Shown piece after piece: positions 1 to 64,000 of a DNA stretch of 64,000 nt (the first letter of the stretch is position 1; each line of letters begins with the position of its first letter). The notes beneath the pieces were generated by a model. The model ran no database searches and had not been told where the DNA came from. It was given only the letters and a program-made list of their open reading frames with translations. Origin of the DNA: Acaryochloris sp. CCMEE 5410. GTDB taxonomy: Bacteria > Cyanobacteriota > Cyanobacteriia > Thermosynechococcales > Thermosynechococcaceae. The stretch lies in NCBI RefSeq assembly GCF_000238775.2, contig NZ_AFEJ02000001.1, positions 3,906,001-3,970,000 on the forward strand, in the 5' to 3' direction. Both the position numbers and the translations under genes were made by a program.

Positions 1-436
1 GGAAACCGTAGGCTTTAATTGCGTCTAAATCTTCAATGGTGCGATAGACAAAAGTGCCGGTGGCGTCGTTGCCTTTGATGGGAGGGACAAAGGGGTAGGA
101 GCCCGTGGCTATGACCAGTCGGTCGTAAGCAATTTCAAGGCCGTTGGCAGACTTGAGGATCTGGCGTTTGCGGTCAATTTCCACCACCTGGTCGCCAATG
201 TAGGTGGTAATGCCATGCTCCTGATAAAAACCAGGCTCTACCATGGTGAGGCCTGCGGCGGTTTTACCTTCAAAGTACTGACTCAGGTGTACGCGGTCGT
301 AAGCGACACGGGGCTCTTCTCCAAAGGTGACCAGGTGCCAGCGATCGCCACCTCTTTTTTCTACCATTAGCTGGAGAAACCGATGTCCCACCATGCCGTT
401 GCCAACAACGACGAGAGTTTGCTTATGGTTCGGCAT
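1..436 (-). CDS. NirB-like FAD-dependent pyridine nucleotide oxidoreductase, N-terminal part (partial)
   Basis: The minus-strand frame from an ATG at 436 runs off the left edge. About 145 residues are visible, starting MPNHKQTLVVVGNGMVGHRF, with the FAD-binding dinucleotide fold GNGMVG and, further on, LVIATGS typical of this flavoprotein class. The RVAYDRVHLSQYF stretch resembles the start of the large subunit of NAD(P)H-dependent assimilatory nitrite reductase (NirB), which delivers electrons from NAD(P)H through FAD to a sirohaem centre. The sirohaem half lies outside the window, so a shorter NirB-like reductase or a rubredoxin reductase is also possible. The flavoprotein call is firm; NirB is likely but not proven. 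Confidence 0.8.
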   Translation of the reverse strand, partial: MPNHKQTLVVVGNGMVGHRFLQLMVEKRGGDRWHLVTFGEEPRVAYDRVHLSQYFEGKTAAGLTMVEPGFYQEHGITTYIGDQVVEIDRKRQILKSANGLEIAYDRLVIATGSYPFVPPIKGNDATGTFVYRTIEDLDAIKAYGF

Positions 437-662
437 ATGTGTAGTTTTTGAGCAACATACTGAGCACCAGGGTGATCGATCCCTGGCGAAAAAAACAGCC
501 CTTGTATGCGCTAATTGACTGAGATCGATGCAATAAACGCGTTTAGAGGTGAATTATTAATAGTTATTCTCACAAGTACAAAAAATAATACTTGAATATA
601 ACAAGTTGTTATTGAACGGTAATGTTTTGCAAAGCATCTTGCGACATTAGATTGGTTCGCTC

Positions 663-848
663 TTGTCTAGTTCTCAAAAAAATCTACAAAATGATTTCAG
701 TTACATCTATTTCTCGACGGTGACGACTGGCTTCGATTGGGTCAACAAAGCAGACCTATACCAATTCCTTGAACAAGCCCAACAAGATGAAATTGCTGCC
801 GAGCAAAATTTTCGAGCAGTGGTGCAACACAAACTTCAGCAGCCATAA
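663..848 (+). CDS. Small hypothetical protein (61 aa), doubtful
   Basis: A 61-codon frame with a TTG start, MSSSQKNLQNDF..., ends 5 bp before the stop of the convergent kinase gene. It is acidic and glutamine-rich and has no membrane segment. There is no obvious ribosome-binding site. I do not recognise a family. It fits the space between the divergent NirB-like gene and the kinase, but it could be a chance frame. Confidence 0.3.
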   Translation: MSSSQKNLQNDFSYIYFSTVTTGFDWVNKADLYQFLEQAQQDEIAAEQNFRAVVQHKLQQP

Positions 849-853
849 TCCAC

Positions 854-2674
854 TTATGGTCTGTATATCACCCAGCCTCTAGAGGTGAGAAACTGACTGT
901 TGGAGTTTGAATTGCCATAACTGAGCATTTCATGTTTGGCTGACTTGGGACAGCCATTGGAACTCTGTTCACCCATACAGAGCAGATTCCAGCCCGCAAA
1001 TGAAGTTGAACTGCCGGGAGTAATTGGTTCAACGCCAGGATTGACTGATTGAAATTGGTTAAATAATTGATTCAGTGCTAGAAATTGGGACTGACTGAGA
1101 GACGCAATGTTGGCACTATAAGCGGGAATGGGTTGATTGGGATTTTGGATCACTTGATCAACAATAGAAAGCTCAGGTTGCCTTGCTGGTGGGGGCGTAC
1201 TCCTAAGATCTTGCACATCAGGTTTAGCCCATTGAGGTTTGAGAGATGTGCGACAGCGCGGGTTGTCTAAGTTGCAGTACAAGTCTGGACACTGAAGCTG
1301 TTGCCAAAGGGCTGCCTCTTCACCATAAAAGAAATCACTGCCAATACCAGGGCCTCTGGGTAAGAGAACATTACAGGCATGTTGTCGAGTGCCCGTAATT
1401 TTTAATACACCAGCCGTATAAGTCTGAATTTTGTCATTACTGCTATTGGCAACGTTGACTGTTTTGGTAATGGCAGGGCTGGAGGGCGTTTCATTGCTGG
1501 GGGTGTCAGTTGAAATGGCTCCCTCATCCGGATCATTGAAGTTATCAGCAGAGGCGGCTGCCTCATCCTCAGCATCTTGCTCTGCAGAATTTGTAGAAAC
1601 GATGGGATTCACTTCCTGAACGGGCGGTTTTAAGATCATGGCTGCCCCCATAATGCTGGCGGCAATTACGCTAGTGCCTGCAATTACAGGAATTAACCAG
1701 TTCTTACTCGGCTTTACCTTTGCCTGGTTAGACATTGGTGCAGCAGGTTGTGAAGTCATGGGTGTTGGCACGACATACTCAGTTGTTGCTAAGGTGCCTG
1801 AAGTTTGTGGAGTGGGTGGTGTATCCCTAATGGGAGTCGAAGGATTGACGACTGTTGATTTTGCTTGTTGTAAGGCTTGGATCGCTTCTCCTGCGGTTTG
1901 ATAACGCTCTTTGAAGTGGTAGCGCACCATTTTGGTGAGAAATTGAGCAAATCCACTGCTAACGTCGGCTTGGTCGATCCAAACCAGCTCACCTTCATCA
2001 TCTTCTGGGAGTTGAGCTGGTGAGAGTCCTGTGAGGGCTTGAATACCGATAATGCCAACGGCATAAAGGTCGCTGCTAAATCGAGGCTTGCCACGAGTTT
2101 GCTCAGTGGGCATGTATCCTGGGGTGCCAATTGCGATGGTTTGGCTGACTTGTCCTGATACAACGGTTTGCTGGGCACGCACTTCTTTAACCGCTCCAAA
2201 ATCAATCAGAACCAGTTGGTTGTCTTGTTGGCGGCGGATAATATTGTCTGGCTTAATGTCCCGATGAATCACCTTTTGGTCATGGACAAACGTAAGAATA
2301 TTGAGAATTTCCTCCATTAGCTGGATAACCTGGGGCTCACTCCAACGCTGGCCGAGAGGTAGCTCCTGAGTCAGCGGATGCCCTTCAATAAATTCTTGTA
2401 CCAGATAAAATTCAGCACTTTGCTCAAAGTAAGCTAACAGCTGGGGAATCTGAGGGTGTTTCCCCAGTTTTTGGAGAATTTCTGCTTCGCTAAAAAATAA
2501 ACGCTTAATCGTAGTGAGAAAGGCAGGATCTGCCTTGGCAGCATGGAGGCGCTTGACCACGCATTGGGGCTGACCGGGTAGGTGGGTGTCTTTGGCGATA
2601 AACGTTTGTCCCATCCCGCCAGCAGCGAGTGGTTGGATAATTTCGTAGTGTCCAGCAAGAATTTGTTCAGTCAT
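854..2674 (-). CDS. Membrane-anchored serine/threonine protein kinase
   Basis: This 606-residue protein has an N-terminal Hanks-type kinase domain: a glycine loop GGMGQTFIAKD near residue 18, the lysine in VVKRL, the catalytic loop HRDIKPDNI, the DFG motif DFGAVKEV and the activation-segment GTPGYMPTEQ. All catalytic residues are present, so it should phosphorylate protein Ser/Thr. A linker rich in Pro, Thr and Ser leads to one membrane helix near residues 327-350 (NWLIPVIAGTSVIAASIMGA). The outer C-terminal part, with several cysteines, is of a kind I do not recognise and may be the sensor. No partner is evident from its neighbours. Confidence 0.93.
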   Translation of the reverse strand: MTEQILAGHYEIIQPLAAGGMGQTFIAKDTHLPGQPQCVVKRLHAAKADPAFLTTIKRLFFSEAEILQKLGKHPQIPQLLAYFEQSAEFYLVQEFIEGHPLTQELPLGQRWSEPQVIQLMEEILNILTFVHDQKVIHRDIKPDNIIRRQQDNQLVLIDFGAVKEVRAQQTVVSGQVSQTIAIGTPGYMPTEQTRGKPRFSSDLYAVGIIGIQALTGLSPAQLPEDDEGELVWIDQADVSSGFAQFLTKMVRYHFKERYQTAGEAIQALQQAKSTVVNPSTPIRDTPPTPQTSGTLATTEYVVPTPMTSQPAAPMSNQAKVKPSKNWLIPVIAGTSVIAASIMGAAMILKPPVQEVNPIVSTNSAEQDAEDEAAASADNFNDPDEGAISTDTPSNETPSSPAITKTVNVANSSNDKIQTYTAGVLKITGTRQHACNVLLPRGPGIGSDFFYGEEAALWQQLQCPDLYCNLDNPRCRTSLKPQWAKPDVQDLRSTPPPARQPELSIVDQVIQNPNQPIPAYSANIASLSQSQFLALNQLFNQFQSVNPGVEPITPGSSTSFAGWNLLCMGEQSSNGCPKSAKHEMLSYGNSNSNSQFLTSRGWVIYRP

Positions 2675-3487
2675 AATATCCCCTCTCTGGAGTTAGTTTT
2701 CCCTGTAAGAGAAGAGGATGTTTCACAGGAGTGAAGGATTGCTCTAGGCTTTGGTGTGAGGATTATAGCTTTTTAAGGGATGTTGGAACCTTGCCAAAAA
2801 TGATGGTCTTCATATCCCATGATTTTGAAGTTAGTCCTGACAATATCGGCTGAGCTGAAAGCTATGTTGGAGCTGTTTAGAGAGATGAAATGACCTCAGA
2901 ATTAAGATTGTCCCCATTCAAATCTGCAATTTTGAAACCGTCTATGGATCAAGGAGACCAAATCAATCTGAACACTCCAAACTCCTTCTTCTGTGAAGTC
3001 TTCACCAATTTGGAGTAACAAAACATCTGCTTCCTGAGTAATGGCTTTAATGGTTTCTTCGTGCTTTTGGCAATGAGTATAGATGCCATAGATTTTGGAT
3101 TTCTCGCTGCCAGCAAAGTAATCCCAAATCAGATCTCCTTCATCATATCCATCTAGATCTTCTCCTGCCTCACAGTAACGATATCTAGATCTGAAATCTT
3201 CCTTTTCATTAAAAATATCGTTGACTAGACAACCATAGAAAAACCAGCGGTCATATTCTCGAACGATCCTAGTTAATTGGGTGGCCTCAACATCGGCATA
3301 CAGGACCTTGCCATGATCGCCACTGTTGGCAATAAAAAAATATAAGAATCCTGTTTTAGGTAGGAAGTCTAAGGGATCGAAAGCAGAAAATTTCTTCAGA
3401 TCTAATTGAGCAGCGAAAAACATATTTTCTGGATAATCCAACGATTCTGGTAAGTCCACAATTGGGCCACCAATACGGGATGCACCT

Positions 3488-4652
3488 CAGGGCTGTTTTA
3501 AGTTAGCAGCGAAAAAATAATATCGACCCGATTAGCAAGCTTAGTCATCGCGGTTTTGAGGGATTGATAGTCGTTTAGCCGCAGGATATTAATCCCAATA
3601 GTTCTAAGCACTGACCAATTGAGCAGTGCTTGTTCATCTTCGAGTCGATAATCATCTTCGCCAAAACAACATCCTTCGGCCAATGCAACCGATTTTCAAT
3701 GCCCCAATGTTCTCGGACCAGAGATTGCCAATGCTGGGGTGAGGTGGCAGCTGAACTGATGTAATAGGCCGTATTGTGATACTCCTTTCCTTTGCTTTGT
3801 GCCCCATCGTTGGACACAAAGCACAGAGCGAATTGCCTCCCATTCCTGTAAGGCTATGCCGACAGGCTCATAAACCTGTATACACCGATGTTCATCTCGT
3901 CCTCTACTTTGGGCGGAGTGGATGTGCTCAGCCATGGGTTTAAGACACTCAAAGTAAGTCTGGAGGTGGTCGTAAAGTCTTCCCTGATTGGATTTGACCG
4001 CCACAAGATAGTCGTTACCCGAGGCCACAATCTTCTCAAGTGTTTTTTGGGCGTGTAAGGCATCCATGGTAATCAGCAAGCCATCGAGTTGAAGGGTTTC
4101 CAACAAAGCCTGGACGACTTTGATTTCGCTATTATCCTCCTGAGTGAGGGCTTCGAGCTTGAGGGTGATGCCTGCTTCCACCGCAAATAAACTCACCAAC
4201 CCTACAAAACGCTGCTTCCCCTTGGCATCTGTCAGCCCCTGACGAATCCGTTTGCCATCAATGGAGGCTGCATAATTATCGGGAGAGTGAGTCTGGGCTT
4301 TCGAGAGCATCCATGCTTCAAATTGGTGGCTCAACGCTTGGAAGTCAAGCCCCTTCATCACTCGACGAAAGGTACAGTGAGACGGAACTTCGAGGCTCTC
4401 AAGCCCCAATAGCTCACTTAAAGGCTGGCGATAATCGCTCACAAAGGTTTCTAACGGACGGTACCCTTGATATCCAGCAAGCATGCCCATCACCATCAAT
4501 AGCAACAGCAGCCATAACGGATGAATACGGCCATGGGCACTGCGGAAATCCGGGACTTGCTTCAAAGTATCGATTAGATGGCTCATCGGTCTCTCTACTG
4601 TTGGTCAGTAGAACCATCCTATTTTTTCTAGGAGGAACGTAAAACAACCCTG
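3488..4652 (-). mobile_element. ISAs1-like insertion sequence (1165 bp) with target duplication
   Basis: The ends are near-perfect inverted repeats: CAGGGCTGTTTTAAGTT at the left and, reversed, CAGGGTTGTTTTACGTT at the right. A 10-bp direct repeat GGATGCACCT flanks it at 3478-3487 and 4653-4662. Length, repeat type and transposase all fit the ISAs1 family, which makes 8-10 bp duplications. The perfect duplication and the intact host frame on excision suggest a fairly recent insertion, although the transposase is already frameshifted, so this copy probably moves only with help from another. Confidence 0.92.
3498..4586 (-). pseudogene. ISAs1-family transposase, frameshifted
   Basis: The frame from an ATG at 4586 encodes an ISAs1-type DDE transposase: DFRSAHGRIHPLWLLLL at the N-terminus, then AASIDGKRIRQG, LLITMDALHAQK and YLVAVKSNQG. 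It leaves frame near 3800. The expected continuation HWQSLVREHWGIENRLHW lies in the frame of 3575-3817. A second shift near 3650 moves the last part (LRLNDYQSLKTAMTKLANRV) into the frame ending at 3498. Two independent shifts indicate decay rather than programmed frameshifting. Confidence 0.88.
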
Positions 4653-4706
4653 GGATGCACCTAGAGCAAAATCAACAGAGGTGTGATCTATATCGTTTTC
4701 CTTCAT

Positions 4707-5061
4707 ATAACTACTACAGTTCAAGGATTTTGGATAATACCGTTGTGAGGCAGGCGTAAATCGGATAATTTTGTACATCAAAAAGCCTATAAATCAATTA
4801 CCGATTAAGAATTTTGGGTGAAGCGATGATATCGTTTCTCTGTCATCAGTTTTCCCTCCCAGAGAAGGGAACTCACCTGACTTTCGTTAACACTATGTAG
4901 TTACGATTCGAGGATCCGGGCTAGAGGTGCGTTGTTCTGGTGGGATACTGTACGACTGATCGCTGGTGGACGATACCACCCTGTTCTAAGATAGCCAGCA
5001 TTAAGACCCACAACATCATGATGTTCTGTATGGTCTGGGCAAATTACTGGCAACCGAATTT
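4707..5061. other. Intergenic region, no gene seen
   Basis: This holds the probable upstream region of the split DUF1963 gene and the leader of the next membrane-protein gene. I see no convincing ORF, RNA gene or strong terminator. An imperfect TTCCCT/AGGGAA hairpin near 4851-4870 lacks a T-tract. Confidence 0.5.
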
Positions 5062-5646
5062 ATGACTGCTGATCATCCTTTATCGGCTCAACAACAAGAG
5101 CTTAGCCATCTCAATTTCCGTGTTTTGGAAGTGACGTCAGACACGATTATTGCGGCTCGGCGGACCTTTAATTGGGAATGCCTATTGACGTGGGTGAACT
5201 ACACCGTCTTTGTCCGCCGTGTTCCTCTCCTCAATGCTCAGGTCATGGAAACCGATCAACAGACCTTAATGCAGAAGGCTCAGCAGGCGAATCAGTCACC
5301 ATTGCCTCGGGGGTTTCAATCGGGTAATGCCGTTTTGGTTGCCTATATTGCCGACCAAGTAGATTTAGAGGCGCGCCAACTCTGTCAGCGAAAAACGAAA
5401 ATTCGATTTGCTCAGTTTTATGTACCTGCCGCCTCGGATCATGAAGGGCAAACGTATCTGATCCAAAAAACGCCCCTGTGGGGATTTATCTATTACGTCA
5501 AATTTCGCTACATTCTCAACCGTCTCTTAAAACCGACAGGAACACCGAATCAGGAACCCCGATCAACGGCTGGCCTGATCCTTACAGGAGTCTTTGTTCT
5601 GTACATGCTGTTCTTGGTCGTGATTCTGGCTACGATCTTTAATTAG
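5062..5646 (+). CDS. Hypothetical protein with C-terminal membrane helix (194 aa)
   Basis: The frame starts MTADHPLSAQQQELSHLNFR and ends in one strongly hydrophobic helix (LILTGVFVLYMLFLVVILATIF) at residues about 170-193, so it is probably tail-anchored with the soluble part in the cytoplasm. The soluble part contains a tryptophan/aromatic segment (WECLLTWVNYTVFVRRV) and many basic residues. I do not recognise a family. The next gene, 160 bp downstream on the same strand, encodes an exported DM13 protein and is probably separately expressed. Confidence 0.7.
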   Translation: MTADHPLSAQQQELSHLNFRVLEVTSDTIIAARRTFNWECLLTWVNYTVFVRRVPLLNAQVMETDQQTLMQKAQQANQSPLPRGFQSGNAVLVAYIADQVDLEARQLCQRKTKIRFAQFYVPAASDHEGQTYLIQKTPLWGFIYYVKFRYILNRLLKPTGTPNQEPRSTAGLILTGVFVLYMLFLVVILATIFN

Positions 5647-5806
5647 CAGTGAATGCTTAGATTGCGAAGGTGCCCCATCGGTTTGCTAGCGCTCTCCTCT
5701 CAGCAAATCCTCAAGTTTATTTATGAACCTCTCAGGGGCGGATCAAATCCCTCTCAAAATGTCCCGGCATTATTAGAGATAAGTTCAGTCTTACAGGGAA
5801 TTTGTT

Positions 5807-6265
5807 ATGAAACGTCTTGCTTTTGGCACCTTATCCGCTTTTCTGCTTGCAACTAGTGTGATTCAGCCCAGCCTAGCCATCGAATCGGTTCTCCAAGGGA
5901 ATGCCAATGAATCGTCTTTTCTCGTGGCTAAGAAATCGGTTGTTGCATCTGGACAGTTTGTTACCGTCAAAAAACAATCCACGGGTTCCGCTCAGATTAT
6001 TTCTAAAGGCGGCAAGCGCTATTTAGAATTAAGCACTGACTTTAGTACTGCTAAAGGCCCTGATGTAAAAGTGGTCTTGTCTCGTCAAGCTCAGGTTCCA
6101 GGCTCCATTGAAGAAGGAACTTATGTAACCCTAGCTCCTCTACAAAAGTTTCAGGGTAAGCAACTTTATGAAATTCCTAGCGATATTGATTTAGACGATT
6201 ATGCATCAGTGGCTCTATGGTGCAGACAGTTTAATGTCACGTTTGGGTATGCTCCCCTTAGTTAG
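5807..6265 (+). CDS. Exported DM13-domain protein
   Basis: The 152-residue product starts with a typical signal peptide (MKRLAFGTLSAFLLATSVIQ, cleavage likely near SLA-IES). The mature part matches the DM13 domain: SGQFVTVKKQSTGSAQII, then YLELSTDFSTAKGPDVKVVL and a C-terminal VALWCRQFNVTFGYAPL with the conserved cysteine. DM13 domains have been proposed to be redox or cell-surface modules; function in cyanobacteria is not established. The length suits a stand-alone domain in the periplasm. Confidence 0.85.
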   Translation: MKRLAFGTLSAFLLATSVIQPSLAIESVLQGNANESSFLVAKKSVVASGQFVTVKKQSTGSAQIISKGGKRYLELSTDFSTAKGPDVKVVLSRQAQVPGSIEEGTYVTLAPLQKFQGKQLYEIPSDIDLDDYASVALWCRQFNVTFGYAPLS

Positions 6266-6729
6266 TTTCATGATGGGAAGATGAGTGGTCTAATCCTCTG
6301 GACTGGAGTAGACTATCCCAGATTTGCTCTCAATCCTTTTCATGTGAATAGTGTTCGCCCGAGTCTCTTGTACCGATGGGGTAATCTTCCAAGCGCTTCT
6401 ATGAAGATTGCTCCATTTTTTATAGGGGCCGGTTGATAGCTACAAATAAGGGTAAGGGTCTGGGTCTGACCTACAGTATCGCCAAGTGGGTCAATGGTGA
6501 ACTTGAAGATAGGGGCTATGACACCTCGCAAGTGCTGGCTCACAATTGAGAAAAATGGCTGACTGGCTCGATGGGGTCATTGGTTGGCACGACTCAAGAC
6601 AGAATGACAAGGGAAAAGCCCTAATGAAGGTTGATCCTCGGGGTTGCGTTTGCCCATACCAAGAAGTTCGGTTATCTGGACAATAACCCGATATTTTAGT
6701 TCGGGCCTTGAAGCTACAATGGGTTAGCT
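6266..6729. other. Intergenic region upstream of groEL
   Basis: Short minus-strand frames exist (for example 6340-6543) but lack family resemblance, a start signal or codon support. A TACAAT at 6715-6720 is a plausible -10 for groEL, just upstream of the CIRCE operator. Confidence 0.4.
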
Positions 6730-6756
6730 TTAGCACTCTCCTCTTGAGAGTGCTAG
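6730..6756 (+). promoter_or_regulatory. CIRCE operator (HrcA-binding) of groEL
   Basis: TTAGCACTC at 6730-6738, nine spacer bases, then GAGTGCTAG at 6748-6756 reproduce the CIRCE consensus TTAGCACTC-N9-GAGTGCTAA with one mismatch in the last base. It lies 66 bp before the groEL start and about 10 bp after a TACAAT -10-like hexamer. HrcA is the known repressor that binds CIRCE; heat-induced derepression of this groEL is therefore expected. Confidence 0.95.
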
Positions 6757-6795
6757 TGTGCTGACAAACATGAAACGTTGTGTGTAATTCACTGA

Positions 6796-8499
<1,704 letters not shown>

Positions 8500-8547
8500 G
8501 CCCAAGCACCTATGACTCGTCAGCACTAAGTTAGCTCTGAGTCTTGC

Positions 8548-8579
8548 AAAACAGCTTGTCATCTGACAGGCTGTTTTTT
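8548..8579 (+). terminator. Rho-independent terminator of groEL
   Basis: AAACAGCTTGTCA and TGACAGGCTGTTT form a 13-bp stem with a 2-base apex and one G-T pair, followed by a run of six T. It lies about 50 bp after the groEL stop. Confidence 0.9.
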
Positions 8580-8919
8580 GGTGTATGAGCAGTCATGCTA
8601 GAGAAAAGTGGCAGTTCCTAGTGCCAACTGCCGTTAGAGCCAGAATTTCAGGTTTGTTGAAGTCTCGAAATCAATACTCTCAGAGCAAAAAAGTGTTAGA
8701 GAATACAAAAAAACTATATTTAATTAAAATTTAATTTTTTATCGGGTTTTGTAGTCAGATCTTTAATTTGAAAAGGGTATTATTAGATACAGAAATGAAT
8801 CGTTCATCTTGCATCGCTTGTCTGTTTGATTCCTGATCAAAGGTGAGTCAGCAAGACGGAAGTAAGGCATTTACCTGAAGGAACGCGCCTCATCCCATCT
8901 ATTCGGTCGGAGGCCAACC
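8580..8919. other. AT-rich intergenic region, no gene seen
   Basis: The stretch between the groEL terminator and the DUF4278 gene is AT-rich (notably 8700-8780) and contains no ORF of note. It must carry the promoter of the DUF4278 gene, but I cannot assign -35/-10 hexamers with confidence. Confidence 0.5.
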
Positions 8920-9366
8920 GTGAAATATTCCTATCGTGGTGTCGAGTACACCCCTGTTTCTCCCTCAGTAGAAGTCACAGAAACTGAAATTATTGGCCAC
9001 TATCGTGGCACTCCCTGCCGCCGTCGGCAGTATGCAACTACGGATCTTCATCAACCCACTCACGTTATGACCTATCGTGGCGTTGAGTATGGACAAGGAG
9101 TGAACAATTCTACAACTCGCCAAGAGTCTACCTTGCCTCAAACACCCAAGATTCCTGATGTTGTGCCTCAATCTATCTCTGTCGGCACAGCCATGAATTA
9201 TTCCAGACCCTCTGGGCGTTTGGGTATTCGGGATGTATCCGATTTGGAAAAAGTTCATAACACTTTTATTCGCCAGACCTTGGAGCATCGTCTTGCTGTT
9301 GCCAAACGTAAAGGCGATCAAGGACTGGTTCAAATGCTAGAGCAAGAGCAGCATCAGCTGAATTAA
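8920..9366 (+). CDS. DUF4278 domain protein with two repeats
   Basis: The GTG start at 8920 follows GGAGG by 6 bp. The 148-residue product begins MKYSYRGVEYTPVSPSVEVT and continues with IIGHYRGTPCRRR, the hallmark of DUF4278, then repeats a shorter TYRGVEYGQG copy near residue 51. The C-terminal third is charged (LEKVHNTFIRQTLEHRL). DUF4278 is common in cyanobacteria and has no known function. No signal peptide or membrane helix is present, so it is probably cytoplasmic. A terminator follows, so it stands alone. Confidence 0.9.
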   Translation: MKYSYRGVEYTPVSPSVEVTETEIIGHYRGTPCRRRQYATTDLHQPTHVMTYRGVEYGQGVNNSTTRQESTLPQTPKIPDVVPQSISVGTAMNYSRPSGRLGIRDVSDLEKVHNTFIRQTLEHRLAVAKRKGDQGLVQMLEQEQHQLN

Positions 9367-9398
9367 CGCTAGCATCAGTCACTGAGTTACTTAAAAGC

Positions 9399-9432
9399 GA
9401 TGCCCTCGATTATCTAAATCGAGGGCATTTTT
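9399..9432 (+). terminator. Rho-independent terminator of the DUF4278 gene
   Basis: ATGCCCTCGATT pairs with AATCGAGGGCAT across a short loop, followed directly by TTTTT. It sits 35 bp after the stop codon. Confidence 0.92.
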
Positions 9433-9540
9433 GTGATGGATAGACTAACCATGGCAGACATTAGTGAACAAAATACAATCCTCTGAACAGATCTTCCAGC
9501 TAACTAATGGCTTCTGGGGTATGGGTGTTTAGTGGGCAGT

Positions 9541-9759
9541 CTAATCGATCGCTTTCAATAACTGTGAGCGCTCTAAAGTCGCTTGTCCAAAGCCAGGAAT
9601 CCATGCAATCCAGCGATCTCGATCTCCTGGGCACAGCAGCAAAGCGGCATCTTCACTGTAGTCAGACAAGGGATTGCGGAGCTGTACCCATTGATGTGCT
9701 CTAGGAACAAAAACGTCGGCTGCTATGGATTGCTGAGGCTTTTTAGTAGAAATACTCAT
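9541..9759 (-). CDS. Small conserved-type hypothetical protein (72 aa)
   Basis: From an ATG at 9759 the frame encodes a 72-residue soluble protein. Its middle part, DYSEDAALLLCPGDRDRWIA followed by WIPGFGQATLERSQL, reads like the small cyanobacterial proteins of unknown function with a W-x-A-W-[IV]-P core. I cannot name a domain. The flanking regions hold no other gene and the frame is convergent with the DUF4278 gene. Confidence 0.65.
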   Translation of the reverse strand: MSISTKKPQQSIAADVFVPRAHQWVQLRNPLSDYSEDAALLLCPGDRDRWIAWIPGFGQATLERSQLLKAID

Positions 9760-10041
9760 TGCTAAGCTAAAATCCGTATCTTTTGATACAGAAATTTTAT
9801 AGCTTTTTTGAAATTTTTTTGTCGTTGATGGTGAAACTTAACTTGGTGTCTAGACAGGCGATATGTCTCCCAATCCCTTACCTAGCCCCCATCTCCATAA
9901 AAGATGAAATAGAAGGATGGATGGGCAATGTTACGTAAAAGGCATAAAACCACATATTTGTATGGGTTTCTATAGGATTTGAGGCTTGTTTAATCACTTT
10001 TTTTATGGTCTAATCTAGCAAAATTCGCACCTGCGTTTTCC

Positions 10042-10149
10042 ATGATTACCTTCAATCCTGTGCTGCTTATTCTGACGATTGCTTCAGGATATTTATTTAC
10101 GATCTATATGGTCTTAGGGCTGATAAAGCAAAGTGATCAGCTCCATTAA
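10042..10149 (+). CDS. Small single-pass membrane protein (35 aa)
   Basis: ATG at 10042 opens a 35-codon frame, MITFNPVLLILTIASGYLFT... ending LIKQSDQLH. It is almost entirely one membrane helix (residues about 7-28) with a short polar C-terminus, the build of small photosystem, cytochrome b6f or NDH-1 subunits. I cannot match it to a named subunit with certainty. A strong hairpin begins 2 bp after the stop, which supports a real transcription unit. Confidence 0.55.
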   Translation: MITFNPVLLILTIASGYLFTIYMVLGLIKQSDQLH

Positions 10150-10150
10150 A

Positions 10151-10182
10151 ATCCCCCCAAAAGACCAGCCTTTTGGGGGATA
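10151..10182 (+). terminator. Hairpin terminator between converging genes
   Basis: ATCCCCCCAAAAG and CTTTTGGGGGAT form a long GC/AT stem with a short loop. There is no long T-tract on the plus strand. It lies between the 35-aa membrane gene and the convergent CsgG-like gene and could serve both. Confidence 0.7.
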
Positions 10183-10254
10183 TCGGTGACTTAATCGGCC
10201 ATGCGCCTGAGAAGCAATTGCTAGAACTGTTCTAGACGGTATAAAGCTGTGAAT

Positions 10255-11265
10255 TTACTCAACAGCTTTGGCTACGTCTCCAACCTTAAAACCTGTGCCA
10301 GTCAGAATCTTGCCGACAGAGGATTGGGCATCGACTTCGGTGAGTTGAATGCGGCCTACAGACTGAGTCTGGCGACGTAATAATTGACCCGTTGTCGGAT
10401 CTTTAATATCTTTGATTACTCGTTCAACGGAAACCACCATACCAGGGCGAAAGCCATGAACGCCCCCCTTATTGAGAACGATTTGAGTGCCAGTGACATC
10501 GGCAACCACCATTTCTTCTACAGGGAGAGTGGCGGGCTTGGCCGCGAGCTTAGGAGCTACTGCTGCAAGTTGGGACACAATTTTATCCACGGCTTGACCT
10601 GAGGCTTCACCCAAGAGGCGCTCGCTACTGTCAGAGTTGCTATCAACACCAATACCAAAAATACGACCACGACCCCCACTTTTATCTGCTTGGCCGGTGC
10701 CTTCAGCAGCGGTGAGAATTTCTCCTGTGGCTGTACTGACGAGGCGGGTAGAGAGTTGAACCGTTGCAAGCTGAGTTTTTTGTTTGCCTCCTAGACCAAA
10801 GAATCCTCCGATAGAACCGCCTTTGGATTGTTCTTCGATATGAAACTGAGTAATGGAACCAATCAGGACGGCATCTACTCCCAGGACTCGCCCAATTTGA
10901 GCAGCAGTGGTGGGTTCAATACGGCCTGATGCGCCTAGGTTCTGTTCAGCTAGGATGGCGTCAATTTTGCTGCGTTCCACCAGGATGTAGGTGCCATCTT
11001 TGACGAGTTCATTGGTCAGCAGATTACTGATGCCTCGGGATGCGCCATTCTTACCGTATAACCCATAGCTAATCCCAGTTTTGCTAACGTTGGCATAATC
11101 GAAGTCTAAGACGGCGATGCGTCGGCTTTCTTTAACTTTGATTTGCTCAACCCCAATGCCAGGAGAACTGAAAGGGTTGGCATAGACTGAACCCGGAACG
11201 CAAAAAGCGGTGAGCACGGTGAGGGCAATAGAAAGTTTCGCAATGGGTAAAACTGTGTGTTTCAT
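10255..11265 (-). CDS. CsgG-like exported protein
   Basis: The 336-residue product has a signal peptide (cleavage likely at VYA-NPF). A CsgG/HfaB-type domain follows: RRIAVLDFDYANV, LTNELVKDGTYILVERSKID, then AAQIGRVLGVDAVLIGSIT. The last 80 residues (VTGTQIVLNKGGVHGFRPGM...) resemble a small beta-barrel add-on. CsgG proteins form outer-membrane secretion pores for curli; the lipobox cysteine expected of true CsgG is not seen, so a periplasmic relative is more likely. The protease-TPR gene lies 97 bp upstream on the same strand and may be co-transcribed. Confidence 0.85.
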   Translation of the reverse strand: MKHTVLPIAKLSIALTVLTAFCVPGSVYANPFSSPGIGVEQIKVKESRRIAVLDFDYANVSKTGISYGLYGKNGASRGISNLLTNELVKDGTYILVERSKIDAILAEQNLGASGRIEPTTAAQIGRVLGVDAVLIGSITQFHIEEQSKGGSIGGFFGLGGKQKTQLATVQLSTRLVSTATGEILTAAEGTGQADKSGGRGRIFGIGVDSNSDSSERLLGEASGQAVDKIVSQLAAVAPKLAAKPATLPVEEMVVADVTGTQIVLNKGGVHGFRPGMVVSVERVIKDIKDPTTGQLLRRQTQSVGRIQLTEVDAQSSVGKILTGTGFKVGDVAKAVE

Positions 11266-11361
11266 GAAAGTAGCGTCCAGTACATCCTTAATAGATTTTG
11301 ACGGTAGTGAGAAAGATTCAGTTTCCAGATCGTAAGAAATAGAATCTGGAAGGAGAAAAAG

Positions 11362-12618
11362 TTAACGATCACAAATGGTTCGAATCGACTGTCGGCAATT
11401 TTTGGAGGCAATATTGATCGCTTCTAAAGCTCGCTGGTAATCGGCTTGGTTGTTATCTTTAAGCGCTAGATCGGCGGCGGTCCGTAAATCCGTGAGGGCT
11501 GCTCCTTGTTGACCTTGGTTGAGGTAAACAATCCCCCGGTTGTAGTAGAGAATGGCGTGGTCTCCCTGGAGCTGAATGGCCTGGGAGTAATCTGCGATCG
11601 CACCCCCAGTATCCCCCAAAGACGATTGCACCAAAGCTCGGCCAATATAGGCTTGCAGCAGATTTTTGTCCAACTGAATCGCCTGATTAAAATCCTGTAA
11701 GGCTCCCGTTTGATCCTGCTTGACGAGGCGAATGCTGCCGCGCAGGGCATAGGCTGGGGCAAATTGAGGATTTTGGCGAATAGCCTGGGTGGTATTGCGT
11801 AATGCCCCGGCCATATTCCCCAGGCGGTATTGATCTAAAGCTTGCAGGTAGAAGTCAGAAGCACTTGAAGGGGCGGAAGGGACAGAGGCGATGGGTTTAA
11901 TCGGGGTAGTGACGGTATTGGCCGGGGCCATCTTCAAGAAAGTATGAATCGGAATCCCGAGATTAAACCCCGTTTTGATAAAGATATCGGGGTTGATATT
12001 TTGATTTTGAACCGTAGTAGTGGTGTCCGCGCGGCCATGAATGCCCAGTAGTTTGCCATCCTTGTCCAGAACGGGTCCACCACTCATGCCGGGGAGGGTG
12101 TTGTTGGTATACACCAGGGCATAGCCATCACTTAAGGGACGGGTGGCATTGGCCGTGATCGTTCCTGTGGTGAAGTTGTAGATAATATCTGTCAACGCCT
12201 GAGTTCGGCTGGGAAAACCGGCGACGTAGCTCTCGCTGCCTTCTGAGAGCTGTTGAGAGTCGCCAATTTTGACCACAGTATAAGAGCGGTCACTGGTAAA
12301 CTCCAGCAGGGCTAAGTCGACGCCAGGAAATTTAGTAATCGTCTGCACATTGACGGGATATTCCTGACCATCATTCGTAATAACGACGTATTCATCGACG
12401 GTGGCCACCACGTGAGCAGCAGTCAACACTGTATAGCGATTACCATTGCGTTTGATAATTACGCCAGAGCCAGGGGCTTGGCTATCGACCCGCACAGTGA
12501 TTTGTTTGGCGACTTTATTAATTTCAGCGGGACTCAGGGCTAGGGCAACTTGCGGTGCCAAGACAATGGCGGCAACTGTTCCTAGGAGCAGGGTGGAAAA
12601 TTTTTGGGGAATGTTCAT
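11362..12618 (-). CDS. Exported trypsin-like serine protease with TPR repeats
   Basis: A signal peptide (MNIPQKFSTLLLGTVAAIVL...ALALS) precedes a trypsin-like domain carrying the full triad: His in TAAHVV, Asp in PGVDLALLEF and Ser in PGMSGGPVLD. A linker rich in Ala, Pro and Ser leads to three or four TPR units from about residue 255 (YLQALDQYRLGNMAGALRNT, then LRGSIRLVKQDQTGALQDFN and further copies). This protease-TPR build is common in cyanobacteria and acts in the periplasm; the substrate is unknown. TPRs probably recruit partners. Confidence 0.92.
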   Translation of the reverse strand: MNIPQKFSTLLLGTVAAIVLAPQVALALSPAEINKVAKQITVRVDSQAPGSGVIIKRNGNRYTVLTAAHVVATVDEYVVITNDGQEYPVNVQTITKFPGVDLALLEFTSDRSYTVVKIGDSQQLSEGSESYVAGFPSRTQALTDIIYNFTTGTITANATRPLSDGYALVYTNNTLPGMSGGPVLDKDGKLLGIHGRADTTTTVQNQNINPDIFIKTGFNLGIPIHTFLKMAPANTVTTPIKPIASVPSAPSSASDFYLQALDQYRLGNMAGALRNTTQAIRQNPQFAPAYALRGSIRLVKQDQTGALQDFNQAIQLDKNLLQAYIGRALVQSSLGDTGGAIADYSQAIQLQGDHAILYYNRGIVYLNQGQQGAALTDLRTAADLALKDNNQADYQRALEAINIASKNCRQSIRTICDR

Positions 12619-12839
12619 GCAGTGTCCTAAAAATATGCCATTGGCATATAAACCGATGCTTGGATGTCTTACCTAGTTAGTGTATGACTCTGGTTCGAGG
12701 ATACCCTAACCCTGTTTGAGGTTAGACAAGGTTTTATTCACCAGAATAAAAACCAGCATCTATTTTAATCTTAACGACTTAATTTTAGGAGACTAAGACT
12801 TGGATCACGGCTAGAGAGTGATCTTGGAAGTTGAAAATT

Positions 12840-15041
12840 CTACCGAACACTGGCTTGAGTCACTTCCTTGGTCTGTTCTTGACTTGGTATTGCTATATTG
12901 TCAGGATCTTGCCTGCAGTATTGCTCTTTAAAGTGTTCCTGAACGTAGTAATGAACAAATTGATAATGCCCCGCAACACACAGAATGAAGCGATAATTTT
13001 CAGCTTGTTGCAAGAATTTTGCGAAGTTCCAAGGGGCAACACCGGACTGAAAAAGAACAAAGCGTAAACAGATGTGTTTAATTACTTCTTCAAGTCCGCT
13101 AGTTAGCATAACGATAAGTCCGATAGTTAATCCGCAGATACATCCTCCAATCAGCCAGCTTGTTGAATTGAAAAGTACTACAATCACTAGCCCTCCAATT
13201 ACCCCTCCAATTACCCCTCCAATTAGTCCGAGACTTATGGAAGTTGCGATTGATTCTTTGATTCCTTGATTGGGACTTGGATGGTGAGTTCTCTTTGATT
13301 CTTTAACTATACCAGCGCTTAATCCTTCAATTAGCCCTACAACTAGTCCAAAAATAAGCCCTCCAATATGCCCTTCAGTCTGTCCAAAAGTTTGCCTAAA
13401 AATTAGTCCTCCAAATAGTCCTCCAAATAGTCCTCCTATTAACCAGAACATCAGCTTTTGTCTGAAATTAGTCCAAGAGAACTTAGTTTTCCCTGTTACT
13501 TTAATGTCAGTGTTCCATTTTTCATGTCCTCGTTTTAATCCACAGCTTAGACCAATTATTAGACCTCCAATTAGCCCTCTGTTTAACTTGAATATTGGTC
13601 CTCCAATTAGGCTATCTAAAAGCCTTCCAATGAAGCCTCCAACTAATCCTCCGGTTAGTGAAAAAATTAGTATAGTTACCTGTCTAAAAAATCTTTTTTG
13701 GTCTGGTTTTAACCAAGATGGCTGTAAACCCTCAATCCAAAAACAGGTTGGTGTTTTATGGGTATCTTTGCTTTTGCTAAGGTTCTTGGCTAGCCAACCT
13801 AGGTAATCTAAAATCTTATCTGATGTTGGCAATTTTTTTGATCTATGAATGCTATTTTGACCATCTTTACTAAGTTGATGATGTATATATTTATCGATAA
13901 TCTCATCACGACAGAGTGGCATGGTAAGTGAACCAATATCCTCATCTTGATAAGCAGCTACCAACATAGAGAGGAAAAAAGGTAAATAAGTTATGTCTTC
14001 CTCTTTATGAGTAAAATTCTTGCGTAATACACTTTTGAGTGATCCCTTACCTAAGTTATGAAAATAACTTTGAATTTGGAGTGTATCAGGTTTCTTTAAG
14101 TTAATGACTCCGTTCAAATATTTAAATATTTGAGTGTTGCTTTCTGGATTTTCATTCCCTTCACTTCTACAGCAAATTAGACATTTAGTTAATGGATTCT
14201 GTTCTAAGAAGCCATTTATAGATTGAATACATAGCCTCTGACTTTTTGTGTATGAAGATTTGATGCTATCTAACTCATCTATTTCTCTTAGATCATCTAA
14301 TCCATCTAGAAATAGAAAAATATGATTTTGATCAATTAATATTTTGGTTTCTGATTTTGGAACGCCATATTTGTTTTTAATCTGAGTAAATAGCCATTTC
14401 TCAAACTCTTGTTCTTCATAAGAATATTGAGATAGGTCTAAAGGTATTGGGATAGGATTGTCAGATAGTGTTTTATGCTTTTGTAGAAAAACTATCTCTT
14501 CTAAAAGAAGTTGTTTAGCTGTTTCTAACAACTCATCAGTTTTTCCTGACCCATGTTCTCCAAGCATGAGGCATCTACCTTTTATATAGTCATGCTCTAA
14601 AAAAGAAACTGTTGTTGGGTGATCTGCATAATTTAGGATTGGTGGTGTTTTCTTGTCTGAAAAATTTTCATTAGGTGGTATGACTGTGAGAAGAGCTGTC
14701 TTATGCTTAAGACCAATACGAAATTTGGATTCATATCTTGAGTCTTTAAGTTTTAAAATGACTTCTTTCCAAACTTTTTTGAGTAAGGTTTGACGAGTAA
14801 ATAAGATTTCTTGATCTTTGATTTTTGCTTGTCTAGGGAATAAATTATTAGTGGTTTTTTGTATGCCTTCAATAACTGTAGGAGCGTTCTCAGTAATCTT
14901 TGCTAGTGCTGTAATTATTGAAGACGTACCTAATGTATTTAGGATGTTTTGCCAACTGCTAGCCACTTCAATGGCATCAGATGGGTTGGCTTTGCTACTG
15001 GTTGCAATGGTAGACACCCACGATATAATGTCATGAATCAT
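12840..15041 (-). CDS. NACHT-type STAND ATPase with glycine-zipper membrane region
   Basis: The 733-residue protein has a Walker A GEHGSGKT near residue 160 and a Walker B IFLFLDGLDDL near residue 240, followed by CLICCRSEG (sensor arginine), the NACHT arrangement. From about residue 455 to 670 come at least five glycine-rich hydrophobic stretches (LIGGLFGGLFGGLIF, IGGVIGGVIGGLVIVVLF). The C-terminus has GVAPWNFAKFLQQAENYRFI, a motif seen in cyanobacterial NACHT proteins. The DNA is clearly more AT-rich than its neighbours, suggesting horizontal transfer. Many bacterial NACHT proteins are anti-phage sensors with membrane or enzymatic effectors; that role here is an inference. Confidence 0.88.
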   Translation of the reverse strand: MIHDIISWVSTIATSSKANPSDAIEVASSWQNILNTLGTSSIITALAKITENAPTVIEGIQKTTNNLFPRQAKIKDQEILFTRQTLLKKVWKEVILKLKDSRYESKFRIGLKHKTALLTVIPPNENFSDKKTPPILNYADHPTTVSFLEHDYIKGRCLMLGEHGSGKTDELLETAKQLLLEEIVFLQKHKTLSDNPIPIPLDLSQYSYEEQEFEKWLFTQIKNKYGVPKSETKILIDQNHIFLFLDGLDDLREIDELDSIKSSYTKSQRLCIQSINGFLEQNPLTKCLICCRSEGNENPESNTQIFKYLNGVINLKKPDTLQIQSYFHNLGKGSLKSVLRKNFTHKEEDITYLPFFLSMLVAAYQDEDIGSLTMPLCRDEIIDKYIHHQLSKDGQNSIHRSKKLPTSDKILDYLGWLAKNLSKSKDTHKTPTCFWIEGLQPSWLKPDQKRFFRQVTILIFSLTGGLVGGFIGRLLDSLIGGPIFKLNRGLIGGLIIGLSCGLKRGHEKWNTDIKVTGKTKFSWTNFRQKLMFWLIGGLFGGLFGGLIFRQTFGQTEGHIGGLIFGLVVGLIEGLSAGIVKESKRTHHPSPNQGIKESIATSISLGLIGGVIGGVIGGLVIVVLFNSTSWLIGGCICGLTIGLIVMLTSGLEEVIKHICLRFVLFQSGVAPWNFAKFLQQAENYRFILCVAGHYQFVHYYVQEHFKEQYCRQDPDNIAIPSQEQTKEVTQASVR
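13191..13228 (-). repeat. 12-bp tandem repeat inside the NACHT gene
   Basis: Three consecutive copies of CCCTCCAATTAC (plus strand) encode the repeated IGGV unit of the glycine-zipper region. Many looser CCTCCAATTAG copies occur between 13170 and 13660. This suggests the membrane part grew by short tandem duplication. Confidence 0.8.
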
Positions 15042-15539
15042 AATTTTTACCGATTTATAGAGATTCTTTTGGAATGACTCTCTTAATGCAGATAAAATAT
15101 TTTCGATTTATAGATAGTATTATAAGACAGGTGATTATGTGAATGGAGGTTCTTGACCAACTTGCTTGGTTCAACGAATGTCACCTTGAATTTATAGCGA
15201 TCTGATGATCGATGCTATGGCTTGATGACGGTATTTTCAGTGGTTTACAATTACATAAACTGAAAAATTAATTTTTGAGATGAGCATATGTCGAAAATAG
15301 TATGTGTTATTTTATTTGGCACCAATAAGTCTTTGGCATAGCCGGTCCTACTCTATATCTGTTGAAGCGTGATTAGTGTGTAAGACTTTTTTTCAGTAAG
15401 GAATTCTAGAATTTCTTTAGCAAGCACTCTTGAAAATCTTTCTAGTTTTAAGTTTGATATCTCTATCACGATTGAATAAAAATAGTGCTAAATAGACCAG
15501 TACAATTATCCCTACTTATTTTGTATGGATTAGAGCATT
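15042..15539. other. AT-rich intergenic region, no gene seen
   Basis: This separates the divergent NACHT and SbcD-like genes. It is AT-rich and continues the composition of the NACHT gene. I find no ORF above about 30 codons with a start signal, and no RNA gene or repeat. It must hold both promoters. Confidence 0.5.
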
Positions 15540-16823
15540 ATGCCTCGTTTCCTCCATGTTGCTGATGTGCATTTGGGCTACACCAAATACGAATCACCAG
15601 AGCGTACCAAAGATTTTTTCCTCGCTTTCAGTGATGCGCTTGAACGCTATGCCATCGAACCCCAAGTCGATTTCGTCCTCATTGTCGGGGACTTATTTGA
15701 GCATCGTCAGGTCCTTCCTGCAGTCCTGAATCAAGCCCAACTCTGTCTGGATCGGCTACAAGAAGCAGGCATTCCTGTCTTAGCCATCGAAGGGAATCAC
15801 GACTATCGACTCTATGGCACCAGTACCAGCTGGTTGCGATATCTGGCCGATTGGGGACGTCTGATGCTGTTGGAACCCAATGCTGAAGAAGAATTAGAAC
15901 CATGGGATCCTGAAGCGAGGCGCGGTGGGTATATCGACCTGGACTGTGGTGTGCGAGTGATTGGATCTCGGTGGTATGGAGCAGCTGCGCCTCAAGCCAT
16001 TCAATCCCTAGCTCCTCTGATAGAAAAACTCCCCTCTGGACCGGACCATACGGTCATGATGTTTCATCATGGTTTAGAAGGACATGTCTCCCGCTACAGT
16101 GGGGCATTGCGCTATCAAGACTTTGCTCCCTTGCTAACCGCAGGTGTAGATTATTTAGCCCTTGGCCATATCCACCGCAGCTACTCTGCTGAAAGCTGGA
16201 TCTTCAACCCCGGCTCTATCGAAGCGAATAGCGTAATTGAAAACCAAGACCAGAATCCTCGGGGAGTGTTCTTGGTCAACCTAACCAAAAAAGGAATCAA
16301 AGCTGATCTCAAATCCGATTATTATCAACGCCATATTGAGCGCTTAAACCTAAAAGCGGATCCGAAGCAAACGGCTGCAGAATTGGAAGCAGCGGCAATT
16401 ACTACGATTGAAACGGCCTATAAAAAAGGTAAAACAGAGGATGCCATCGTAGAACTAAAAATTCAGGGCACGATTGGATTTGAGCGTTCGGATCTGAATG
16501 TGAAAGAGCTGAGAACTCAACTCCATACCCTCAGTAAGGCTTTAATTATGCTGATTAAATATGAAGTCACTGGGGTTGAATATCACAGCTATATCAGCGA
16601 TCAAGAAGAACTCCCCTCTCGCAACGATATTGAGCGATTGGTTTTTACCGATCTTTTAGCTGCGAATGCTCATTACCGAGACCAGGCAGAATCCCTTTCT
16701 TCGGGCCTTATGGATCTAAAAGATCGTCTGCTTAAACAGCAGACTGAACCCGAACTTTATCAATATGCTCAGGAACTGCTGTCTGCGAAGCCTTCTGAAG
16801 TGGATGAGCCAGTGCAAGATTAA
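15540..16823 (+). CDS. SbcD/Mre11-like DNA repair exonuclease
   Basis: The 427-residue protein shows the calcineurin-like metallophosphoesterase motifs in order: FLHVADVHLG (D-x-H), LIVGDLFEHR (G-D), AIEGNHDYR (G-N-H-D), MMFHHGLEG and LALGHIHRSY (G-H-x-H). These bind two metal ions. SbcD family members act with an SbcC ATPase on DNA ends and hairpins. No sbcC is adjacent; the next gene is convergent. The C-terminal 170 residues fit the capping domain and a helical tail. The ATG is at 15540. Confidence 0.92.
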   Translation: MPRFLHVADVHLGYTKYESPERTKDFFLAFSDALERYAIEPQVDFVLIVGDLFEHRQVLPAVLNQAQLCLDRLQEAGIPVLAIEGNHDYRLYGTSTSWLRYLADWGRLMLLEPNAEEELEPWDPEARRGGYIDLDCGVRVIGSRWYGAAAPQAIQSLAPLIEKLPSGPDHTVMMFHHGLEGHVSRYSGALRYQDFAPLLTAGVDYLALGHIHRSYSAESWIFNPGSIEANSVIENQDQNPRGVFLVNLTKKGIKADLKSDYYQRHIERLNLKADPKQTAAELEAAAITTIETAYKKGKTEDAIVELKIQGTIGFERSDLNVKELRTQLHTLSKALIMLIKYEVTGVEYHSYISDQEELPSRNDIERLVFTDLLAANAHYRDQAESLSSGLMDLKDRLLKQQTEPELYQYAQELLSAKPSEVDEPVQD

Positions 16824-16832
16824 ACCAAAATT

Positions 16833-17327
16833 CTATTCCACAGGAATTTTGCACCGATCTGTAGAGCAATCAATTTGCTGTTGTCGTTCAGCTAAGATGG
16901 TTGCTAAATCTGCTCTGCCCGTCAATTTCAACCGCCAGTTTGCCCAGATGCCATAGATAAAGTCTGCGATGGGGCCAATGATGGGGAGCTTAGTGATGGC
17001 ATAGACCCAACCCATCCCCAAGACTTCATAGACTTTGCGAAAAACGGGGACGCCCACCATTACCGTGCCATCAGGCAATAAGGCATGAATCGTTCCCATT
17101 GCCGTTTCAAAGTCAATGTTGCCATTCTCTTCTGGGGCATAATTCAAGTCTGCAATATCGACAAAGGCTACCAACCCTTGGCCTGCATCCCGGTTCTGTA
17201 AAAAGTTGACTTCTCTCAAACAGAGAGGGCAAGCGCTATCGTAAAGCAGCTTAATTTGCCAAGAGGGGTTTAAATCAGATACAGCGGCTGCAGTCGTACT
17301 GGGAGATGAGGTGGTTTCAGTAGTCAT
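16833..17327 (-). CDS. DCC-family (DUF393) thiol-disulfide oxidoreductase-like protein
   Basis: The 164-residue product contains KLLYDSACPLCLREVNFLQN near residue 28, whose D-x-x-C-P-x-C motif defines the DCC/DUF393 family, together with the downstream FVDIADLNYAP. The family is predicted to be thioredoxin-like; the substrate is unknown. It ends 10 bp from the convergent SbcD-like gene. It lies 85 bp downstream of the flavin monooxygenase on the same strand and may belong to that transcription unit. Confidence 0.88.
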   Translation of the reverse strand: MTTETTSSPSTTAAAVSDLNPSWQIKLLYDSACPLCLREVNFLQNRDAGQGLVAFVDIADLNYAPEENGNIDFETAMGTIHALLPDGTVMVGVPVFRKVYEVLGMGWVYAITKLPIIGPIADFIYGIWANWRLKLTGRADLATILAERQQQIDCSTDRCKIPVE

Positions 17328-17412
17328 AAAGGCTAGATAGGAGCTTCTTTTTTGACTATAACCTTATCTTTATGAGCAATGGGGCTTATTCAAGTCTCCC
17401 TAGCAGGTCAGC

Positions 17413-18828
17413 CTAAGTTGATAGGGTTGTTCTCAGCATGTCATGGATCTGAGCAGGAAGCGGTTGGTTCCTAAAGTTAGGATGCTGGGCGTCAATTTGA
17501 TGGGCTTTTTGAGTAATGGAGCTAAATTGACGGTCGGTTTGTTCTAAATCGCTGAAAATTTGCTGTGGATCGAACAGATGGGTCGTTGGTAGTGTTTTAC
17601 CGAGGGTTTTGAGCACTAACCCGATGGGTACATTAATCGTTTCCTGCAGCTTGAGATAGCGTGCCAAAACAGGAGCAAATGCACTAATAATCGAACCAAT
17701 GCCGCCCCTAGGTTGATACCACCCTACAAAATAGAGACCCTTGTAATCATCCAGAAATGCACCATCATAGCATTTGACCACTGAGCCTTGGACGCGCTGC
17801 AGCTCTGGTGCTAAAAACGGGTAAGCAACATAGTAGCCCGTGGCGCAAACGATCAGGTCGAAGTCTTCGCGGCTGCCATCTTCAAATTCCACTGAGTCTT
17901 CATCTAGCTTGCGGACGCCCGGTTTAGGAGTAATGCGACCATGCTTGATGTAGTAGGGAACTTCACTATTGATGGTGGGGTGTTTCTCAAAGATGCGATG
18001 TTTGGGGGCCGGCAGGCCATAGCTCTCATGTTTGCCAAAGGTCAGACGGATCAGCAGGTACACCATCAGCCGCTGATACCAGAGGGGACTAGGGCTTGTA
18101 CTGTTCTTGCTGAGGTCAGCCACGGGAACACCGGCAAAGGTTTTGGGAATAAACCAAGGTACATCCCGCATACTCAAAACACATTTAGTCCCCACCCGGG
18201 CGGCTTCGGCGGCCAAGTCACAGGCTGAATTACCCGCGCCGATCACTAAAACGCGCTTGCCGATGAGCTGTTGAGGGCGTTTGTAGTCCTTGGAGTGAAT
18301 GATTTCTCCGTTAAAGTGCCCTTCAAATTTCGGCAGTCGCTTGCACCAGTGATGGCCATTACAGAGCACAACCCCTTGATACAGTCGCTGTTCACCATTG
18401 GCAAAGCTGACTTCCCAAAGATTATCTTCGACGGGGCGAACAAAGGTGATTTCGCGGTTGAGTTCAATGGTGTCTCGTAATCCAAAATGATCGGTAAAAG
18501 CGTTAATATAATCCCGCATATTTTGAGCGCTGGGAAAGTCAGGATACGTGTCCGGCATGGGGAAGTTCGTAAACTGAGTGATGTTACGAGAAGAGATGAT
18601 ATGCGCCGTTTCGTAAACGCCATGGTACCAATTCCCGCCGATATCATCGCTGGCATCCACCTGGTCATAGGGAATTCCTGCTTCTTTTAGAGCCTGAGCC
18701 ATTCCCAAGCCTGCGTAGCCAGCACCAATAATTAGATATTTTTCGGAGGTTGTTTGCACGGATTTTCGAGTGAATAACTGCGTTAAGACGGTTTTTGGTA
18801 TTGTCGTTTGATCTGGTTTGTGGTCCAT
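17413..18828 (-). CDS. Flavin-containing monooxygenase
   Basis: The 471-residue protein from an ATG at 18828 has the FAD site YLIIGAGYAGLGMAQAL, the NADPH site RVLVIGAGNSACDLAAEAAR and the family fingerprint region around GNWYHGVYETAHIISS. C-terminal VCATGYYVAYPF fits the conserved ATGY motif. Enzymes of this class oxygenate nitrogen, sulfur or ketone carbon using NADPH and O2; the substrate cannot be read from sequence. A TTG six codons upstream is an alternative start. It overlaps the upstream SDR gene by 46 bp, indicating translational coupling. Confidence 0.93.
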   Translation of the reverse strand: MDHKPDQTTIPKTVLTQLFTRKSVQTTSEKYLIIGAGYAGLGMAQALKEAGIPYDQVDASDDIGGNWYHGVYETAHIISSRNITQFTNFPMPDTYPDFPSAQNMRDYINAFTDHFGLRDTIELNREITFVRPVEDNLWEVSFANGEQRLYQGVVLCNGHHWCKRLPKFEGHFNGEIIHSKDYKRPQQLIGKRVLVIGAGNSACDLAAEAARVGTKCVLSMRDVPWFIPKTFAGVPVADLSKNSTSPSPLWYQRLMVYLLIRLTFGKHESYGLPAPKHRIFEKHPTINSEVPYYIKHGRITPKPGVRKLDEDSVEFEDGSREDFDLIVCATGYYVAYPFLAPELQRVQGSVVKCYDGAFLDDYKGLYFVGWYQPRGGIGSIISAFAPVLARYLKLQETINVPIGLVLKTLGKTLPTTHLFDPQQIFSDLEQTDRQFSSITQKAHQIDAQHPNFRNQPLPAQIHDMLRTTLST

Positions 18829-19601
18829 TGGAGCAGGCCCGGACAATAGCGTTTGATTCGGGTTAGGACTCGGGCTGGCAGATCAGGAAAGACTTCTGGT
18901 TTGTTCTGCTGAACGCCCTGAAGGGTGGCTTGCATGATTTTATGAGGATCTGTGGTCATCCAGTGGGGCAGTTCCGATTTCCCCTGAGCGAGGGAGCCAA
19001 AACTATCTGAGTTGAGAATCGGCGTCCGGCTAAAAAAGGGGTAGACCGTGGTGACTTTGATGTTGAAGTCTTTCACCTCGCTGCGGACCCCATCACTGTA
19101 CCCCCGTAGCCCAAATTTACTGGCGGCATAGCCGGTTAACCCGGTTGGAGCAATCCAGCCAGCGACGGATGAAATATTCACGATATGGCCCTGGCGGCGG
19201 GTAATCATATCTGCTACAAACCGGTTACTCAAGCGCATGGGAGCCAAGAGATTGAGCTGCATCATGACTTCCCAGCGTTCGGTTGGGGTCTCATCCATGC
19301 GTCCATAGAGGGCAATGCCAGCATTGTTAATCAAAATATCAACAGGATGATTGAGGGCTTGAACGTTCTGATAAAGATCCTCACACCCGTCTGCCGTGCC
19401 TAGGTTGGCAACAAAACTGGGCAGTAGTTCTCCGGAGTGGCGGTCTGGATTGAGTTTTTCGGCCTGCTGTTCCAGCAAGGCCCCATCGATATCCGTGCGG
19501 ATCACTCGACTGCCTGCCTCTAACAACAGTTGAGTCAGCTCGTGGCCAAATCCCCCGGTTGCTCCGGTTAAGAGAACGACGGCATTATTTAACTCGGTCA
19601 T
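18783..19601 (-). CDS. Short-chain dehydrogenase/reductase
   Basis: The ATG at 19601 is chosen because GAAGG lies just upstream; an earlier in-frame start at 19628 has none. The protein has the cofactor motif LLTGATGGFGHE (TGxxxGxG), the NNAG motif (DILINNAGIALYG), and the catalytic Ser and Tyr-x3-Lys (VNISSVAG... TGYAASKFGLRG). It should reduce or oxidise a carbonyl/alcohol with NAD(P). Its 3' end overlaps the monooxygenase gene, and the pair often works on the same substrate in catabolic clusters. Confidence 0.93.
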   Translation of the reverse strand: MTELNNAVVLLTGATGGFGHELTQLLLEAGSRVIRTDIDGALLEQQAEKLNPDRHSGELLPSFVANLGTADGCEDLYQNVQALNHPVDILINNAGIALYGRMDETPTERWEVMMQLNLLAPMRLSNRFVADMITRRQGHIVNISSVAGWIAPTGLTGYAASKFGLRGYSDGVRSEVKDFNIKVTTVYPFFSRTPILNSDSFGSLAQGKSELPHWMTTDPHKIMQATLQGVQQNKPEVFPDLPARVLTRIKRYCPGLLQWTTNQIKRQYQKPS

Positions 19602-19717
19602 GGCTAGACCTTCAGTTACTGTGATCAAATTGTAAAAGATGTATGGATGTCAGGGATCTCTTGTCTATTCACTTTTATGATCGGGGGGCCTATCCCTACT
19701 CACCCTTGAGGCAATGA

Positions 19718-20554
19718 ATGGACTTCCAAATCCGACCGGCTCAACAAACAGATCTCCCTAGGATTCGGGCTTGGGCTGTACAAGAATCTTGGAATCCGGG
19801 CCGGTATGACTTGGAGGTGTATTGGCGACAAAATAGTTTGCTGGTGGGGTGGTTAGGAGATCAGCCTGTGGGCTGTATTTCTGCAGCGGCATATGATGCA
19901 GACTTTGGTTTTTTAGGCTGTTATTTGGTGGATCACCGCCATCGAGGCCATGGCTATGGCCGATTCCTGTGGGAAAAGGCAATTTCGTCGCTACCAGCTC
20001 GCTGTATTGGCTTAGAAGGAGCGGTGGCTCTGCAGGATACCTATCTCCGTCATGGGTTTGTCAAATCTTGCCTGCATGTTCGCCATCAATTGAAGTCTGG
20101 TAATGGCAATCCAGTTGCGTCGTCGTTGCAGGCTATTCACTCCATACCGTTTGAGCAAGTGCTGGATTACGATACGCGTCATTTTGTGGGGATGCGATCG
20201 CAATTCTTGCAGCATTGGCTAGGAAGTCCGGAAATGCAGGGCTGGGGAGTTGTCCAGGCGGATCATCTGCTCGGATATGGGCTGATTCGTCCGGCGGATA
20301 TGGGGTATCGGATTGGACCGCTATTTGCCGATAGGGCTGATGTGGCCCAGCAGCTGTTGGCTGCTCTATTGCAGATACCGCCCTCCGATCAGCCCGTTTA
20401 TATGGATGTGCCGAAAAGTAATGAACAGGCGAATCAGTTGATGAAAAACGTGCAGGCTATTCCTTTGTTTAGTAATTGTCGGATGTATAAGGGAGAGTTT
20501 CCGGAGTTGCCCTTGGATGAAATTTATGGAGTGACCACTCTAGAAATGGGCTAG
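19718..20554 (+). CDS. GNAT-family acetyltransferase with C-terminal extension
   Basis: The 278-residue protein has an N-terminal GNAT fold: LGCYLVDHRHRGHGYGRFLW gives the acetyl-CoA binding R/Q-x-x-G-x-G/A loop (RHRGHGYG). The second half (HFVGMRSQFLQHWL... LLGYGLIRPADMGYRIGPLF) matches the second acetyltransferase-like domain seen in YitH-type proteins. The acceptor is unknown. Its stop overlaps the convergent gene by 4 bp. Confidence 0.87.
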   Translation: MDFQIRPAQQTDLPRIRAWAVQESWNPGRYDLEVYWRQNSLLVGWLGDQPVGCISAAAYDADFGFLGCYLVDHRHRGHGYGRFLWEKAISSLPARCIGLEGAVALQDTYLRHGFVKSCLHVRHQLKSGNGNPVASSLQAIHSIPFEQVLDYDTRHFVGMRSQFLQHWLGSPEMQGWGVVQADHLLGYGLIRPADMGYRIGPLFADRADVAQQLLAALLQIPPSDQPVYMDVPKSNEQANQLMKNVQAIPLFSNCRMYKGEFPELPLDEIYGVTTLEMG

Positions 20555-21843
20555 GGGCTGGGTGTGCGGAGGATAGTGCCTGAGAGAGGATGGGCAGTAG
20601 GGGTATAGGATTTGAGTCCATATTCGGCACCGTAATCCGTGCCGAGGCCAAAATACCACTGGTCTTGGTAGTGGGTGAGCGATCGCGCAAAGGTATCCGA
20701 TTCAAACCGCAGAATTTCACACCAGTGCTGGGGGTGGGTGGCTTTCCTGACGCGATTGATAAACCGGAGTTTGCCTGCGTTTCGCTGTCGCTCACTCGTC
20801 AAAACAAACAGACCTTTAGGAGTCGTAATCACATCCCAAGGGACTTCCTGGGGCTTCAGTTGGACGCGCTCCACCTGGGTGTTGTTGGAGGCTAAGGAAG
20901 TGGCGATAAATAAACCAGGGGGTTGAAGATGAGGATCTTCACTGTTGAGCACTCGGACAGCTTGTGAAGTATGAGAGATATACCGGGAGCCTTTACTGAT
21001 ATAAGCCAGCTGGGATTGGGAAACCGCCGTTTTCTTGACCTGAGTGGCTTGCGGGTGATTGGGGAATAGAGTGGTTCGATCTAAATCTTGTCGTTGAATC
21101 GGTTTTAGAGTCGGCCCCAGCTGCCAAGGACGCCCGCTGACAAAGATATACAGAGACTCTTCAAACTGGACCATATGGGCAGGACTGGTGTTCAAAGTTT
21201 GGATATCTTGCCAGGTCTGTCCTTTATCCCCGGAGGTGATTAAATAGCCCCGGTTATCTGACCTGCGAATCACGGACCATAATTGGTCTGCGAATTTTGC
21301 AATGGACCAGACATGCACTCCCCCAGGCAAGGTGCGAATTTTTTGCCACTCCTGCTGTTGGAAACGGTAGATATTGCCCAAGTCCCAGCTTTCTCGAGCA
21401 TCAATCCCAGGGGTATATAATTCCGAGTCAATGGTCTGAAAGCTGCGAATCTCTTCTTCTGGGGCAACGAACTTGAACTGAAATTGGTTGGCATTGGGGT
21501 CGAAAAACCACAAAGGAATTGGCCCTTGATTGGCATTGCTATCGCCATGACCGAGATAGATTTGATTCTGAAAAGGCACCATGACCCACACATTGCGAGC
21601 ATAGGGTTGAGACTTGGCATACTGGCCGGTGGTAAAAGGCGAACCCAAGTTTTCGATGCGTGGAGTGACATCAGTGGTCGGAACCTGGGCACAGACCTGG
21701 GCAGCTGAAGAAGACCCTAAAGGCCATTGCAAAAACTGGGAGGCGATGGCACCAGTTCCTGCGATCACGCCGATCAGAATCAGCGCCCAGCGCCCATAGT
21801 GGGGTGGTTGAGGGAGAGAAGGTCTGATGTTCACAAGCAACAA
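20551..21843 (-). CDS. Membrane-anchored or secreted propeller-like protein (430 aa)
   Basis: An N-terminal hydrophobic segment (WALILIGVIAGTGAIASQFL, residues about 19-40) is an uncleaved anchor or signal. The remainder is beta-rich, with recurring motifs such as GYLITSGDKGQTWQDIQTLN (an Asp-box S-x-D-x-G-x-T-W) and QWYFGLGTD, suggesting a BNR/sialidase-type propeller. No catalytic residues can be named. I do not recognise a specific family. Confidence 0.75.
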   Translation of the reverse strand: MLLVNIRPSLPQPPHYGRWALILIGVIAGTGAIASQFLQWPLGSSSAAQVCAQVPTTDVTPRIENLGSPFTTGQYAKSQPYARNVWVMVPFQNQIYLGHGDSNANQGPIPLWFFDPNANQFQFKFVAPEEEIRSFQTIDSELYTPGIDARESWDLGNIYRFQQQEWQKIRTLPGGVHVWSIAKFADQLWSVIRRSDNRGYLITSGDKGQTWQDIQTLNTSPAHMVQFEESLYIFVSGRPWQLGPTLKPIQRQDLDRTTLFPNHPQATQVKKTAVSQSQLAYISKGSRYISHTSQAVRVLNSEDPHLQPPGLFIATSLASNNTQVERVQLKPQEVPWDVITTPKGLFVLTSERQRNAGKLRFINRVRKATHPQHWCEILRFESDTFARSLTHYQDQWYFGLGTDYGAEYGLKSYTPTAHPLSGTILRTPSP

Positions 21844-22002
21844 GGGCTAGGCAAGTAAGACGGCTTGGAGCTAGAGCGCAAAGGCTGGCCATAGTCCCCA
21901 GAATATAGCGGATTAATAAGCTGGCTCAACTGGATAACAACGCATAACGTTTGGAATTGATCAGAAATTCGCAATGTTTCTTTACAAAATTTAGCTGTAT
22001 GT

Positions 22003-22020
22003 GTTACATTTATTTACATA
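22003..22020 (+). promoter_or_regulatory. HLR1 (RpaB-binding) element in hli promoter 1
   Basis: GTTACATTTATTTACATA matches the HLR1 consensus (G/T)TTACA(T/A)(T/A)NN(G/T)TTACA(T/A)(T/A) exactly. A TTTACA -35-like hexamer at 21981-21986, 17 bp before TTACAT at 22004-22009, puts the -10 inside the first HLR1 half. RpaB bound here would be expected to block RNA polymerase until high light releases it. The start codon lies 22 bp downstream. Confidence 0.92.
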
Positions 22021-22042
22021 GTCAATTACGGAGCTTACACAC

Positions 22043-22255
22043 ATGACATCTAGCGGATATACCTCTGACGATCGCGGTCGCGTTAATCGATTTGCAGTAG
22101 AGCCTAAGACTGCTGCTAAAGCCGAGCCTGTATTTGGTTTTAATAAGGATGCTGAAAGATATAGTGGCCGTCTAGCTATGATCGGCTTCTTCGGAATTTT
22201 ATTAATTGAACTGGCCACCAATCTCACCTTTGTCCAGATTGTGACTGGCGCATAG
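22043..22255 (+). CDS. High-light-inducible protein (HLIP, 70 aa)
   Basis: The 70-residue product has a polar N-terminal half and one chlorophyll-binding helix with the Hli signature ERYSGRLAMIGFFGILLIEL. The Glu and the Ser-Gly-Arg are the conserved chlorophyll ligand and salt-bridge residues of the light-harvesting superfamily. Hli proteins bind chlorophyll and carotenoid in the thylakoid and quench energy or help assemble photosystems under stress. CGGAG lies about 11 bp before the ATG. It is monocistronic: HLR1 upstream, terminator downstream. Confidence 0.96.
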   Translation: MTSSGYTSDDRGRVNRFAVEPKTAAKAEPVFGFNKDAERYSGRLAMIGFFGILLIELATNLTFVQIVTGA

Positions 22256-22278
22256 TTGCTAACACCATCATCCATGTC

Positions 22279-22306
22279 AAGCTGAGGTACTGCCTCAGCT
22301 TTTTGC
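22279..22306. terminator. Terminator between hli 1 and the rpaB-like gene
   Basis: AAGCTGAGG and CCTCAGCTT form a perfect 9-bp stem with a 5-base loop followed by TTTT. It ends 40 bp before the convergent rpaB-like stop and may act in both directions. Confidence 0.88.
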
Positions 22307-22345
22307 TTTTTAAAGGTTTAAAGCGTCAAGGGACCAGAGATAGCC

Positions 22346-23059
22346 TTAGTCACCCCGTTGGATGGCATAGCCTACGCCCCGCACTGACAGAATCAAGTCG
22401 GGTTCTTCCGTATCTTCTTTCAGCTTGTTCCGAAGACGCGACATATGAACATCGACAACACGGGTATCAATCTTGCCGTCAGGGCTATAGCCCCACACCT
22501 TTTGTAAAAATTCAACTCTAGAGATGGGTTCTCCGGGGCGGCTGACCAACAGCTCTAGCAGATTAAATTCGAGATGAGTGAGCTGAATGCGTTCTTTATC
22601 TTTATAGACTTGCCGTTTATTGGTATCAATTTCTAGATGGCCGACCTGAATCACACCGGCTGATTTGTGGTGAGCAGAGTGGGATTTTGTGATCCGTCGA
22701 AGAATGCAGCGAATGCGTGACTCTAGCTCTTTGGGAGAAAATGGCTTGACCATATAGTCGTCTGCGCCCATTTCCAGACCTGTAATCCGATCGGCGACGT
22801 CTGAAAGAGCCGTCAACATAATGATGGGGACATCGGACTCTTGTCGTAGGGATTGGCAGACCTGATACCCGTTCAGCTTGGGCATCATGACATCCAAAAT
22901 AATCAAATCTGGTTCTTGATGCTGAAACACTTGCAGGGCTTCCTCGCCATCAGCGGCAGTGATGACAACAAATCCCATCATGGAGAGACGAGTTTCTAGG
23001 ATCCGACGAATGCTAGCTTCATCATCAGCGACTAGAATTTTTTGCTGCTGATCTTTCAA
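22346..23059 (-). CDS. RpaB/Ycf27-type OmpR-family response regulator
   Basis: The 237-residue protein has a receiver domain with the acidic pocket VADDEA, phospho-acceptor Asp in IILDVMMPKLNG and the Lys in MVKPFSPKEL, then an OmpR-type winged helix (KVWGYSPDGKIDTRVVDVHM). DDEASIRRILETRLSMMGF and SDVADRITGLEMGADDY are close to RpaB, the regulator that binds HLR1. It departs from typical RpaB in the C-terminal half, so it may be a paralogue. The only in-frame start is TTG at 23059, preceded by a stop six bases upstream. It sits among three HLR1-controlled hli genes. Confidence 0.93.
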   Translation of the reverse strand: MKDQQQKILVADDEASIRRILETRLSMMGFVVITAADGEEALQVFQHQEPDLIILDVMMPKLNGYQVCQSLRQESDVPIIMLTALSDVADRITGLEMGADDYMVKPFSPKELESRIRCILRRITKSHSAHHKSAGVIQVGHLEIDTNKRQVYKDKERIQLTHLEFNLLELLVSRPGEPISRVEFLQKVWGYSPDGKIDTRVVDVHMSRLRNKLKEDTEEPDLILSVRGVGYAIQRGD

Positions 23060-23433
23060 ACTACTTTAGTATCCAAAGACAGACAACGTTGAAGAGATTA
23101 ATACTCTTTGAACCATGAATAAAAAGCCCAATAAAGTATGAATATGAAGTTTTTTTACATATTCTTAGAGGCTTCTAGAACTTGAGTTTAGCAGTTGGTA
23201 GTCGGTTCACTGCATTGTTGTGTCAAAGTTTGCGCTTTCGGTGACAGAGACGCCACTGGAGACAGACAACAATTGCCTTTTGATGGGCAAGGGACAGATA
23301 CAGTTCAACCCAGGATTAGGGTTGTGTGGACAACGATAGACCTGGATGTCAGTAGGATCAAACCTTACAAGACCTTGAATATCCATAGTTTGGACAAAAA
23401 GCCCTTAATTGTTTGACATGTCTTTACATTTCT

Positions 23434-23451
23434 GTTACATTTATTTACACA
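23434..23451 (+). promoter_or_regulatory. HLR1 element in hli promoter 2
   Basis: GTTACATTTATTTACACA matches HLR1 except for a C in the penultimate position. TTGACA at 23413-23418 and TACATT at 23436-23441, 17 bp apart, form the promoter, so the -10 lies inside HLR1. A further TTTACATT half-site at 23423-23430 lies just upstream. Confidence 0.9.
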
Positions 23452-23489
23452 AGGTTACGACACACATGCATTAATCGGAGTCTACTCAC

Positions 23490-23633
23490 ATGAATACATC
23501 TAATAATTTCTTTGGATTTAACCCTTTTGCTGAAGCTTGGAGCGGTCGCTTAGCTATGGTGGGTTTCTACGCCGCTATCGTGATTGAACTGGTGACGGGC
23601 AAAGGCGTGTTGCATTTCTGGGGCTTGATGTAA
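23490..23633 (+). CDS. High-light-inducible protein (HLIP, 47 aa)
   Basis: A 47-codon frame from the ATG at 23490: [20 protein letters not shown], then [20 protein letters not shown]. It is a minimal HliC-type protein, one membrane helix with the E-x-W-S-G-R-L-A-M-x-G-F signature. CGGAGT lies 10 bp before the ATG, the same leader arrangement as in the other two hli genes. Such short Hli proteins form dimers that bind chlorophyll for photosystem II assembly and photoprotection. Confidence 0.96.
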
Positions 23634-23904
23634 GCGCTCAGGTTGATGAGCCAATCATCTCTAGCTCAACCTTAAAGAGATGAAATAGCCCTCATGCCTT
23701 GCCTGCACTTCATGGATAGAGACTGAAAATCACTATCTTGCAGCGCTCTGGAGTCTAAACCAGCTGACTTAGTGCAGCCCCAAAAAGTTCAATCCTTCTC
23801 TGTTAGTGGCCAGCCAGCCAAACTGCAAAAAAGCTTTTAATCCTCGCCAGATAAAGGTTTGCCGGTGGTAGGGCCCAGCAGCTTAATTCTCATTATCAAA
23901 CAGA

Positions 23905-23933
23905 CCTCAGCTACATAGCTGGGGTTTTCTTTT
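23905..23933 (+). terminator. Terminator about 270 bp after hli 2
   Basis: CCTCAGCT and AGCTGGGG pair (one T-G) around a 4-base loop, followed by TTTTCTTTT. Its distance from the hli 2 stop implies a long 3' untranslated region or a separate short transcript. Confidence 0.75.
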
Positions 23934-24051
23934 GGATGTATGTAACAACATGTCTCCTCAATATGAGAAGCCCAAACCCTTGTGAAATCGTCATTTCGAG
24001 CATATGAAGGAAGCGATGTTTTCATATTCTTGACAAAACGTTACACATTAA

Positions 24052-24069
24052 GTTACATTTATTTACATA
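24052..24069 (+). promoter_or_regulatory. HLR1 element in hli promoter 3
   Basis: GTTACATTTATTTACATA is an exact HLR1 match, identical over 18 bp to the copy before hli 1. TTGACA at 24030-24035 and TTACAT at 24053-24058 are 17 bp apart, so the -10 hexamer is again the first HLR1 half. Confidence 0.93.
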
Positions 24070-24101
24070 AGATTCATTCCTCGTTTACGGAGTCCAACGC
24101 T

Positions 24102-24254
24102 ATGAGTACACAAAATCCAATCTGGGGTTTCACCGACTTTGCAGAAACCTTTGGTGGTCGCTTGGCCATGATGGGATTCTTTCTCGCCCTAGTGACTGAA
24201 GTGCTGACCGGTCAAGGCATTGTCGGTCAGATTGCCGCCTTACTAAACTTCTAA
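24102..24254 (+). CDS. High-light-inducible protein (HLIP, 50 aa)
   Basis: The ATG at 24102 is chosen because CGGAG lies about 10 bp upstream and the HLR1 promoter would not transcribe the longer frame from 23982. The product, MSTQNPIWGFTDFAETFGGR then LAMMGFFLALVTEVLTGQGI, is a single-helix Hli with E-x-F-G-G-R-L-A-M-M-G-F; Gly replaces the usual Ser before GR. It should act in the thylakoid in chlorophyll binding and photoprotection. A strong terminator follows at 24304. Confidence 0.96.
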   Translation: MSTQNPIWGFTDFAETFGGRLAMMGFFLALVTEVLTGQGIVGQIAALLNF

Positions 24255-24303
24255 ACCAGTGTTTTGGGTTTAGAACGACTCTAGTTCATCTTTAATATTT
24301 TTT

Positions 24304-24330
24304 CCCCGGCATGTGCCGGGGAGTTTTATT
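24304..24330 (+). terminator. Rho-independent terminator of hli 3
   Basis: CCCCGGCA and TGCCGGGG form a perfect 8-bp stem with a two-base apex, followed by AGTTTTATTT. It separates hli 3 from the sigma-factor gene 36 bp further on. Confidence 0.9.
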
Positions 24331-24365
24331 TATCAGTTATCTGTGTTTACCCAAACATTGCCATT

Positions 24366-25322
24366 ATGAAAAATTCATTTGTTAGTAAAGATTCAATCAC
24401 TACCTATCTGCGTGAGATTAGCCGCTTTCCTCTGTTGAATCATGAACAAGAAGTCATCTTTGGCAAGCAGGTACAACGTTTAACAGCTTTGCAGGAGATG
24501 AAGCAGGAACTGCAAGACCACCTCGACCGAGAGCCGACCCAACAAGAATGGGCAGAAAAGGCCCAAGTGTCTGTGGCGCAACTGCAAAAAGAATTGAAGT
24601 TAGGCCACAAAGCCAATCGCAAAATGGTGGAATCTAATTTGCGTTTGGTGGTTTCAATTGCCAAGAAGTACAACAAAGCGAAAGTTGAGTTTTTGGATTT
24701 AATTCAAGAAGGCACAATCGGTCTGCAACGGGGTGTCGAGAAATTTGACCCGATGAAAGGCTATCGCTTCTCTACCTATGCCTACTGGTGGATTCGTCAA
24801 GCCATGACTCGTGCGATCGCAGAACAAGAACGAACCATCCGCTTACCGATTCACATCAATGAAAAGCTCAGTAAGCTCCGCAAGGTCAGACGCCAACTGT
24901 CGCAAAAACTCCATCGCGACCCTACCGTGCAAGAGCTAGCGGTAGAGATGGACCTCGCGCCTAAAAAGATTGAAGACTATCTCAACTACGCACGTCGCTC
25001 GATCTCGTTAGATATTCAGATTGGCGATCAGCAGAATACGGAATTGTGGGAGTTACTGGAAGATCCCAATGAATCTCCCGATACCTATGCCACAGCTTCT
25101 TCTTTGAGATCTGATTTAGCTAAGCTGCTTCAGGACCTCAGCCCGCAGCAGCGGGAAGTGATTACGCTGCGATACGGCTTGATTGACCAAAATCCCTTGA
25201 CCTTAGCGAAGGTGGGTGAGCGTCTGAACGTTAGCCGGGAGTGGGTCCGTCGAGTTGAGCGAGAAGCCTTTAAGATTTTGCGATCGCAAAAAGTGATGCT
25301 GCAAGAATATATGGCTTGCTAA
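24366..25322 (+). CDS. Group 2 RNA polymerase sigma-70 factor
   Basis: The 318-residue protein has region 1.2 (SITTYLREISRFPLL), region 2 (NLRLVVSIAKKYNKAKVEF, GTIGLQRGVEKFDPMKGYRF, STYAYWWIRQAMTRAI), region 3 and region 4 with the helix-turn-helix LAKVGERLNVSREWVRRVE. The short N-terminus and high similarity to primary sigma place it in cyanobacterial group 2 (SigB/C/D/E), which redirect transcription under light, heat or nutrient stress. I cannot assign the exact letter. It lies between an hli gene and pgr5, each with its own terminator or promoter. Confidence 0.95.
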   Translation: MKNSFVSKDSITTYLREISRFPLLNHEQEVIFGKQVQRLTALQEMKQELQDHLDREPTQQEWAEKAQVSVAQLQKELKLGHKANRKMVESNLRLVVSIAKKYNKAKVEFLDLIQEGTIGLQRGVEKFDPMKGYRFSTYAYWWIRQAMTRAIAEQERTIRLPIHINEKLSKLRKVRRQLSQKLHRDPTVQELAVEMDLAPKKIEDYLNYARRSISLDIQIGDQQNTELWELLEDPNESPDTYATASSLRSDLAKLLQDLSPQQREVITLRYGLIDQNPLTLAKVGERLNVSREWVRRVEREAFKILRSQKVMLQEYMAC

Positions 25323-25353
25323 GCATCGATTTCAAATCTCAATCTGCGCATCA

Positions 25354-25385
25354 GCTACTCTTTTGCCTAAAAGAGTAGCTTTTTT
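25354..25385 (+). terminator. Rho-independent terminator of the sigma-factor gene
   Basis: GCTACTCTTTT and AAAAGAGTAGC form an 11-bp stem with a 4-base loop (GCCT), followed by six T. Confidence 0.93.
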
Positions 25386-25641
25386 GTAACAGAAAATTTA
25401 TGCTTATGCGATCTATAGGGGTTTGTAAAGAATATGAGATGTTGGCTCGCGAGGAAAAGATGGCTCTTTTATGGCTATTAAAAGCTTAAATTGAGTTAAT
25501 TTACAAAAAATTTGATCTTTTGAGCCACTAAATAGGAAATTTTATAGATATTAATCGACCTTAAGGATGATGAAGTTGTTTATTGGTTCTCTTGTCATAA
25601 AATGATTGTTTAGCACTAGATCAGAATCTGCGCAACTTTTG

Positions 25642-25689
25642 TTGACATTATGTTACAAATTAGTTAAGATGTTTACATAACGTTACACA
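25642..25689 (+). promoter_or_regulatory. pgr5 promoter with HLR1-like site over the start point
   Basis: TTGACA at 25642-25647 and TAAGAT at 25665-25670 are spaced by 17 bp. Directly after the -10, TTTACATAACGTTACACA (25672-25689) fits HLR1 except for a C in the penultimate position. The site covers the expected transcription start, so RpaB binding would repress. AAGGA follows at about 25690, ahead of the pgr5 ATG. Confidence 0.85.
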
Positions 25690-25701
25690 AAGGAATTCAT
25701 C

Positions 25702-25899
25702 ATGTTTGCTCCCCTCGTCGTGCTAGTCCGCAACATTGTCGGCCAACCCAGATTTATCAAACTCCGAGGGAAAGCCATTGCTCTGCACTCTAAGGCCATT
25801 ACCAATTTTTGTAATCAAGTGGGTATTGACCGGAGCCGTCGCCAGGGCTGGATTCGACTCGCACGCGACAACGGCAAACGACTAGGCTTATTGGCCTAA
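25702..25899 (+). CDS. pgr5: PGR5 (proton gradient regulation 5) homologue
   Basis: The 65-residue protein is colinear with the mature part of plant PGR5: MFAPLVVLVRNIVGQPRF, LRGKAIALHSKAITNFC, then a C-terminal RQGWIRLARDNGKRLGLLA. All these blocks are characteristic of the family. PGR5 promotes ferredoxin-dependent cyclic electron flow around photosystem I, building the proton gradient and protecting PSI under strong or fluctuating light. It has no transit peptide, as expected in cyanobacteria. AAGGA precedes the ATG at a good distance. An HLR1-like site in its promoter links it to the hli regulon. Confidence 0.95.
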   Translation: MFAPLVVLVRNIVGQPRFIKLRGKAIALHSKAITNFCNQVGIDRSRRQGWIRLARDNGKRLGLLA

Positions 25900-26098
25900 A
25901 GGATGAGCGCCTGGAATGGACATCTATCCCCTGGAGCAGATGTGCCATAACTCAATAGGTTTCATCATGGTAAAGAGCCACACTCTTCAGATAGGCTAAC
26001 CCTTCAAATTTCCATTTTCGTTTCGGATGGCTCTGGGTAATTGAAGATTTTTCCCTCGCTTGAACCATCCGCATCATTTTTTAACTAAGGACATTCTC

Positions 26099-27993
26099 AT
26101 GCCAGTAAACGATAAACCACGACGCCCACGTCCCAATCCCTTCAGCACCATTTTGTTGCTGCTTCCATTAGTATTACTAGTTGTCAATTTAGTCTTGACC
26201 TTTGGTAATGGTCCCCGCGTCTCTAAAGTGCCCTATAGCTTTTTTATTGAGCAAGTGCAAGATGAGCAAGTGGCTCGGGTCTCCGTTGGCCAGAATGTCA
26301 TTCGTTATCAAATGAAAGATATGGATGGTAACCCGGGTCAAGTCCAAGAAACCACCCCAATCTTCGACCTAGAGCTGCCCAAGCTTCTCGAATCCAAAGG
26401 CGTCGAATTCGCCGCCACTCCCCCTCCCAGCAATCGCTGGTTCACCACCCTCCTCAGCTGGGTCATCCCCCCCGTCATCTTCGTCGCCATCTTCCAATTT
26501 TTTAGCCGTGGCGGCATCGGTGGCGGGGGTCCCCAAGGAGCCCTCTCCGTCACCAAAAACAAAGCCAAAGTCTACGTCGAAGGCGATGACAACAAAGTCA
26601 CCTTTGATGACGTTGCAGGCGTCGAAGAATCCAAAACCGAACTCGAAGAAATCGTCGAATTCCTCAAATCTCCCCAACGCTTCACCGAAATTGGTGCCAA
26701 GATTCCCAAAGGTGTCTTACTAGTTGGCCCTCCCGGAACCGGTAAAACCTTAATGGCCAAAGCCGTCGCTGGCGAAGCAGGCGTCCCCTTCTTCAGCATC
26801 TCTGGTTCAGAATTCGTCGAACTTTTCGTCGGTACGGGTGCCGCTCGGGTCCGTGACCTGTTTGAACAAGCCAAAAAGAAAGCCCCCTGCATCATCTTTA
26901 TTGACGAACTCGATGCCATCGGTAAATCTCGAGCAGGCGGTAACGGCTTCGTTGGCGGAAACGACGAACGAGAGCAAACCCTCAACCAGCTGCTCACGGA
27001 AATGGATGGCTTTGGGGCTGGAGATGCCACCGTCATCGTTCTAGCTGCCACCAACCGTCCAGAGACCCTAGACCCCGCCCTCCTGCGTCCCGGTCGATTT
27101 GACCGCCAAGTCCTCGTAGACCGTCCAGACCTCACCGGTCGTCTGGCCATCTTGGAAATCTATGCCAAGAAGTCAAACTGGGTGAAAATGTTGACCTCAA
27201 AGCCATGGCCACCCGTACCCCAGGCTTTGCTGGAGCTGACTTAGCGAACTTAGTGAATGAAGCTGCCCTCCTGGCTGCTCGTCGAGGCAGCAAAGTCGTC
27301 GAAACCCAAGACTTTGCCGAAGCCATTGAGCGAGTCGTTGCTGGACTAGAGAAAAAGAGCCGCGTCCTCAACGACAAAGAGAAGAAGATCGTTGCTTATC
27401 ACGAAGTCGGTCATGCCCTCGTCGGTGCCAAGATGTCCGGTACGGATCAAGTGGAGAAGATATCCATTGTTCCTAGAGGTATGGCAGCCTTAGGCTACAC
27501 CCTCCAGGTCCCGACAGAAGACCGCTTCTTGTTAAACGAAGCTGAACTCAGAGGTCAGATTGCCACCCTCCTAGGTGGACGAGCTGCAGAAGAAGTCATC
27601 TTTGGCAGCATCACCACGGGTGCCTCCAACGACTTACAGCGAGCCACGGACTTAGCCGAGCAAATGGTGACCTCCTATGGCATGAGTGAAGTATTAGGAC
27701 CCCTGGCTTATGACAAGGGTCAGCAGAACAACTTCCTCGGTGGCGGTATGAATGCGAGACGGATGGTCAGTGATGAAACGGCCAAAGCCATTGATAAGGA
27801 AGTCAAGGGCATTGTCGAAACCGCTCACCAGGAAGCCTTGAGTATTCTCAAGGAGAATAAGGAATTGCTGGAGACGATTTCTGAGCAATTGCTGGAGTCA
27901 GAGGTGATTGAAGGCGAGGGTCTGCGACAGATGCTGGCTAAGGTTCATCCTGAATCCCATGTCCAGGCTACTGAAGAGCCCGTAGCGGTCTAA
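26099..27993 (+). pseudogene. ftsH: FtsH ATP-dependent zinc metalloprotease, frame broken by one base
   Basis: The 5' frame gives an N-terminal helix ([18 protein letters not shown]), a lumenal domain, a second helix, Walker A GPPGTGKT, Walker [13 protein letters not shown] and the second region of homology ([20 protein letters not shown]). Near 27172, after YAKK, it shifts; the expected [20 protein letters not shown] continues in the next frame, with the zinc site HEVGH and the full C-terminus to 27993. Adding one G restores the whole protein, about 630 residues. Thylakoid FtsH degrades damaged D1. This is either a recent pseudogene or a sequencing error. A TTG at 26060 is a less likely start. 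Confidence 0.9.
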
Positions 27994-28018
27994 CAATCCC
28001 ATCGTGTTTTCCTTTTAG

Positions 28019-28049
28019 ATGGCCCCCTGCTTAGCAGGGGGCCATTTTT
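28019..28049 (+). terminator. Rho-independent terminator of ftsH
   Basis: ATGGCCCCCTGCT and AGCAGGGGGCCAT form a very stable stem with a minimal loop, followed by TTTTT. Confidence 0.95.
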
Positions 28050-28362
28050 CGGTTGATGGAGGGATAGGCTGAATTGGTCGATAAACCATTTTGCCTGCAG
28101 TTCAGCAATACTAATGATTTATTCATACAAGGACAATCACTTTTTGCTCTCAAACTGCTGACTCATCTGTATTTAGTCATTCTAGCTGTTGACTATAAAA
28201 GCTAGAAAATAGCAATAAATCAATACTTGTTAAATTACTTGAACCCAGACCTTTTGAACGCTAACGTTGGCCGCGTTCGCTTGGTTTAATTCTTGTTACT
28301 CTAGGTCGCTTTGTCACCGCTGAATTCTAAAATGTGTCGCAGGATACACTAATCAGGTAGCT
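28050..28362. other. Intergenic region, no gene seen
   Basis: This AT-rich stretch lies between the ftsH terminator and the next start codon. I see no ORF or repeat; it must carry the promoter of the secreted protein gene. Confidence 0.5.
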
Positions 28363-30105
28363 ATGGAACGTGTTTTCGGACGGCTAAGATCGAATGCCAT
28401 TACTGCAGTTGTCGCTTTACCTTTGGGTTTAGGATGTCTTGTCAGCGGTTCAGCTCTGGGGCAATCTTCTATTGACTATGAGATTTGGGGGTCAGATCAG
28501 TCCAATTCTAGGGCTGATGCTGGGGCACCCGGGGTGAGCGGGAGTTGGCTCTGGATTTGGGACAGTCAGGATATCCAAGGAAAACTGAGGGCAAACAAGG
28601 CCCCGCAACCGCTCGGCTGCGACGGGAACAACGCTGTGGGAGCAGGTCCATGCAATCTCTACGATGTGTTTCCGAGCAATCTGGCTGAGCATGATAGTGA
28701 TGGTGCTACGGGCAAAACCCTGGAGGATTTGTCTGGGTTTGGACGACTACACGGTATGTTGCCCGATCCGCAAAATCGCTACATGAACTTGAATATTTTT
28801 GCCCCAGATGGGGGCTATGTAGGGATTATGGATGGTGAGAGTAAAGCTGCGATCGCCCTCTTCCGGGTGTCAGGTACCTCTAGTGGTCGTTCAGTTCACA
28901 TGTCTTTCTGGAATGCAGATGGTTCAGCACTGTTGGTGGCAAACCTGAATGGCAAAGTTCTAGAGCGGATTGACGTTAAACGGGACAGAAATGGCAAAAT
29001 TATCCAAGCAACTCTGAATCGGTCTGCAGCTTTGGGAGTGGGTAAAGGCTTGCAGATTACCGATCAGCCTAAGGTCTATCTGGGGAACAACGCTCAAGGG
29101 CAGCCGATGCTTGGCAGTATTTCAGGGGTTTACGACCCAGATGCCCTAGGGGATTTAACCCCGAAAGGGGACTGTAAAGAGAATGGGTGCGCTGCTGAGG
29201 CTGACGGTGACCAAGGGGGACGCCCCAACAACGTCATTATTTGCCCCATTGTTTCTAACAGCAATAAGGCTTATATCACCTTTGGCGCTGGCGGGCTACT
29301 GGTGGCAGATACAACGACGACACCGATGACCATTGTGGGTGAATACGGCAATCAAGCCATCAACGGTGCAGGCTGTGGCGGTGTGCAGGTCAACAAAAAT
29401 ATGTGGTTGAATGCAGGGGTTTCAGCCTCTAGCGCAGGGGCAACCCAATCCACCTTTACCATCTACACCCTGGATGACTCAGCCTTTAGCTCCACCGCTA
29501 GTCAGCCTGAGCCGCAGGTGATCTTTAGAGACAGTACCAATACTGCCACCATCGGCAGTGCTCAGGGCGCAGCGGCCAACGACACAGGCCAACTACCCGG
29601 AACCACCACTCGGCGTGATTCCCACGGTATGGCCAAAACGACTTCGGGCAAATTCATCCACACTGTAGACCGCATCCAAAACACAGTGGACGTCATCAAC
29701 ACAAAGACGCTTGAACGAAGTACCTATGACCTCACCTCTGCTAATGGAAAAGGTCAAGGACTGGGAGCCTGTGCTGCTACATCGGTGTCAGATGACCCTG
29801 CGTTACCCAAAAACGATCCAGCACCCGATCTCTTGGAAGCAACGCCCGACGGTCAGTATTTGGTGGTCGCCCTGCGAGGGCCTGTCCCCGTCTCGGTGAA
29901 CCATTCTGCTCAGGGGAGTTGCCCTGGTGTTGGCTTAATCAAGCTGACCCAGAACGGGGCCTCAGGACGTTTGTTTGGCGTGCTGAGATCGACGAATACG
30001 GTTGATAATGCCACAGGCAGTGCACCAGGAGGACATTCCTATACAGGGCTGGAGCGCAGTGATGTCCATGGAGCGGCGGTGCGACGGAAGTCGCCTCTTC
30101 GCTGA
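28363..30105 (+). CDS. Secreted propeller-like protein of unknown function (580 aa)
   Basis: A signal peptide (AVVALPLGLGCLVSGSALG-Q) precedes a large beta-rich, Gly/Asn/Asp-rich protein with repeated blade-like segments such as DGSALLVANLNGKVLERIDV, SNKAYITFGAGGLLVADT and GKFIHTVDRIQNTVDVINT, reminiscent of YVTN/YncE-type propellers. Several cysteine pairs suggest disulfides in the periplasm. I do not recognise a defined family. The DsbA-like gene 1.5 kb away could serve such proteins. It ends 15 bp before a convergent transporter gene. Confidence 0.78.
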   Translation: MERVFGRLRSNAITAVVALPLGLGCLVSGSALGQSSIDYEIWGSDQSNSRADAGAPGVSGSWLWIWDSQDIQGKLRANKAPQPLGCDGNNAVGAGPCNLYDVFPSNLAEHDSDGATGKTLEDLSGFGRLHGMLPDPQNRYMNLNIFAPDGGYVGIMDGESKAAIALFRVSGTSSGRSVHMSFWNADGSALLVANLNGKVLERIDVKRDRNGKIIQATLNRSAALGVGKGLQITDQPKVYLGNNAQGQPMLGSISGVYDPDALGDLTPKGDCKENGCAAEADGDQGGRPNNVIICPIVSNSNKAYITFGAGGLLVADTTTTPMTIVGEYGNQAINGAGCGGVQVNKNMWLNAGVSASSAGATQSTFTIYTLDDSAFSSTASQPEPQVIFRDSTNTATIGSAQGAAANDTGQLPGTTTRRDSHGMAKTTSGKFIHTVDRIQNTVDVINTKTLERSTYDLTSANGKGQGLGACAATSVSDDPALPKNDPAPDLLEATPDGQYLVVALRGPVPVSVNHSAQGSCPGVGLIKLTQNGASGRLFGVLRSTNTVDNATGSAPGGHSYTGLERSDVHGAAVRRKSPLR

Positions 30106-30119
30106 GCAGGCCCAGGGGA

Positions 30120-30530
30120 TTACTGCTGAAACCGTTGATATACGGACGATCCAGCAATGAAAGCGCCTACAAACAGTACCGGATTCCAACTCCCCAGTAC
30201 GAGGGCTGTGAGGCTGGGACCGGGGCAGTAGCCTGCAATGCCCCAGCCAATTCCAAAAATGGCGGCTCCAGCGATCAGTTTCCGGTCAATGTCTTTGCGA
30301 TTGGGCACGCTGAAGGTATTGGCCAGCACGGGCTGCTTGCGACCCAGAACCCAGCGAAAACTTAAAACCGTTACCCCCACGGCCCCTCCAAGCACGAAAA
30401 TGAGGGTTGGATCCCAATTTCCCGCAATATCTAGGAACCCGATCACCCGCTCTCGATCCACCATTTGGGATAGGCCGAGTCCTAGGCCAAATAAAATGCC
30501 GGAGAGTAAGGCGATCAACTGTTGCTGCAT
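30120..30530 (-). CDS. YeeE/YedE-family membrane protein, second subunit (PmpB-like)
   Basis: The start at 30530 is chosen because GGAGAATAGG lies directly upstream; a longer frame reaches 30593 but overlaps the upstream gene. The product has four hydrophobic helices with LIALLSGILFGLGLGLSQMV, VIGFLDIAGNWDPTL and the conserved IAGYCPGPSLTALVLG, the cysteine motif of the YeeE/YedE family. These proteins import thiosulfate or related sulfur compounds. It follows its partner by 10 bp, forming a two-gene operon. Confidence 0.92.
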   Translation of the reverse strand: MQQQLIALLSGILFGLGLGLSQMVDRERVIGFLDIAGNWDPTLIFVLGGAVGVTVLSFRWVLGRKQPVLANTFSVPNRKDIDRKLIAGAAIFGIGWGIAGYCPGPSLTALVLGSWNPVLFVGAFIAGSSVYQRFQQ

Positions 30531-30540
30531 CCTATTCTCC

Positions 30541-30969
30541 TCACCATCCGCCTGGTAGAACGTGGTGGGTGAGAAAGACCGTTGCGATCGCACTCGCCAT
30601 AAAAGTCAGGACTGCTACCAGGGATCGCAGAGACAGGCGACCCAAACCACAGACGCCGTGCCCGCTGGTACAGCCATTTCCCATCCGCGTGCCAAATCCA
30701 ACGAGGAAACCACCGCCCAGCATTGCCCACGGTGCAAAGGTAGAGATGGGGGTGGGCTGGGCCGCAAGAACATACTCATAGAGAGCGCTACCGATTAGCA
30801 TCCCAATGATAAATATCCACCGCCAGCTTTCCGCAGATTTGAAGCTAATTGCACCGTTCACAATGCCGCTGATCCCAGCAATACGGCCATTGAATAGCAG
30901 TAGCACTGTGGCACTGGTACCAATTAATATCCCCCCGAAGAGGGCCGTTAGTTCATTGAAGCCAATCAC
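30541..30969 (-). CDS. YeeE/YedE-family membrane protein, first subunit (PmpA-like)
   Basis: The 142-residue protein has four helices, with LFGGILIGTSATVLLLFNGR, GISGIVNGAI and the cysteine-bearing GFGTRMGNGCTSGHGVCGLG, all diagnostic of YeeE/YedE. With the downstream subunit it makes the split form of a YeeE transporter, where each half supplies one cysteine-bearing motif. Uptake of thiosulfate or another sulfur anion is the established role of the family; the exact substrate is not shown here. Confidence 0.92.
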   Translation of the reverse strand: MIGFNELTALFGGILIGTSATVLLLFNGRIAGISGIVNGAISFKSAESWRWIFIIGMLIGSALYEYVLAAQPTPISTFAPWAMLGGGFLVGFGTRMGNGCTSGHGVCGLGRLSLRSLVAVLTFMASAIATVFLTHHVLPGGW

Positions 30970-31123
30970 TTAAAACCACTAGTCTGCAGGGCTGGGGATG
31001 TTGCTTTTCACTTGTTTAATATACTTGAGTTTGGATTAAGTTGGGATTGTGCCGAGTAGATGAAAACCAGATGAAATGACAATAGTCCCGGTAGAATCGG
31101 CTTCATGGTCAGGAGCTTAGACA

Positions 31124-31498
31124 ATGCGAATCCTGCTGGTAGAAGATGAAGAAGATTTGGGATAGGCAACTAAACAAGTGCTGGTCAGTGAAAAGTATGT
31201 GGTGGACTGGGTGACTGATGGGGCACAAGCGTGGCACTGTTTAGAAAGCCAGTGGACGGATTACACGGTTGCCATTTTTGATTGGCTGCTGCCAGAATTC
31301 TCTGATCTAGAGCTATGTCAGCGACTTAGAGACCGCCAAAACCCACTTCCCGTTTTGATGTTGACGGCTTTGGGGCAACCTGAAAATCGTATAGCTGGCC
31401 TGGATGCTGGGGCCGACGATTATTTAGTGAAGCCCTTCATCATGGAAGATCTGCTAGCAAGACTGCGAGCCTTACATTTCTTGATCTATCAAGGCTAA
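31124..31498 (+). pseudogene. OmpR-type response regulator remnant (internal stop, DNA-binding domain lost)
   Basis: From the ATG at 31124 the frame reads MRILLVEDEEDLG, then a TAG at 31163, then continues in frame ATKQVLVSEKYVVDWVTDGA through the receiver motifs FDWLLPEFS, LMLTALG and ADDYLVKPF. It stops at 31498 just after the receiver, without any winged-helix domain. An in-frame stop plus loss of the output domain marks a decayed gene. A TTG/GTG restart at 31175-31178 would make a 106-residue piece lacking the acidic pocket. The receiver resembles RppA/NrsR-type regulators. Confidence 0.88.
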
Positions 31499-31639
31499 AC
31501 CCAGATCTAGGGGTAGTTTGCAAGCTGTGGTTTTTCTGTCAATCGTCTGCAGCGATTTGCTCAAAGAGATTCGGGTGCCGAACAAGCGCAATTCGATGAG
31601 CTGAGAATTGCAGTTTTGCCTTTGCCTTGGTGTTGGTTA

Positions 31640-32359
31640 TCAGTTTTTGAGTAAAGCGGTGACGGTTGAGCTATTGAAGGGCAAGGGTAAGACTTGGCCG
31701 TTGAGAGCAAAAAAGGGCGTTCCCGTAATCCCAATGCTTTGGGCCAGATCTAGATCTGAATTGATGGCTTTAAGGGCGGCATCACTGTTGCGATCGCGAT
31801 CGAACTGCGCCAGATCTAACTGTAGCTGCTGGGCAATCTCGGTGTAGAGTGTCTCCCCCAATTCATCCTGGCGAGCAAAAAGGGCATCATGGTAGGGCCA
31901 AAACTGTCCTTGTTGTTGAGCGGCCCAAGCGGCCTGAGCGGCAGGCAGTGCTTGCTTGTGAATAGCCTGGAGGGGGAGATGTTTATAGGTAAACGTAAAC
32001 TGGTCAGAATTTTGCTGCAAAAAGGCCTGCACATCGCTAGCGGCTTGGGCACAAAAGGGACATTGGAAATCAGAAAACTCCACCAATAAGTTGGGACTAT
32101 TTTGAGCACCTATTGTGGGTGAGGTTCCGACTAAAGTGTTGGGCTTGAGCTTTTGAATCGCCGCTTGCTGGGCTTGTTGTTGGGCCTGTTTTTGATTCTG
32201 TTGATAGGCTTGTACCGACTCAATAATGACTTCGGGATGATTCCGAATAATCTGTAAAACTTGTTGTTCGAGGTTGTCTACGGCTACGGCTGGTGTGCCC
32301 CAATAAAGCCATAGCCATAGACTCAGCAGTCCCATTGCTACAAACCGAAATGATTGCAT
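31640..32359 (-). CDS. DsbA-like thiol-disulfide oxidoreductase, exported
   Basis: The ATG at 32359 follows a GAAGGGGG ribosome-binding site; an ATG 5 codons upstream is less well placed. A hydrophobic signal (VAMGLLSLWLWLYWGTPAVA) leads to a helical, Gln-rich linker and a thioredoxin fold with EFSDFQCPFCAQAASDVQAF (C-P-F-C active site) and the cis-proline GITGTPFFALNGQ. This is the DSBA/Thioredoxin_4 class, forming or isomerising disulfides in the periplasm or lumen. It lies downstream of the YeeE pair and the broken regulator but on its own promoter. Confidence 0.93.
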   Translation of the reverse strand: MQSFRFVAMGLLSLWLWLYWGTPAVAVDNLEQQVLQIIRNHPEVIIESVQAYQQNQKQAQQQAQQAAIQKLKPNTLVGTSPTIGAQNSPNLLVEFSDFQCPFCAQAASDVQAFLQQNSDQFTFTYKHLPLQAIHKQALPAAQAAWAAQQQGQFWPYHDALFARQDELGETLYTEIAQQLQLDLAQFDRDRNSDAALKAINSDLDLAQSIGITGTPFFALNGQVLPLPFNSSTVTALLKN

Positions 32360-32650
32360 TAGTCCCCCTTCCATTGGTTTGAGAGAATAATAGCGTGATT
32401 TGTCCTTGCTAGTGCCTGAAATAGTTTCCTAAAAAAAATGCATGAATACACAGTAGCCCTGCTGATTTTTGGAGATGATTAGACTTCAGCTAGGAGCCAT
32501 ATGCTCTGGGAAAGTAGTAGTCATCCAGTCCGCTCGCAGATAGGCAACTAGAGGTTTAATCTACCTTGGAAAAGCATTTAGCCTTGTCTATCCAATTGGA
32601 CCATTTATCCACAATGCCTCAATCGCAATATTCGGTGTGCACAGACTCAT

Positions 32651-33229
32651 ATGTACGAGGTTCTCTTCCAAAGATTGAATCAACTGGTTTTTCTCAATCC
32701 AAGGCAGCAACAGGAACTGAGGGATGTCTTGCAAGTGATCAAACGGCCCAAAGATGATTGCTTCTTAGAAGTAGGGCAAGTTTCTAATCATATTTATTTT
32801 GTTCAAGCGGGAATTCTGCGCTCCTTTTATACCTTTGAAGGGAAAGAAGTGACACAGTGGTTTTGCTTCCCCAACCATTTTGCTGCGTCTTATTTTAGTT
32901 TTGCCTATCGTCAGCCCAGCAAAGACTGTTTATCGTCCCTCACGGAAGTGACACTCCTAGCAATTAGCTATAACAGTCTGCAGCAACTCATCCACCAAGA
33001 TAAGGTGTGGGCCGACTTAAATAGACGTTTACTGGAACACTACTACACGATGTCTTTGCAGCGTATTGCCTCTTTTCAGGTGCTGTCCACTGCTGAACGG
33101 TATGAACAATTACTGTACGAGCACCCAACCATTGAGTCTGAAGTTCCTCTAGGCTATCTTGCGTCTTATCTGGGGATGACCCAAGAAACCCTGAGTCGGA
33201 TTCGTCGCCGCAAGAAGAAGCGGAAATAG
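32651..33229 (+). CDS. Crp/Fnr-family transcriptional regulator
   Basis: The 192-residue protein has a cyclic-nucleotide-binding-like beta-roll (FLEVGQVSNHIYFVQAGILR, QWFCFPNHFAASYFSF) and a short C-terminal helix-turn-helix GYLASYLGMTQETLSRIRRR. The phosphate-binding cassette of true Crp is not conserved and no N-terminal Fe-S cysteine cluster is present, so the ligand is unknown. Two perfect TTGAT-N4-ATCAA palindromes lie 17 bp after its stop. Confidence 0.9.
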   Translation: MYEVLFQRLNQLVFLNPRQQQELRDVLQVIKRPKDDCFLEVGQVSNHIYFVQAGILRSFYTFEGKEVTQWFCFPNHFAASYFSFAYRQPSKDCLSSLTEVTLLAISYNSLQQLIHQDKVWADLNRRLLEHYYTMSLQRIASFQVLSTAERYEQLLYEHPTIESEVPLGYLASYLGMTQETLSRIRRRKKKRK

Positions 33230-33245
33230 TGGCCTGTCAGTTGAC

Positions 33246-33287
33246 TTGATTTAAATCAAAATTACTGTGGGATTTGATTTAAATCAA
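33246..33287. promoter_or_regulatory. Two FNR-type palindromic operator sites
   Basis: TTGATTTAAATCAA occurs twice, at 33246-33259 and 33274-33287, with centres 28 bp apart. Each matches the FNR consensus TTGAT-N4-ATCAA perfectly. They lie between the Crp/Fnr-type gene and the CAAX protease gene (start 33516) and are good candidates for binding the neighbouring regulator, controlling the downstream unit. Confidence 0.75.
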
Positions 33288-33515
33288 AATAATCAGGCTG
33301 ACGTACGCTATGGATACTCTTACGATTGGTTTATGAAACGACCTAGCCCTTTGTAAGGCCGTGGTTAAGCGCAATCTCTGATGTTGGAGAGTGCACTTTC
33401 TACGGCATCACTTAGTTCTCGATCAAAGAACACACGGTACGCTTAAATCCGTGAAATAGGCGGCCATCATTCTGTACAACGCTGATGTGCAGTTTCTTTG
33501 AGGTAAACGCTGGGA

Positions 33516-34247
33516 ATGGTTGGGCAGCAGATTGAGTCATCGCAGGAAAGTTATATGTTAAGACAGGTGGTTCGACGACGGCTCAACCTATGGGCATTGA
33601 TCCTCACTGTCCCGTGCACCAGCATTGGAGCAATCATGGTACTGCTCGTTGCTCCTGGCAGAATTGGACAGACGCTATTGGTAATCGGCCAGATCTGGTT
33701 GTTAGCTGTACCGATTGTTTGGCTAGTCTGGGTGGATCATCAACCGTTCAAGATTCCTCGACCCAAACCACGCGATTGGAGGGTGGGGGCTATTGTTGGG
33801 TTAATGATGTTTTTTACAATTCTGATATTTTATGGGTTGTTTGCTAGGCACTGGATTGATGGCGTTAACGTACTAAGCAAATCACAGCAGGTTGTTGAAA
33901 TTAATCAACAGAGTTTCTTGCTGTCTAGTATTTATTTTGTGTTGATCAACTCATTGATTGAAGAATATGTGTGGCGTTGGTTTATTTATCGACGATGCGA
34001 AGAGTTAGTTCCTAAAAGGGTTGCGGTGTTGCTTGCTGCGTTCTTCTTCACGCTCCATCACACCATCGGATTGACCTTTTATGTTGAGGGGCAGATGGTT
34101 GTGTTCGGAACTGTGGCAGTTTTTATAGCGGGGGTAATTTGGTCAGAGTGTTATCGGAGATATCGATCCATCTGGAGTTGCTACCTGAGCCATGCAATGG
34201 CAGATTTGGCCATTTCGATGGCGACTTGGCAAATCCTATTTAGCTAG
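33516..34247 (+). CDS. CPBP-family (CAAX-like) intramembrane metalloprotease
   Basis: The 243-residue protein has about seven hydrophobic segments and the family's catalytic motifs: SLIEEYVWRWFIYRR (E-E-x3-R), FFFTLHHTIGL (H) and CYLSHAMADLAI (H). The CPBP family cleaves or modifies membrane peptides, often in bacteriocin self-protection; the role here is unknown. An in-frame ATG at 33555 is an alternative start. It lies downstream of the FNR-like sites. Confidence 0.9.
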   Translation: MVGQQIESSQESYMLRQVVRRRLNLWALILTVPCTSIGAIMVLLVAPGRIGQTLLVIGQIWLLAVPIVWLVWVDHQPFKIPRPKPRDWRVGAIVGLMMFFTILIFYGLFARHWIDGVNVLSKSQQVVEINQQSFLLSSIYFVLINSLIEEYVWRWFIYRRCEELVPKRVAVLLAAFFFTLHHTIGLTFYVEGQMVVFGTVAVFIAGVIWSECYRRYRSIWSCYLSHAMADLAISMATWQILFS

Positions 34248-34423
34248 GATGAGCTGAAGCCAGTTATCGTATCGGCGAGAGTTCGAAAACCTCACCGTTT
34301 TCGGGTTGGATACATCTAAAATAGTTGCGTTTCGTTATGTTTGTTGAATCTCGGCTGCGATCGCACGCCCAAACCCAACGTCGACAGTAGGCTAGAATCA
34401 GCCCTTCACAGCAGGATAGTCTC

Positions 34424-35722
34424 ATGGGTACGGATGATCAACTCTTTAACGATGCCACTCACCGCCTAACCACTGCCTTAGCGCATGTGGACTTACCCGA
34501 AGATGTTTTGGAAACTTTGAAATATCCCAAGGCCCAACTCGGGGTCTCCATTCCGGTGCGTATGGATAATGGTGAACTAAAAATCTTTCAAGGATATCGT
34601 GTCCGCTATGACGACACTCGCGGTCCGGCAAAGGGTGGGGTCAGGTATCATCCTGGCGTCTCGATTGATGAAGTCCAGTCCTTAGCATTTTGGATGACTT
34701 TTAAGTGTGCCGCCCTAAACTTACCCTTTGGCGGTGGTAAGGGTGGCATCACAGTAGACCCCAAATCCCTCTCCCGAATGGAGCTAGAGCGCTTAAGCCG
34801 AGGCTATATTGATGCCATTGCTGATTTTATTGGCCCGGATGTGGATATTCTGGCTCCCGATGTCTATACCAACCCGATGATTATGGGCTGGATGATGGAT
34901 CAGTACAGCATTATCAAACGCCAAATTTGCCGAGGCGTGGTGACAGGCAAACCCCTGGCGATTGGTGGCAGTGTGGGCAGAAACACAGCCACGGGGATGG
35001 GAGCCTTTTTCGTGATTGAAGCGATGGCACCAAAGTTGGAGCTGATTCCTGAGAAGACGACTGTGGCGGTACAGGGATTTGGTAATGCTGGCGCGGTCGT
35101 GGCTGAGCTGCTAAATCAGGTGGGCTATAAAGTTGTTGCCGTTAGCGATTCCCAGGGCGGTATTTATGCCCCGCAAGGTTTGGATATTGCCAGTATCCGC
35201 AAGCATAAAGACGCCAGCCGCTCCATGAAGGCGGTCTATTGTGATGGCAGTGTCTGCAGCATTATTGAGCATGACACGATCACCAATGAAGAGTTGCTGG
35301 CTTTAGACGTAGATGTGCTGATTCCCGCAGCGTTAGAGAATCAAATTACGGCTGATAATGCCCAGCAGATCAAGGCGAAATATATTTTCGAGGTGGCCAA
35401 TGGTCCTATCACTTCAGCTGCAGATGCAATTTTAGTAGAGTCTGGCACGACGGTTTTCCCAGACATTTTGGTAAATGCGGGGGGCGTCACGGTGAGCTAT
35501 TTTGAATGGGTGCAAAATCGGAGTGGTCTCTACTGGACGGAGGCAGAAGTGCAGAAGCAGCTTCAGCAAAAGATGGTGGAGGAGACAGAGACGATTTGGC
35601 AAATCGCTCAAACTAAAGCAATCTCTGTAAGGACTGCAGCCTATGTGCATGCCCTCAACCGAATTGGTGAAGCTGTGACAGCTAAAGGGACAAGGGACTA
35701 CTATGCGAATCACCCATCATGA
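34424..35722 (+). CDS. gdhA: Glutamate dehydrogenase (Glu/Leu/Phe/Val dehydrogenase family)
   Basis: The 432-residue enzyme carries the substrate-binding GYRVRYDDTRGPAKGGVRYH, the catalytic lysine motif LPFGGGKGGITVDP and the Rossmann motif AVQGFGNAGAVVAELL, with ANGPITSAADAIL in the C-terminal part. It interconverts glutamate and 2-oxoglutarate plus ammonia with NAD(P). Length and motifs fit the hexameric short form (GdhA/GudB-like). It stands alone, with a HIP1 octamer upstream at about 34359. Confidence 0.95.
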   Translation: MGTDDQLFNDATHRLTTALAHVDLPEDVLETLKYPKAQLGVSIPVRMDNGELKIFQGYRVRYDDTRGPAKGGVRYHPGVSIDEVQSLAFWMTFKCAALNLPFGGGKGGITVDPKSLSRMELERLSRGYIDAIADFIGPDVDILAPDVYTNPMIMGWMMDQYSIIKRQICRGVVTGKPLAIGGSVGRNTATGMGAFFVIEAMAPKLELIPEKTTVAVQGFGNAGAVVAELLNQVGYKVVAVSDSQGGIYAPQGLDIASIRKHKDASRSMKAVYCDGSVCSIIEHDTITNEELLALDVDVLIPAALENQITADNAQQIKAKYIFEVANGPITSAADAILVESGTTVFPDILVNAGGVTVSYFEWVQNRSGLYWTEAEVQKQLQQKMVEETETIWQIAQTKAISVRTAAYVHALNRIGEAVTAKGTRDYYANHPS

Positions 35723-35816
35723 TCTGCATTTGTGTTCTGTCGCTATTGCTTTAATTGGTACGGGAATGTCCACTTTTTTGAGTAAAGGTCAGTTTCTAAC
35801 GCAACATAACGGCTAA
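35703..35816 (+). CDS. Possible 37-aa peptide overlapping the gdhA end, doubtful
   Basis: ATG at 35703 overlaps the last 20 bases of gdhA in another frame: MRITHHDLHLCSVAIALIGT, with a weak hydrophobic middle. It ends 4 bp before the convergent DEP gene. No ribosome-binding site is obvious, and I recognise no family. It could be a translationally coupled peptide or a chance frame. Confidence 0.2.
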   Translation: MRITHHDLHLCSVAIALIGTGMSTFLSKGQFLTQHNG

Positions 35817-35819
35817 AAA

Positions 35820-36377
35820 TTAATCTTCATCCCAGTAGAACCGATAAAATAACTCTTCATCTTTAAATTGATGACTATCAGAAACATGATGGATCCATTT
35901 GTCATCCATTAACCGTTGCCCTAATCCAATCGCCTCTTCTCGCGACAATTTAACATTGTGCATCAACCAGCGAACTGCCTCAGACCCAATAAAGCAATAT
36001 GGATACTCTTTTAGCCGATAAACCCGATTCTTGATCTTGATGCCACCGACAGTACGCATCTTGGCGACCAATTTCTCCAGATTAATTAAGGTAATTCGGT
36101 CGATAGTTTTTTCAGGGGCAAGAGATGCTTGCTTATCCTCAACCCAGGCAGTGAATTCTGTTTCATCCTCAACTAGTAAAACCGAGCTATTACCTTTGGA
36201 TTCAAGGAAAGCTGTTCGACAATATTCTAAGGCCTCTTGTCGTTGATTTTTGGAGAAATTTGACTGACGGACATATAGTCTATCTTGATAGCTAGCACCA
36301 GCTAACTTCTTTTGATTTCCATCAATATTATGATATAAGCTACAATGCTCGATTTCGGAACTTTCAAGTATTAGCAT
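35820..36377 (-). CDS. DEP-domain protein
   Basis: The 185-residue protein ends in a DEP domain: LVAKMRTVGGIKIKNRVYRL, CFIGSEAVRWLM and LGQRLMDDKWIHHVSDSHQF, with the conserved F-x-G-x-E-x-V-x-W-L core. The first 85 residues are of unknown type. DEP domains bind membranes or signalling proteins; several cyanobacterial copies exist without known function. No neighbour suggests a pathway. Confidence 0.88.
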   Translation of the reverse strand: MLILESSEIEHCSLYHNIDGNQKKLAGASYQDRLYVRQSNFSKNQRQEALEYCRTAFLESKGNSSVLLVEDETEFTAWVEDKQASLAPEKTIDRITLINLEKLVAKMRTVGGIKIKNRVYRLKEYPYCFIGSEAVRWLMHNVKLSREEAIGLGQRLMDDKWIHHVSDSHQFKDEELFYRFYWDED

Positions 36378-36872
36378 TTTGTTCCATCACTTCCTAATAA
36401 TATGAGTACATCTCTGTAAATATTATTCCCAGAAGACCATACTGATATTACATAATTTAAGAACGATATAAATTCTATAAATCAGTCTCAGAAGGGGTTA
36501 AGAAGAATTTCAGCATAATCTCATTTATGTTTTATTGCCATAGACTGAATGACTCTTTATAGTCAGTAGTTCTATTTTTTTGAAGCTGTCATCATTGACG
36601 AATTGTCCCAGGATTTTATTGTTTTGGCTCTCTTGTAATGCTTCGGTTTTACTGCCCATATAGATAACTATAATTCGACATGTTTTATGGAGAACTCTTG
36701 ACAATCATCAAATGGCCTTTTGATAGTCAAGTTATTGAATCGATCGAAAAATATACTTCGTATTTCTCCAAAATATGGAGATTATCCCTAAGCGTACGGA
36801 AGCAGTAGGAATATCGTGCACTGCCTTGAATATCATCTGATTGGAGCTTTCGGGGCAGGATTATTTAAAGTG
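36378..36872. other. AT-rich intergenic region, no gene seen
   Basis: About 500 bp between the DEP and DUF3179 genes, noticeably AT-rich. No ORF with family resemblance, RNA gene or repeat is visible. It includes the promoter of the minus-strand DEP gene. Confidence 0.5.
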
Positions 36873-37721
36873 TCAGATCACTTCCTTCTGGTCTAAACCG
36901 TAAATACTGCAGTGGGGGAAGGTCAGGGCAAAGCCGTACCAGCGGAGAAAGTATTGTAAAGGTCGAGTGCCGTCAGCCCAGGCTGCTCTGGGGACACCAT
37001 CTAGGGGATTGAGTGATACCTGTAGCGTTCGCCCATTCCAGTCATCGGTAATCTGCGGTTCAATCTCACTGTGAGGATAGAAACGAGCACATCCATCTAC
37101 CACAACTCCCAAGCCCATTGTCATTCTGGGTAATCGCGGATCTTCGGGAGCTATGGTTTGGGTAAACAACTTCGGTAAATAGCCTGTTTGACCAAACATC
37201 CACTGGCCAAAGCGCATCACTCGTCGGAAAATAGGACGCTGATGCGATCGCAAAATCCGTAACTCAGGTTCTTGCCGGCGGGCCGCCGCCACCGTAGTCA
37301 TTTCTAGACTCCAAGTATCTAGCTGAGTCCCTTCTAGGGGACCATAGACTGCTTGCCCCGTAATGTGGTCCCAATAGGTGCCCGTTTCATCATCCGTGAG
37401 AATGGCAACCCCGTTGTACAGTCCACCTACCTGAAAATGATAGGGTTGCCCCTCCACGACAGGCGTCAGTCCCACACCGCTATGACAGACGCCACAAAAT
37501 GAAACGATATAAGGCTGATCCGCCAACGTTCCTTGAGCCAGATGGTGATACGCCATCTCTTGCACTAACAAAGCCCGTCGTTGACCGTGTCGTTCAAACA
37601 CAATCAGCTCAGCAGAGTCCGGTAGCCGGGTGGAGACAATGGCTCTCCCTTGATCCATTACCTCAAAACGCTGAAATAAATCCGGCTGCTTCTGCAAACG
37701 GCTGGGTTCGAAGTGAGACAT
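36873..37721 (-). CDS. DUF3179 domain protein
   Basis: The 282-residue protein has YIVSFCGVCHSGVGLTPVVE, whose C-x-x-C-x-(S/T)-G matches the DUF3179 core, then VGGLYNGVAILTDDETGTYW and GQAVYGPLEGTQLDTW, all family hallmarks. The C-x-x-C suggests metal binding or redox, but the function is unknown. No signal peptide is present. It is divergent from a TetR regulator 120 bp away, with a palindrome between them, so TetR probably controls it. Confidence 0.9.
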   Translation of the reverse strand: MSHFEPSRLQKQPDLFQRFEVMDQGRAIVSTRLPDSAELIVFERHGQRRALLVQEMAYHHLAQGTLADQPYIVSFCGVCHSGVGLTPVVEGQPYHFQVGGLYNGVAILTDDETGTYWDHITGQAVYGPLEGTQLDTWSLEMTTVAAARRQEPELRILRSHQRPIFRRVMRFGQWMFGQTGYLPKLFTQTIAPEDPRLPRMTMGLGVVVDGCARFYPHSEIEPQITDDWNGRTLQVSLNPLDGVPRAAWADGTRPLQYFLRWYGFALTFPHCSIYGLDQKEVI

Positions 37722-37756
37722 GCTCTGACTCCTTGGGAAGAAAAGGGTGACTTAAT

Positions 37757-37770
37757 TAAACACTTGTTTA
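37757..37770. promoter_or_regulatory. Candidate TetR operator between DUF3179 and tetR genes
   Basis: TAAACACTTGTTTA has 6-base inverted arms (TAAACA/TGTTTA) around a 2-base centre, in the shared promoter region of the divergent DUF3179 and TetR genes. Position and symmetry are typical of an autoregulatory TetR operator; binding is inferred. Confidence 0.6.
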
Positions 37771-37843
37771 GTTACGCTATCGCTGCTGAATGGAGCTGTC
37801 AAGTTTTACCCTAGTGCTCATGACTATGACGAAGGATATCTGC

Positions 37844-38503
37844 ATGGCGTCTCTTGATCCAAAACCAAACGCTACTCCAAAGGGGAAGCAGAAACGAGAT
37901 GCGGCAGCGACAAAAGCTCGGATTTTGGCCGCGGCAACGGAAGAGTTTGCTAAGTATGGGTTAGCGGGGGCGCGCACGGCTGCGATCGCAACCCAAAGTC
38001 AAGTCACTAAAGCGATGCTGTGCTACTACTTCACCAATAAGGAAACCCTCTATCGGGCGGTGTTACAGCGGTTAGTCAGTGATATAAATTCGGCTTTTAA
38101 ACCGACTGATTGGGACCAACAGACGCCAGCGCAAGCCTTAGAAGCGATGATTCGGGCCTACCTGACCTTTGAATCCCAAAACCGATGGCATGGCATGTTG
38201 TGGTTTCAGGAAGCAATTCAGAATCAAGGGCGGTATGGAGAAGAGACGGGTTGGCAGGCAGGTTTTCAATCGATGGTTAGTGTCTTAGAAAAAGGGATGG
38301 CAATAGGCCAGTTCCGGCAGCTCGATCCGTTTTTGACAGCGATCAATATTTTGGGGGTCTGCTCGTTTTATTTTGATGCCCACGAAAACTTGAAATATCT
38401 GGATGCCCAACAACAACTGTTGAGCCCCGAAATGGTGGGGCGACAGACGGAAGAAGTAGTGCGTTTGGTTCTCGCTGGCGTTTCCGTAGGTCCCGAAATA
38501 TAA
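37844..38503 (+). CDS. TetR/AcrR-family transcriptional regulator
   Basis: The ATG at 37844 follows GAAGGA by 7 bp and is preferred to starts up to 54 bp upstream. The helix-turn-helix region is TKARILAAATEEFAKYGLAG then ARTAAIATQSQVTKAMLCYY, with F-T-N-K-E-x-L-Y, the TetR signature. The C-terminal ligand-binding part begins near residue 75. It is divergent from the DUF3179 gene and 37 bp from the convergent FMN reductase. Confidence 0.92.
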   Translation: MASLDPKPNATPKGKQKRDAAATKARILAAATEEFAKYGLAGARTAAIATQSQVTKAMLCYYFTNKETLYRAVLQRLVSDINSAFKPTDWDQQTPAQALEAMIRAYLTFESQNRWHGMLWFQEAIQNQGRYGEETGWQAGFQSMVSVLEKGMAIGQFRQLDPFLTAINILGVCSFYFDAHENLKYLDAQQQLLSPEMVGRQTEEVVRLVLAGVSVGPEI

Positions 38504-38540
38504 TGACTCTCTTACATGACTTGGAGACATTGGGGAGAGC

Positions 38541-39128
38541 TTACTGGGATAGTTTTGCGGTTACGGTGGCGAGCTTATTTGCGATCGCACATACCGCATC
38601 AACCTGTTTCTCATCGACTAAATGACCCTGATCGTCAAAGGCTTGATAAGCCCCTGAAATCGCCTTCTGCTCAGGAATGACTAGGACTCCAATCCCTTCT
38701 AAAATGGCGCGCACATGCACTAGACCCCGCATTCCCCCTAAACTACCTGGGGACGCAGATAGCAGCGCAGCCACTTTACCCTTAAAACAACTCAACGCCA
38801 TGGGTGCTTCCCCCGGTTCTGGGCGAGAGGCCCAGTCAATTGCATTTTTCAGCAATGGGGTAATAGAACCGTTGTATTCAGGACAGGCCAATAGTAAGCC
38901 CTGGTGGCTTTTAAGGAGCGCCTTAAACTGAAGGACCGACTCTGGGAGGCCATCTTTGGCTTCCAAATCTTCATTAAATAAGGGCATGGGATAATCCAAC
39001 AAGTCGATTAGGGTGACCTCAGCGCCAGCATCGGCTGCACCGGCCGCCGCGATCTTGACGAGTTTTTTATTGAAAGACTCAATACGGGCGCTACCGGCAA
39101 GGGCCAGGATTTTAATGGGGGATGACAT
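38541..39128 (-). CDS. NADPH-dependent FMN reductase (chromate/quinone reductase type)
   Basis: The 195-residue flavodoxin-like enzyme has the FMN phosphate loop LALAGSARIESFNKKL and the isoalloxazine-contacting LLACPEYNGSITPLLKNAID, followed by ALLSASPGSLGGMRGLVHVR. This combination defines the NADPH-dependent FMN reductase family (ChrR/YieF, SsuE relatives), which performs two-electron quinone or metal reduction. The physiological electron acceptor is unknown. Confidence 0.93.
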   Translation of the reverse strand: MSSPIKILALAGSARIESFNKKLVKIAAAGAADAGAEVTLIDLLDYPMPLFNEDLEAKDGLPESVLQFKALLKSHQGLLLACPEYNGSITPLLKNAIDWASRPEPGEAPMALSCFKGKVAALLSASPGSLGGMRGLVHVRAILEGIGVLVIPEQKAISGAYQAFDDQGHLVDEKQVDAVCAIANKLATVTAKLSQ

Positions 39129-39384
39129 GATTCTTCTTCCACCAACTAGAAATTTGCAAGAGTGCTACTACCCCATGTGCGTTTGATGAATCATAGGGAG
39201 GCGCTGTAACCTAACAGAATTTTAATCTACTTGTCTTGTTCTTCCTTGACAAAATTGTTGGAATTTTGCGCAAGGTATCCACCTTGAGATGGCTTCAGTG
39301 TGGTATTTGTAGCCGTCTTTCGTCGTTCGATGACTATCGTAAGCACTCCGAAAGGATCAAGATAACAACCAACATCTTGAAAAC

Positions 39385-40281
39385 CTAAAACGACGAAAGA
39401 AATCCTAGAATGACCTGATTGAATTTCTGGGGATGCTCAATGGAACTCCAATGACCACATTCCTCGAAAATTTCCAATCGAGCATTGGGCATGATTTGAG
39501 CAGCATTCTGACCATGGCTGACAGGAACCATCGGATCTTGTTGTCCCCAAATGATGAGGGTTGGGGCTGTGATGGTCTGTAGTCTCTCGGTAATGGGCTG
39601 GGAGAACTGCCCCCAGACGTTGAAAATGGAGCGTCCTAAGTTAATCGTTGCCGCTGCGGCTCCTGGCAGGATAGCCATTTGATAGAACTCATCGACCATT
39701 TCTTCAGTAATGAGATTCGAGTTATAGACTGACTGCTTACACAACATTCTTAAACCTGATTTGGTGGGTGAGCTTAATAATTTCCCTAGCCCCGTAATCG
39801 TTGTGATCCGAAGTAACAGATTAATTTCTGGACCTAACCCCGCACTCCCAGCTAAAACGAGGCGGTCGATTAACGCTGGAAATTTCAGCGCAAACGTCAG
39901 CGCCACACCCCCACCAGCAGACTTTCCGATCAAACTCGCTTTAGGGATATCCAATACCTTCATAAACTCTCGGGTGAACTGAGCCATAAAATCATATGTG
40001 TAATCGGTATTTGGTCTTTCAGAGCGACCGGCACCGACCATATCAAAGGCATAAATGCGATGATGCTTGGCTAATTCAAAGATGTTGTATTTCCACAACT
40101 CGATATAACCACCACCGCCATGCAGCAAAATGACAGCGCTACCTGAGTCGCCCATTTGCCAGTATCGCGTCTTCACTGACCCAACTTTGACATAGCGATC
40201 TTCTGGGAGGAGCTCAGTTGGTTTCATCTCAGCTGATTCATACTGGGTAGCGACCACATCACTTCTATCACGTTTAACCAT
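39385..40281 (-). CDS. Alpha/beta-fold hydrolase
   Basis: The protein has the oxyanion HGGGGYIELW, the nucleophile elbow IGKSAGGGVALT (Ser), the acid in WGQQDPMVPV (Asp) and the base in ECGHWSSIEHP (His), a complete catalytic triad in the order of the alpha/beta hydrolase 1 family. The substrate is not predictable; C-C bond hydrolases and esterases share this pattern. The start is uncertain: ATG at 40281, ATG at 40227 and a TTG at 40320 are in frame. Confidence 0.9.
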   Translation of the reverse strand: MVKRDRSDVVATQYESAEMKPTELLPEDRYVKVGSVKTRYWQMGDSGSAVILLHGGGGYIELWKYNIFELAKHHRIYAFDMVGAGRSERPNTDYTYDFMAQFTREFMKVLDIPKASLIGKSAGGGVALTFALKFPALIDRLVLAGSAGLGPEINLLLRITTITGLGKLLSSPTKSGLRMLCKQSVYNSNLITEEMVDEFYQMAILPGAAAATINLGRSIFNVWGQFSQPITERLQTITAPTLIIWGQQDPMVPVSHGQNAAQIMPNARLEIFEECGHWSSIEHPQKFNQVILGFLSSF

Positions 40282-40415
40282 TTCCGAAAGTCTGCTGCAT
40301 CTGAAAACGCCAATCAACAAACTTTTAGTAGTTCTTCAAGTACGATTCCAGCAATCTAATGTCCCAAATCAGCAGCGGCAGATGATCTTGAAGTTTCGTC
40401 TACTGCGTTTAAATA

Positions 40416-41469
40416 GACCTTATCGGAAATAACGTGGACACCTCGCAGAAGTGCTTTTTACTCTCACGTTTGTGATTAGGCAGTTCCCAATTGCCCGGTA
40501 GTTTTCCCATGACGGTGAGTCAACCGGAAATTATGAAGCCCACAAGCCGTTTCCATCACGTCATCAACATAATGGTCAACCCAATTTCTAAATCTCTGAA
40601 CCACTATCTGACAGCGTTTAATCCCCCCAATTTGATGCTCCACCTCCACTCGGACCTTTGAAACTTGTCGATTTTCCTCTTTCTGCGGATCTGTCAATTC
40701 TGCTTTTTGAGGTTTCTTCTTTGGTTGCTTGATGCTCACTCCGTCTGGGGCAAATCCTTGGAACCCAGTATCTTGCCAAAGCTGACTCCCTTCTGGGAAC
40801 TGATACCCTTCCTCATCAGCAATCTTCTTATCATGCTTTTTGCCTTCATAGGTGTCACTCAAAAACAACACCTTGCCTCCCCGTTCGCTGATGATCTTGT
40901 TTTTGACCGTATGGGCTTTTTTCTTGCCACTGTAATAAATCTTGCGGTCTTTCTTATCCTTCGGTCGATTGATGGGGCGTTCGGTCCCATCAATCATGAA
41001 CTCTAAGCTCGGGCAAACGTCGAGTACTGCTTTTAGGTTCGCTGGTTCTCGCTCTGGGAGCTGTTTCTCATAACCTAAGGCTTGATTGAGTACACCACTG
41101 AGTCGATGGATCCATTCATTCGCTTGAGCTTGACTCATTCCAAATAGATATCCTTGGACTTCTTGGGTCGGATATAGGCGAAAGTACACCAAGATAAATA
41201 GCAACTTATCCTCAAGGCTTCTCAAATGAGCTGTCCTCCCACCACCGTAAGCCCGTTTGCGTCCTTCGCGCTGAAATGTTTCTTGCACAAATGTTTCCCA
41301 GGCTGACTGAAAGCTGACCAAGAGCGTTGCAAACTCGTGAACATTGATGCTGGTCAAGCTTTGTAAAACCCGAGGTTTATCCTGAAGCTCTTCAAAGCTC
41401 ATTTTCATACTTATACTTCAGCACTGAATGACGATACTCAATTCTAAATGCTTAATTCCGATAAGGTTT
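40416..41469 (-). mobile_element. IS5-family (ISL2-type) insertion sequence (1054 bp)
   Basis: Ends are inverted repeats: AGACCTTATCGGAAATAA at the left and, reversed, AAACCTTATCGGAATTAA at the right. The trinucleotide AAT is directly repeated at 40413-40415 and 41470-41472, fitting the ANT duplications of the ISL2 group. The single transposase frame is intact, so the element may be active. Confidence 0.85.
40476..41408 (-). CDS. IS5-family transposase (intact)
   Basis: The 310-residue transposase has an N-terminal helix-turn-helix region (LFILVYFRLYPTQEVQGYLF, MSQAQANEWI) and a DDE domain: MIDGTERPI (first Asp), LWQDTGFQGF (second Asp), and VRVEVEHQIGGIKRC (Glu). The basic YYSGKKKAHTVKNKI stretch is typical. 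No frameshift is seen. It fills the IS almost end to end. Confidence 0.93.
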   Translation of the reverse strand: MKMSFEELQDKPRVLQSLTSINVHEFATLLVSFQSAWETFVQETFQREGRKRAYGGGRTAHLRSLEDKLLFILVYFRLYPTQEVQGYLFGMSQAQANEWIHRLSGVLNQALGYEKQLPEREPANLKAVLDVCPSLEFMIDGTERPINRPKDKKDRKIYYSGKKKAHTVKNKIISERGGKVLFLSDTYEGKKHDKKIADEEGYQFPEGSQLWQDTGFQGFAPDGVSIKQPKKKPQKAELTDPQKEENRQVSKVRVEVEHQIGGIKRCQIVVQRFRNWVDHYVDDVMETACGLHNFRLTHRHGKTTGQLGTA

Positions 41470-41645
41470 AATGAATGATGCGATTATCTATCGAACAACC
41501 CATAAAGAAAATAGTGGTCAGTACTATGAACATGACCCAACCATCCTAAGCTTTGCAAGGATACTTGCACTTGAACGAGGTCATGGAAAATTTTGATCAC
41601 ACGGTACGTCCGACCATCATTAATAAGCAATCTTAAAGCAAGCAT

Positions 41646-42359
41646 ATGGAATATTTTCAAAAAGCTAATGAGCTTTATGATTTAGGGCAGTTTGAAGAGG
41701 CAGTAATGACTTGTGATCAAGCTCTTCAAGTTAATCATAAGGATGATGCAGTTTGGTTTAGACGAGGTATCTCTCTAGGTAAATTGGGTCGTTATGAGGA
41801 AGCAATTGATAGCTTGGATCATGCTCTAGAGATTCAACCAAGTTGTTATGAAGCTTGGTATAGTCGAGCGCTTTATTTACACTGCTTAGGCAATAATCGT
41901 GAGGCGATTACTAGCCTTCATAGTGCATTAAAGATTCAGCCAAACTATCTTTTAGCTTGGGACATGCGTGGACTGATTCTAATAGAATTAGGTCGTTTTG
42001 AAGAAGCTCTTGCTAGCTTTGATCATGCTTTAGATATTGAACCAGATGATGTTCAAATTTGGATAAATAAGGCAGGTGCCCAAGTACTATTAGGGCGTAA
42101 GAAAGAAGCAACTCACAGCCTCAAGCAGGCTCTAGAAGTTACCCCAGACAATTATCCAGATTGGAAAATGCTTGGAGACATGCTACTCGATCTAGGCCAA
42201 TATGAAGAAGCAATTACGAGCTTTGACCATGCTCTAGATATAAAGCCAAAAGATTTTGAAATCTGGTTCCTCCGGGGAATTGCTTTACGGAAGTTAGGTC
42301 GTTATGTAAGAGCAATTATAAGTTGCAGTAGGGCGCTCTTCCTGAAAGTGAAAACCTAG
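41646..42359 (+). CDS. Tetratricopeptide repeat protein
   Basis: The 237-residue protein consists almost wholly of about seven 34-residue TPR units, for example YDLGQFEEAVMTCDQALQVN, KLGRYEEAIDSLDHALEIQP and DLGQYEEAITSFDHALDIKP. It has no signal peptide or catalytic domain, so it is probably a scaffold. The last unit stops abruptly (SCSRALFLKVKT), so it may be truncated. DNA of adjacent repeats is very similar, indicating repeat expansion. Confidence 0.9.
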   Translation: MEYFQKANELYDLGQFEEAVMTCDQALQVNHKDDAVWFRRGISLGKLGRYEEAIDSLDHALEIQPSCYEAWYSRALYLHCLGNNREAITSLHSALKIQPNYLLAWDMRGLILIELGRFEEALASFDHALDIEPDDVQIWINKAGAQVLLGRKKEATHSLKQALEVTPDNYPDWKMLGDMLLDLGQYEEAITSFDHALDIKPKDFEIWFLRGIALRKLGRYVRAIISCSRALFLKVKT

Positions 42360-42525
42360 AAAAACCAAATAGAGTAATGCTTCCAGGCTCCCAGATACTT
42401 GAGCTCCTAGAGCAAGGTACGGAGTCGATGGCTAACAAGATTCGCTAAAGACCTTCGGTGTTATACCCACACACTGTTGAAAGTGCTTTATCAAATGACT
42501 CTGATCCGCAAAACCGCCTATCACC

Positions 42526-43941
42526 TTATGATCGAGGAAGCGGCAGCGCGATCGCAAAGCATGTCTTTCCCGGTGCAGATTCCACCATCAGGCTGCCACC
42601 ATGGCGATTTTCAATGATCCGACGGACGACATCCAGTCCCAATCCCGAGCCCTTCCCCATGGGTTTGGTGGTAAAAAACGGTTCCAAAATGCGAGTTTTA
42701 ATCTCAGGCGGGATGCCCGGACCATTATCCTCCACTTCAACTCGGATACAGCTGTTCTTTTGACAAGTCCGAATTGTAATTTTAGGTGGTTCGGAAGTGG
42801 GAGGGCTTTCCCCTAAAGCGTCGATGGCGTTATCCAATAGATTGGTCCACACTTGGTTCAGCTCACTGCCAAAAGCCATCATTTTAGGGAGGTCTTGGTC
42901 ATAGTGACGGTCAACCTTGATGCCATGCTTGAGCTTGAATGCAAACAAGCGCAGTGTATCTTCAATACCATCATGGATATCCACCTCTTGCTGGGCCGCC
43001 CGATCCATATAGGAATAGGACTTCATGGACTGCACTAGCGTCGAGATTCGCTCAGCCCCATCTAAACCTCTGAAGATCATCCCCATGACGTCGAAGGAGA
43101 GCGCCAACCACCTCAGGCCCATATCCCGTAGTTCGGTATTACTATCACGCCAGCGGTCCATGAGTTGTTCAAGGATGTCAGGCTCTACTTCTCCTGCAGC
43201 GAGTGGTTCAGCCAACTTCCAAGCTTCGTCAACCCCATAGTCCTCTAGCCAGTCAGTCAGGGCATCTTCTCGATCCCCCAAGACTAGGGGATCATTTTGG
43301 GGATGGGCAATGGCATTAAAACCGTGATCTCTTAGCGCCAACCATTCCTGAGTATGCTCATCATCCACTTGGTGTTGACCATACACCAAATTCATTCGTT
43401 GCAATTCCAGAATGGCGGGTTTCACGTCTTTCAGTACCCGCACTAGTGCGGCTGCCGGGTTGTTGAGTTCATGGGCCAGTCCTGCTGAAAGTGTTCCTAA
43501 CGCAGCCATTTTTTCCCGGCTTTGAATAAAAGATTCTAGGCCGCGTAGCCGCTTCTCCATGGTGCGAAAAATGTCTTTTTCAAAGTCACGGCAACTATGG
43601 AGCACCTCTAAAAAGTCAGGACAATTGAGTCGATAGAGGTCGGTATTAGTATCAGCCGTGAGCGTAACAGGGACTAAATCTTCCGTCAGGCATTGAATTT
43701 CCCCAAAGAAAGATGGACTCACATGGCGACCCACGGGCATATCTGCCCCATTGCTGTTGCGGCTTACGGTAATTTGGCCGCTGACTTGGATAAAAAAGCC
43801 CAGTGGGGGCTCGCCTTCTCGGACGAGGACTTCACCTGGGGTTAAGTGGATATGTTGTGTGCGATCGCAGATCCAATTCAGGCGTTCTGGAGGCAGTGTG
43901 CGAAAGACTTCTATCTGGGTCAAAGTGTCTGGACAAAGCAT
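42526..43941 (-). CDS. Sensor histidine kinase with N-terminal cyclic-nucleotide-binding domain
   Basis: The 471-residue protein begins with a cNMP-binding roll (LTPGEVLVREGEPPLGFFIQ, SFFGEIQCLTED) and continues with a histidine kinase core: H-box LSAGLAHELNNPAAAL, N-box VWTNLLDNAIDAL, and GSGLGLDVVRRIIENRHGG. All catalytic boxes are intact. No membrane helix is visible, so it senses a cytoplasmic signal. It lies 29 bp downstream of the receiver/flavoprotein gene on the same strand, an operon that probably pairs kinase with receiver. Confidence 0.93.
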   Translation of the reverse strand: MLCPDTLTQIEVFRTLPPERLNWICDRTQHIHLTPGEVLVREGEPPLGFFIQVSGQITVSRNSNGADMPVGRHVSPSFFGEIQCLTEDLVPVTLTADTNTDLYRLNCPDFLEVLHSCRDFEKDIFRTMEKRLRGLESFIQSREKMAALGTLSAGLAHELNNPAAALVRVLKDVKPAILELQRMNLVYGQHQVDDEHTQEWLALRDHGFNAIAHPQNDPLVLGDREDALTDWLEDYGVDEAWKLAEPLAAGEVEPDILEQLMDRWRDSNTELRDMGLRWLALSFDVMGMIFRGLDGAERISTLVQSMKSYSYMDRAAQQEVDIHDGIEDTLRLFAFKLKHGIKVDRHYDQDLPKMMAFGSELNQVWTNLLDNAIDALGESPPTSEPPKITIRTCQKNSCIRVEVEDNGPGIPPEIKTRILEPFFTTKPMGKGSGLGLDVVRRIIENRHGGSLMVESAPGKTCFAIALPLPRS

Positions 43942-43970
43942 GGATTAATTGCCTATACATTGGGGATACG

Positions 43971-45635
43971 CTACAGGTTGGCTAAATGGCGATGAACAAA
44001 CTGGACGCAAATGGAGCCTTCACCCACGCCAGAGGCCACCCGTTTGATCGAGTTATGGCGCACATCACCCACCGCAAAAATGCCAGGTACGTTGGTTTCT
44101 AACAAGAAGCGATCGCGCTCCAGGGGCCAGCCTAACGATGTATCCACATCTGGCCCCGTACAAATAAAGCCCCGTTGATCTCGATATACCTGGTCGCCCA
44201 ACCACTCCGTACTGGGAGTTGCTCCGATAAAGATAAACAGGGAATTGGTCTCAAACGTTTTCACCTCATCGACCTGGGAATCCTTGACCAGAATCCGCTC
44301 CAGCTTCTCGCTCCCCTGAGCTTCCACCACACTATGAAACGGCAACACTTCAATGTTGTTTGTGCCATCGATTTGGTCAATCAGATATTGGGACATGCTT
44401 TTGGTGAGAGACTCGCCCCGCACCAATATGCGCACTGTCTTGGCAAACTTAGAAAAGTACATAGCTGCTTGGCCCGCTGAGTTGGCACCACCTACCACGT
44501 AGACCTCTTCGTTCGTGCAGGCGGCGGCTTCCGTTTGGGCTGCGCCGTAGTACACGCCTGCCCCCGTAAACTGTTTAATGCCAGGCATGTTTAGCCTACG
44601 CCAGGAGACCCCCAGCGCCAGAATTAAGGCATGACTGCTGATTTCGCTACCATCGGACAGCGTCAGAAAATGGTAATTGTTCTCGGTACGCAGGCTTTGG
44701 CCAGCTTGGGGCGTGAGAATTTCAACACCGAAGCGCTTGGCCTGGGTAACGGCGCGGCGGGCCAGGTCACTGCCGCTTAAACCAACCGGAAAGCCCAAAT
44801 AGTTTTCAATGCGAGAGCTGGTGCCCGCTTGGCCGCCAGGCGCTTCGCGCTCAATCATCACTGTACGCAGTCCCTCAGAGGCACCATAAACAGCAGCAGC
44901 CAACCCCGCTGGGCCACCCCCCACAATCACTAAATCGTAGAACGGCTTTGCCGCTTCGGTCGTTTGCCCCAGAGCTTGGGCCAGTTCTGTGACGCTGGGG
45001 CTCGTCAGTTTAGAGCCATCTGCTTGGATCACGAGGGGAAGGCAAGGATGATCCGCCTGGCTCACTTTTTCACCGGACAGACTGACCAACTGTTGGGCTT
45101 CAGGATCGCTTTCGATATCCAGCCAGCGGTAAGGAATTTGGTTGCGAGAGAGAAAATCGCGCAGGGCATGGGAGTCCGGGGACCAGCGATCGCTAATCAC
45201 TTTCACTCCCTTAAACTCTGGCTTAAAGCTCGCTTTCCAGTCGGCGATTAAGTCATCCAGAACGGGATACAACTTCTCTTCTGGCGGATCCCAAGGTTTG
45301 AGCAAATAGTAGTCCAGGTTGGCATCATTGATTGCAGATATCGCCGCATCGGTATCGGCATAGGCTGTCAGTAGCGCCCGCTTCGCAGCAGGAAAAATAG
45401 GGCTGGCCTGTTCCAGAAATTCCACCCCGCTCATACTGGGCATTCGCTGGTCAGCCAAGAAGAGCGCCACGGTATCGCCGCGCAGTTTGAGCTTCTGAGT
45501 CACATCCAGGGCACTGGTCCCAGAGTCAGCCCGCATAATGCGGAAACGATCGCCATATTGCTTGCGCAGGTCACGGGCGATCGCTTGGAGCACGGCTGGA
45601 TCATCGTCGATGGCTAGAATGACGGGCTTATCCAT
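43971..45635 (-). CDS. Receiver / glutaredoxin-like / thioredoxin-reductase-like fusion protein
   Basis: Residues 1-125 are a response-regulator receiver (LAIDDDPAVLQAI, phospho-Asp in FLADQRMPSMSG, YYLLKPW). Residues about 140-215 look like a glutaredoxin fold (GVKVISDRWSPDSHALRDFL) with no redox cysteines (SPDS in place of CPxC). From about 230 the rest matches thioredoxin reductase: VIVGGGPAGLAAAVYGAS, YVVGGANSAGQAAMY and FAVGDVRHNSIKRVASGVGE. The active-site CxxC is absent (TEAAAC), so it cannot reduce thioredoxin in the usual way. It is co-transcribed with the cNMP-domain kinase. Confidence 0.93.
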   Translation of the reverse strand: MDKPVILAIDDDPAVLQAIARDLRKQYGDRFRIMRADSGTSALDVTQKLKLRGDTVALFLADQRMPSMSGVEFLEQASPIFPAAKRALLTAYADTDAAISAINDANLDYYLLKPWDPPEEKLYPVLDDLIADWKASFKPEFKGVKVISDRWSPDSHALRDFLSRNQIPYRWLDIESDPEAQQLVSLSGEKVSQADHPCLPLVIQADGSKLTSPSVTELAQALGQTTEAAKPFYDLVIVGGGPAGLAAAVYGASEGLRTVMIEREAPGGQAGTSSRIENYLGFPVGLSGSDLARRAVTQAKRFGVEILTPQAGQSLRTENNYHFLTLSDGSEISSHALILALGVSWRRLNMPGIKQFTGAGVYYGAAQTEAAACTNEEVYVVGGANSAGQAAMYFSKFAKTVRILVRGESLTKSMSQYLIDQIDGTNNIEVLPFHSVVEAQGSEKLERILVKDSQVDEVKTFETNSLFIFIGATPSTEWLGDQVYRDQRGFICTGPDVDTSLGWPLERDRFLLETNVPGIFAVGDVRHNSIKRVASGVGEGSICVQFVHRHLANL

Positions 45636-46033
45636 TGTGATTAACTCCTACTGAAGGGCGATAGTTCGTACCAATGTAAAGTTTTTGTCAAAGGCATAGT
45701 GCAAAATCTCCGTACAACCTGAAACTAATAAAGGGTTGAATGTGGACAAGCTGATAGTCCATTCGTTTGAGATTGGGCCTTAATATATAAAGTATCTGAA
45801 GCATCTCTAAATAACCTCCAGATGTTCTCTGAACACGCGCTTGATTGGGGCTTAGTGCTGAGTTGTTTTGCGCTTTTCTAGGTCAGCAATAATCAGATCT
45901 TGGTTCATGATTTTATGTCCAAATTTCCTGTAGCTTAGGAGAAAGTGGATTAGCCATGGATCAGCGCTTTGCTTCACGCAATAGAGATACGATGGCAGAT
46001 GCGATATCACTGGGCTGATTTGTGAGTCGTGTT
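45636..46033. other. Intergenic region, no gene seen
   Basis: About 400 bp upstream of the receiver-flavoprotein gene. No ORF with a family match, RNA or repeat is visible. The operon promoter should lie here. Confidence 0.45.
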
Positions 46034-46465
46034 TTAAAGGTAATCCGCAATGTCAAAAGCCTGACCGAATTCACTGATTTCTACGGCGTACTTATAAGCT
46101 TTGGCCGTATCTGCTGCTGAGATCCCGCTTGAACTATCCATACCCATTTTTTCCATAGTTTCTTTTACAAATCGAGGACTAACGGTATTCACTCTTAGGC
46201 TTGAACCTAATTCGAATGCAGCTGCTTTCGCGAACGCATCTAGAGCGGCATTGACAAGGCTGATCACTGCTCCCCCCTCCATTGGGTGTTGTGCCAAATA
46301 GCCTGATGATAAGGTAATGCTTCCTCCTTCGCGCACATATTTATTGCCTACCTGAAATAGATTGACCTGCCCCAATAACTTACTGTCAACGGATGATTTG
46401 ATCTGTTCAAAAGGGCCGCTCAAATCGGATCTCGATTGCCCCTCTTGTGCCAAAACCAGGCGCAA
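46034..46465 (-). pseudogene. Short-chain dehydrogenase fragment (N-terminus missing)
   Basis: The frame matches the C-terminal two thirds of a small (about 200-residue) SDR: KLLGQVNLFQVGNKYVREGG, SITLSSGYLAQHPMEGG and LRVNTVSPRFVKETMEKMGM. The N-terminal TGxxxxIG nucleotide loop is absent. Translating upstream on the minus strand in the same frame gives stops and no dehydrogenase sequence, so the 5' end has been lost. The usual catalytic Tyr-x3-Lys is not visible. Confidence 0.8.
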
Positions 46466-47205
46466 TAACCTCCCAGTTATCGGTATTGGGGAGACTTCTA
46501 ATGGCTGCTGTCACTACAAATGACTTCGAAAATGCTCTTAAAACCGATGTACCATCGGCTGTTGGCCAGCCGCCTCAGTGCAAACTGTCCACCAAAACAG
46601 GGTTTCAATCAGGCTACACACATTTTTTGCAGCCATAGCGCAGGACGTTGCGGGACAGCATCATCCTTCGGGCTGCCTCATTTCTTGCGTTGCCATGCCA
46701 GTTGTGGGAAGAATGCCGAAAGTAGCCACCACTACACATGAATTGTTGGTAAGACGGCAAGAGCAAATGGCAGTTTATTTTGAAACCGAACTGTAAAAAG
46801 GGATGTTGCCTTCTACGTTCACTGTTTCCGTTGCAGTGTCGCTCATCCAGGATCTAAATGATCTCGATGGGGTTTTGGGGGCGAATGGGCACTTCTCTTG
46901 CGGAACTGGAAGAGCTTGCAGCTTGGAATGCCGAACTGGTCATACTAAGTGGTACTACAAGAGGTTAGTCTGAGGCGCTGCATTTTCGTTGTTAGGGGTA
47001 CTGTGGCATCGAAACCTGTAACAACGTTATGGCGACTGCGATAGTGATTTAGGCAAAAAAACAGCGAATTTATGGGTGGAGCGAGTTTTAGCCCTAGGTG
47101 GCTATTCTAGTTGCGGTGGTGCGATATCCTTCTTGCGAATGACAAACCTCACATCAGGCATTATTGCTGAAGCGGTCATCCAAAAAGGATCGGGAGTGGC
47201 AGAGG
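46466..47205. other. Gene-poor region with probable gene debris
   Basis: About 740 bp hold only short, overlapping frames without family resemblance. It adjoins the truncated SDR gene and probably contains remnants of deleted genes. No IS ends, RNA genes or direct repeats are apparent. Confidence 0.45.
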
Positions 47206-50200
47206 TCAGGCTTCATGAAGACTGTGATCTTCAATTGCCCCTAACGCTTTCAGCGTCGCTTGTTGAGCATGAGTGACACCTGTTATACCCGTGATATTCA
47301 TGCCTTCATAGGGGCCTGGCAAGTGCACCGTTCTCAAGCATTCCCCTGTATGAATATTCCAGAATTTGATGGTTTCATCACTCCCTCCACTGACGACCAT
47401 TTGACCGCAGGGACTAAAGACGACCGACCAGACAGAGCTGGTATGCCCGTGACAGATTTGGAGGCACTGGCCGGTCTGAATGTCCCAAATTCGAATGGTC
47501 TGATCAAAGCTACAGCTTGCTAAGAGGGTTCCATCCTGAGAAAAGTCAATGGCACTGATCAAATTCAGATGTCCAGTTAACTTATGACGGCACTGTAGGT
47601 CACTCAATGGTTGGAGGATCACCACTGGCTCACCAGCAGAAAAACTGGCTAGGAGATCACCCTGGGGTGAAAAGGCTAATTCGCCAACCCAGCCTGAATA
47701 TTCAAAGACTTCGCAACAGCTGCCATTCTCAACTTGCCAGAGTCGTAGTGTTTGGTCCATGCCGCCACTGGCGAGTAAACAGCCATCGGGCGAGAATGCA
47801 ACTGACCAAATCGCATTGCTGTGCCCTTGTAAACGTTGAGTACAGAGGCCAGCATTGACATCCCAGAGTTGCAAGTCTCCTAAGTCACTGGTGCAGGCGA
47901 GCAGATTACCGTCAGGGCTAAAGGTGATCGCTCGCGTGACATCAAAGGAAACGGGCAAGTTGGAATACAAGCGGTCGTTGTCTAAGTCCCATATTTTGAG
48001 CTTGTTGTCTTGAGCATATCCACCACTGGCCAGCAGATGTCCGTCTGGGCTAATAGCGACAGTCGACACAAAACCTTCTTGTTGATGGGCTTGTAGGCAA
48101 TCGCCCCTCTGGGTGTCCCAAAATCGAATCCATCCGTCTTGAGATCCACTAATGAGCCGATTCCCCTCTGGCGTAAAGACTAAAGACCAGACGGTATTGG
48201 TAAACCCCGAGAACGTTCTGAAACACTTACCCTTCGCAATATTCCAAAGACGAACGGATCGATCTTGACCGCCACTAGCCAATAGATTGCTGGAGTGAGC
48301 AAAAGCGACCGACCAGACCCAACTCGTATGATCCGTGAAGCAAGCGACACAATGACCGGAAGAGGTATCCCATAGTCGGATCGTGTTGTCTTGACTTCCA
48401 CTCGCGAGGGTTTGCCCATCGGCTGAGAAATCAACAGACACAATTGCATTGCTATGGCCAGATAAACTCATCAAGCACTGGCCAGACTGGATATCCCATA
48501 GGCGCATGGTTTTATCGTTGCTGCCACTGGCGAGATAATGGCTTGTAGGCGAAAAGGCAACCGACCACACCGTTTCGTTGTGTCCTTGAAAGGTGGTGAT
48601 GCACTGACCCGTCTCCAAATCCCAGAGCTTTATGGTGGAGTCCGCACTACTGCTGGCGAGATAGTGGCTTGTAGGCGAAAAGGCAACCGAATGAACCGGT
48701 GCATCATGCTCCTGCAGAACATTGAGGCAGCGACCCTCTGCAAGATTCCATAGACGAATCGTTTGGTCTGAACTGCAGCTGGCTAGAATATCACCCTCTC
48801 TGGAGAATGCAACGGACCAAATGGCATCCTGGTGCCCTGTCAAGGTATTAAGGCACTGTCCTGTATCGATATCCCAGATGCGAAGGGTGTGATCAAAACT
48901 ACCACTTGCGAGGCGATCGCCATTGGGAGAGAAGGCGATGGAGGAAATCCAGGCCGTATGCCCTTTTAGGGCTAACAGTTGTTGACCATTCGAGATTTGC
49001 CATAGATAAATATTGCCGTTGGCATCGGCAGCAGCCACGAGGGATTGAGCAGGGTTTAACGCGACGGCAAAGACCGCACCGAAAGTATGGGTGAACAGCG
49101 ATTGAGATAAATCTGACTCTGTGAAATTGACATGATGGAGCGAAATATCCTGTAGGTTGGCTTGCCAAATGGGGAGATGGGACAAATCATACCCACTGAG
49201 ATCTGTACCGATCTGGCGCAGTAAATTGATAATGTTGCCTGGTGTATAGCCTGCTTGCACGATAGGTTGATGTCGAAGGTGGTCTAGCAGTTTTGTGAGG
49301 TGATCGGCAATGGCTTGCGTATTGCCCAAGGTGATCAGCAGTTGGTCTAAGACGGGCTGCAAAATTAGACCGGTTTGGATATCTCGTAAATAATCTTTGG
49401 CTTGAGCTTTGACAATCGCGAGTTGACTGCATAAGGACACGTCTTGGCTGAGTAGCTCATAACTAATCTGCTGGGTGAGTTTGCGAATGACAAACTCCAT
49501 CACCACAGGCTGTTGAGTATATTGACCCCGTCGCGATTCAATTAAACACCGGGATACGAGGGATTCTAGTGCCTCTAAGAGATGGGCGGTGGTTATGGTG
49601 GGTATGAGGTCTGTTTTTAGGTCTAGGGTGGTGGTCCATTCTCGGTTGATGGCGAGCCAGTACATTAAAAGTCTTTCTAATGGAGAAAGTCGCTCAAACT
49701 GTTGATTCAGTAAACGTCGGACTCCGCTGAAAATAATGGTTTCTTCGGCTAGGAACTGGGCAATATCACTGTCAAATAGGTCATGAATGGAGCTGGCAGT
49801 AATCTTCAAGGCTAAGGGACTACAGCCATAAGATTCACATAGGGTTTGTTTCTCCTCAGCCGTTCCCTTTAACTGCTGATTCTTGACTAACGCCAGGGCC
49901 ATATCTAAAGCCCCACCAATGGTTAGGGACCGGACCGGTAGCTCGACGCCTTCGAACATTGCGATCTCAGCTGGCTTTTCTCGACTCGTGAGTAGCACAC
50001 AACTTTGGTGCTGGGATTCACCCACAACCCGGAATAGCTCTGCGTAGTCTTCATAGCCAGGTCGATAGTATCCCGTCTGCTGCTCTGGCTGCAAAATGGT
50101 TTCGATATTGTCCAGAACGACTAAACAGCGAGCAGTTTGCAGACATTGCAACAGCAGTCGTATATCTGTTTCTAAGGGTTGCTGATGGGACAGAAAAGGC

Positions 50201-50772
50201 ACCAGTTCTCCTAGTAAGGAGGTTAAATACGGGGCGTTACGCAGGGACCGCCAAATGATAAAGTCGAATTCCTGTTGCAGTTGCTGAGCTAATTTGACCG
50301 TTAGCGCGGTTTTGCCAATGCCGCCCATGCCCAGAATGCAAAGGAGCCGACAATGGTCAGTTCTCACCCACTGGCCCAAGGTGGCTAATTCTTCAACTCG
50401 GCCATGAAAGATGGAGACGTCCATGGCTTCCCCCCAATCTTGCTGAGGTCTTGAAATTGTTGTCGGGAGTGGTGTTTGATCCGCTGTTGGTTTAGGGGAG
50501 GGTGAAGTATAGTCTGATGATGTTAGATCAAGTCCAAAAGTATTGAAGTAAGCTTTCAGGGTTTTACGATCGACGGCATGTTTGCAGGCTCGAACTTTGC
50601 TGAGGGTGTTCGGGCTGAGCTGAGTCAGCTCTGTCAAATCTTCGATGGTGTAAGGTAATCCATTATTGTTGGCGGCTTCGAATTGGTGCTGGGCCTCTTG
50701 GAGTCGCTGCCAGCCCTGGGGAGAAAGAACCACACCTCGCTTACGTTGCGAACGGCTTTTGGCCCTAGACAT
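47206..50772 (-). CDS. NB-ARC STAND ATPase with 14 WD40 repeats
   Basis: Residues about 1-85 form a helix-turn-helix-like N-terminal domain (YTIEDLTELTQLSPNTLSKV). An NB-ARC ATPase follows: Walker A ILGMGGIGKTAL, Walker B CLVVLDNIETIL and VLLTSREKP. A short helical and pentapeptide-like linker (SGYDLSHLPIWQANLQDI) leads to 14 WD40 units from about residue 560 to 1160, such as GHTAWISSIAFSPNGDRLAS; that is two seven-bladed propellers. Such proteins are signalling or defence switches in multicellular and large-genome cyanobacteria; the trigger is unknown. No effector enzyme domain is recognisable. Confidence 0.93.
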   Translation of the reverse strand: MSRAKSRSQRKRGVVLSPQGWQRLQEAQHQFEAANNNGLPYTIEDLTELTQLSPNTLSKVRACKHAVDRKTLKAYFNTFGLDLTSSDYTSPSPKPTADQTPLPTTISRPQQDWGEAMDVSIFHGRVEELATLGQWVRTDHCRLLCILGMGGIGKTALTVKLAQQLQQEFDFIIWRSLRNAPYLTSLLGELVPFLSHQQPLETDIRLLLQCLQTARCLVVLDNIETILQPEQQTGYYRPGYEDYAELFRVVGESQHQSCVLLTSREKPAEIAMFEGVELPVRSLTIGGALDMALALVKNQQLKGTAEEKQTLCESYGCSPLALKITASSIHDLFDSDIAQFLAEETIIFSGVRRLLNQQFERLSPLERLLMYWLAINREWTTTLDLKTDLIPTITTAHLLEALESLVSRCLIESRRGQYTQQPVVMEFVIRKLTQQISYELLSQDVSLCSQLAIVKAQAKDYLRDIQTGLILQPVLDQLLITLGNTQAIADHLTKLLDHLRHQPIVQAGYTPGNIINLLRQIGTDLSGYDLSHLPIWQANLQDISLHHVNFTESDLSQSLFTHTFGAVFAVALNPAQSLVAAADANGNIYLWQISNGQQLLALKGHTAWISSIAFSPNGDRLASGSFDHTLRIWDIDTGQCLNTLTGHQDAIWSVAFSREGDILASCSSDQTIRLWNLAEGRCLNVLQEHDAPVHSVAFSPTSHYLASSSADSTIKLWDLETGQCITTFQGHNETVWSVAFSPTSHYLASGSNDKTMRLWDIQSGQCLMSLSGHSNAIVSVDFSADGQTLASGSQDNTIRLWDTSSGHCVACFTDHTSWVWSVAFAHSSNLLASGGQDRSVRLWNIAKGKCFRTFSGFTNTVWSLVFTPEGNRLISGSQDGWIRFWDTQRGDCLQAHQQEGFVSTVAISPDGHLLASGGYAQDNKLKIWDLDNDRLYSNLPVSFDVTRAITFSPDGNLLACTSDLGDLQLWDVNAGLCTQRLQGHSNAIWSVAFSPDGCLLASGGMDQTLRLWQVENGSCCEVFEYSGWVGELAFSPQGDLLASFSAGEPVVILQPLSDLQCRHKLTGHLNLISAIDFSQDGTLLASCSFDQTIRIWDIQTGQCLQICHGHTSSVWSVVFSPCGQMVVSGGSDETIKFWNIHTGECLRTVHLPGPYEGMNITGITGVTHAQQATLKALGAIEDHSLHEA

Positions 50773-51333
50773 CGGCGATATCTCCCTTGCTAGCCATGTG
50801 CCTTCCTATAAGCGGCCGCTGATAGCCCCATTTTAGGTGAAATCTGTGTTTGAATTCCTAAAGTTCACAGCCGCTGAAAAGCTTTCGCTAATTCAATTTC
50901 ACCAGTTTTTATTAAAGTTGAGGCTTAAGTTGGGGGCTTAACTTGTTATCTTGCATGGACGAGCGGTTGATTGTGCTGCACTGTATCAGTATTGGTGATA
51001 TCAGGATTGGTTGGTATTTGCGACCGGAAGCCTCTTTCAAGAGATTGATGCAGACCGAAAGCAACTGACCCAAAAAATTTATTATCCAAGTGACTCCCCT
51101 GAATGCATGGTCTCTCCCCATTCATTTGCCCAGTGAAGCGAATCACCTAAATTGAGGAAAAAAAATATGGTTTTAGTTCTAGAAACCCTGAATTAGCGAT
51201 CTCATGAATCAACGGGTTGGTTCGTGTTGATCTGGGTAAAAGCGGTTTGGGATTTACATATTGGCTCTACGAAGACAGCGGTAGCCAAATATAAGTTTCT
51301 TTTTTGCATATTTTTTTAAGTCGGAGAATGATC
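50773..51333. other. Intergenic region, no gene seen
   Basis: About 560 bp between the NB-ARC/WD40 gene and the DUF4347 gene. A 69-codon minus frame (50912-51121) lacks family resemblance and start signals. No repeats or RNA genes are visible. Confidence 0.45.
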
Positions 51334-51786
51334 ATGCCACACACTGCATTGCCCCCCAACGTATTGCCTGGACTGACTGTTGCGTCTATGCAGTCTTCTG
51401 ACCCGTCTTCGATCGTGATCATTGATGCAGCGGTAGATCAGTACCGTTATTTGTTGATGAGCCCGCTTGACGGTATGGCAGTACATATTCTTAATGGGCA
51501 GGAAGATGGTATTGCCCAAATTGTATCTCTGTTGAAGCAGCACCAACGGTTGTCGAGACTGTTCTTATTCTGTCAGGGAGCGTCTAGCCAGCTTATTTTG
51601 GGTAAGACTGCTTTAAGTGATACCAATCTGTGGATGTATGCAGATACCATTAGAGAATGGCGCCACTATTTTGCTCAAGATGCTGAAATTTTAATTCATG
51701 GATGTAACCTGAATACGAATCGAATGGGTCAAGCTTTGATCTCGTGGTTGGGCTTGCTGGCAAGGGTCTGTGTACAGGTTGTCTAA
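51334..51786 (+). CDS. Short DUF4347-domain protein, probably truncated
   Basis: The ATG at 51334 is preceded by GGAG by 7 bp; upstream TTG (51304) and ATG (51328) are less well placed. The product matches the DUF4347 domain: VIIDAAVDQYRYLLMSPLDG, VHILNGQEDGIAQIVSLLKQ, LFLFCQGASSQLILGKTAL and ILIHGCNLNT. DUF4347 normally begins very large secreted repeat proteins, yet this frame ends directly after the domain in an atypical tail (LGLLARVCVQVV). It is probably the 5' remnant of a larger gene. Confidence 0.75.
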   Translation: MPHTALPPNVLPGLTVASMQSSDPSSIVIIDAAVDQYRYLLMSPLDGMAVHILNGQEDGIAQIVSLLKQHQRLSRLFLFCQGASSQLILGKTALSDTNLWMYADTIREWRHYFAQDAEILIHGCNLNTNRMGQALISWLGLLARVCVQVV

Positions 51787-51809
51787 CGTCTGCTCGTTGA
51801 TCGGGGGCT

Positions 51810-52370
51810 TTACCCTAATCGACCTCCATCATTCCATTGGCCAAAGCGCTTGCCTGCAGCGGTCTTGGAGATAAAATTTTTCAGGCGTTTATCAAAGTCT
51901 TCTGGCCGCTTTCGCATTTCTTCGATATATCCGATGCGTACTCTGATGTAGAGATCGGGGAAGGTCTTGAAGTGGGTCCATGCCTTGGGCTCTGCCTGGA
52001 TGGCTGTGATGATGTCATCGGCAATATCAAACGGTAATGACAGATCTGGCAGCTTTTTTTGTCCGGCTGAGGTCATCAACCCCAATTTAATCAAGCGTCG
52101 AGTCCGTTCTTTGTTAAGTTCAGTCCAGTGGCTGCGGGGGCGACGGGGGGTAAATCGCTGGGCTTTTTCAACGCTGGAAATGCGTTTGGCAATCCCGTCG
52201 ATCCAGCCAAAACAAATAGCTTCTTCAACAGAGTCGAGGTAAGAAACCGTCGGGACTCCAGGCCGATCGTCCGAGAGTAACCAAATCTCAGATGCGGATT
52301 GATGATGTTGGGTGAGCCAATCTCGCCACTCTTTTCGGCTGGTGGCTTTGAAGGTTACCGTTACCTGCAT
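51810..52370 (-). CDS. YdeI/OmpD-associated family protein
   Basis: The 186-residue protein has EWRDWLTQHHQSASEIWLL, SVEEAICFGWIDGIAKRI and RFTPRRPRSHWTELNKERTR, the conserved blocks of the YdeI/OmdA family (bacteriocin-protection-related, function unclear). The C-terminal half includes a helical segment around DIITAIQAEP. It lies alone between the DUF4347 remnant and an IS element. Confidence 0.9.
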   Translation of the reverse strand: MQVTVTFKATSRKEWRDWLTQHHQSASEIWLLSDDRPGVPTVSYLDSVEEAICFGWIDGIAKRISSVEKAQRFTPRRPRSHWTELNKERTRRLIKLGLMTSAGQKKLPDLSLPFDIADDIITAIQAEPKAWTHFKTFPDLYIRVRIGYIEEMRKRPEDFDKRLKNFISKTAAGKRFGQWNDGGRLG

Positions 52371-52462
52371 AAATAAACGGCCAATGTTGTTACATTACGG
52401 TTCACCATGGAGCTGGCAGTTGATGACTGTTGCTAGAAGTGTATAGCCTGCAAACTACTATA

Positions 52463-53715
52463 GGGCACTTCGAAAAATAGAATTGAATGCTTCCAAGGAC
52501 ATTACAAAAGCTCAATCAAACTTGGAGCAGCCCAATGAACTTGCAAAAGTCTGCATTTAAGGGCAAACCAGCTCCCCATCTTGCCTGATTGGGGCTGTTT
52601 AGGCATACTGATTCTGTAAAATCTGCAGTTCCTTCTTACGCCAAAACACATAGCGCCTTACGTTATAGGCCAAATCCTTCAGACCGAGTTGAGCGCGGAC
52701 TCGCTGAATGCCAATACAACGAACCTGCTTGCCTCCTAAATTCATCACCCATGCCCCAAAAACATGTTCAACCTTAGCGCGCACCTTCGATTTACCCCGA
52801 TTCGTTTCTTTCTGCTCTTCGGTTAACGGATGATGGCGATATCCTCGCTCATGAATTTGGCTGATATAGCCAATGGATTCGAGTCCAGCTTCTAACGCTT
52901 CGCTGCGATAGGCACTGTCAGCCCAAATCTCATCGGCGTCATTCTCTACATCCAAGATGTCGCAAAATGGCTGGGAGTCATGGACGGATGCGTCAGTCAC
53001 CTGATGCTGGCGGATAAACCCATACTCAGCGTCGATGTTGATATGGTTTTTGTAGCCAAAGTGGCTTTTGCCATTCTTTTTTGTCCATCGGGCGTCGGTG
53101 TCTTTATGAGACTGTTTATGAGGTTTATCTTTCCACTCTGGGGGGATGTTGCCTTGTTTGATCTGTTTGTTCTCTTCGCGAGTATTGCGTTGAATCGGAA
53201 CTGGCACCAGGGTTGCATCCATGATTTGCCCTCCTTTGGCGGTATAGCCACACCCTGCTAAATACTCGTTAAAAGTTTTAAAAAGCGTCTCGATTAAATC
53301 GGCGTCACTTAGGCTCTGGCGAAACAGCCATACGGTCGTTGAATCAGGGACTTCATCATCGGCAGACAAACCTAGAAATCGGCGGAATGAAAGTCTGTCA
53401 TGGGTTTGATACTCTAATTCCTCATCACTCAGGTTGTACAGTTGCTGGAGGATTAACAGCTTCAATAGCAACAGTCTATCGATGGGTTTGCGACCTGCTT
53501 GGCTTTTGCGCTTTGGCTGCGGAAGTTGTTCTAGGCAGTTGTGGCAGATGTCCCAGTCTATGAGGCGATTGATCTCACTTAAGTTGTCTTTGCGTGCTTC
53601 TAGCTGCTCGCGGCGATGTTTGATTCTGCCAAAGCCTTTGGATTGCATGGCCAACTATCCTGTCAGGGCTGGGTCATATTCTCAATATTAAGGCGTTCTA
53701 TTTTTCGAAGTGCCC
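52463..53715 (-). mobile_element. IS5-family insertion sequence (about 1.25 kb)
   Basis: The ends are inverted repeats beginning GGGCACTTCGAAAAATAGAA, identical over 20 bp at both termini. The flanks (CTATA at left, TCTAG at right) suggest a CTA-type short duplication, but the exact boundary is ambiguous by one to three bases. The transposase within is intact. Confidence 0.85.
52599..53654 (-). CDS. IS5-family transposase (intact)
   Basis: The 351-residue transposase has the IS5-type N-terminal domain (LLLLKLLILQQLYNLSDEEL, RLSFRRFLGL), then the DDE domain with MDATLVPVPIQRN (first Asp), EIWADSAYRSE (second Asp) and RAKVEHVFGAWV (Glu). The middle KNGKSHFGYKNHINIDAEYG is diagnostic. No frameshift or stop interrupts it. 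Confidence 0.95.
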   Translation of the reverse strand: MAMQSKGFGRIKHRREQLEARKDNLSEINRLIDWDICHNCLEQLPQPKRKSQAGRKPIDRLLLLKLLILQQLYNLSDEELEYQTHDRLSFRRFLGLSADDEVPDSTTVWLFRQSLSDADLIETLFKTFNEYLAGCGYTAKGGQIMDATLVPVPIQRNTREENKQIKQGNIPPEWKDKPHKQSHKDTDARWTKKNGKSHFGYKNHINIDAEYGFIRQHQVTDASVHDSQPFCDILDVENDADEIWADSAYRSEALEAGLESIGYISQIHERGYRHHPLTEEQKETNRGKSKVRAKVEHVFGAWVMNLGGKQVRCIGIQRVRAQLGLKDLAYNVRRYVFWRKKELQILQNQYA

Positions 53716-53847
53716 TCTAGCGTTCTGCCTACCAGTGTTGGGATTCCAGCTTAAACTGATACTTGTCGCTTCAGTGTAATCCTGACAAGATATGGATTCC
53801 TTGTAAGCGTCTAGGCAGGTTTCGTGATGTTCCTAGAGCTGAACAGG

Positions 53848-54672
53848 TTAGATGATGGATTCAACACTAATCCCTAAGACTCGACGGGCCTTATCCCTAA
53901 TCTCTTGGCGGCGATCTTTATGTACTGCAAAATAGTTGGTTGTGCGGCGTGGATAGAGATGACTCTCAAGGAAGCCTGCTTCTGTTAGCCCATGGTCGTT
54001 GTGGGCCAGACGATTGGGCACCAAGATAGCGTAGTGGCGCTGATTGAAATACCCAAACAAGTCTTTTTTGGCGTCACTGAAATCGGATGGGATAGGCGCA
54101 CTTTCAAACATGACTGTCGGACTGCTGCGTGAAAGAATGCCGATGGCTCCACGAAGCGCTCCCAGTTCGGCCCCCTCGATGTCAATCTTGATCACGTCAA
54201 CTTCGGTATCGCTGGCGATCAAATTATCCAAGCGCTTGATCGGCACCTGAATTTCTCGGATCTGGTTACTGCTGGGCCGGTTGATAGAGCTGTAGCCAGT
54301 TTGTTTGAGGTCGATAAAAAACTCAATTTCGCCTTCTTCTTCTCCTACGGCACAGGCATGTACCACAACTTTTGGAAACTTGCAGCGTAGCTGTTCTGCT
54401 TTTTCAGGTATGGCTTCTACGGCAATGATATTCACTGTTGCATCGTATCGTTGAACGGCTGAGGTGATGCTGCCAATATGGGCACCAATATCGAGAAATG
54501 TTCTGTTGGGGTCGCAGATGGAGCAAACCAAGCGCCCGGCTAGCTGATCATTGGCAATGGTGCCTACCGCTTCTGACTGTGTAATTGCCGCCCGTAATAA
54601 ATCGAGTTTCTCTCTGGAGAACATCGCGAGGTCGCCGAAACGGTTGCCAAGAAGTATCTGCTTAAGATTCAT
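53848..54672 (-). CDS. FkbM-family methyltransferase
   Basis: The 274-residue protein has the SAM-binding FLDIGAHIGSITSAVQRY, the acidic loop IIAVEAIPEKAEQLRCKF, and VDVIKIDIEGAELGALRGA, the hallmark DxExxE of FkbM methyltransferases. These enzymes methylate hydroxyls in polysaccharides or secondary metabolites. No glycosyltransferase or biosynthetic gene is adjacent, so the acceptor is unknown. Confidence 0.93.
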   Translation of the reverse strand: MNLKQILLGNRFGDLAMFSREKLDLLRAAITQSEAVGTIANDQLAGRLVCSICDPNRTFLDIGAHIGSITSAVQRYDATVNIIAVEAIPEKAEQLRCKFPKVVVHACAVGEEEGEIEFFIDLKQTGYSSINRPSSNQIREIQVPIKRLDNLIASDTEVDVIKIDIEGAELGALRGAIGILSRSSPTVMFESAPIPSDFSDAKKDLFGYFNQRHYAILVPNRLAHNDHGLTEAGFLESHLYPRRTTNYFAVHKDRRQEIRDKARRVLGISVESII

Positions 54673-54819
54673 AGGGGCTTACCCATTGGGTTCGGTTGCG
54701 ACCTGCGGACCATTATAGGGATGGTAGCCGATACTTCTGGGAGATGGCGCGGATCCTGCACACCAGGCCAGTTTGACACCTGGAATACTGTGTTATGATA
54801 CCCAGACTGAAATCCCTTG

Positions 54820-55374
54820 TCATAAGGAATTAGGAAGATGGGTGCTGATGAGCTGTTGTAAGTTGAGATGGCCACAGGCCGGTTGGAAACCATCGCAAAT
54901 CTGTTCAAATTCCAACAAGGCAATATAAGGATCGCCCTTTAACCCAAGGATTTGGGCAAAAGCAGGTTCCGTTTTGATGCCCTTTTGCTTGAGTTGCTGT
55001 ACTGCAATTCTAAGACTTGGCTCCAATTTAAGTAGGCGTTGCTCTATCCTGAAATGACGAATGCCCCACTGCTGCTCGGTTGGGACAGTTTGACAGAATA
55101 ATTCAATATCCCATCCCATCGCCTTGAATTGAACCATCACTGAAGGTAAATTCTGAGCGGCAGAATCGTAGCACCGATAACCCTCTAACCTGCCAAAATT
55201 CTCGTGAGAATAGTGGCGGAACTGGGATAGATCGTCAGCGGAGCAAGCAATATCAATATCACTGGTGTCAACGTCAAGATGCAGGGGCGGTGTCCCAATC
55301 ACACACGGCTTAAATGGGTGAAGAACGCTAAGTAAGCTGAGTTCGTCAAGAACATGCTCAAATTCTGGTTTCAT
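54820..55374 (-). CDS. DUF4269 nucleotidyltransferase-like protein
   Basis: ATG at 55374 is preferred; a TTG at 55395 is in frame. The protein has IGTPPLHLDVDTSDIDIACS near residue 27, the G-T-x-x-x-x-x-(D)xxxSDxDI signature of DUF4269, a family with a nucleotidyltransferase-like fold. A C-terminal helical part includes GLKGDPYIALLEFE. The function is unknown. It is transcribed in the same direction as the FkbM gene 147 bp downstream. Confidence 0.88.
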   Translation of the reverse strand: MKPEFEHVLDELSLLSVLHPFKPCVIGTPPLHLDVDTSDIDIACSADDLSQFRHYSHENFGRLEGYRCYDSAAQNLPSVMVQFKAMGWDIELFCQTVPTEQQWGIRHFRIEQRLLKLEPSLRIAVQQLKQKGIKTEPAFAQILGLKGDPYIALLEFEQICDGFQPACGHLNLQQLISTHLPNSL

Positions 55375-55504
55375 GGATGGTTGACTCGATGCCAAGTCCT
55401 AAGCAGACCGACTATCAGCGTCATTAGAAGGCTACAGTGGTTGGTCAGTCAGTGCCCTGGAATGAAAAAAGCTACACTGATGATCGAATGATACCAAAGC
55501 TGTC

Positions 55505-55789
55505 TTAAGGGTTGACTGGAGTCTCTGGCTGAATTCGTATGACTCTATCAATTCTCACACAAGGTAAGCCAGCGCTACGTAAAGCGTTGATGAGTGAGTC
55601 TGAATGGTCAATTCTCTTAGGCGGGACTAGTCTACTAATATGGCGTTCTTCCACGGTATCCACTTCAATCCATTGAATATCTCGCCATGGCACTGGCCCC
55701 AGTAAACCTGTTTCAAGATTAACCAGATGTTGGTATGAATAGTGAGTGCTCCCACGGTGTTGGCTCGGCATCACCAGACCATTGCACAC
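55505..55789 (-). CDS. Hypothetical protein (94 aa)
   Basis: The frame from a GTG at 55789 (or ATG at 55771) encodes a soluble protein ending in VRIDRVIRIQPETPVNP. The middle, LVNLETGLLGPVPWRDIQWI, looks like folded protein rather than chance sequence. I recognise no domain. It lies directly upstream of the IS4-family element. Confidence 0.5.
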   Translation of the reverse strand: MCNGLVMPSQHRGSTHYSYQHLVNLETGLLGPVPWRDIQWIEVDTVEERHISRLVPPKRIDHSDSLINALRSAGLPCVRIDRVIRIQPETPVNP

Positions 55790-55822
55790 GAGTTAGAAGG
55801 TTGAATGTTTTGAGGACATTCA

Positions 55823-57095
55823 CTGGAGGGGCGACATGCCCTGTGGACACCTTGCTTCTTTGGCTAATAATCAGGTAGACAAGAAAAAAGATGGGCTGAA
55901 AATGATGTATCTCCAGCTCACCTTATTGACAATGATATTGCCACTATACCAACCCCATTTACGCCGTCAACTGTCTCCTGCCCAGTATCTTCTCCTTGAG
56001 ATTCTGGTTCATCTTTTACAAACGCTTCGCTGTGTCAAAATCGAGACCCTAGCAGAAGGACTGCCACTGCCGATTCTATTTGAGAGTCGCCGAAAAAAAT
56101 ACAACGGTTCTTATCCTTACCGACCCTTGAGCTTGAAACGCTTTGGCTACCGCTGGTTGAACTGTGGCTGAGCAAGCAGTACCCTCAAGGCTCCCAGCTT
56201 TATATCGTCATCGACCGTACCAGTTGGGGTGTGATTAATCTATTGATGGTGAGCGTGGTCTGGCAACATCGCGCTATTCCCATATGGTGTGAAGCGCTCG
56301 CTAAAAAGGGCAGCAGCAACTATGACGAGCAAACGGCTATTTTGAGCAACGTCATTCGCCATTTATCCGCCTATCGTCTGGTTATCCTCGGTGACCGAGA
56401 GTTTTGTTCCGTCAAGCTCGGACAGTGGTTAGCTCAACAGAAGGTCCACTTTTGTCTGCGCCTCAAGCGGAATACCGAAGTGTCTATGGACCAGCAGTTT
56501 ACTCAACAACTTCAACAGTTTGGCCTTGCCCCTGGTCAAAAGCTGTTTCTCAATGATGTACGCGTCACTCAGGCTAAAGGCTTTGGACACTTCAATGTGG
56601 CCGCCAAATGGAAACGACGCTATCACGGCTTTGCGCCTGATGAAGCCTGGTTTATCCTCACGAACTTCTGTGACCTCAACAGCGCTATCGTCAGCTATCA
56701 AAAACGCTTCTGTATCGAAGAAATGTTCCGCGACTTCAAACAGGGAGGCTATTGCCTCGAAGGCTCTCAAGCGATGGAAGAGCGTTTGGTTGCGATTGTC
56801 ATTCTGATTGCCATTGCCTATACCAGTGCAGCCCTGCAAGGGCAAAGTCTTAAGCAAAAGGACTCCAGCGCTACATTACTAGACCCGAATCTCCCACCTC
56901 ACCGAACAAGCGTCATAGTGCATTCCGAGTCGGACTCTCTGCTCATCTGTGGGCGATAACAGGGGATGGAGTTCTGGCTCGATTGGTGGATGAGCTGATG
57001 AAACTCTCTCCCAATAAGCTACCTGAATATCAACGGGGGATGAGAGCGATGGAGCTTGTCTGTGCTGGGTTATAGTCGCCATGTCGCCCTTGCAG
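55823..57095 (+). mobile_element. IS4-family insertion sequence (1273 bp), degenerate
   Basis: The ends CTGGAGGGGCGACATG and, reversed, CTGCAAGGGCGACATG are imperfect 16-bp inverted repeats. The direct repeat GGACATTCA lies at 55814-55822 and 57096-57104, and the right copy extends with CTG, so the duplication may be up to 12 bp, as usual in IS4. The transposase needs two frame changes. Confidence 0.88.
55836..57075 (+). pseudogene. IS4-family transposase requiring two -1 frame changes
   Basis: The first frame (YLLLEILVHLLQTLRCVKIE) ends at a run of seven A (56093-56099). A -1 shift there continues as IQRFLSLPTLELETLWLP, then LYIVIDRTSWGVINLLM (first Asp), LVILGDREFCSVKLGQWL (second Asp) and KRFCIEEMFRDFKQGGYCLE (the Y-(2)R-(3)E-(6)K-type motif). 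Near 56867 a second -1 shift is needed to reach HSAFRVGLSAHLWAITGDG and the stop at 57075. The first site could be a programmed slip; the second is not a canonical slippery site, so the copy is probably inactive. Confidence 0.88.
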
Positions 57096-57285
57096 GGACA
57101 TTCACTGATCTCACCCAAATGATTGGCGTTTCGAATTCCATTCCATTCCATGCTTGGTTAATCTGTACAGATCTGGTCTCTTCAAGACGATATCTACCGT
57201 TCTCAATCTCCTGAGTGGATGACCTCTTGAGTCATAATGCCCTGAAGTGTTCTTGCTTTTACTCTAGGGAATCTTCGATGGGAGA

Positions 57286-58029
57286 TTATTGTTGCTGGTT
57301 TCTATGGTTTTTCCTTTTGACCCCTCTAGCTAATAAGTCTCGTGGGGCAGAGTCTCGGTCTTCCTGTGAAACAAGTGGTAGTAAATAGTTGTAAACCTCT
57401 TCATGTCCACCTTGAGCTGCTAAGGATAATGCTGATTCGCCCTGGCTATAGGTATTTAGCTCTGCTCCGGCATCCACTAATGTCTTGACAATCTCTAAAT
57501 TGCCGGTGTTGGCGGCAGTCATGACCGCACGCTCTCCATCTTCCATATCGATATTGATATCATTTCCAGCACTGATTAATTGTTGGATCACGGCCAGGTT
57601 TTGCTGACCAATAGCTAGGTTGAGAGGCGTATTATTACCATCACCATTATCGACAACAGCGCCTGCATCTAGCAGCATTTGGACAATGGAAGGATTACCA
57701 AATCCCACTGCTGTATAGAGAGCAGTGCACGAAACATTTAACTCATCTAATTGCGCTTCAATTTCAGAGGTTAACAGGGATTCAGGGCGGTCACTCAAGT
57801 TATAAAAAGAGAGACAATCTGCACCGGCTTGAATTAAAACTTGAACAATATCTGAACGGTCATACACGATAGCCATTATGAGCGGACTCCACTCGCGCTC
57901 ATAGGTGTAATATTCATGGCTAGGCGAATTGCAATCTACCCCTGACTCGAGTAGTGTCTTCACCATTGCTATATTGCCAGCGCAAATGGCTTCAAACAGC
58001 TGGCTTGTTGTGCTCGTCACGTGGTACAA
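57286..58029 (-). CDS. Ankyrin-repeat protein
   Basis: The 247-residue protein consists of about six ankyrin units: LFEAICAGNIAMVKTLLESG, SPLIMAIVYDRSDIVQVLIQ, TALYTAVGFGNPSIVQMLLD, TPLNLAIGQQNLAVIQQLIS and later copies, ending in a basic tail (RGVKRKNHRNQQQ). It has no signal peptide. Ankyrin proteins bind partner proteins; several bacterial ones act as immunity or inhibitor proteins. It is the first of several small minus-strand genes here. Confidence 0.92.
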   Translation of the reverse strand: MYHVTSTTSQLFEAICAGNIAMVKTLLESGVDCNSPSHEYYTYEREWSPLIMAIVYDRSDIVQVLIQAGADCLSFYNLSDRPESLLTSEIEAQLDELNVSCTALYTAVGFGNPSIVQMLLDAGAVVDNGDGNNTPLNLAIGQQNLAVIQQLISAGNDINIDMEDGERAVMTAANTGNLEIVKTLVDAGAELNTYSQGESALSLAAQGGHEEVYNYLLPLVSQEDRDSAPRDLLARGVKRKNHRNQQQ

Positions 58030-58190
58030 ATCTCCAAAACTCTGGTTGGATATATTTAATGGCTGACTTGGCTAGGTATTAGACGAAATGATCTAACTTG
58101 GCTCATTAGCAAGTGTTGTACAGCCCATGAAATTCTGCAGATTGAAACGGATTGCCAACAGACTTAGCAATGTAGATAAATGCTAAAAAT

Positions 58191-58686
58191 CAACCGCTAA
58201 CATAACCCATAAAAAAAATCTCTGAAGGCTGATCGTCTGTATAAACGACGAAATGGCATCCACCAGGTGTCCACACTAAATCTGCAAAATCATCCCATGC
58301 ATCTAGAGGGTCGATATCATCCTCATCAATCAGTTCTTCACGAATGATAATGCTTTCTACCATGTCACGGGTCGGCGTTTCGGTTTTAAAAAACGCAGTA
58401 AGAACTCTGTAGGTAATGGTGAAGATGTCATTTGCTCTGGAGTGGTAGATATTCTCTGAATATCTAAAATGGAACCTGTCCCTTCTGGGCCACCCGCTTT
58501 AAAGGCTTCCTCAACGGAAGAGTGTTGAGCCCCACAATCTACTGATGCTGGATTGGGTGGGAAATCTAAATGAGTTGCCGCAGGGTAATATCGACCTTGT
58601 TCAAATTCATGCTGACGTAGTTGCTGTAATGCGATGTCTGCATCTTCTTGAAATTCACAAAAATAGTAATAAGGCTGTGATCCCAT
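58191..58686 (-). pseudogene. Hypothetical protein gene with a -1 frame break
   Basis: The first frame from an ATG at 58686 (MGSQPYYYFCEFQEDADIAL) reaches a TAG after LLRFLKPKRRPVTW. Shifting -1 at 58384-58390 gives a longer and more sensible continuation, FKTETPTRDMVESIIIREEL then DAWDDFADLVWTPGGCHFVV, ending at 58191. The full protein would be about 164 residues, acidic in its C-terminal half. No family is recognised. Either a one-base indel or slippage on T-TTA-AAA explains it. Confidence 0.65.
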
Positions 58687-58861
58687 ATACTGCTTTCCTA
58701 TCAGCTTTCAATTAGAATTCCCAGATACCTCGCGAACAAATACTTGTGTTTGACTGGTTGGTTTACTAATAGCGGTTGATGGGGATATTGTCTTCTGAAG
58801 ATTTTGTCACTCTGAGATTAGGATATTAAGGTTGGATAACTTTCAAGACAGAGTTTATAAG

Positions 58862-59314
58862 CTATTTTTCCCAGTACTGACGTAGTGCCATACGTATTGC
58901 TGGGTGATCAAATTCATATTCCGCTTGATCCAGACACCACGTCAGATACATCACGATGGCTTGTCTTTGCACAGGATTGAGTGCCGTTAACTTAGATTTT
59001 GCATAATCATCTAGCTGCGTTAAATGAAATAGCGGATCATCGACCTGATTTTCTAGACTTGCCACGATATAGGCGGGCAAATGAAATCTCATCCCCTCTG
59101 CATCAAAAAAAGAAAGGCTACTGTGACATCTCTGTAAATCCTCACAGCTCAGCTGAGTCCATTGTTTCTTCTCGTCCCTGCCGCGATTTTGCTTCTGTAC
59201 CTCCTCAGTCTCGTAATCGTCGATGGCTTGGGCTTGCCATAAACCAATACCTTCACCCAGCGTCACTTCAGCAAACGCAGACTTGATATGGTTCGCGACG
59301 ATTTCTTTGTCCAT
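58862..59314 (-). CDS. DUF6714 family protein
   Basis: The 150-residue protein starts MDKEIVANHIKSAFAEVTLG, followed by GIGLWQAQAIDDYET, and later AEGMRFHLPAYIVASLEN and AIVMYLTWCLDQ, which fit DUF6714, a small bacterial family without known function, often in clusters with immunity-like genes. It is soluble and acidic. It stands 175 bp upstream of the frame-broken gene. Confidence 0.8.
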   Translation of the reverse strand: MDKEIVANHIKSAFAEVTLGEGIGLWQAQAIDDYETEEVQKQNRGRDEKKQWTQLSCEDLQRCHSSLSFFDAEGMRFHLPAYIVASLENQVDDPLFHLTQLDDYAKSKLTALNPVQRQAIVMYLTWCLDQAEYEFDHPAIRMALRQYWEK

Positions 59315-59430
59315 GAAAATTTAGCGTTCAAGGCTCTACTTTTTCGATTGGGTTACATTCTGGATTTTGCCGCAACCCAAAATTTGCGGCAAAACTGAGT
59401 ATTGCCATTTTTTAGTAGATCACCCACACC

Positions 59431-59667
59431 TCACCAGTCTGAGCAAAGCTGTGTTTGATGACCTGAGGGTTGGGCGATGCCGAGTGCTTGCTTTAGCGCT
59501 TCATCAGTCTTATCTTCCCAGTCCGGATCAGAGAGTTTGATAGTTACTTCAGGGGAACGAGATCTGAGTTCTTGATAAATGGCGTTAACAGCAGGAGTAC
59601 CTTTAAGCTCCCAAAGCAGGGAGGTTAACTGCTGTTTATCAAGAGACGTGAGGTCTAAATGAGTCAT
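59431..59667 (-). CDS. Hypothetical protein (78 aa)
   Basis: A soluble, acidic 78-residue protein beginning MTHLDLTSLDKQQLTSLLWE and ending in AQPSGHQTQLCSDW. It has an N-terminal helical pattern and no known domain. The minus-strand orientation and spacing match its neighbours, so it is probably real. Confidence 0.6.
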   Translation of the reverse strand: MTHLDLTSLDKQQLTSLLWELKGTPAVNAIYQELRSRSPEVTIKLSDPDWEDKTDEALKQALGIAQPSGHQTQLCSDW

Positions 59668-59746
59668 AGCTCATAATTTGAGGCGAGCGGCCTAGCAGTT
59701 TCACATCAATACCGTAGAATAACCAACAATCAGCATTGCGTAAAAG

Positions 59747-60046
59747 CTATAACTTGTGCCAGCGCAGAGGTTTAGTCTTTTCGCGGATGACGCTCCCTTT
59801 CGCCTCCAGATCCAACTGCACCGTTTTTGCCCACCATCCTGATGTTTGCCCCTGAGGAAACAGATCATCAGGGAGATGTGGTTTAACCTGCTGCTGAATC
59901 TCCTTTTGGGTCAGACCCGGTGACTGTGTGGGCAGGATGTTGAGAAACGCCACTTTCATCGCTGAATACTTGGCCGCATTGACCCGAGTGACTTGTCCGG
60001 GAACGTTGATATTTTCGACTTCAATCTTGGCGTCTTTGTTAGCCAT
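59747..60046 (-). CDS. DUF6958 family protein
   Basis: The ATG at 60046 is favoured because the conserved part begins directly after it; the longer frame to 60088 has an unlike leader. The product contains TRVNAAKYSAMKVAFLNILP and TSGWWAKTVQLDLEAKGSVI, the core of DUF6958, then REKTKPLRWHKL. It looks like a small winged-helix protein; function unknown. Confidence 0.83.
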   Translation of the reverse strand: MANKDAKIEVENINVPGQVTRVNAAKYSAMKVAFLNILPTQSPGLTQKEIQQQVKPHLPDDLFPQGQTSGWWAKTVQLDLEAKGSVIREKTKPLRWHKL

Positions 60047-60314
60047 GGCGTTCACCCTGAGCAACGTTGTCCAACAATTGCTTACCACTATAAGTGAAGT
60101 CTATAGCTGCTATAACCCGAAACTAGCTCCGATCGATCAAACCTTCATAAGTAACGCGGTTAAGAGTCTGCAATCACCTAGTACTTACTGTTTTGGCTTT
60201 CAGAATGGGAACTATAGGAATATTCAGAGAAAATAACTTGCCGTATGGATGAATTGCTTCTGCCATTGAAGTAAGCTTATTCATAGGATAGGTTAACGTC
60301 AGAAATGCTCAGTA

Positions 60315-61484
60315 ATGAGAACATTTTCGCATTTAGATATTGAAGAACAGACTACCGGGACGTTGAGCTATGACCGAGTTAATGGTTGGTCAAAACCTTT
60401 TCCAGATCTGGATTCTGAAAATACGCTGGTTGTTGTCTTTGCTGCCCATGAATACTGTGACTCACCAGAGCCATTGCTAGAAATCCGCAAATATTTTCCA
60501 GAATCGAAGATTATCGGCTGTAGTTCGCCAGTTGTGATCTGTGATGGATCGTTGCTGGAAGGTGCGATCGCAGTCGGTATCATCCGTTTTGAAACTACCC
60601 AAATCCGACTTGCCTCTGCAGCAGTCACTAATTTCGAAACCTCTCGAACCGCAGGCCAACAACTGGGCGAACAATTGACGGATCCTGATCTTAAAGGGGT
60701 GCTGATTTTTTCGGATGGTGTGACGACAGAAGCCACAGAGCTAGTGCGAGGCTTGCAGGAACGATTACCACCCGAAGTGACAATTGCTGGTGGTTTGGCA
60801 AGCGGTCACACCCTGGATGACACCTGGATGATTTGCGATGGCGAACTGCAACGGTTGCAGGCTTGTGCCGTCGGTTTTGTGGGGAATCGGGTCGAACTGA
60901 CCCGAGCCACTGGAGGCGGATGGCGATTGATCGGAGCCGAATGTCAGGCGACGCGAACCGCCGATCGAACGTTATACGAACTTGATGGCGAACCTGCTCA
61001 TGATGTGTACCAGCGACAGGTGGGTAACGAAGTTGGATTTGGGTTGCACGAGTCTTCTACTCGCTACCCCCTGACGATTCGGCTACCGAGTCTAGAAATG
61101 CAAATCGTTCGTGACGTCAACCGCTTTGACGAAGCCTCTGGGGCCATTGAATTGGCAGGGGATATTCCCGAGGGCGTGACCGTCCAAGTGATGACGACCA
61201 CTGCCGACGAAATTCTGGATGGGGTGGACGAAGCGGTCGAGCGCATGCGGAGCAAAACCATCTTGCCCCAGAACAATGCCTTAGCTATTTGCGTAAGCTG
61301 TGCGGGTCGACGCACGGTTCTGCTAGAGAAGACGAGGGAAGAAGCTGCCCTTGCCTATGATGGCTTGGGGCATGGAATTCATCAAATTGGCATGTATGCC
61401 TTCGGCGAAATTTCAACCACCTCATCGGGGCCGCCTCAGGTTCATAACGAGACCATCACGATGGGGCTAATACGAGAGTATTAG
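60315..61484 (+). CDS. FIST-domain sensor protein
   Basis: The 389-residue protein has the FIST N domain (VVVFAAHEYCDSPEPLLEIR, FPESKIIGCSSPVVICDGSL) and FIST C domain (NEVGFGLHE, IRLPSLEMQIVRDVNR), with ALAICVSCAGRRTVLLEKTR near the end. FIST domains are predicted small-molecule sensors coupled to signalling proteins. It is soluble. The GGDEF/EAL gene begins 9 bp downstream, so the two form an operon in which FIST probably supplies the input. Confidence 0.93.
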   Translation: MRTFSHLDIEEQTTGTLSYDRVNGWSKPFPDLDSENTLVVVFAAHEYCDSPEPLLEIRKYFPESKIIGCSSPVVICDGSLLEGAIAVGIIRFETTQIRLASAAVTNFETSRTAGQQLGEQLTDPDLKGVLIFSDGVTTEATELVRGLQERLPPEVTIAGGLASGHTLDDTWMICDGELQRLQACAVGFVGNRVELTRATGGGWRLIGAECQATRTADRTLYELDGEPAHDVYQRQVGNEVGFGLHESSTRYPLTIRLPSLEMQIVRDVNRFDEASGAIELAGDIPEGVTVQVMTTTADEILDGVDEAVERMRSKTILPQNNALAICVSCAGRRTVLLEKTREEAALAYDGLGHGIHQIGMYAFGEISTTSSGPPQVHNETITMGLIREY

Positions 61485-61493
61485 GGATTGACC

Positions 61494-63179
61494 ATGGCTA
61501 TCCAACCTGTTCCCGACCATCGATCTAGCGTACTCAGCCGCATGCTCAAACGGCTGATGCGTCGACAAGGGGTCACGGTGGATGAAGTCCCTAATCTTTC
61601 CGGCTGGACCAACTTTGTCTTAGCGGTCAATCAAACCATCCAAGAGTTCACTGCCAATCGCGAACTGTTAGAACAGTCCGTACAGTCGACATCGCTCAAA
61701 CTCAAGCAGGCCTACGAAGATCTCAAGAGTGAATCGAGTTTACGGTTAGCCCAGGCAGACTTGCACCAGCGAGAATTAGAGAACCTCGTACAGGAAAGAA
61801 CCGCTGAGCTACAAGCTGCTCAGCTCCATCTCGAACAAATCAATAAGCGCTTGGAATATGATGCCACCCACGATGACTTAACGGGGTTGGCGAATCGCAA
61901 CCAGTTGATGCGGGAGTTAAATCGGTGTGTGGCTCAGCTCGCCACGGATTTAGCTGTAGGACTATGCTTTTTCTTTATCGACTTTGATCGCTTTAAGCAA
62001 ATTAACGACCGGTTGGGTCACCTTATGGGCGACAAAGTGTTGATTCAGGTTGCCAATCGCCTGTCCACTTTGGCCGGTGATGCAACCTGCCTGGCTCGTT
62101 TGGGGGGAGACGAATTCGTGTTGCTAACGGGGCAACTGACGGTCGCTGAAGCCTACAAACTGGCTCAGAACATCACGGCTACCTTTGCTCAACCCCTGCG
62201 CATTCGCGAGACCGAAATCCCCATGTCGGCGAGTGTTGGCATCGTCTTAGGGGATGCATCCTATCAATCTGCGGATGACGTCGTTCGGGATGCTGATATT
62301 GCCATGTATCGCGCTAAAGCAACGGGAAATTGCTATCAATTCTTCGACGAAAGAATGCGGACAGAGTATTTAGAAGGCTTGGAACTAGAACGAGAATTAG
62401 AAACCGCTGTGCGGGAGAAACAGTTCCGCGTCAATTTTGAACCCATTATTGATATCCATCAGTCCGACATCTACTCGATTGAGTCGCTAGTGCGCTGGAT
62501 TCATCCCGACAAGGGCATGATCTCGCCCGGCCGCTTTATTCCCCTGGCAGAAGAATTAGGGCTAGTGATAGATATCGACCGAATTGTCTTCGAGCAAACT
62601 TGTAAGCAGTTTCGTCAATGGCGGGCTAGCGGCATCACCCGTCCTCAACAGAAGTTCAATGTCAATCTGTCCTGTGGCCAGCTGGAACGATCCGATATTA
62701 TCCCCTTCCTCCTCAGCACTATTGATGTATCCGGTATCAGCCCCCACGACGTTGTGCTGGAAATTACGGAGAGCTACTTGCTGGCAGACTCTGTCCTGGT
62801 AATGAAGAATCTAAATGAAATGAACGAGTTGGGATTTAGCATTTTTGTGGATGACTTTGGAACGGGATACTCATCCCTGAGTTATCTCGCCAAGTATCCC
62901 ATCCACGGCATTAAGATTGATCGAAGTTTTGTCAGAGATCTGACAGAAAGCCCGGAAAGCAAAGAGTTAATTCGCTCTATGATTGCCATGGCCGATGCGT
63001 TGAATCTGCAAGTGGTGACTGAAGGGGTAGAAACCCTAGAGCAATTGCAGATCATGACGGAACTGGGCTGCCGCTATATTCAAGGCTTCTTATTTACACG
63101 CCCGATGAATGCCATGCAGGCCGCATCGTTTTTGGTGGATCAGCCGTATCGAGAGGTAGGTGCGATCGCACCCATGTAG
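61494..63179 (+). CDS. GGDEF/EAL cyclic-di-GMP signalling protein
   Basis: ATG at 61494 is preferred to TTG at 61488. A coiled-coil region (residues about 45-120) precedes a GGDEF domain with CLARLGGDEFVLL and DDVVRDADIAMYRAKATG; the active-site GGDEF is intact. The EAL domain has ESLVRWIHP (Ser in place of Ala in E-A-L), NVNLSC, VLEITES, VDDFGTGYSSL, IKIDRSF and TEGVET; the metal-binding acidic residues are present. Both synthesis and breakdown of c-di-GMP are possible. It is coupled to the FIST sensor. Confidence 0.94.
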   Translation: MAIQPVPDHRSSVLSRMLKRLMRRQGVTVDEVPNLSGWTNFVLAVNQTIQEFTANRELLEQSVQSTSLKLKQAYEDLKSESSLRLAQADLHQRELENLVQERTAELQAAQLHLEQINKRLEYDATHDDLTGLANRNQLMRELNRCVAQLATDLAVGLCFFFIDFDRFKQINDRLGHLMGDKVLIQVANRLSTLAGDATCLARLGGDEFVLLTGQLTVAEAYKLAQNITATFAQPLRIRETEIPMSASVGIVLGDASYQSADDVVRDADIAMYRAKATGNCYQFFDERMRTEYLEGLELERELETAVREKQFRVNFEPIIDIHQSDIYSIESLVRWIHPDKGMISPGRFIPLAEELGLVIDIDRIVFEQTCKQFRQWRASGITRPQQKFNVNLSCGQLERSDIIPFLLSTIDVSGISPHDVVLEITESYLLADSVLVMKNLNEMNELGFSIFVDDFGTGYSSLSYLAKYPIHGIKIDRSFVRDLTESPESKELIRSMIAMADALNLQVVTEGVETLEQLQIMTELGCRYIQGFLFTRPMNAMQAASFLVDQPYREVGAIAPM

Positions 63180-63247
63180 CACGAACCTGAAGACTCCACA
63201 CAGGCTATGAGAGAGGTCACCCAAACTCATCATCAACCGGTGATGTT

Positions 63248-63643
63248 TCAAGACGAGACTTTATCGTCAGCAACGGATTCTTCAACGCTGAAGACGGTCA
63301 AATTCAGGGGGACTGATTCACCCAGCCAAGATGCATGGGTCGTGTGATCCGCTAAATCATTACCCGTTAAGGCATGGACAAAGACTGTTAAATCGTTACG
63401 ATTCTCTTCCAGCCACGGAATCAGTCGATCAAACTGGTCCTTACCAAAAGAAAGCTGACAGCTCCATCGAGGATGTGGCCCTACCAACTTTTGGTGAACT
63501 CGGCCCACCTGAATATCAAATCGCTCGCCTGCTTGGTGGCAAATAGATGAGGCTAACTCTACCGAGTCTGCGTCGAAATAGACATGGGCATGATAGTGGT
63601 CGTAATCGTTAGTCGGCCGCTTGGGGAGTGGAGAAGAAGGCAT
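63248..63643 (-). CDS. DOPA 4,5-dioxygenase-family protein
   Basis: The 131-residue protein matches the small DOPA-dioxygenase family: DYDHYHAHVYFDADSVELAS, the H-x-H-V-Y-F core, VGPHPRWSCQLSF and VFVHALTGNDLADHTTHASW with metal-binding histidines. Related fungal and bacterial enzymes open catechol rings; the bacterial role is often unknown. Confidence 0.92.
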   Translation of the reverse strand: MPSSPLPKRPTNDYDHYHAHVYFDADSVELASSICHQAGERFDIQVGRVHQKLVGPHPRWSCQLSFGKDQFDRLIPWLEENRNDLTVFVHALTGNDLADHTTHASWLGESVPLNLTVFSVEESVADDKVSS

Positions 63644-63711
63644 GGCACTGTAGAACTTGCTAAATGGACTAGGACTCGTCGGTCTTGTACCGTAAAGGAT
63701 TGGATGGCCCC

Positions 63712-64000
63712 TTAAACCGTATTTATCAGCTCCTCATATTCTTGCGAACTCAGTATTTGAGGAGTGGTGATGGGCAAACCAGAGTCCACTTTGAAGAAGG
63801 GCGTCTGTTGATAACTGCCATCGATACGTGCTTTCAGGATCATCAGCAGATTACGAATAATCGCTTTGACCTGACCCGTGGGCTTGGGCTTAGGATCTCC
63901 TTTGGCACCTGCTGTATTGACGTGGGCGCTTTCGGAGTTGCAGATGCCATCCAGTTTGACATCAGAAGATTCCAAGCAATTATGAACCACACCAACAAAG
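63712..64000 (-). CDS. C-terminal part of an unidentified protein (partial)
   Basis: The frame ends at 63712 and remains open to the right edge: FVGVVHNCLESSDVKLDGIC is readable at its upstream end. It is hydrophilic, with GDPKPKPTGQVKAIIRNLLM and a C-terminal acidic EYEELINTV. No family is recognised. A GTG at 63990 could be the start, but the open frame continues, so a longer gene is more likely. Confidence 0.55.
   Translation of the reverse strand, partial: FVGVVHNCLESSDVKLDGICNSESAHVNTAGAKGDPKPKPTGQVKAIIRNLLMILKARIDGSYQQTPFFKVDSGLPITTPQILSSQEYEELINTV

Follow-up and report, generated by a model that had tools for sequence, protein, structure and literature searches.

What can a thioredoxin reductase (TrxR)-like flavoprotein do once the cysteines for its disulfide relay are gone, and why should such a protein carry a receiver domain and be encoded beside a histidine kinase? 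The question is raised by a gene pair of Acaryochloris sp. CCMEE 5410, situated in a stretch of 64,000 nucleotides (contig NZ_AFEJ02000001.1, positions 3,906,001 to 3,970,000) that is called the window throughout. The original prediction described a two-gene unit, consisting of a kinase with a cNMP domain and a fusion of receiver, glutaredoxin (Grx)-like and TrxR-like domains, and both genes were found on the minus strand at the places given for them (Table 1).

The gene pair and its domains

The kinase gene is located downstream of the flavoprotein gene, separated by a gap of 29 bp (43942-43970), and the 8.09 Mb genome (23 contigs) contains one full-length copy of the flavoprotein. This arrangement is not due to chance, because the same layout recurs in several phyla; genes in the flanking DNA were taken as mechanically called open reading frames (ORFs). 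In the kinase, Pfam detects cNMP_binding (PF00027) at residues 32-115 (1.6e-13, above the cut-off) and HATPase_c at residues 360-469 (2.6e-25).

Table 1. Coordinates of the two genes and of the domains and site within the flavoprotein (positions of the window).
Feature	Coordinates	Strand	Basis
Flavoprotein with receiver, Grx-like and TrxR-like parts, 554 aa	43971..45635	-	ORF; Pfam Response_reg and Pyr_redox_2; AF2 model; TrxR fold
Receiver domain, residues 6-118, putative phospho-acceptor Asp62	45282..45620	-	Pfam Response_reg (1.7e-13); conserved D10/D11/D62/T90/K113
Glutaredoxin-like domain, residues 145-222, S152-P-D-S155 instead of CPxC	44970..45203	-	TIGR02200 mycoredoxin; Mrx1 2lqo; domain model
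TrxR-like FAD/NAD(P) module, residues 233-551	43983..44939	-	Pyr_redox_2 (233-540); structure match; site alignment
Flavoprotein site 362-373, YYGAAQTEAAAC, replacing the CxxC segment	within 43983..44939	-	Site alignment
cNMP-fold histidine kinase, 471 aa, His157, without the cassette Arg	42526..43941	-	ORF; Pfam; conservation

The receiver of the flavoprotein possesses the acidic pocket, phospho-Asp, Thr and Lys of a response regulator, and in the alignment D10, D11, D62, T90 and K113 are each retained in at least 91 of 94 receiver-type relatives. The cofactor sites are preserved to a similar degree: glycines G239, G241 and G244 of the FAD motif occur in at least 99 of 100 aligned relatives, and residues G382, N385, S386, A387 and G388 of the NAD(P) motif in at least 209 of 211, while G383 is found in 186 and R406 in 209 of these 211. 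The predicted integrity of the FAD and NAD(P) motifs and of the phospho-Asp is thus mirrored in the conservation of these residues among relatives. The TIGR02200 mycoredoxin profile matches residues 145-222 with an E value of 4.8e-9, yet under its curated cut-off, and the profile of the Grx-like domain matches Mrx1 (2lqo, 8.1e-9), its best solved relative by sequence. P200, which we take to be the cis-Pro position of the thioredoxin-like fold, is retained in 210 of 211 relatives.

The AlphaFold (AF2) model of the flavoprotein, built with 59 sequences, reached a mean pLDDT of 89.9 and a pTM of 0.79. Residues 229-554 of the model match thioredoxin reductases, with 4a5l as the best hit (Z 33.7, rmsd 2.0 over 305 residues). 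The model, which is cofactor-free, fits the flavin-reducing (FR) state of TrxR better than the flavin-oxidising (FO) state: the rmsd to the L. lactis enzyme is 2.7 for FR entry 5mh4 versus 7.4 for FO entry 5mjk (states from the entry titles), and the rmsd to the E. coli enzyme is 2.8 for 1f6m versus 7.7 for 1tde, which presumably represent the flavin-reducing and the oxidising state, respectively. The modelled FR-like pose would suit a protein that does not need a cysteine-facing state. FNR entries also match the model, at Z 27.5-27.9 and thus under the TrxRs; ferredoxin/flavodoxin-NADP reductases of the TrxR type have the TrxR fold but no CxxC, and a C-terminal extension covers their FAD. Modelled alone, the Grx-like domain (pLDDT 86.9) matches BC3987 (Z 11.4), cGrx1 (11.3), NrdH (10.5) and Mrx1 (9.4), and Foldseek lists ArsD first (1.8e-4) and then Mrx1 (2.0e-4).

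Spread of the family and loss of the cysteines

Relatives of the flavoprotein are widespread. Within the phylum of the source, 386 genomes were searched and 21 have matches at E <= 1e-60; this count takes in the source genome itself, relatives of the cNMP type and three genomes whose copies are broken. A scan with one genome per species gave at least 586 confirmed relatives, and the best 80 loci, which were kept, come from Cyanobacteria, Chloroflexi, Acidobacteria, Bacteroidota, Actinobacteria, Gemmatimonadota and others. In phylum samples searched with alignment A1 at E <= 1e-110, each count including its centre genome, matches were obtained in 23 of 249 genomes (phylum of Caballeronia locus L069), 50 of 246 (actinomycete locus L095), 36 of 247 (Dyadobacter locus L066) and 38 of 199 (Bryobacteraceae locus L059, Acidobacteria). 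The flavoprotein also matched 13 plasmid records, eight of them labelled 'FAD-dependent oxidoreductase' (one beside an 'ATP-binding protein'), three unannotated, one a 'hypothetical protein' and one a 'cyclic nucleotide-binding thioredoxin-disulfide reductase'. The last name is doubtful, because thioredoxin chemistry of the TrxR style is impossible in this family. Kinship, too, marks the window as cyanobacterial: locus L010, whose genome belongs to the source's own class, and Kastovskya adunca (L037) have identical cores. A small zf-UBP protein is encoded next to the flavoprotein in some genomes. As a component of the window's unit it was rejected: zf-UBP matches in the source genome were absent at E <= 0.001, and the flavoproteins with a zf-UBP neighbour have no Gly-Gly end.

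The comparisons below rest on 211 distinct core proteins, namely 168 of the receiver type, 37 with a cNMP fold and six with neither; the source genome's own canonical TrxR (L002), the broken copies L026, L028 and L031, loci without a core (L003-L008, L027) and 10 duplicates were left out. A tree of 86 rows contained 41 of the 168 receiver-type proteins (the window's and 40 random ones) and all 37 cNMP-type proteins; 18 of its 83 inner branches are open. A single switch separates the receiver-type from the cNMP-fused architecture. The family's own branch, with locus L120 outside, has an SH-aLRT of 100. With three canonical TrxRs in the comparison, L120 falls on the side of the family (SH-aLRT 91, not starred), and its placement is unsure because its branch was flagged as long.

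L120 is an intact Grx(CPDC)-TrxR(CATC) fusion, and comparison with it makes the missing cysteines apparent, as they had been predicted for the window. The flavoprotein reads YYGAAQTEA at the TrxR site versus FCATCDA in L120, and RWSPDSH at the Grx site versus DWCPDCR. Homologues with CxxC at these positions had been named as what would refute the prediction, and the check yielded just two among the 211 core proteins with CxxC at the canonical reductase site, L120 and L123. Both are low-scoring outliers of a single genome and have no receiver and no cNMP domain. The other 209 usually show YGAAxTEA or a near variant, with Tyr363 in all 209 and Glu369 in 207; in the alignment with L120, Glu369 corresponds to the acid after the second Cys, and Cys373 to a Tyr. 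CxxC is found elsewhere in the core in 17 of the 209, at three other places. Ser152 replaces the first Grx cysteine in 183 of 211 relatives, and a lone Cys155 occurs in ten family members. The cysteine at position 373 is present in all 37 cNMP-type and in 130 of 168 receiver-type proteins. Thioredoxin-binding motifs of TrxB are listed as GR/KG and FF in the available passages of PMC9025218. The window flavoprotein has GAG at the GR/KG position and no FF, Arg or Lys is found at position 359 in 45 of the 209 relatives, and FF in none of the 209. Judged by these alignments, loss of the cysteines is a trait of the whole family. Recent decay in one genome was rejected as an explanation, given that the altered site is common to the whole family. 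The simplest history would be that both cysteine pairs were lost once, in an ancestral Grx-TrxR fusion.

The kinase and its sensor fold

The proposal that the adjacent kinase is the partner of the flavoprotein gained support from the neighbourhoods of the relatives. A kinase of the window's type is encoded within 1.5 kb of 151 of the 168 receiver-type genes, of none of the 37 cNMP-fused genes and of one of the six genes with neither domain. The profile that detected these kinases was built from kinases beside the first 111 loci, and these kinases had been found with the window's kinase as query. Among the 17 receiver-type loci with no such kinase within 1.5 kb, three have fewer than 600 bases on one side; since the flanks span approximately 1.5 kb, 'no kinase' means none inside that distance. 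Fisher's test gives 6e-28 for the contrast between receiver-type and cNMP-fused genes, which counts as a single evolutionary event because the tree contains one switch of architecture. The better evidence for linkage is the lasting adjacency across phyla despite a change of side. Among the best 80 of at least 586 loci, the kinase lies upstream in Bacteroidota, and likewise in one Gemmatimonadota and one Balneola locus; most other groups have it downstream, and in three cyanobacteria it is divergent. The adjacency therefore outlived rearrangement. Hence, as far as gene order and sequence tell, the flavoprotein receiver very probably has its cognate partner in the adjacent kinase.

All 77 aligned kinases, a set restricted to ORFs of 351-560 aa, have His157, and nearly all have the N and G boxes. 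The Arg of the phosphate-binding cassette is found in none of the 77, with an Arg beside that position in four, and the pattern R[STAG]A is missing in all 37 cNMP-fused relatives. We take the cassette position to be that of CRP Arg82, which holds the cyclic phosphate. The cNMP fold thus comes without the phosphate-binding Arg of CRP, which makes cAMP an unlikely signal for the kinase, and a cAMP-responsive kinase was set aside.

A proposed phosphorelay to a flavin enzyme

That 37 relatives swap the receiver for a cNMP fold and have no such kinase within 1.5 kb makes it most likely that the core of the flavoprotein acts as output enzyme, linked to a CRP-like sensor either directly or by way of the kinase. 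This fused form argues for the CRP-like fold as sensor and the core as effector. Response regulators usually target DNA, proteins or second messengers. Here, the phosphorelay appears to gate a flavin oxidoreductase. We propose, as the probable reading, a two-component system in which phosphorylation by the kinase controls a CxxC-less FAD/NAD(P)H oxidoreductase with direct transfer from the flavin. The CRP-fold domain of the kinase would sense a signal, probably not cAMP, and the kinase would autophosphorylate on His157 and pass the phosphate to Asp62 of the receiver, as the conserved residues and the adjacency suggest; phosphorylation of Asp62 would in turn alter the activity of the TrxR-fold oxidoreductase. 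With both cysteine pairs absent the usual TrxR disulfide relay is impossible, and the reduced flavin therefore most likely gives its electrons straight to an acceptor. The latter may be reached via the vacated Cys/thioredoxin site, lined by Tyr363, Glu369 and usually Cys373, and the Grx-like domain could now be a docking or regulatory module. The cNMP-fused relatives would follow the same logic in one chain, without phosphorelay. In a more detailed version, which we offer only tentatively, the CxxC-less flavin enzyme arose from a Grx-TrxR fusion, its use of NAD(P)H (with O2, quinone or a dedicated partner, perhaps zf-UBP, as acceptor) is switched by receiver phosphorylation, and the fused CRP-like sensor gates a parallel version.

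The biochemical data closest to this family are those on ATII-TrxR, described in the available passages of PMC6544261 as a protein of 552 aa with a cNMP domain at 13-146 and TrxB at 234-522, produced in E. coli and 87% identical to a C. metallidurans protein. The same passages report 1.87 FAD per native enzyme, Km values of 5.2 uM for NADPH and 4.2 uM for NADH, kcat values of 5.6 per s with DTNB and 28 per s with thioredoxin, and name Cys206-Cys223 and Cys376-Cys467 as redox centres; 'CxxC' is nowhere mentioned and no cysteine mutants are described in them. A single offset converts Cys220, 237 and 390 of the Caballeronia protein L119 into 206, 223 and 376, and another one does so for Cys249, 266 and 419 of an ORF (L263) from the searched part of C. 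metallidurans CH34, outside chromosome 1; this ORF has no start codon at the place that the offset requires. Cys390 and Cys419 align with Cys373 of the window, and Cys467 of ATII-TrxR matches neither protein. ATII-TrxR is therefore probably a cNMP-type member, given that its domain coordinates fit and that three of the four cysteines named for it are spaced as in these relatives (17 and 153 residues). By analogy, the parts of PMC6544261 at hand support FAD binding and use of NADPH and NADH in the family.

These data also speak against the original claim that the flavoprotein is not a thiol reductase, and against direct flavin transfer: since thioredoxin reduction is reported for a probable relative in the passages of PMC6544261, some disulfide route may exist, perhaps via Cys373. 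The core could then still be a disulfide reductase for thioredoxin or other substrates, gated by phosphorylation and working via Cys373 or by direct transfer from flavin to disulfide. Besides the DTNB and thioredoxin activities of ATII-TrxR, the fitting spacing of its Cys206, 223 and 376 and the wide occurrence of Cys373 point in this direction. However, we consider this unlikely, as Cys373 is absent in 38 of the 168 receiver-type proteins, no other cysteine column exceeds 41 of 100 aligned relatives, the FF motif is missing throughout the 209 relatives, and the kinetic data in the passages of PMC6544261 come from an enzyme made in E. coli and are accompanied by no cysteine mutant. Nevertheless, the published activity merits a new look at the role of the cysteines.

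That the cofactor sites are retained though the catalytic pair is gone would agree with the flavin-based sensor of the original prediction, where the redox state of the FAD, or occupancy by NAD(P)H, would serve as input and be signalled by the receiver to the kinase. This reading has lost ground and appears improbable, given the 37 cNMP-fused relatives that have neither a receiver to report with nor such a kinase nearby; moreover, Tyr363 and Glu369 are near invariant where the active site used to be, which suggests chemistry there. Even less probable is a pseudoenzyme, that is, a dead TrxR fold used as scaffold or as phosphorylation-dependent binding module. The disappearance of both cysteine pairs and a Grx-like domain that keeps only its fold would suit it, but cofactor and site residues are near invariant over several phyla, and FAD as well as NAD(P)H turnover are reported for the probable relative ATII-TrxR in the passages covered. 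We hence retain the phosphorylation-controlled flavin oxidoreductase as the preferred reading.

Several known systems resemble the window protein in part. In the open-licence literature we recognised no account of a cysteine loss throughout the family, of the link with the kinase or of the changed cNMP cassette, which proves little. Kinship with cyanobacterial DDOR or FFTR was rejected, as these retain CxxC and are without the NADPH motif kept here, according to the available passages of PMC9025218. The core resembles bacterial low-Mr TrxB in fold and in its FAD and NAD(P) motifs (1f6m, Z 32.1, rmsd 2.8 over 310 residues) and differs from it by the absence of CxxC and of the FF thioredoxin-binding motif. 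The Grx-like domain is sequence kin of Mrx1 (2lqo), but Ser replaces both cysteines. L120 shares the order of Grx and TrxR with the window flavoprotein, whereas it retains CPDC and CATC and is without receiver or cNMP domain. ATII-TrxR resembles the cNMP-fused sister group in its domain spacing; unlike the window protein, it has no receiver and is described as a thioredoxin reductase (passages of PMC6544261). The fusion of receiver and TrxR itself is already published, as the 'Mycobacterium-like combination' of PMC5847659, whose available passages list it and mention neither a loss of cysteines nor a Grx-like domain nor any kinase as partner. With its REC domain and TrxR-like module the window flavoprotein fits this class, and the window pair is a further conserved member of it.

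Zinc-finger genes beside the flavoprotein relatives

According to the ORF calls in the locus flanks, a gene for a zf-UBP-type zinc-finger protein, mostly of about 90-120 aa as called, lies at less than 1 kb from 18 of the 168 receiver-type flavoproteins (L012, L053, L064, L066, L067, L072, L074, L076, L079, L081, L087, L090, L095, L100, L109, L168, L170 and L179) and from 12 of the 37 flavoproteins of the cNMP type (L121, L126, L127, L130, L132, L135, L138 and L227-L231). A search of the window's own genome for zf-UBP gave no match at E <= 0.001. At L053, the domain is fused to an ion exchanger, the gene of which is divergently oriented to the receiver-TrxR gene.

Genes around the pair in the window

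Near the pair, the short-chain dehydrogenase fragment is probably a gene remnant, and the 1188-aa product, when inspected by eye, looks like a putative NTPase with WD-repeats in its C-terminal half.

Features in the window and at two related loci (locus coordinates are internal)
Location	Position	Strand	Feature	Remark
Window	40476-41408	-	Transposase	DDE_Tnp_4 domain
Window	46034-46465	-	Short-chain dehydrogenase fragment	Best profile covered only at positions 77-198 of 200
Window	47206-50772	-	1188-aa protein	
L053	3226-5361	-	Na+/H+ exchanger with TrkA-N domain	Fused zf-UBP domain
L120	1396-2685	+	Glutaredoxin-thioredoxin reductase fusion	CPDC and CATC

Broken and intact relatives

Three genomes from the same class as the window carry the flavoprotein gene in broken or split copies (L026, L027, L028/L031). 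The L120 fusion retains both cysteine motifs intact, CPDC in its glutaredoxin and CATC in its reductase part; on a long branch and with unsure placement, the tree groups it with the flavoprotein family.
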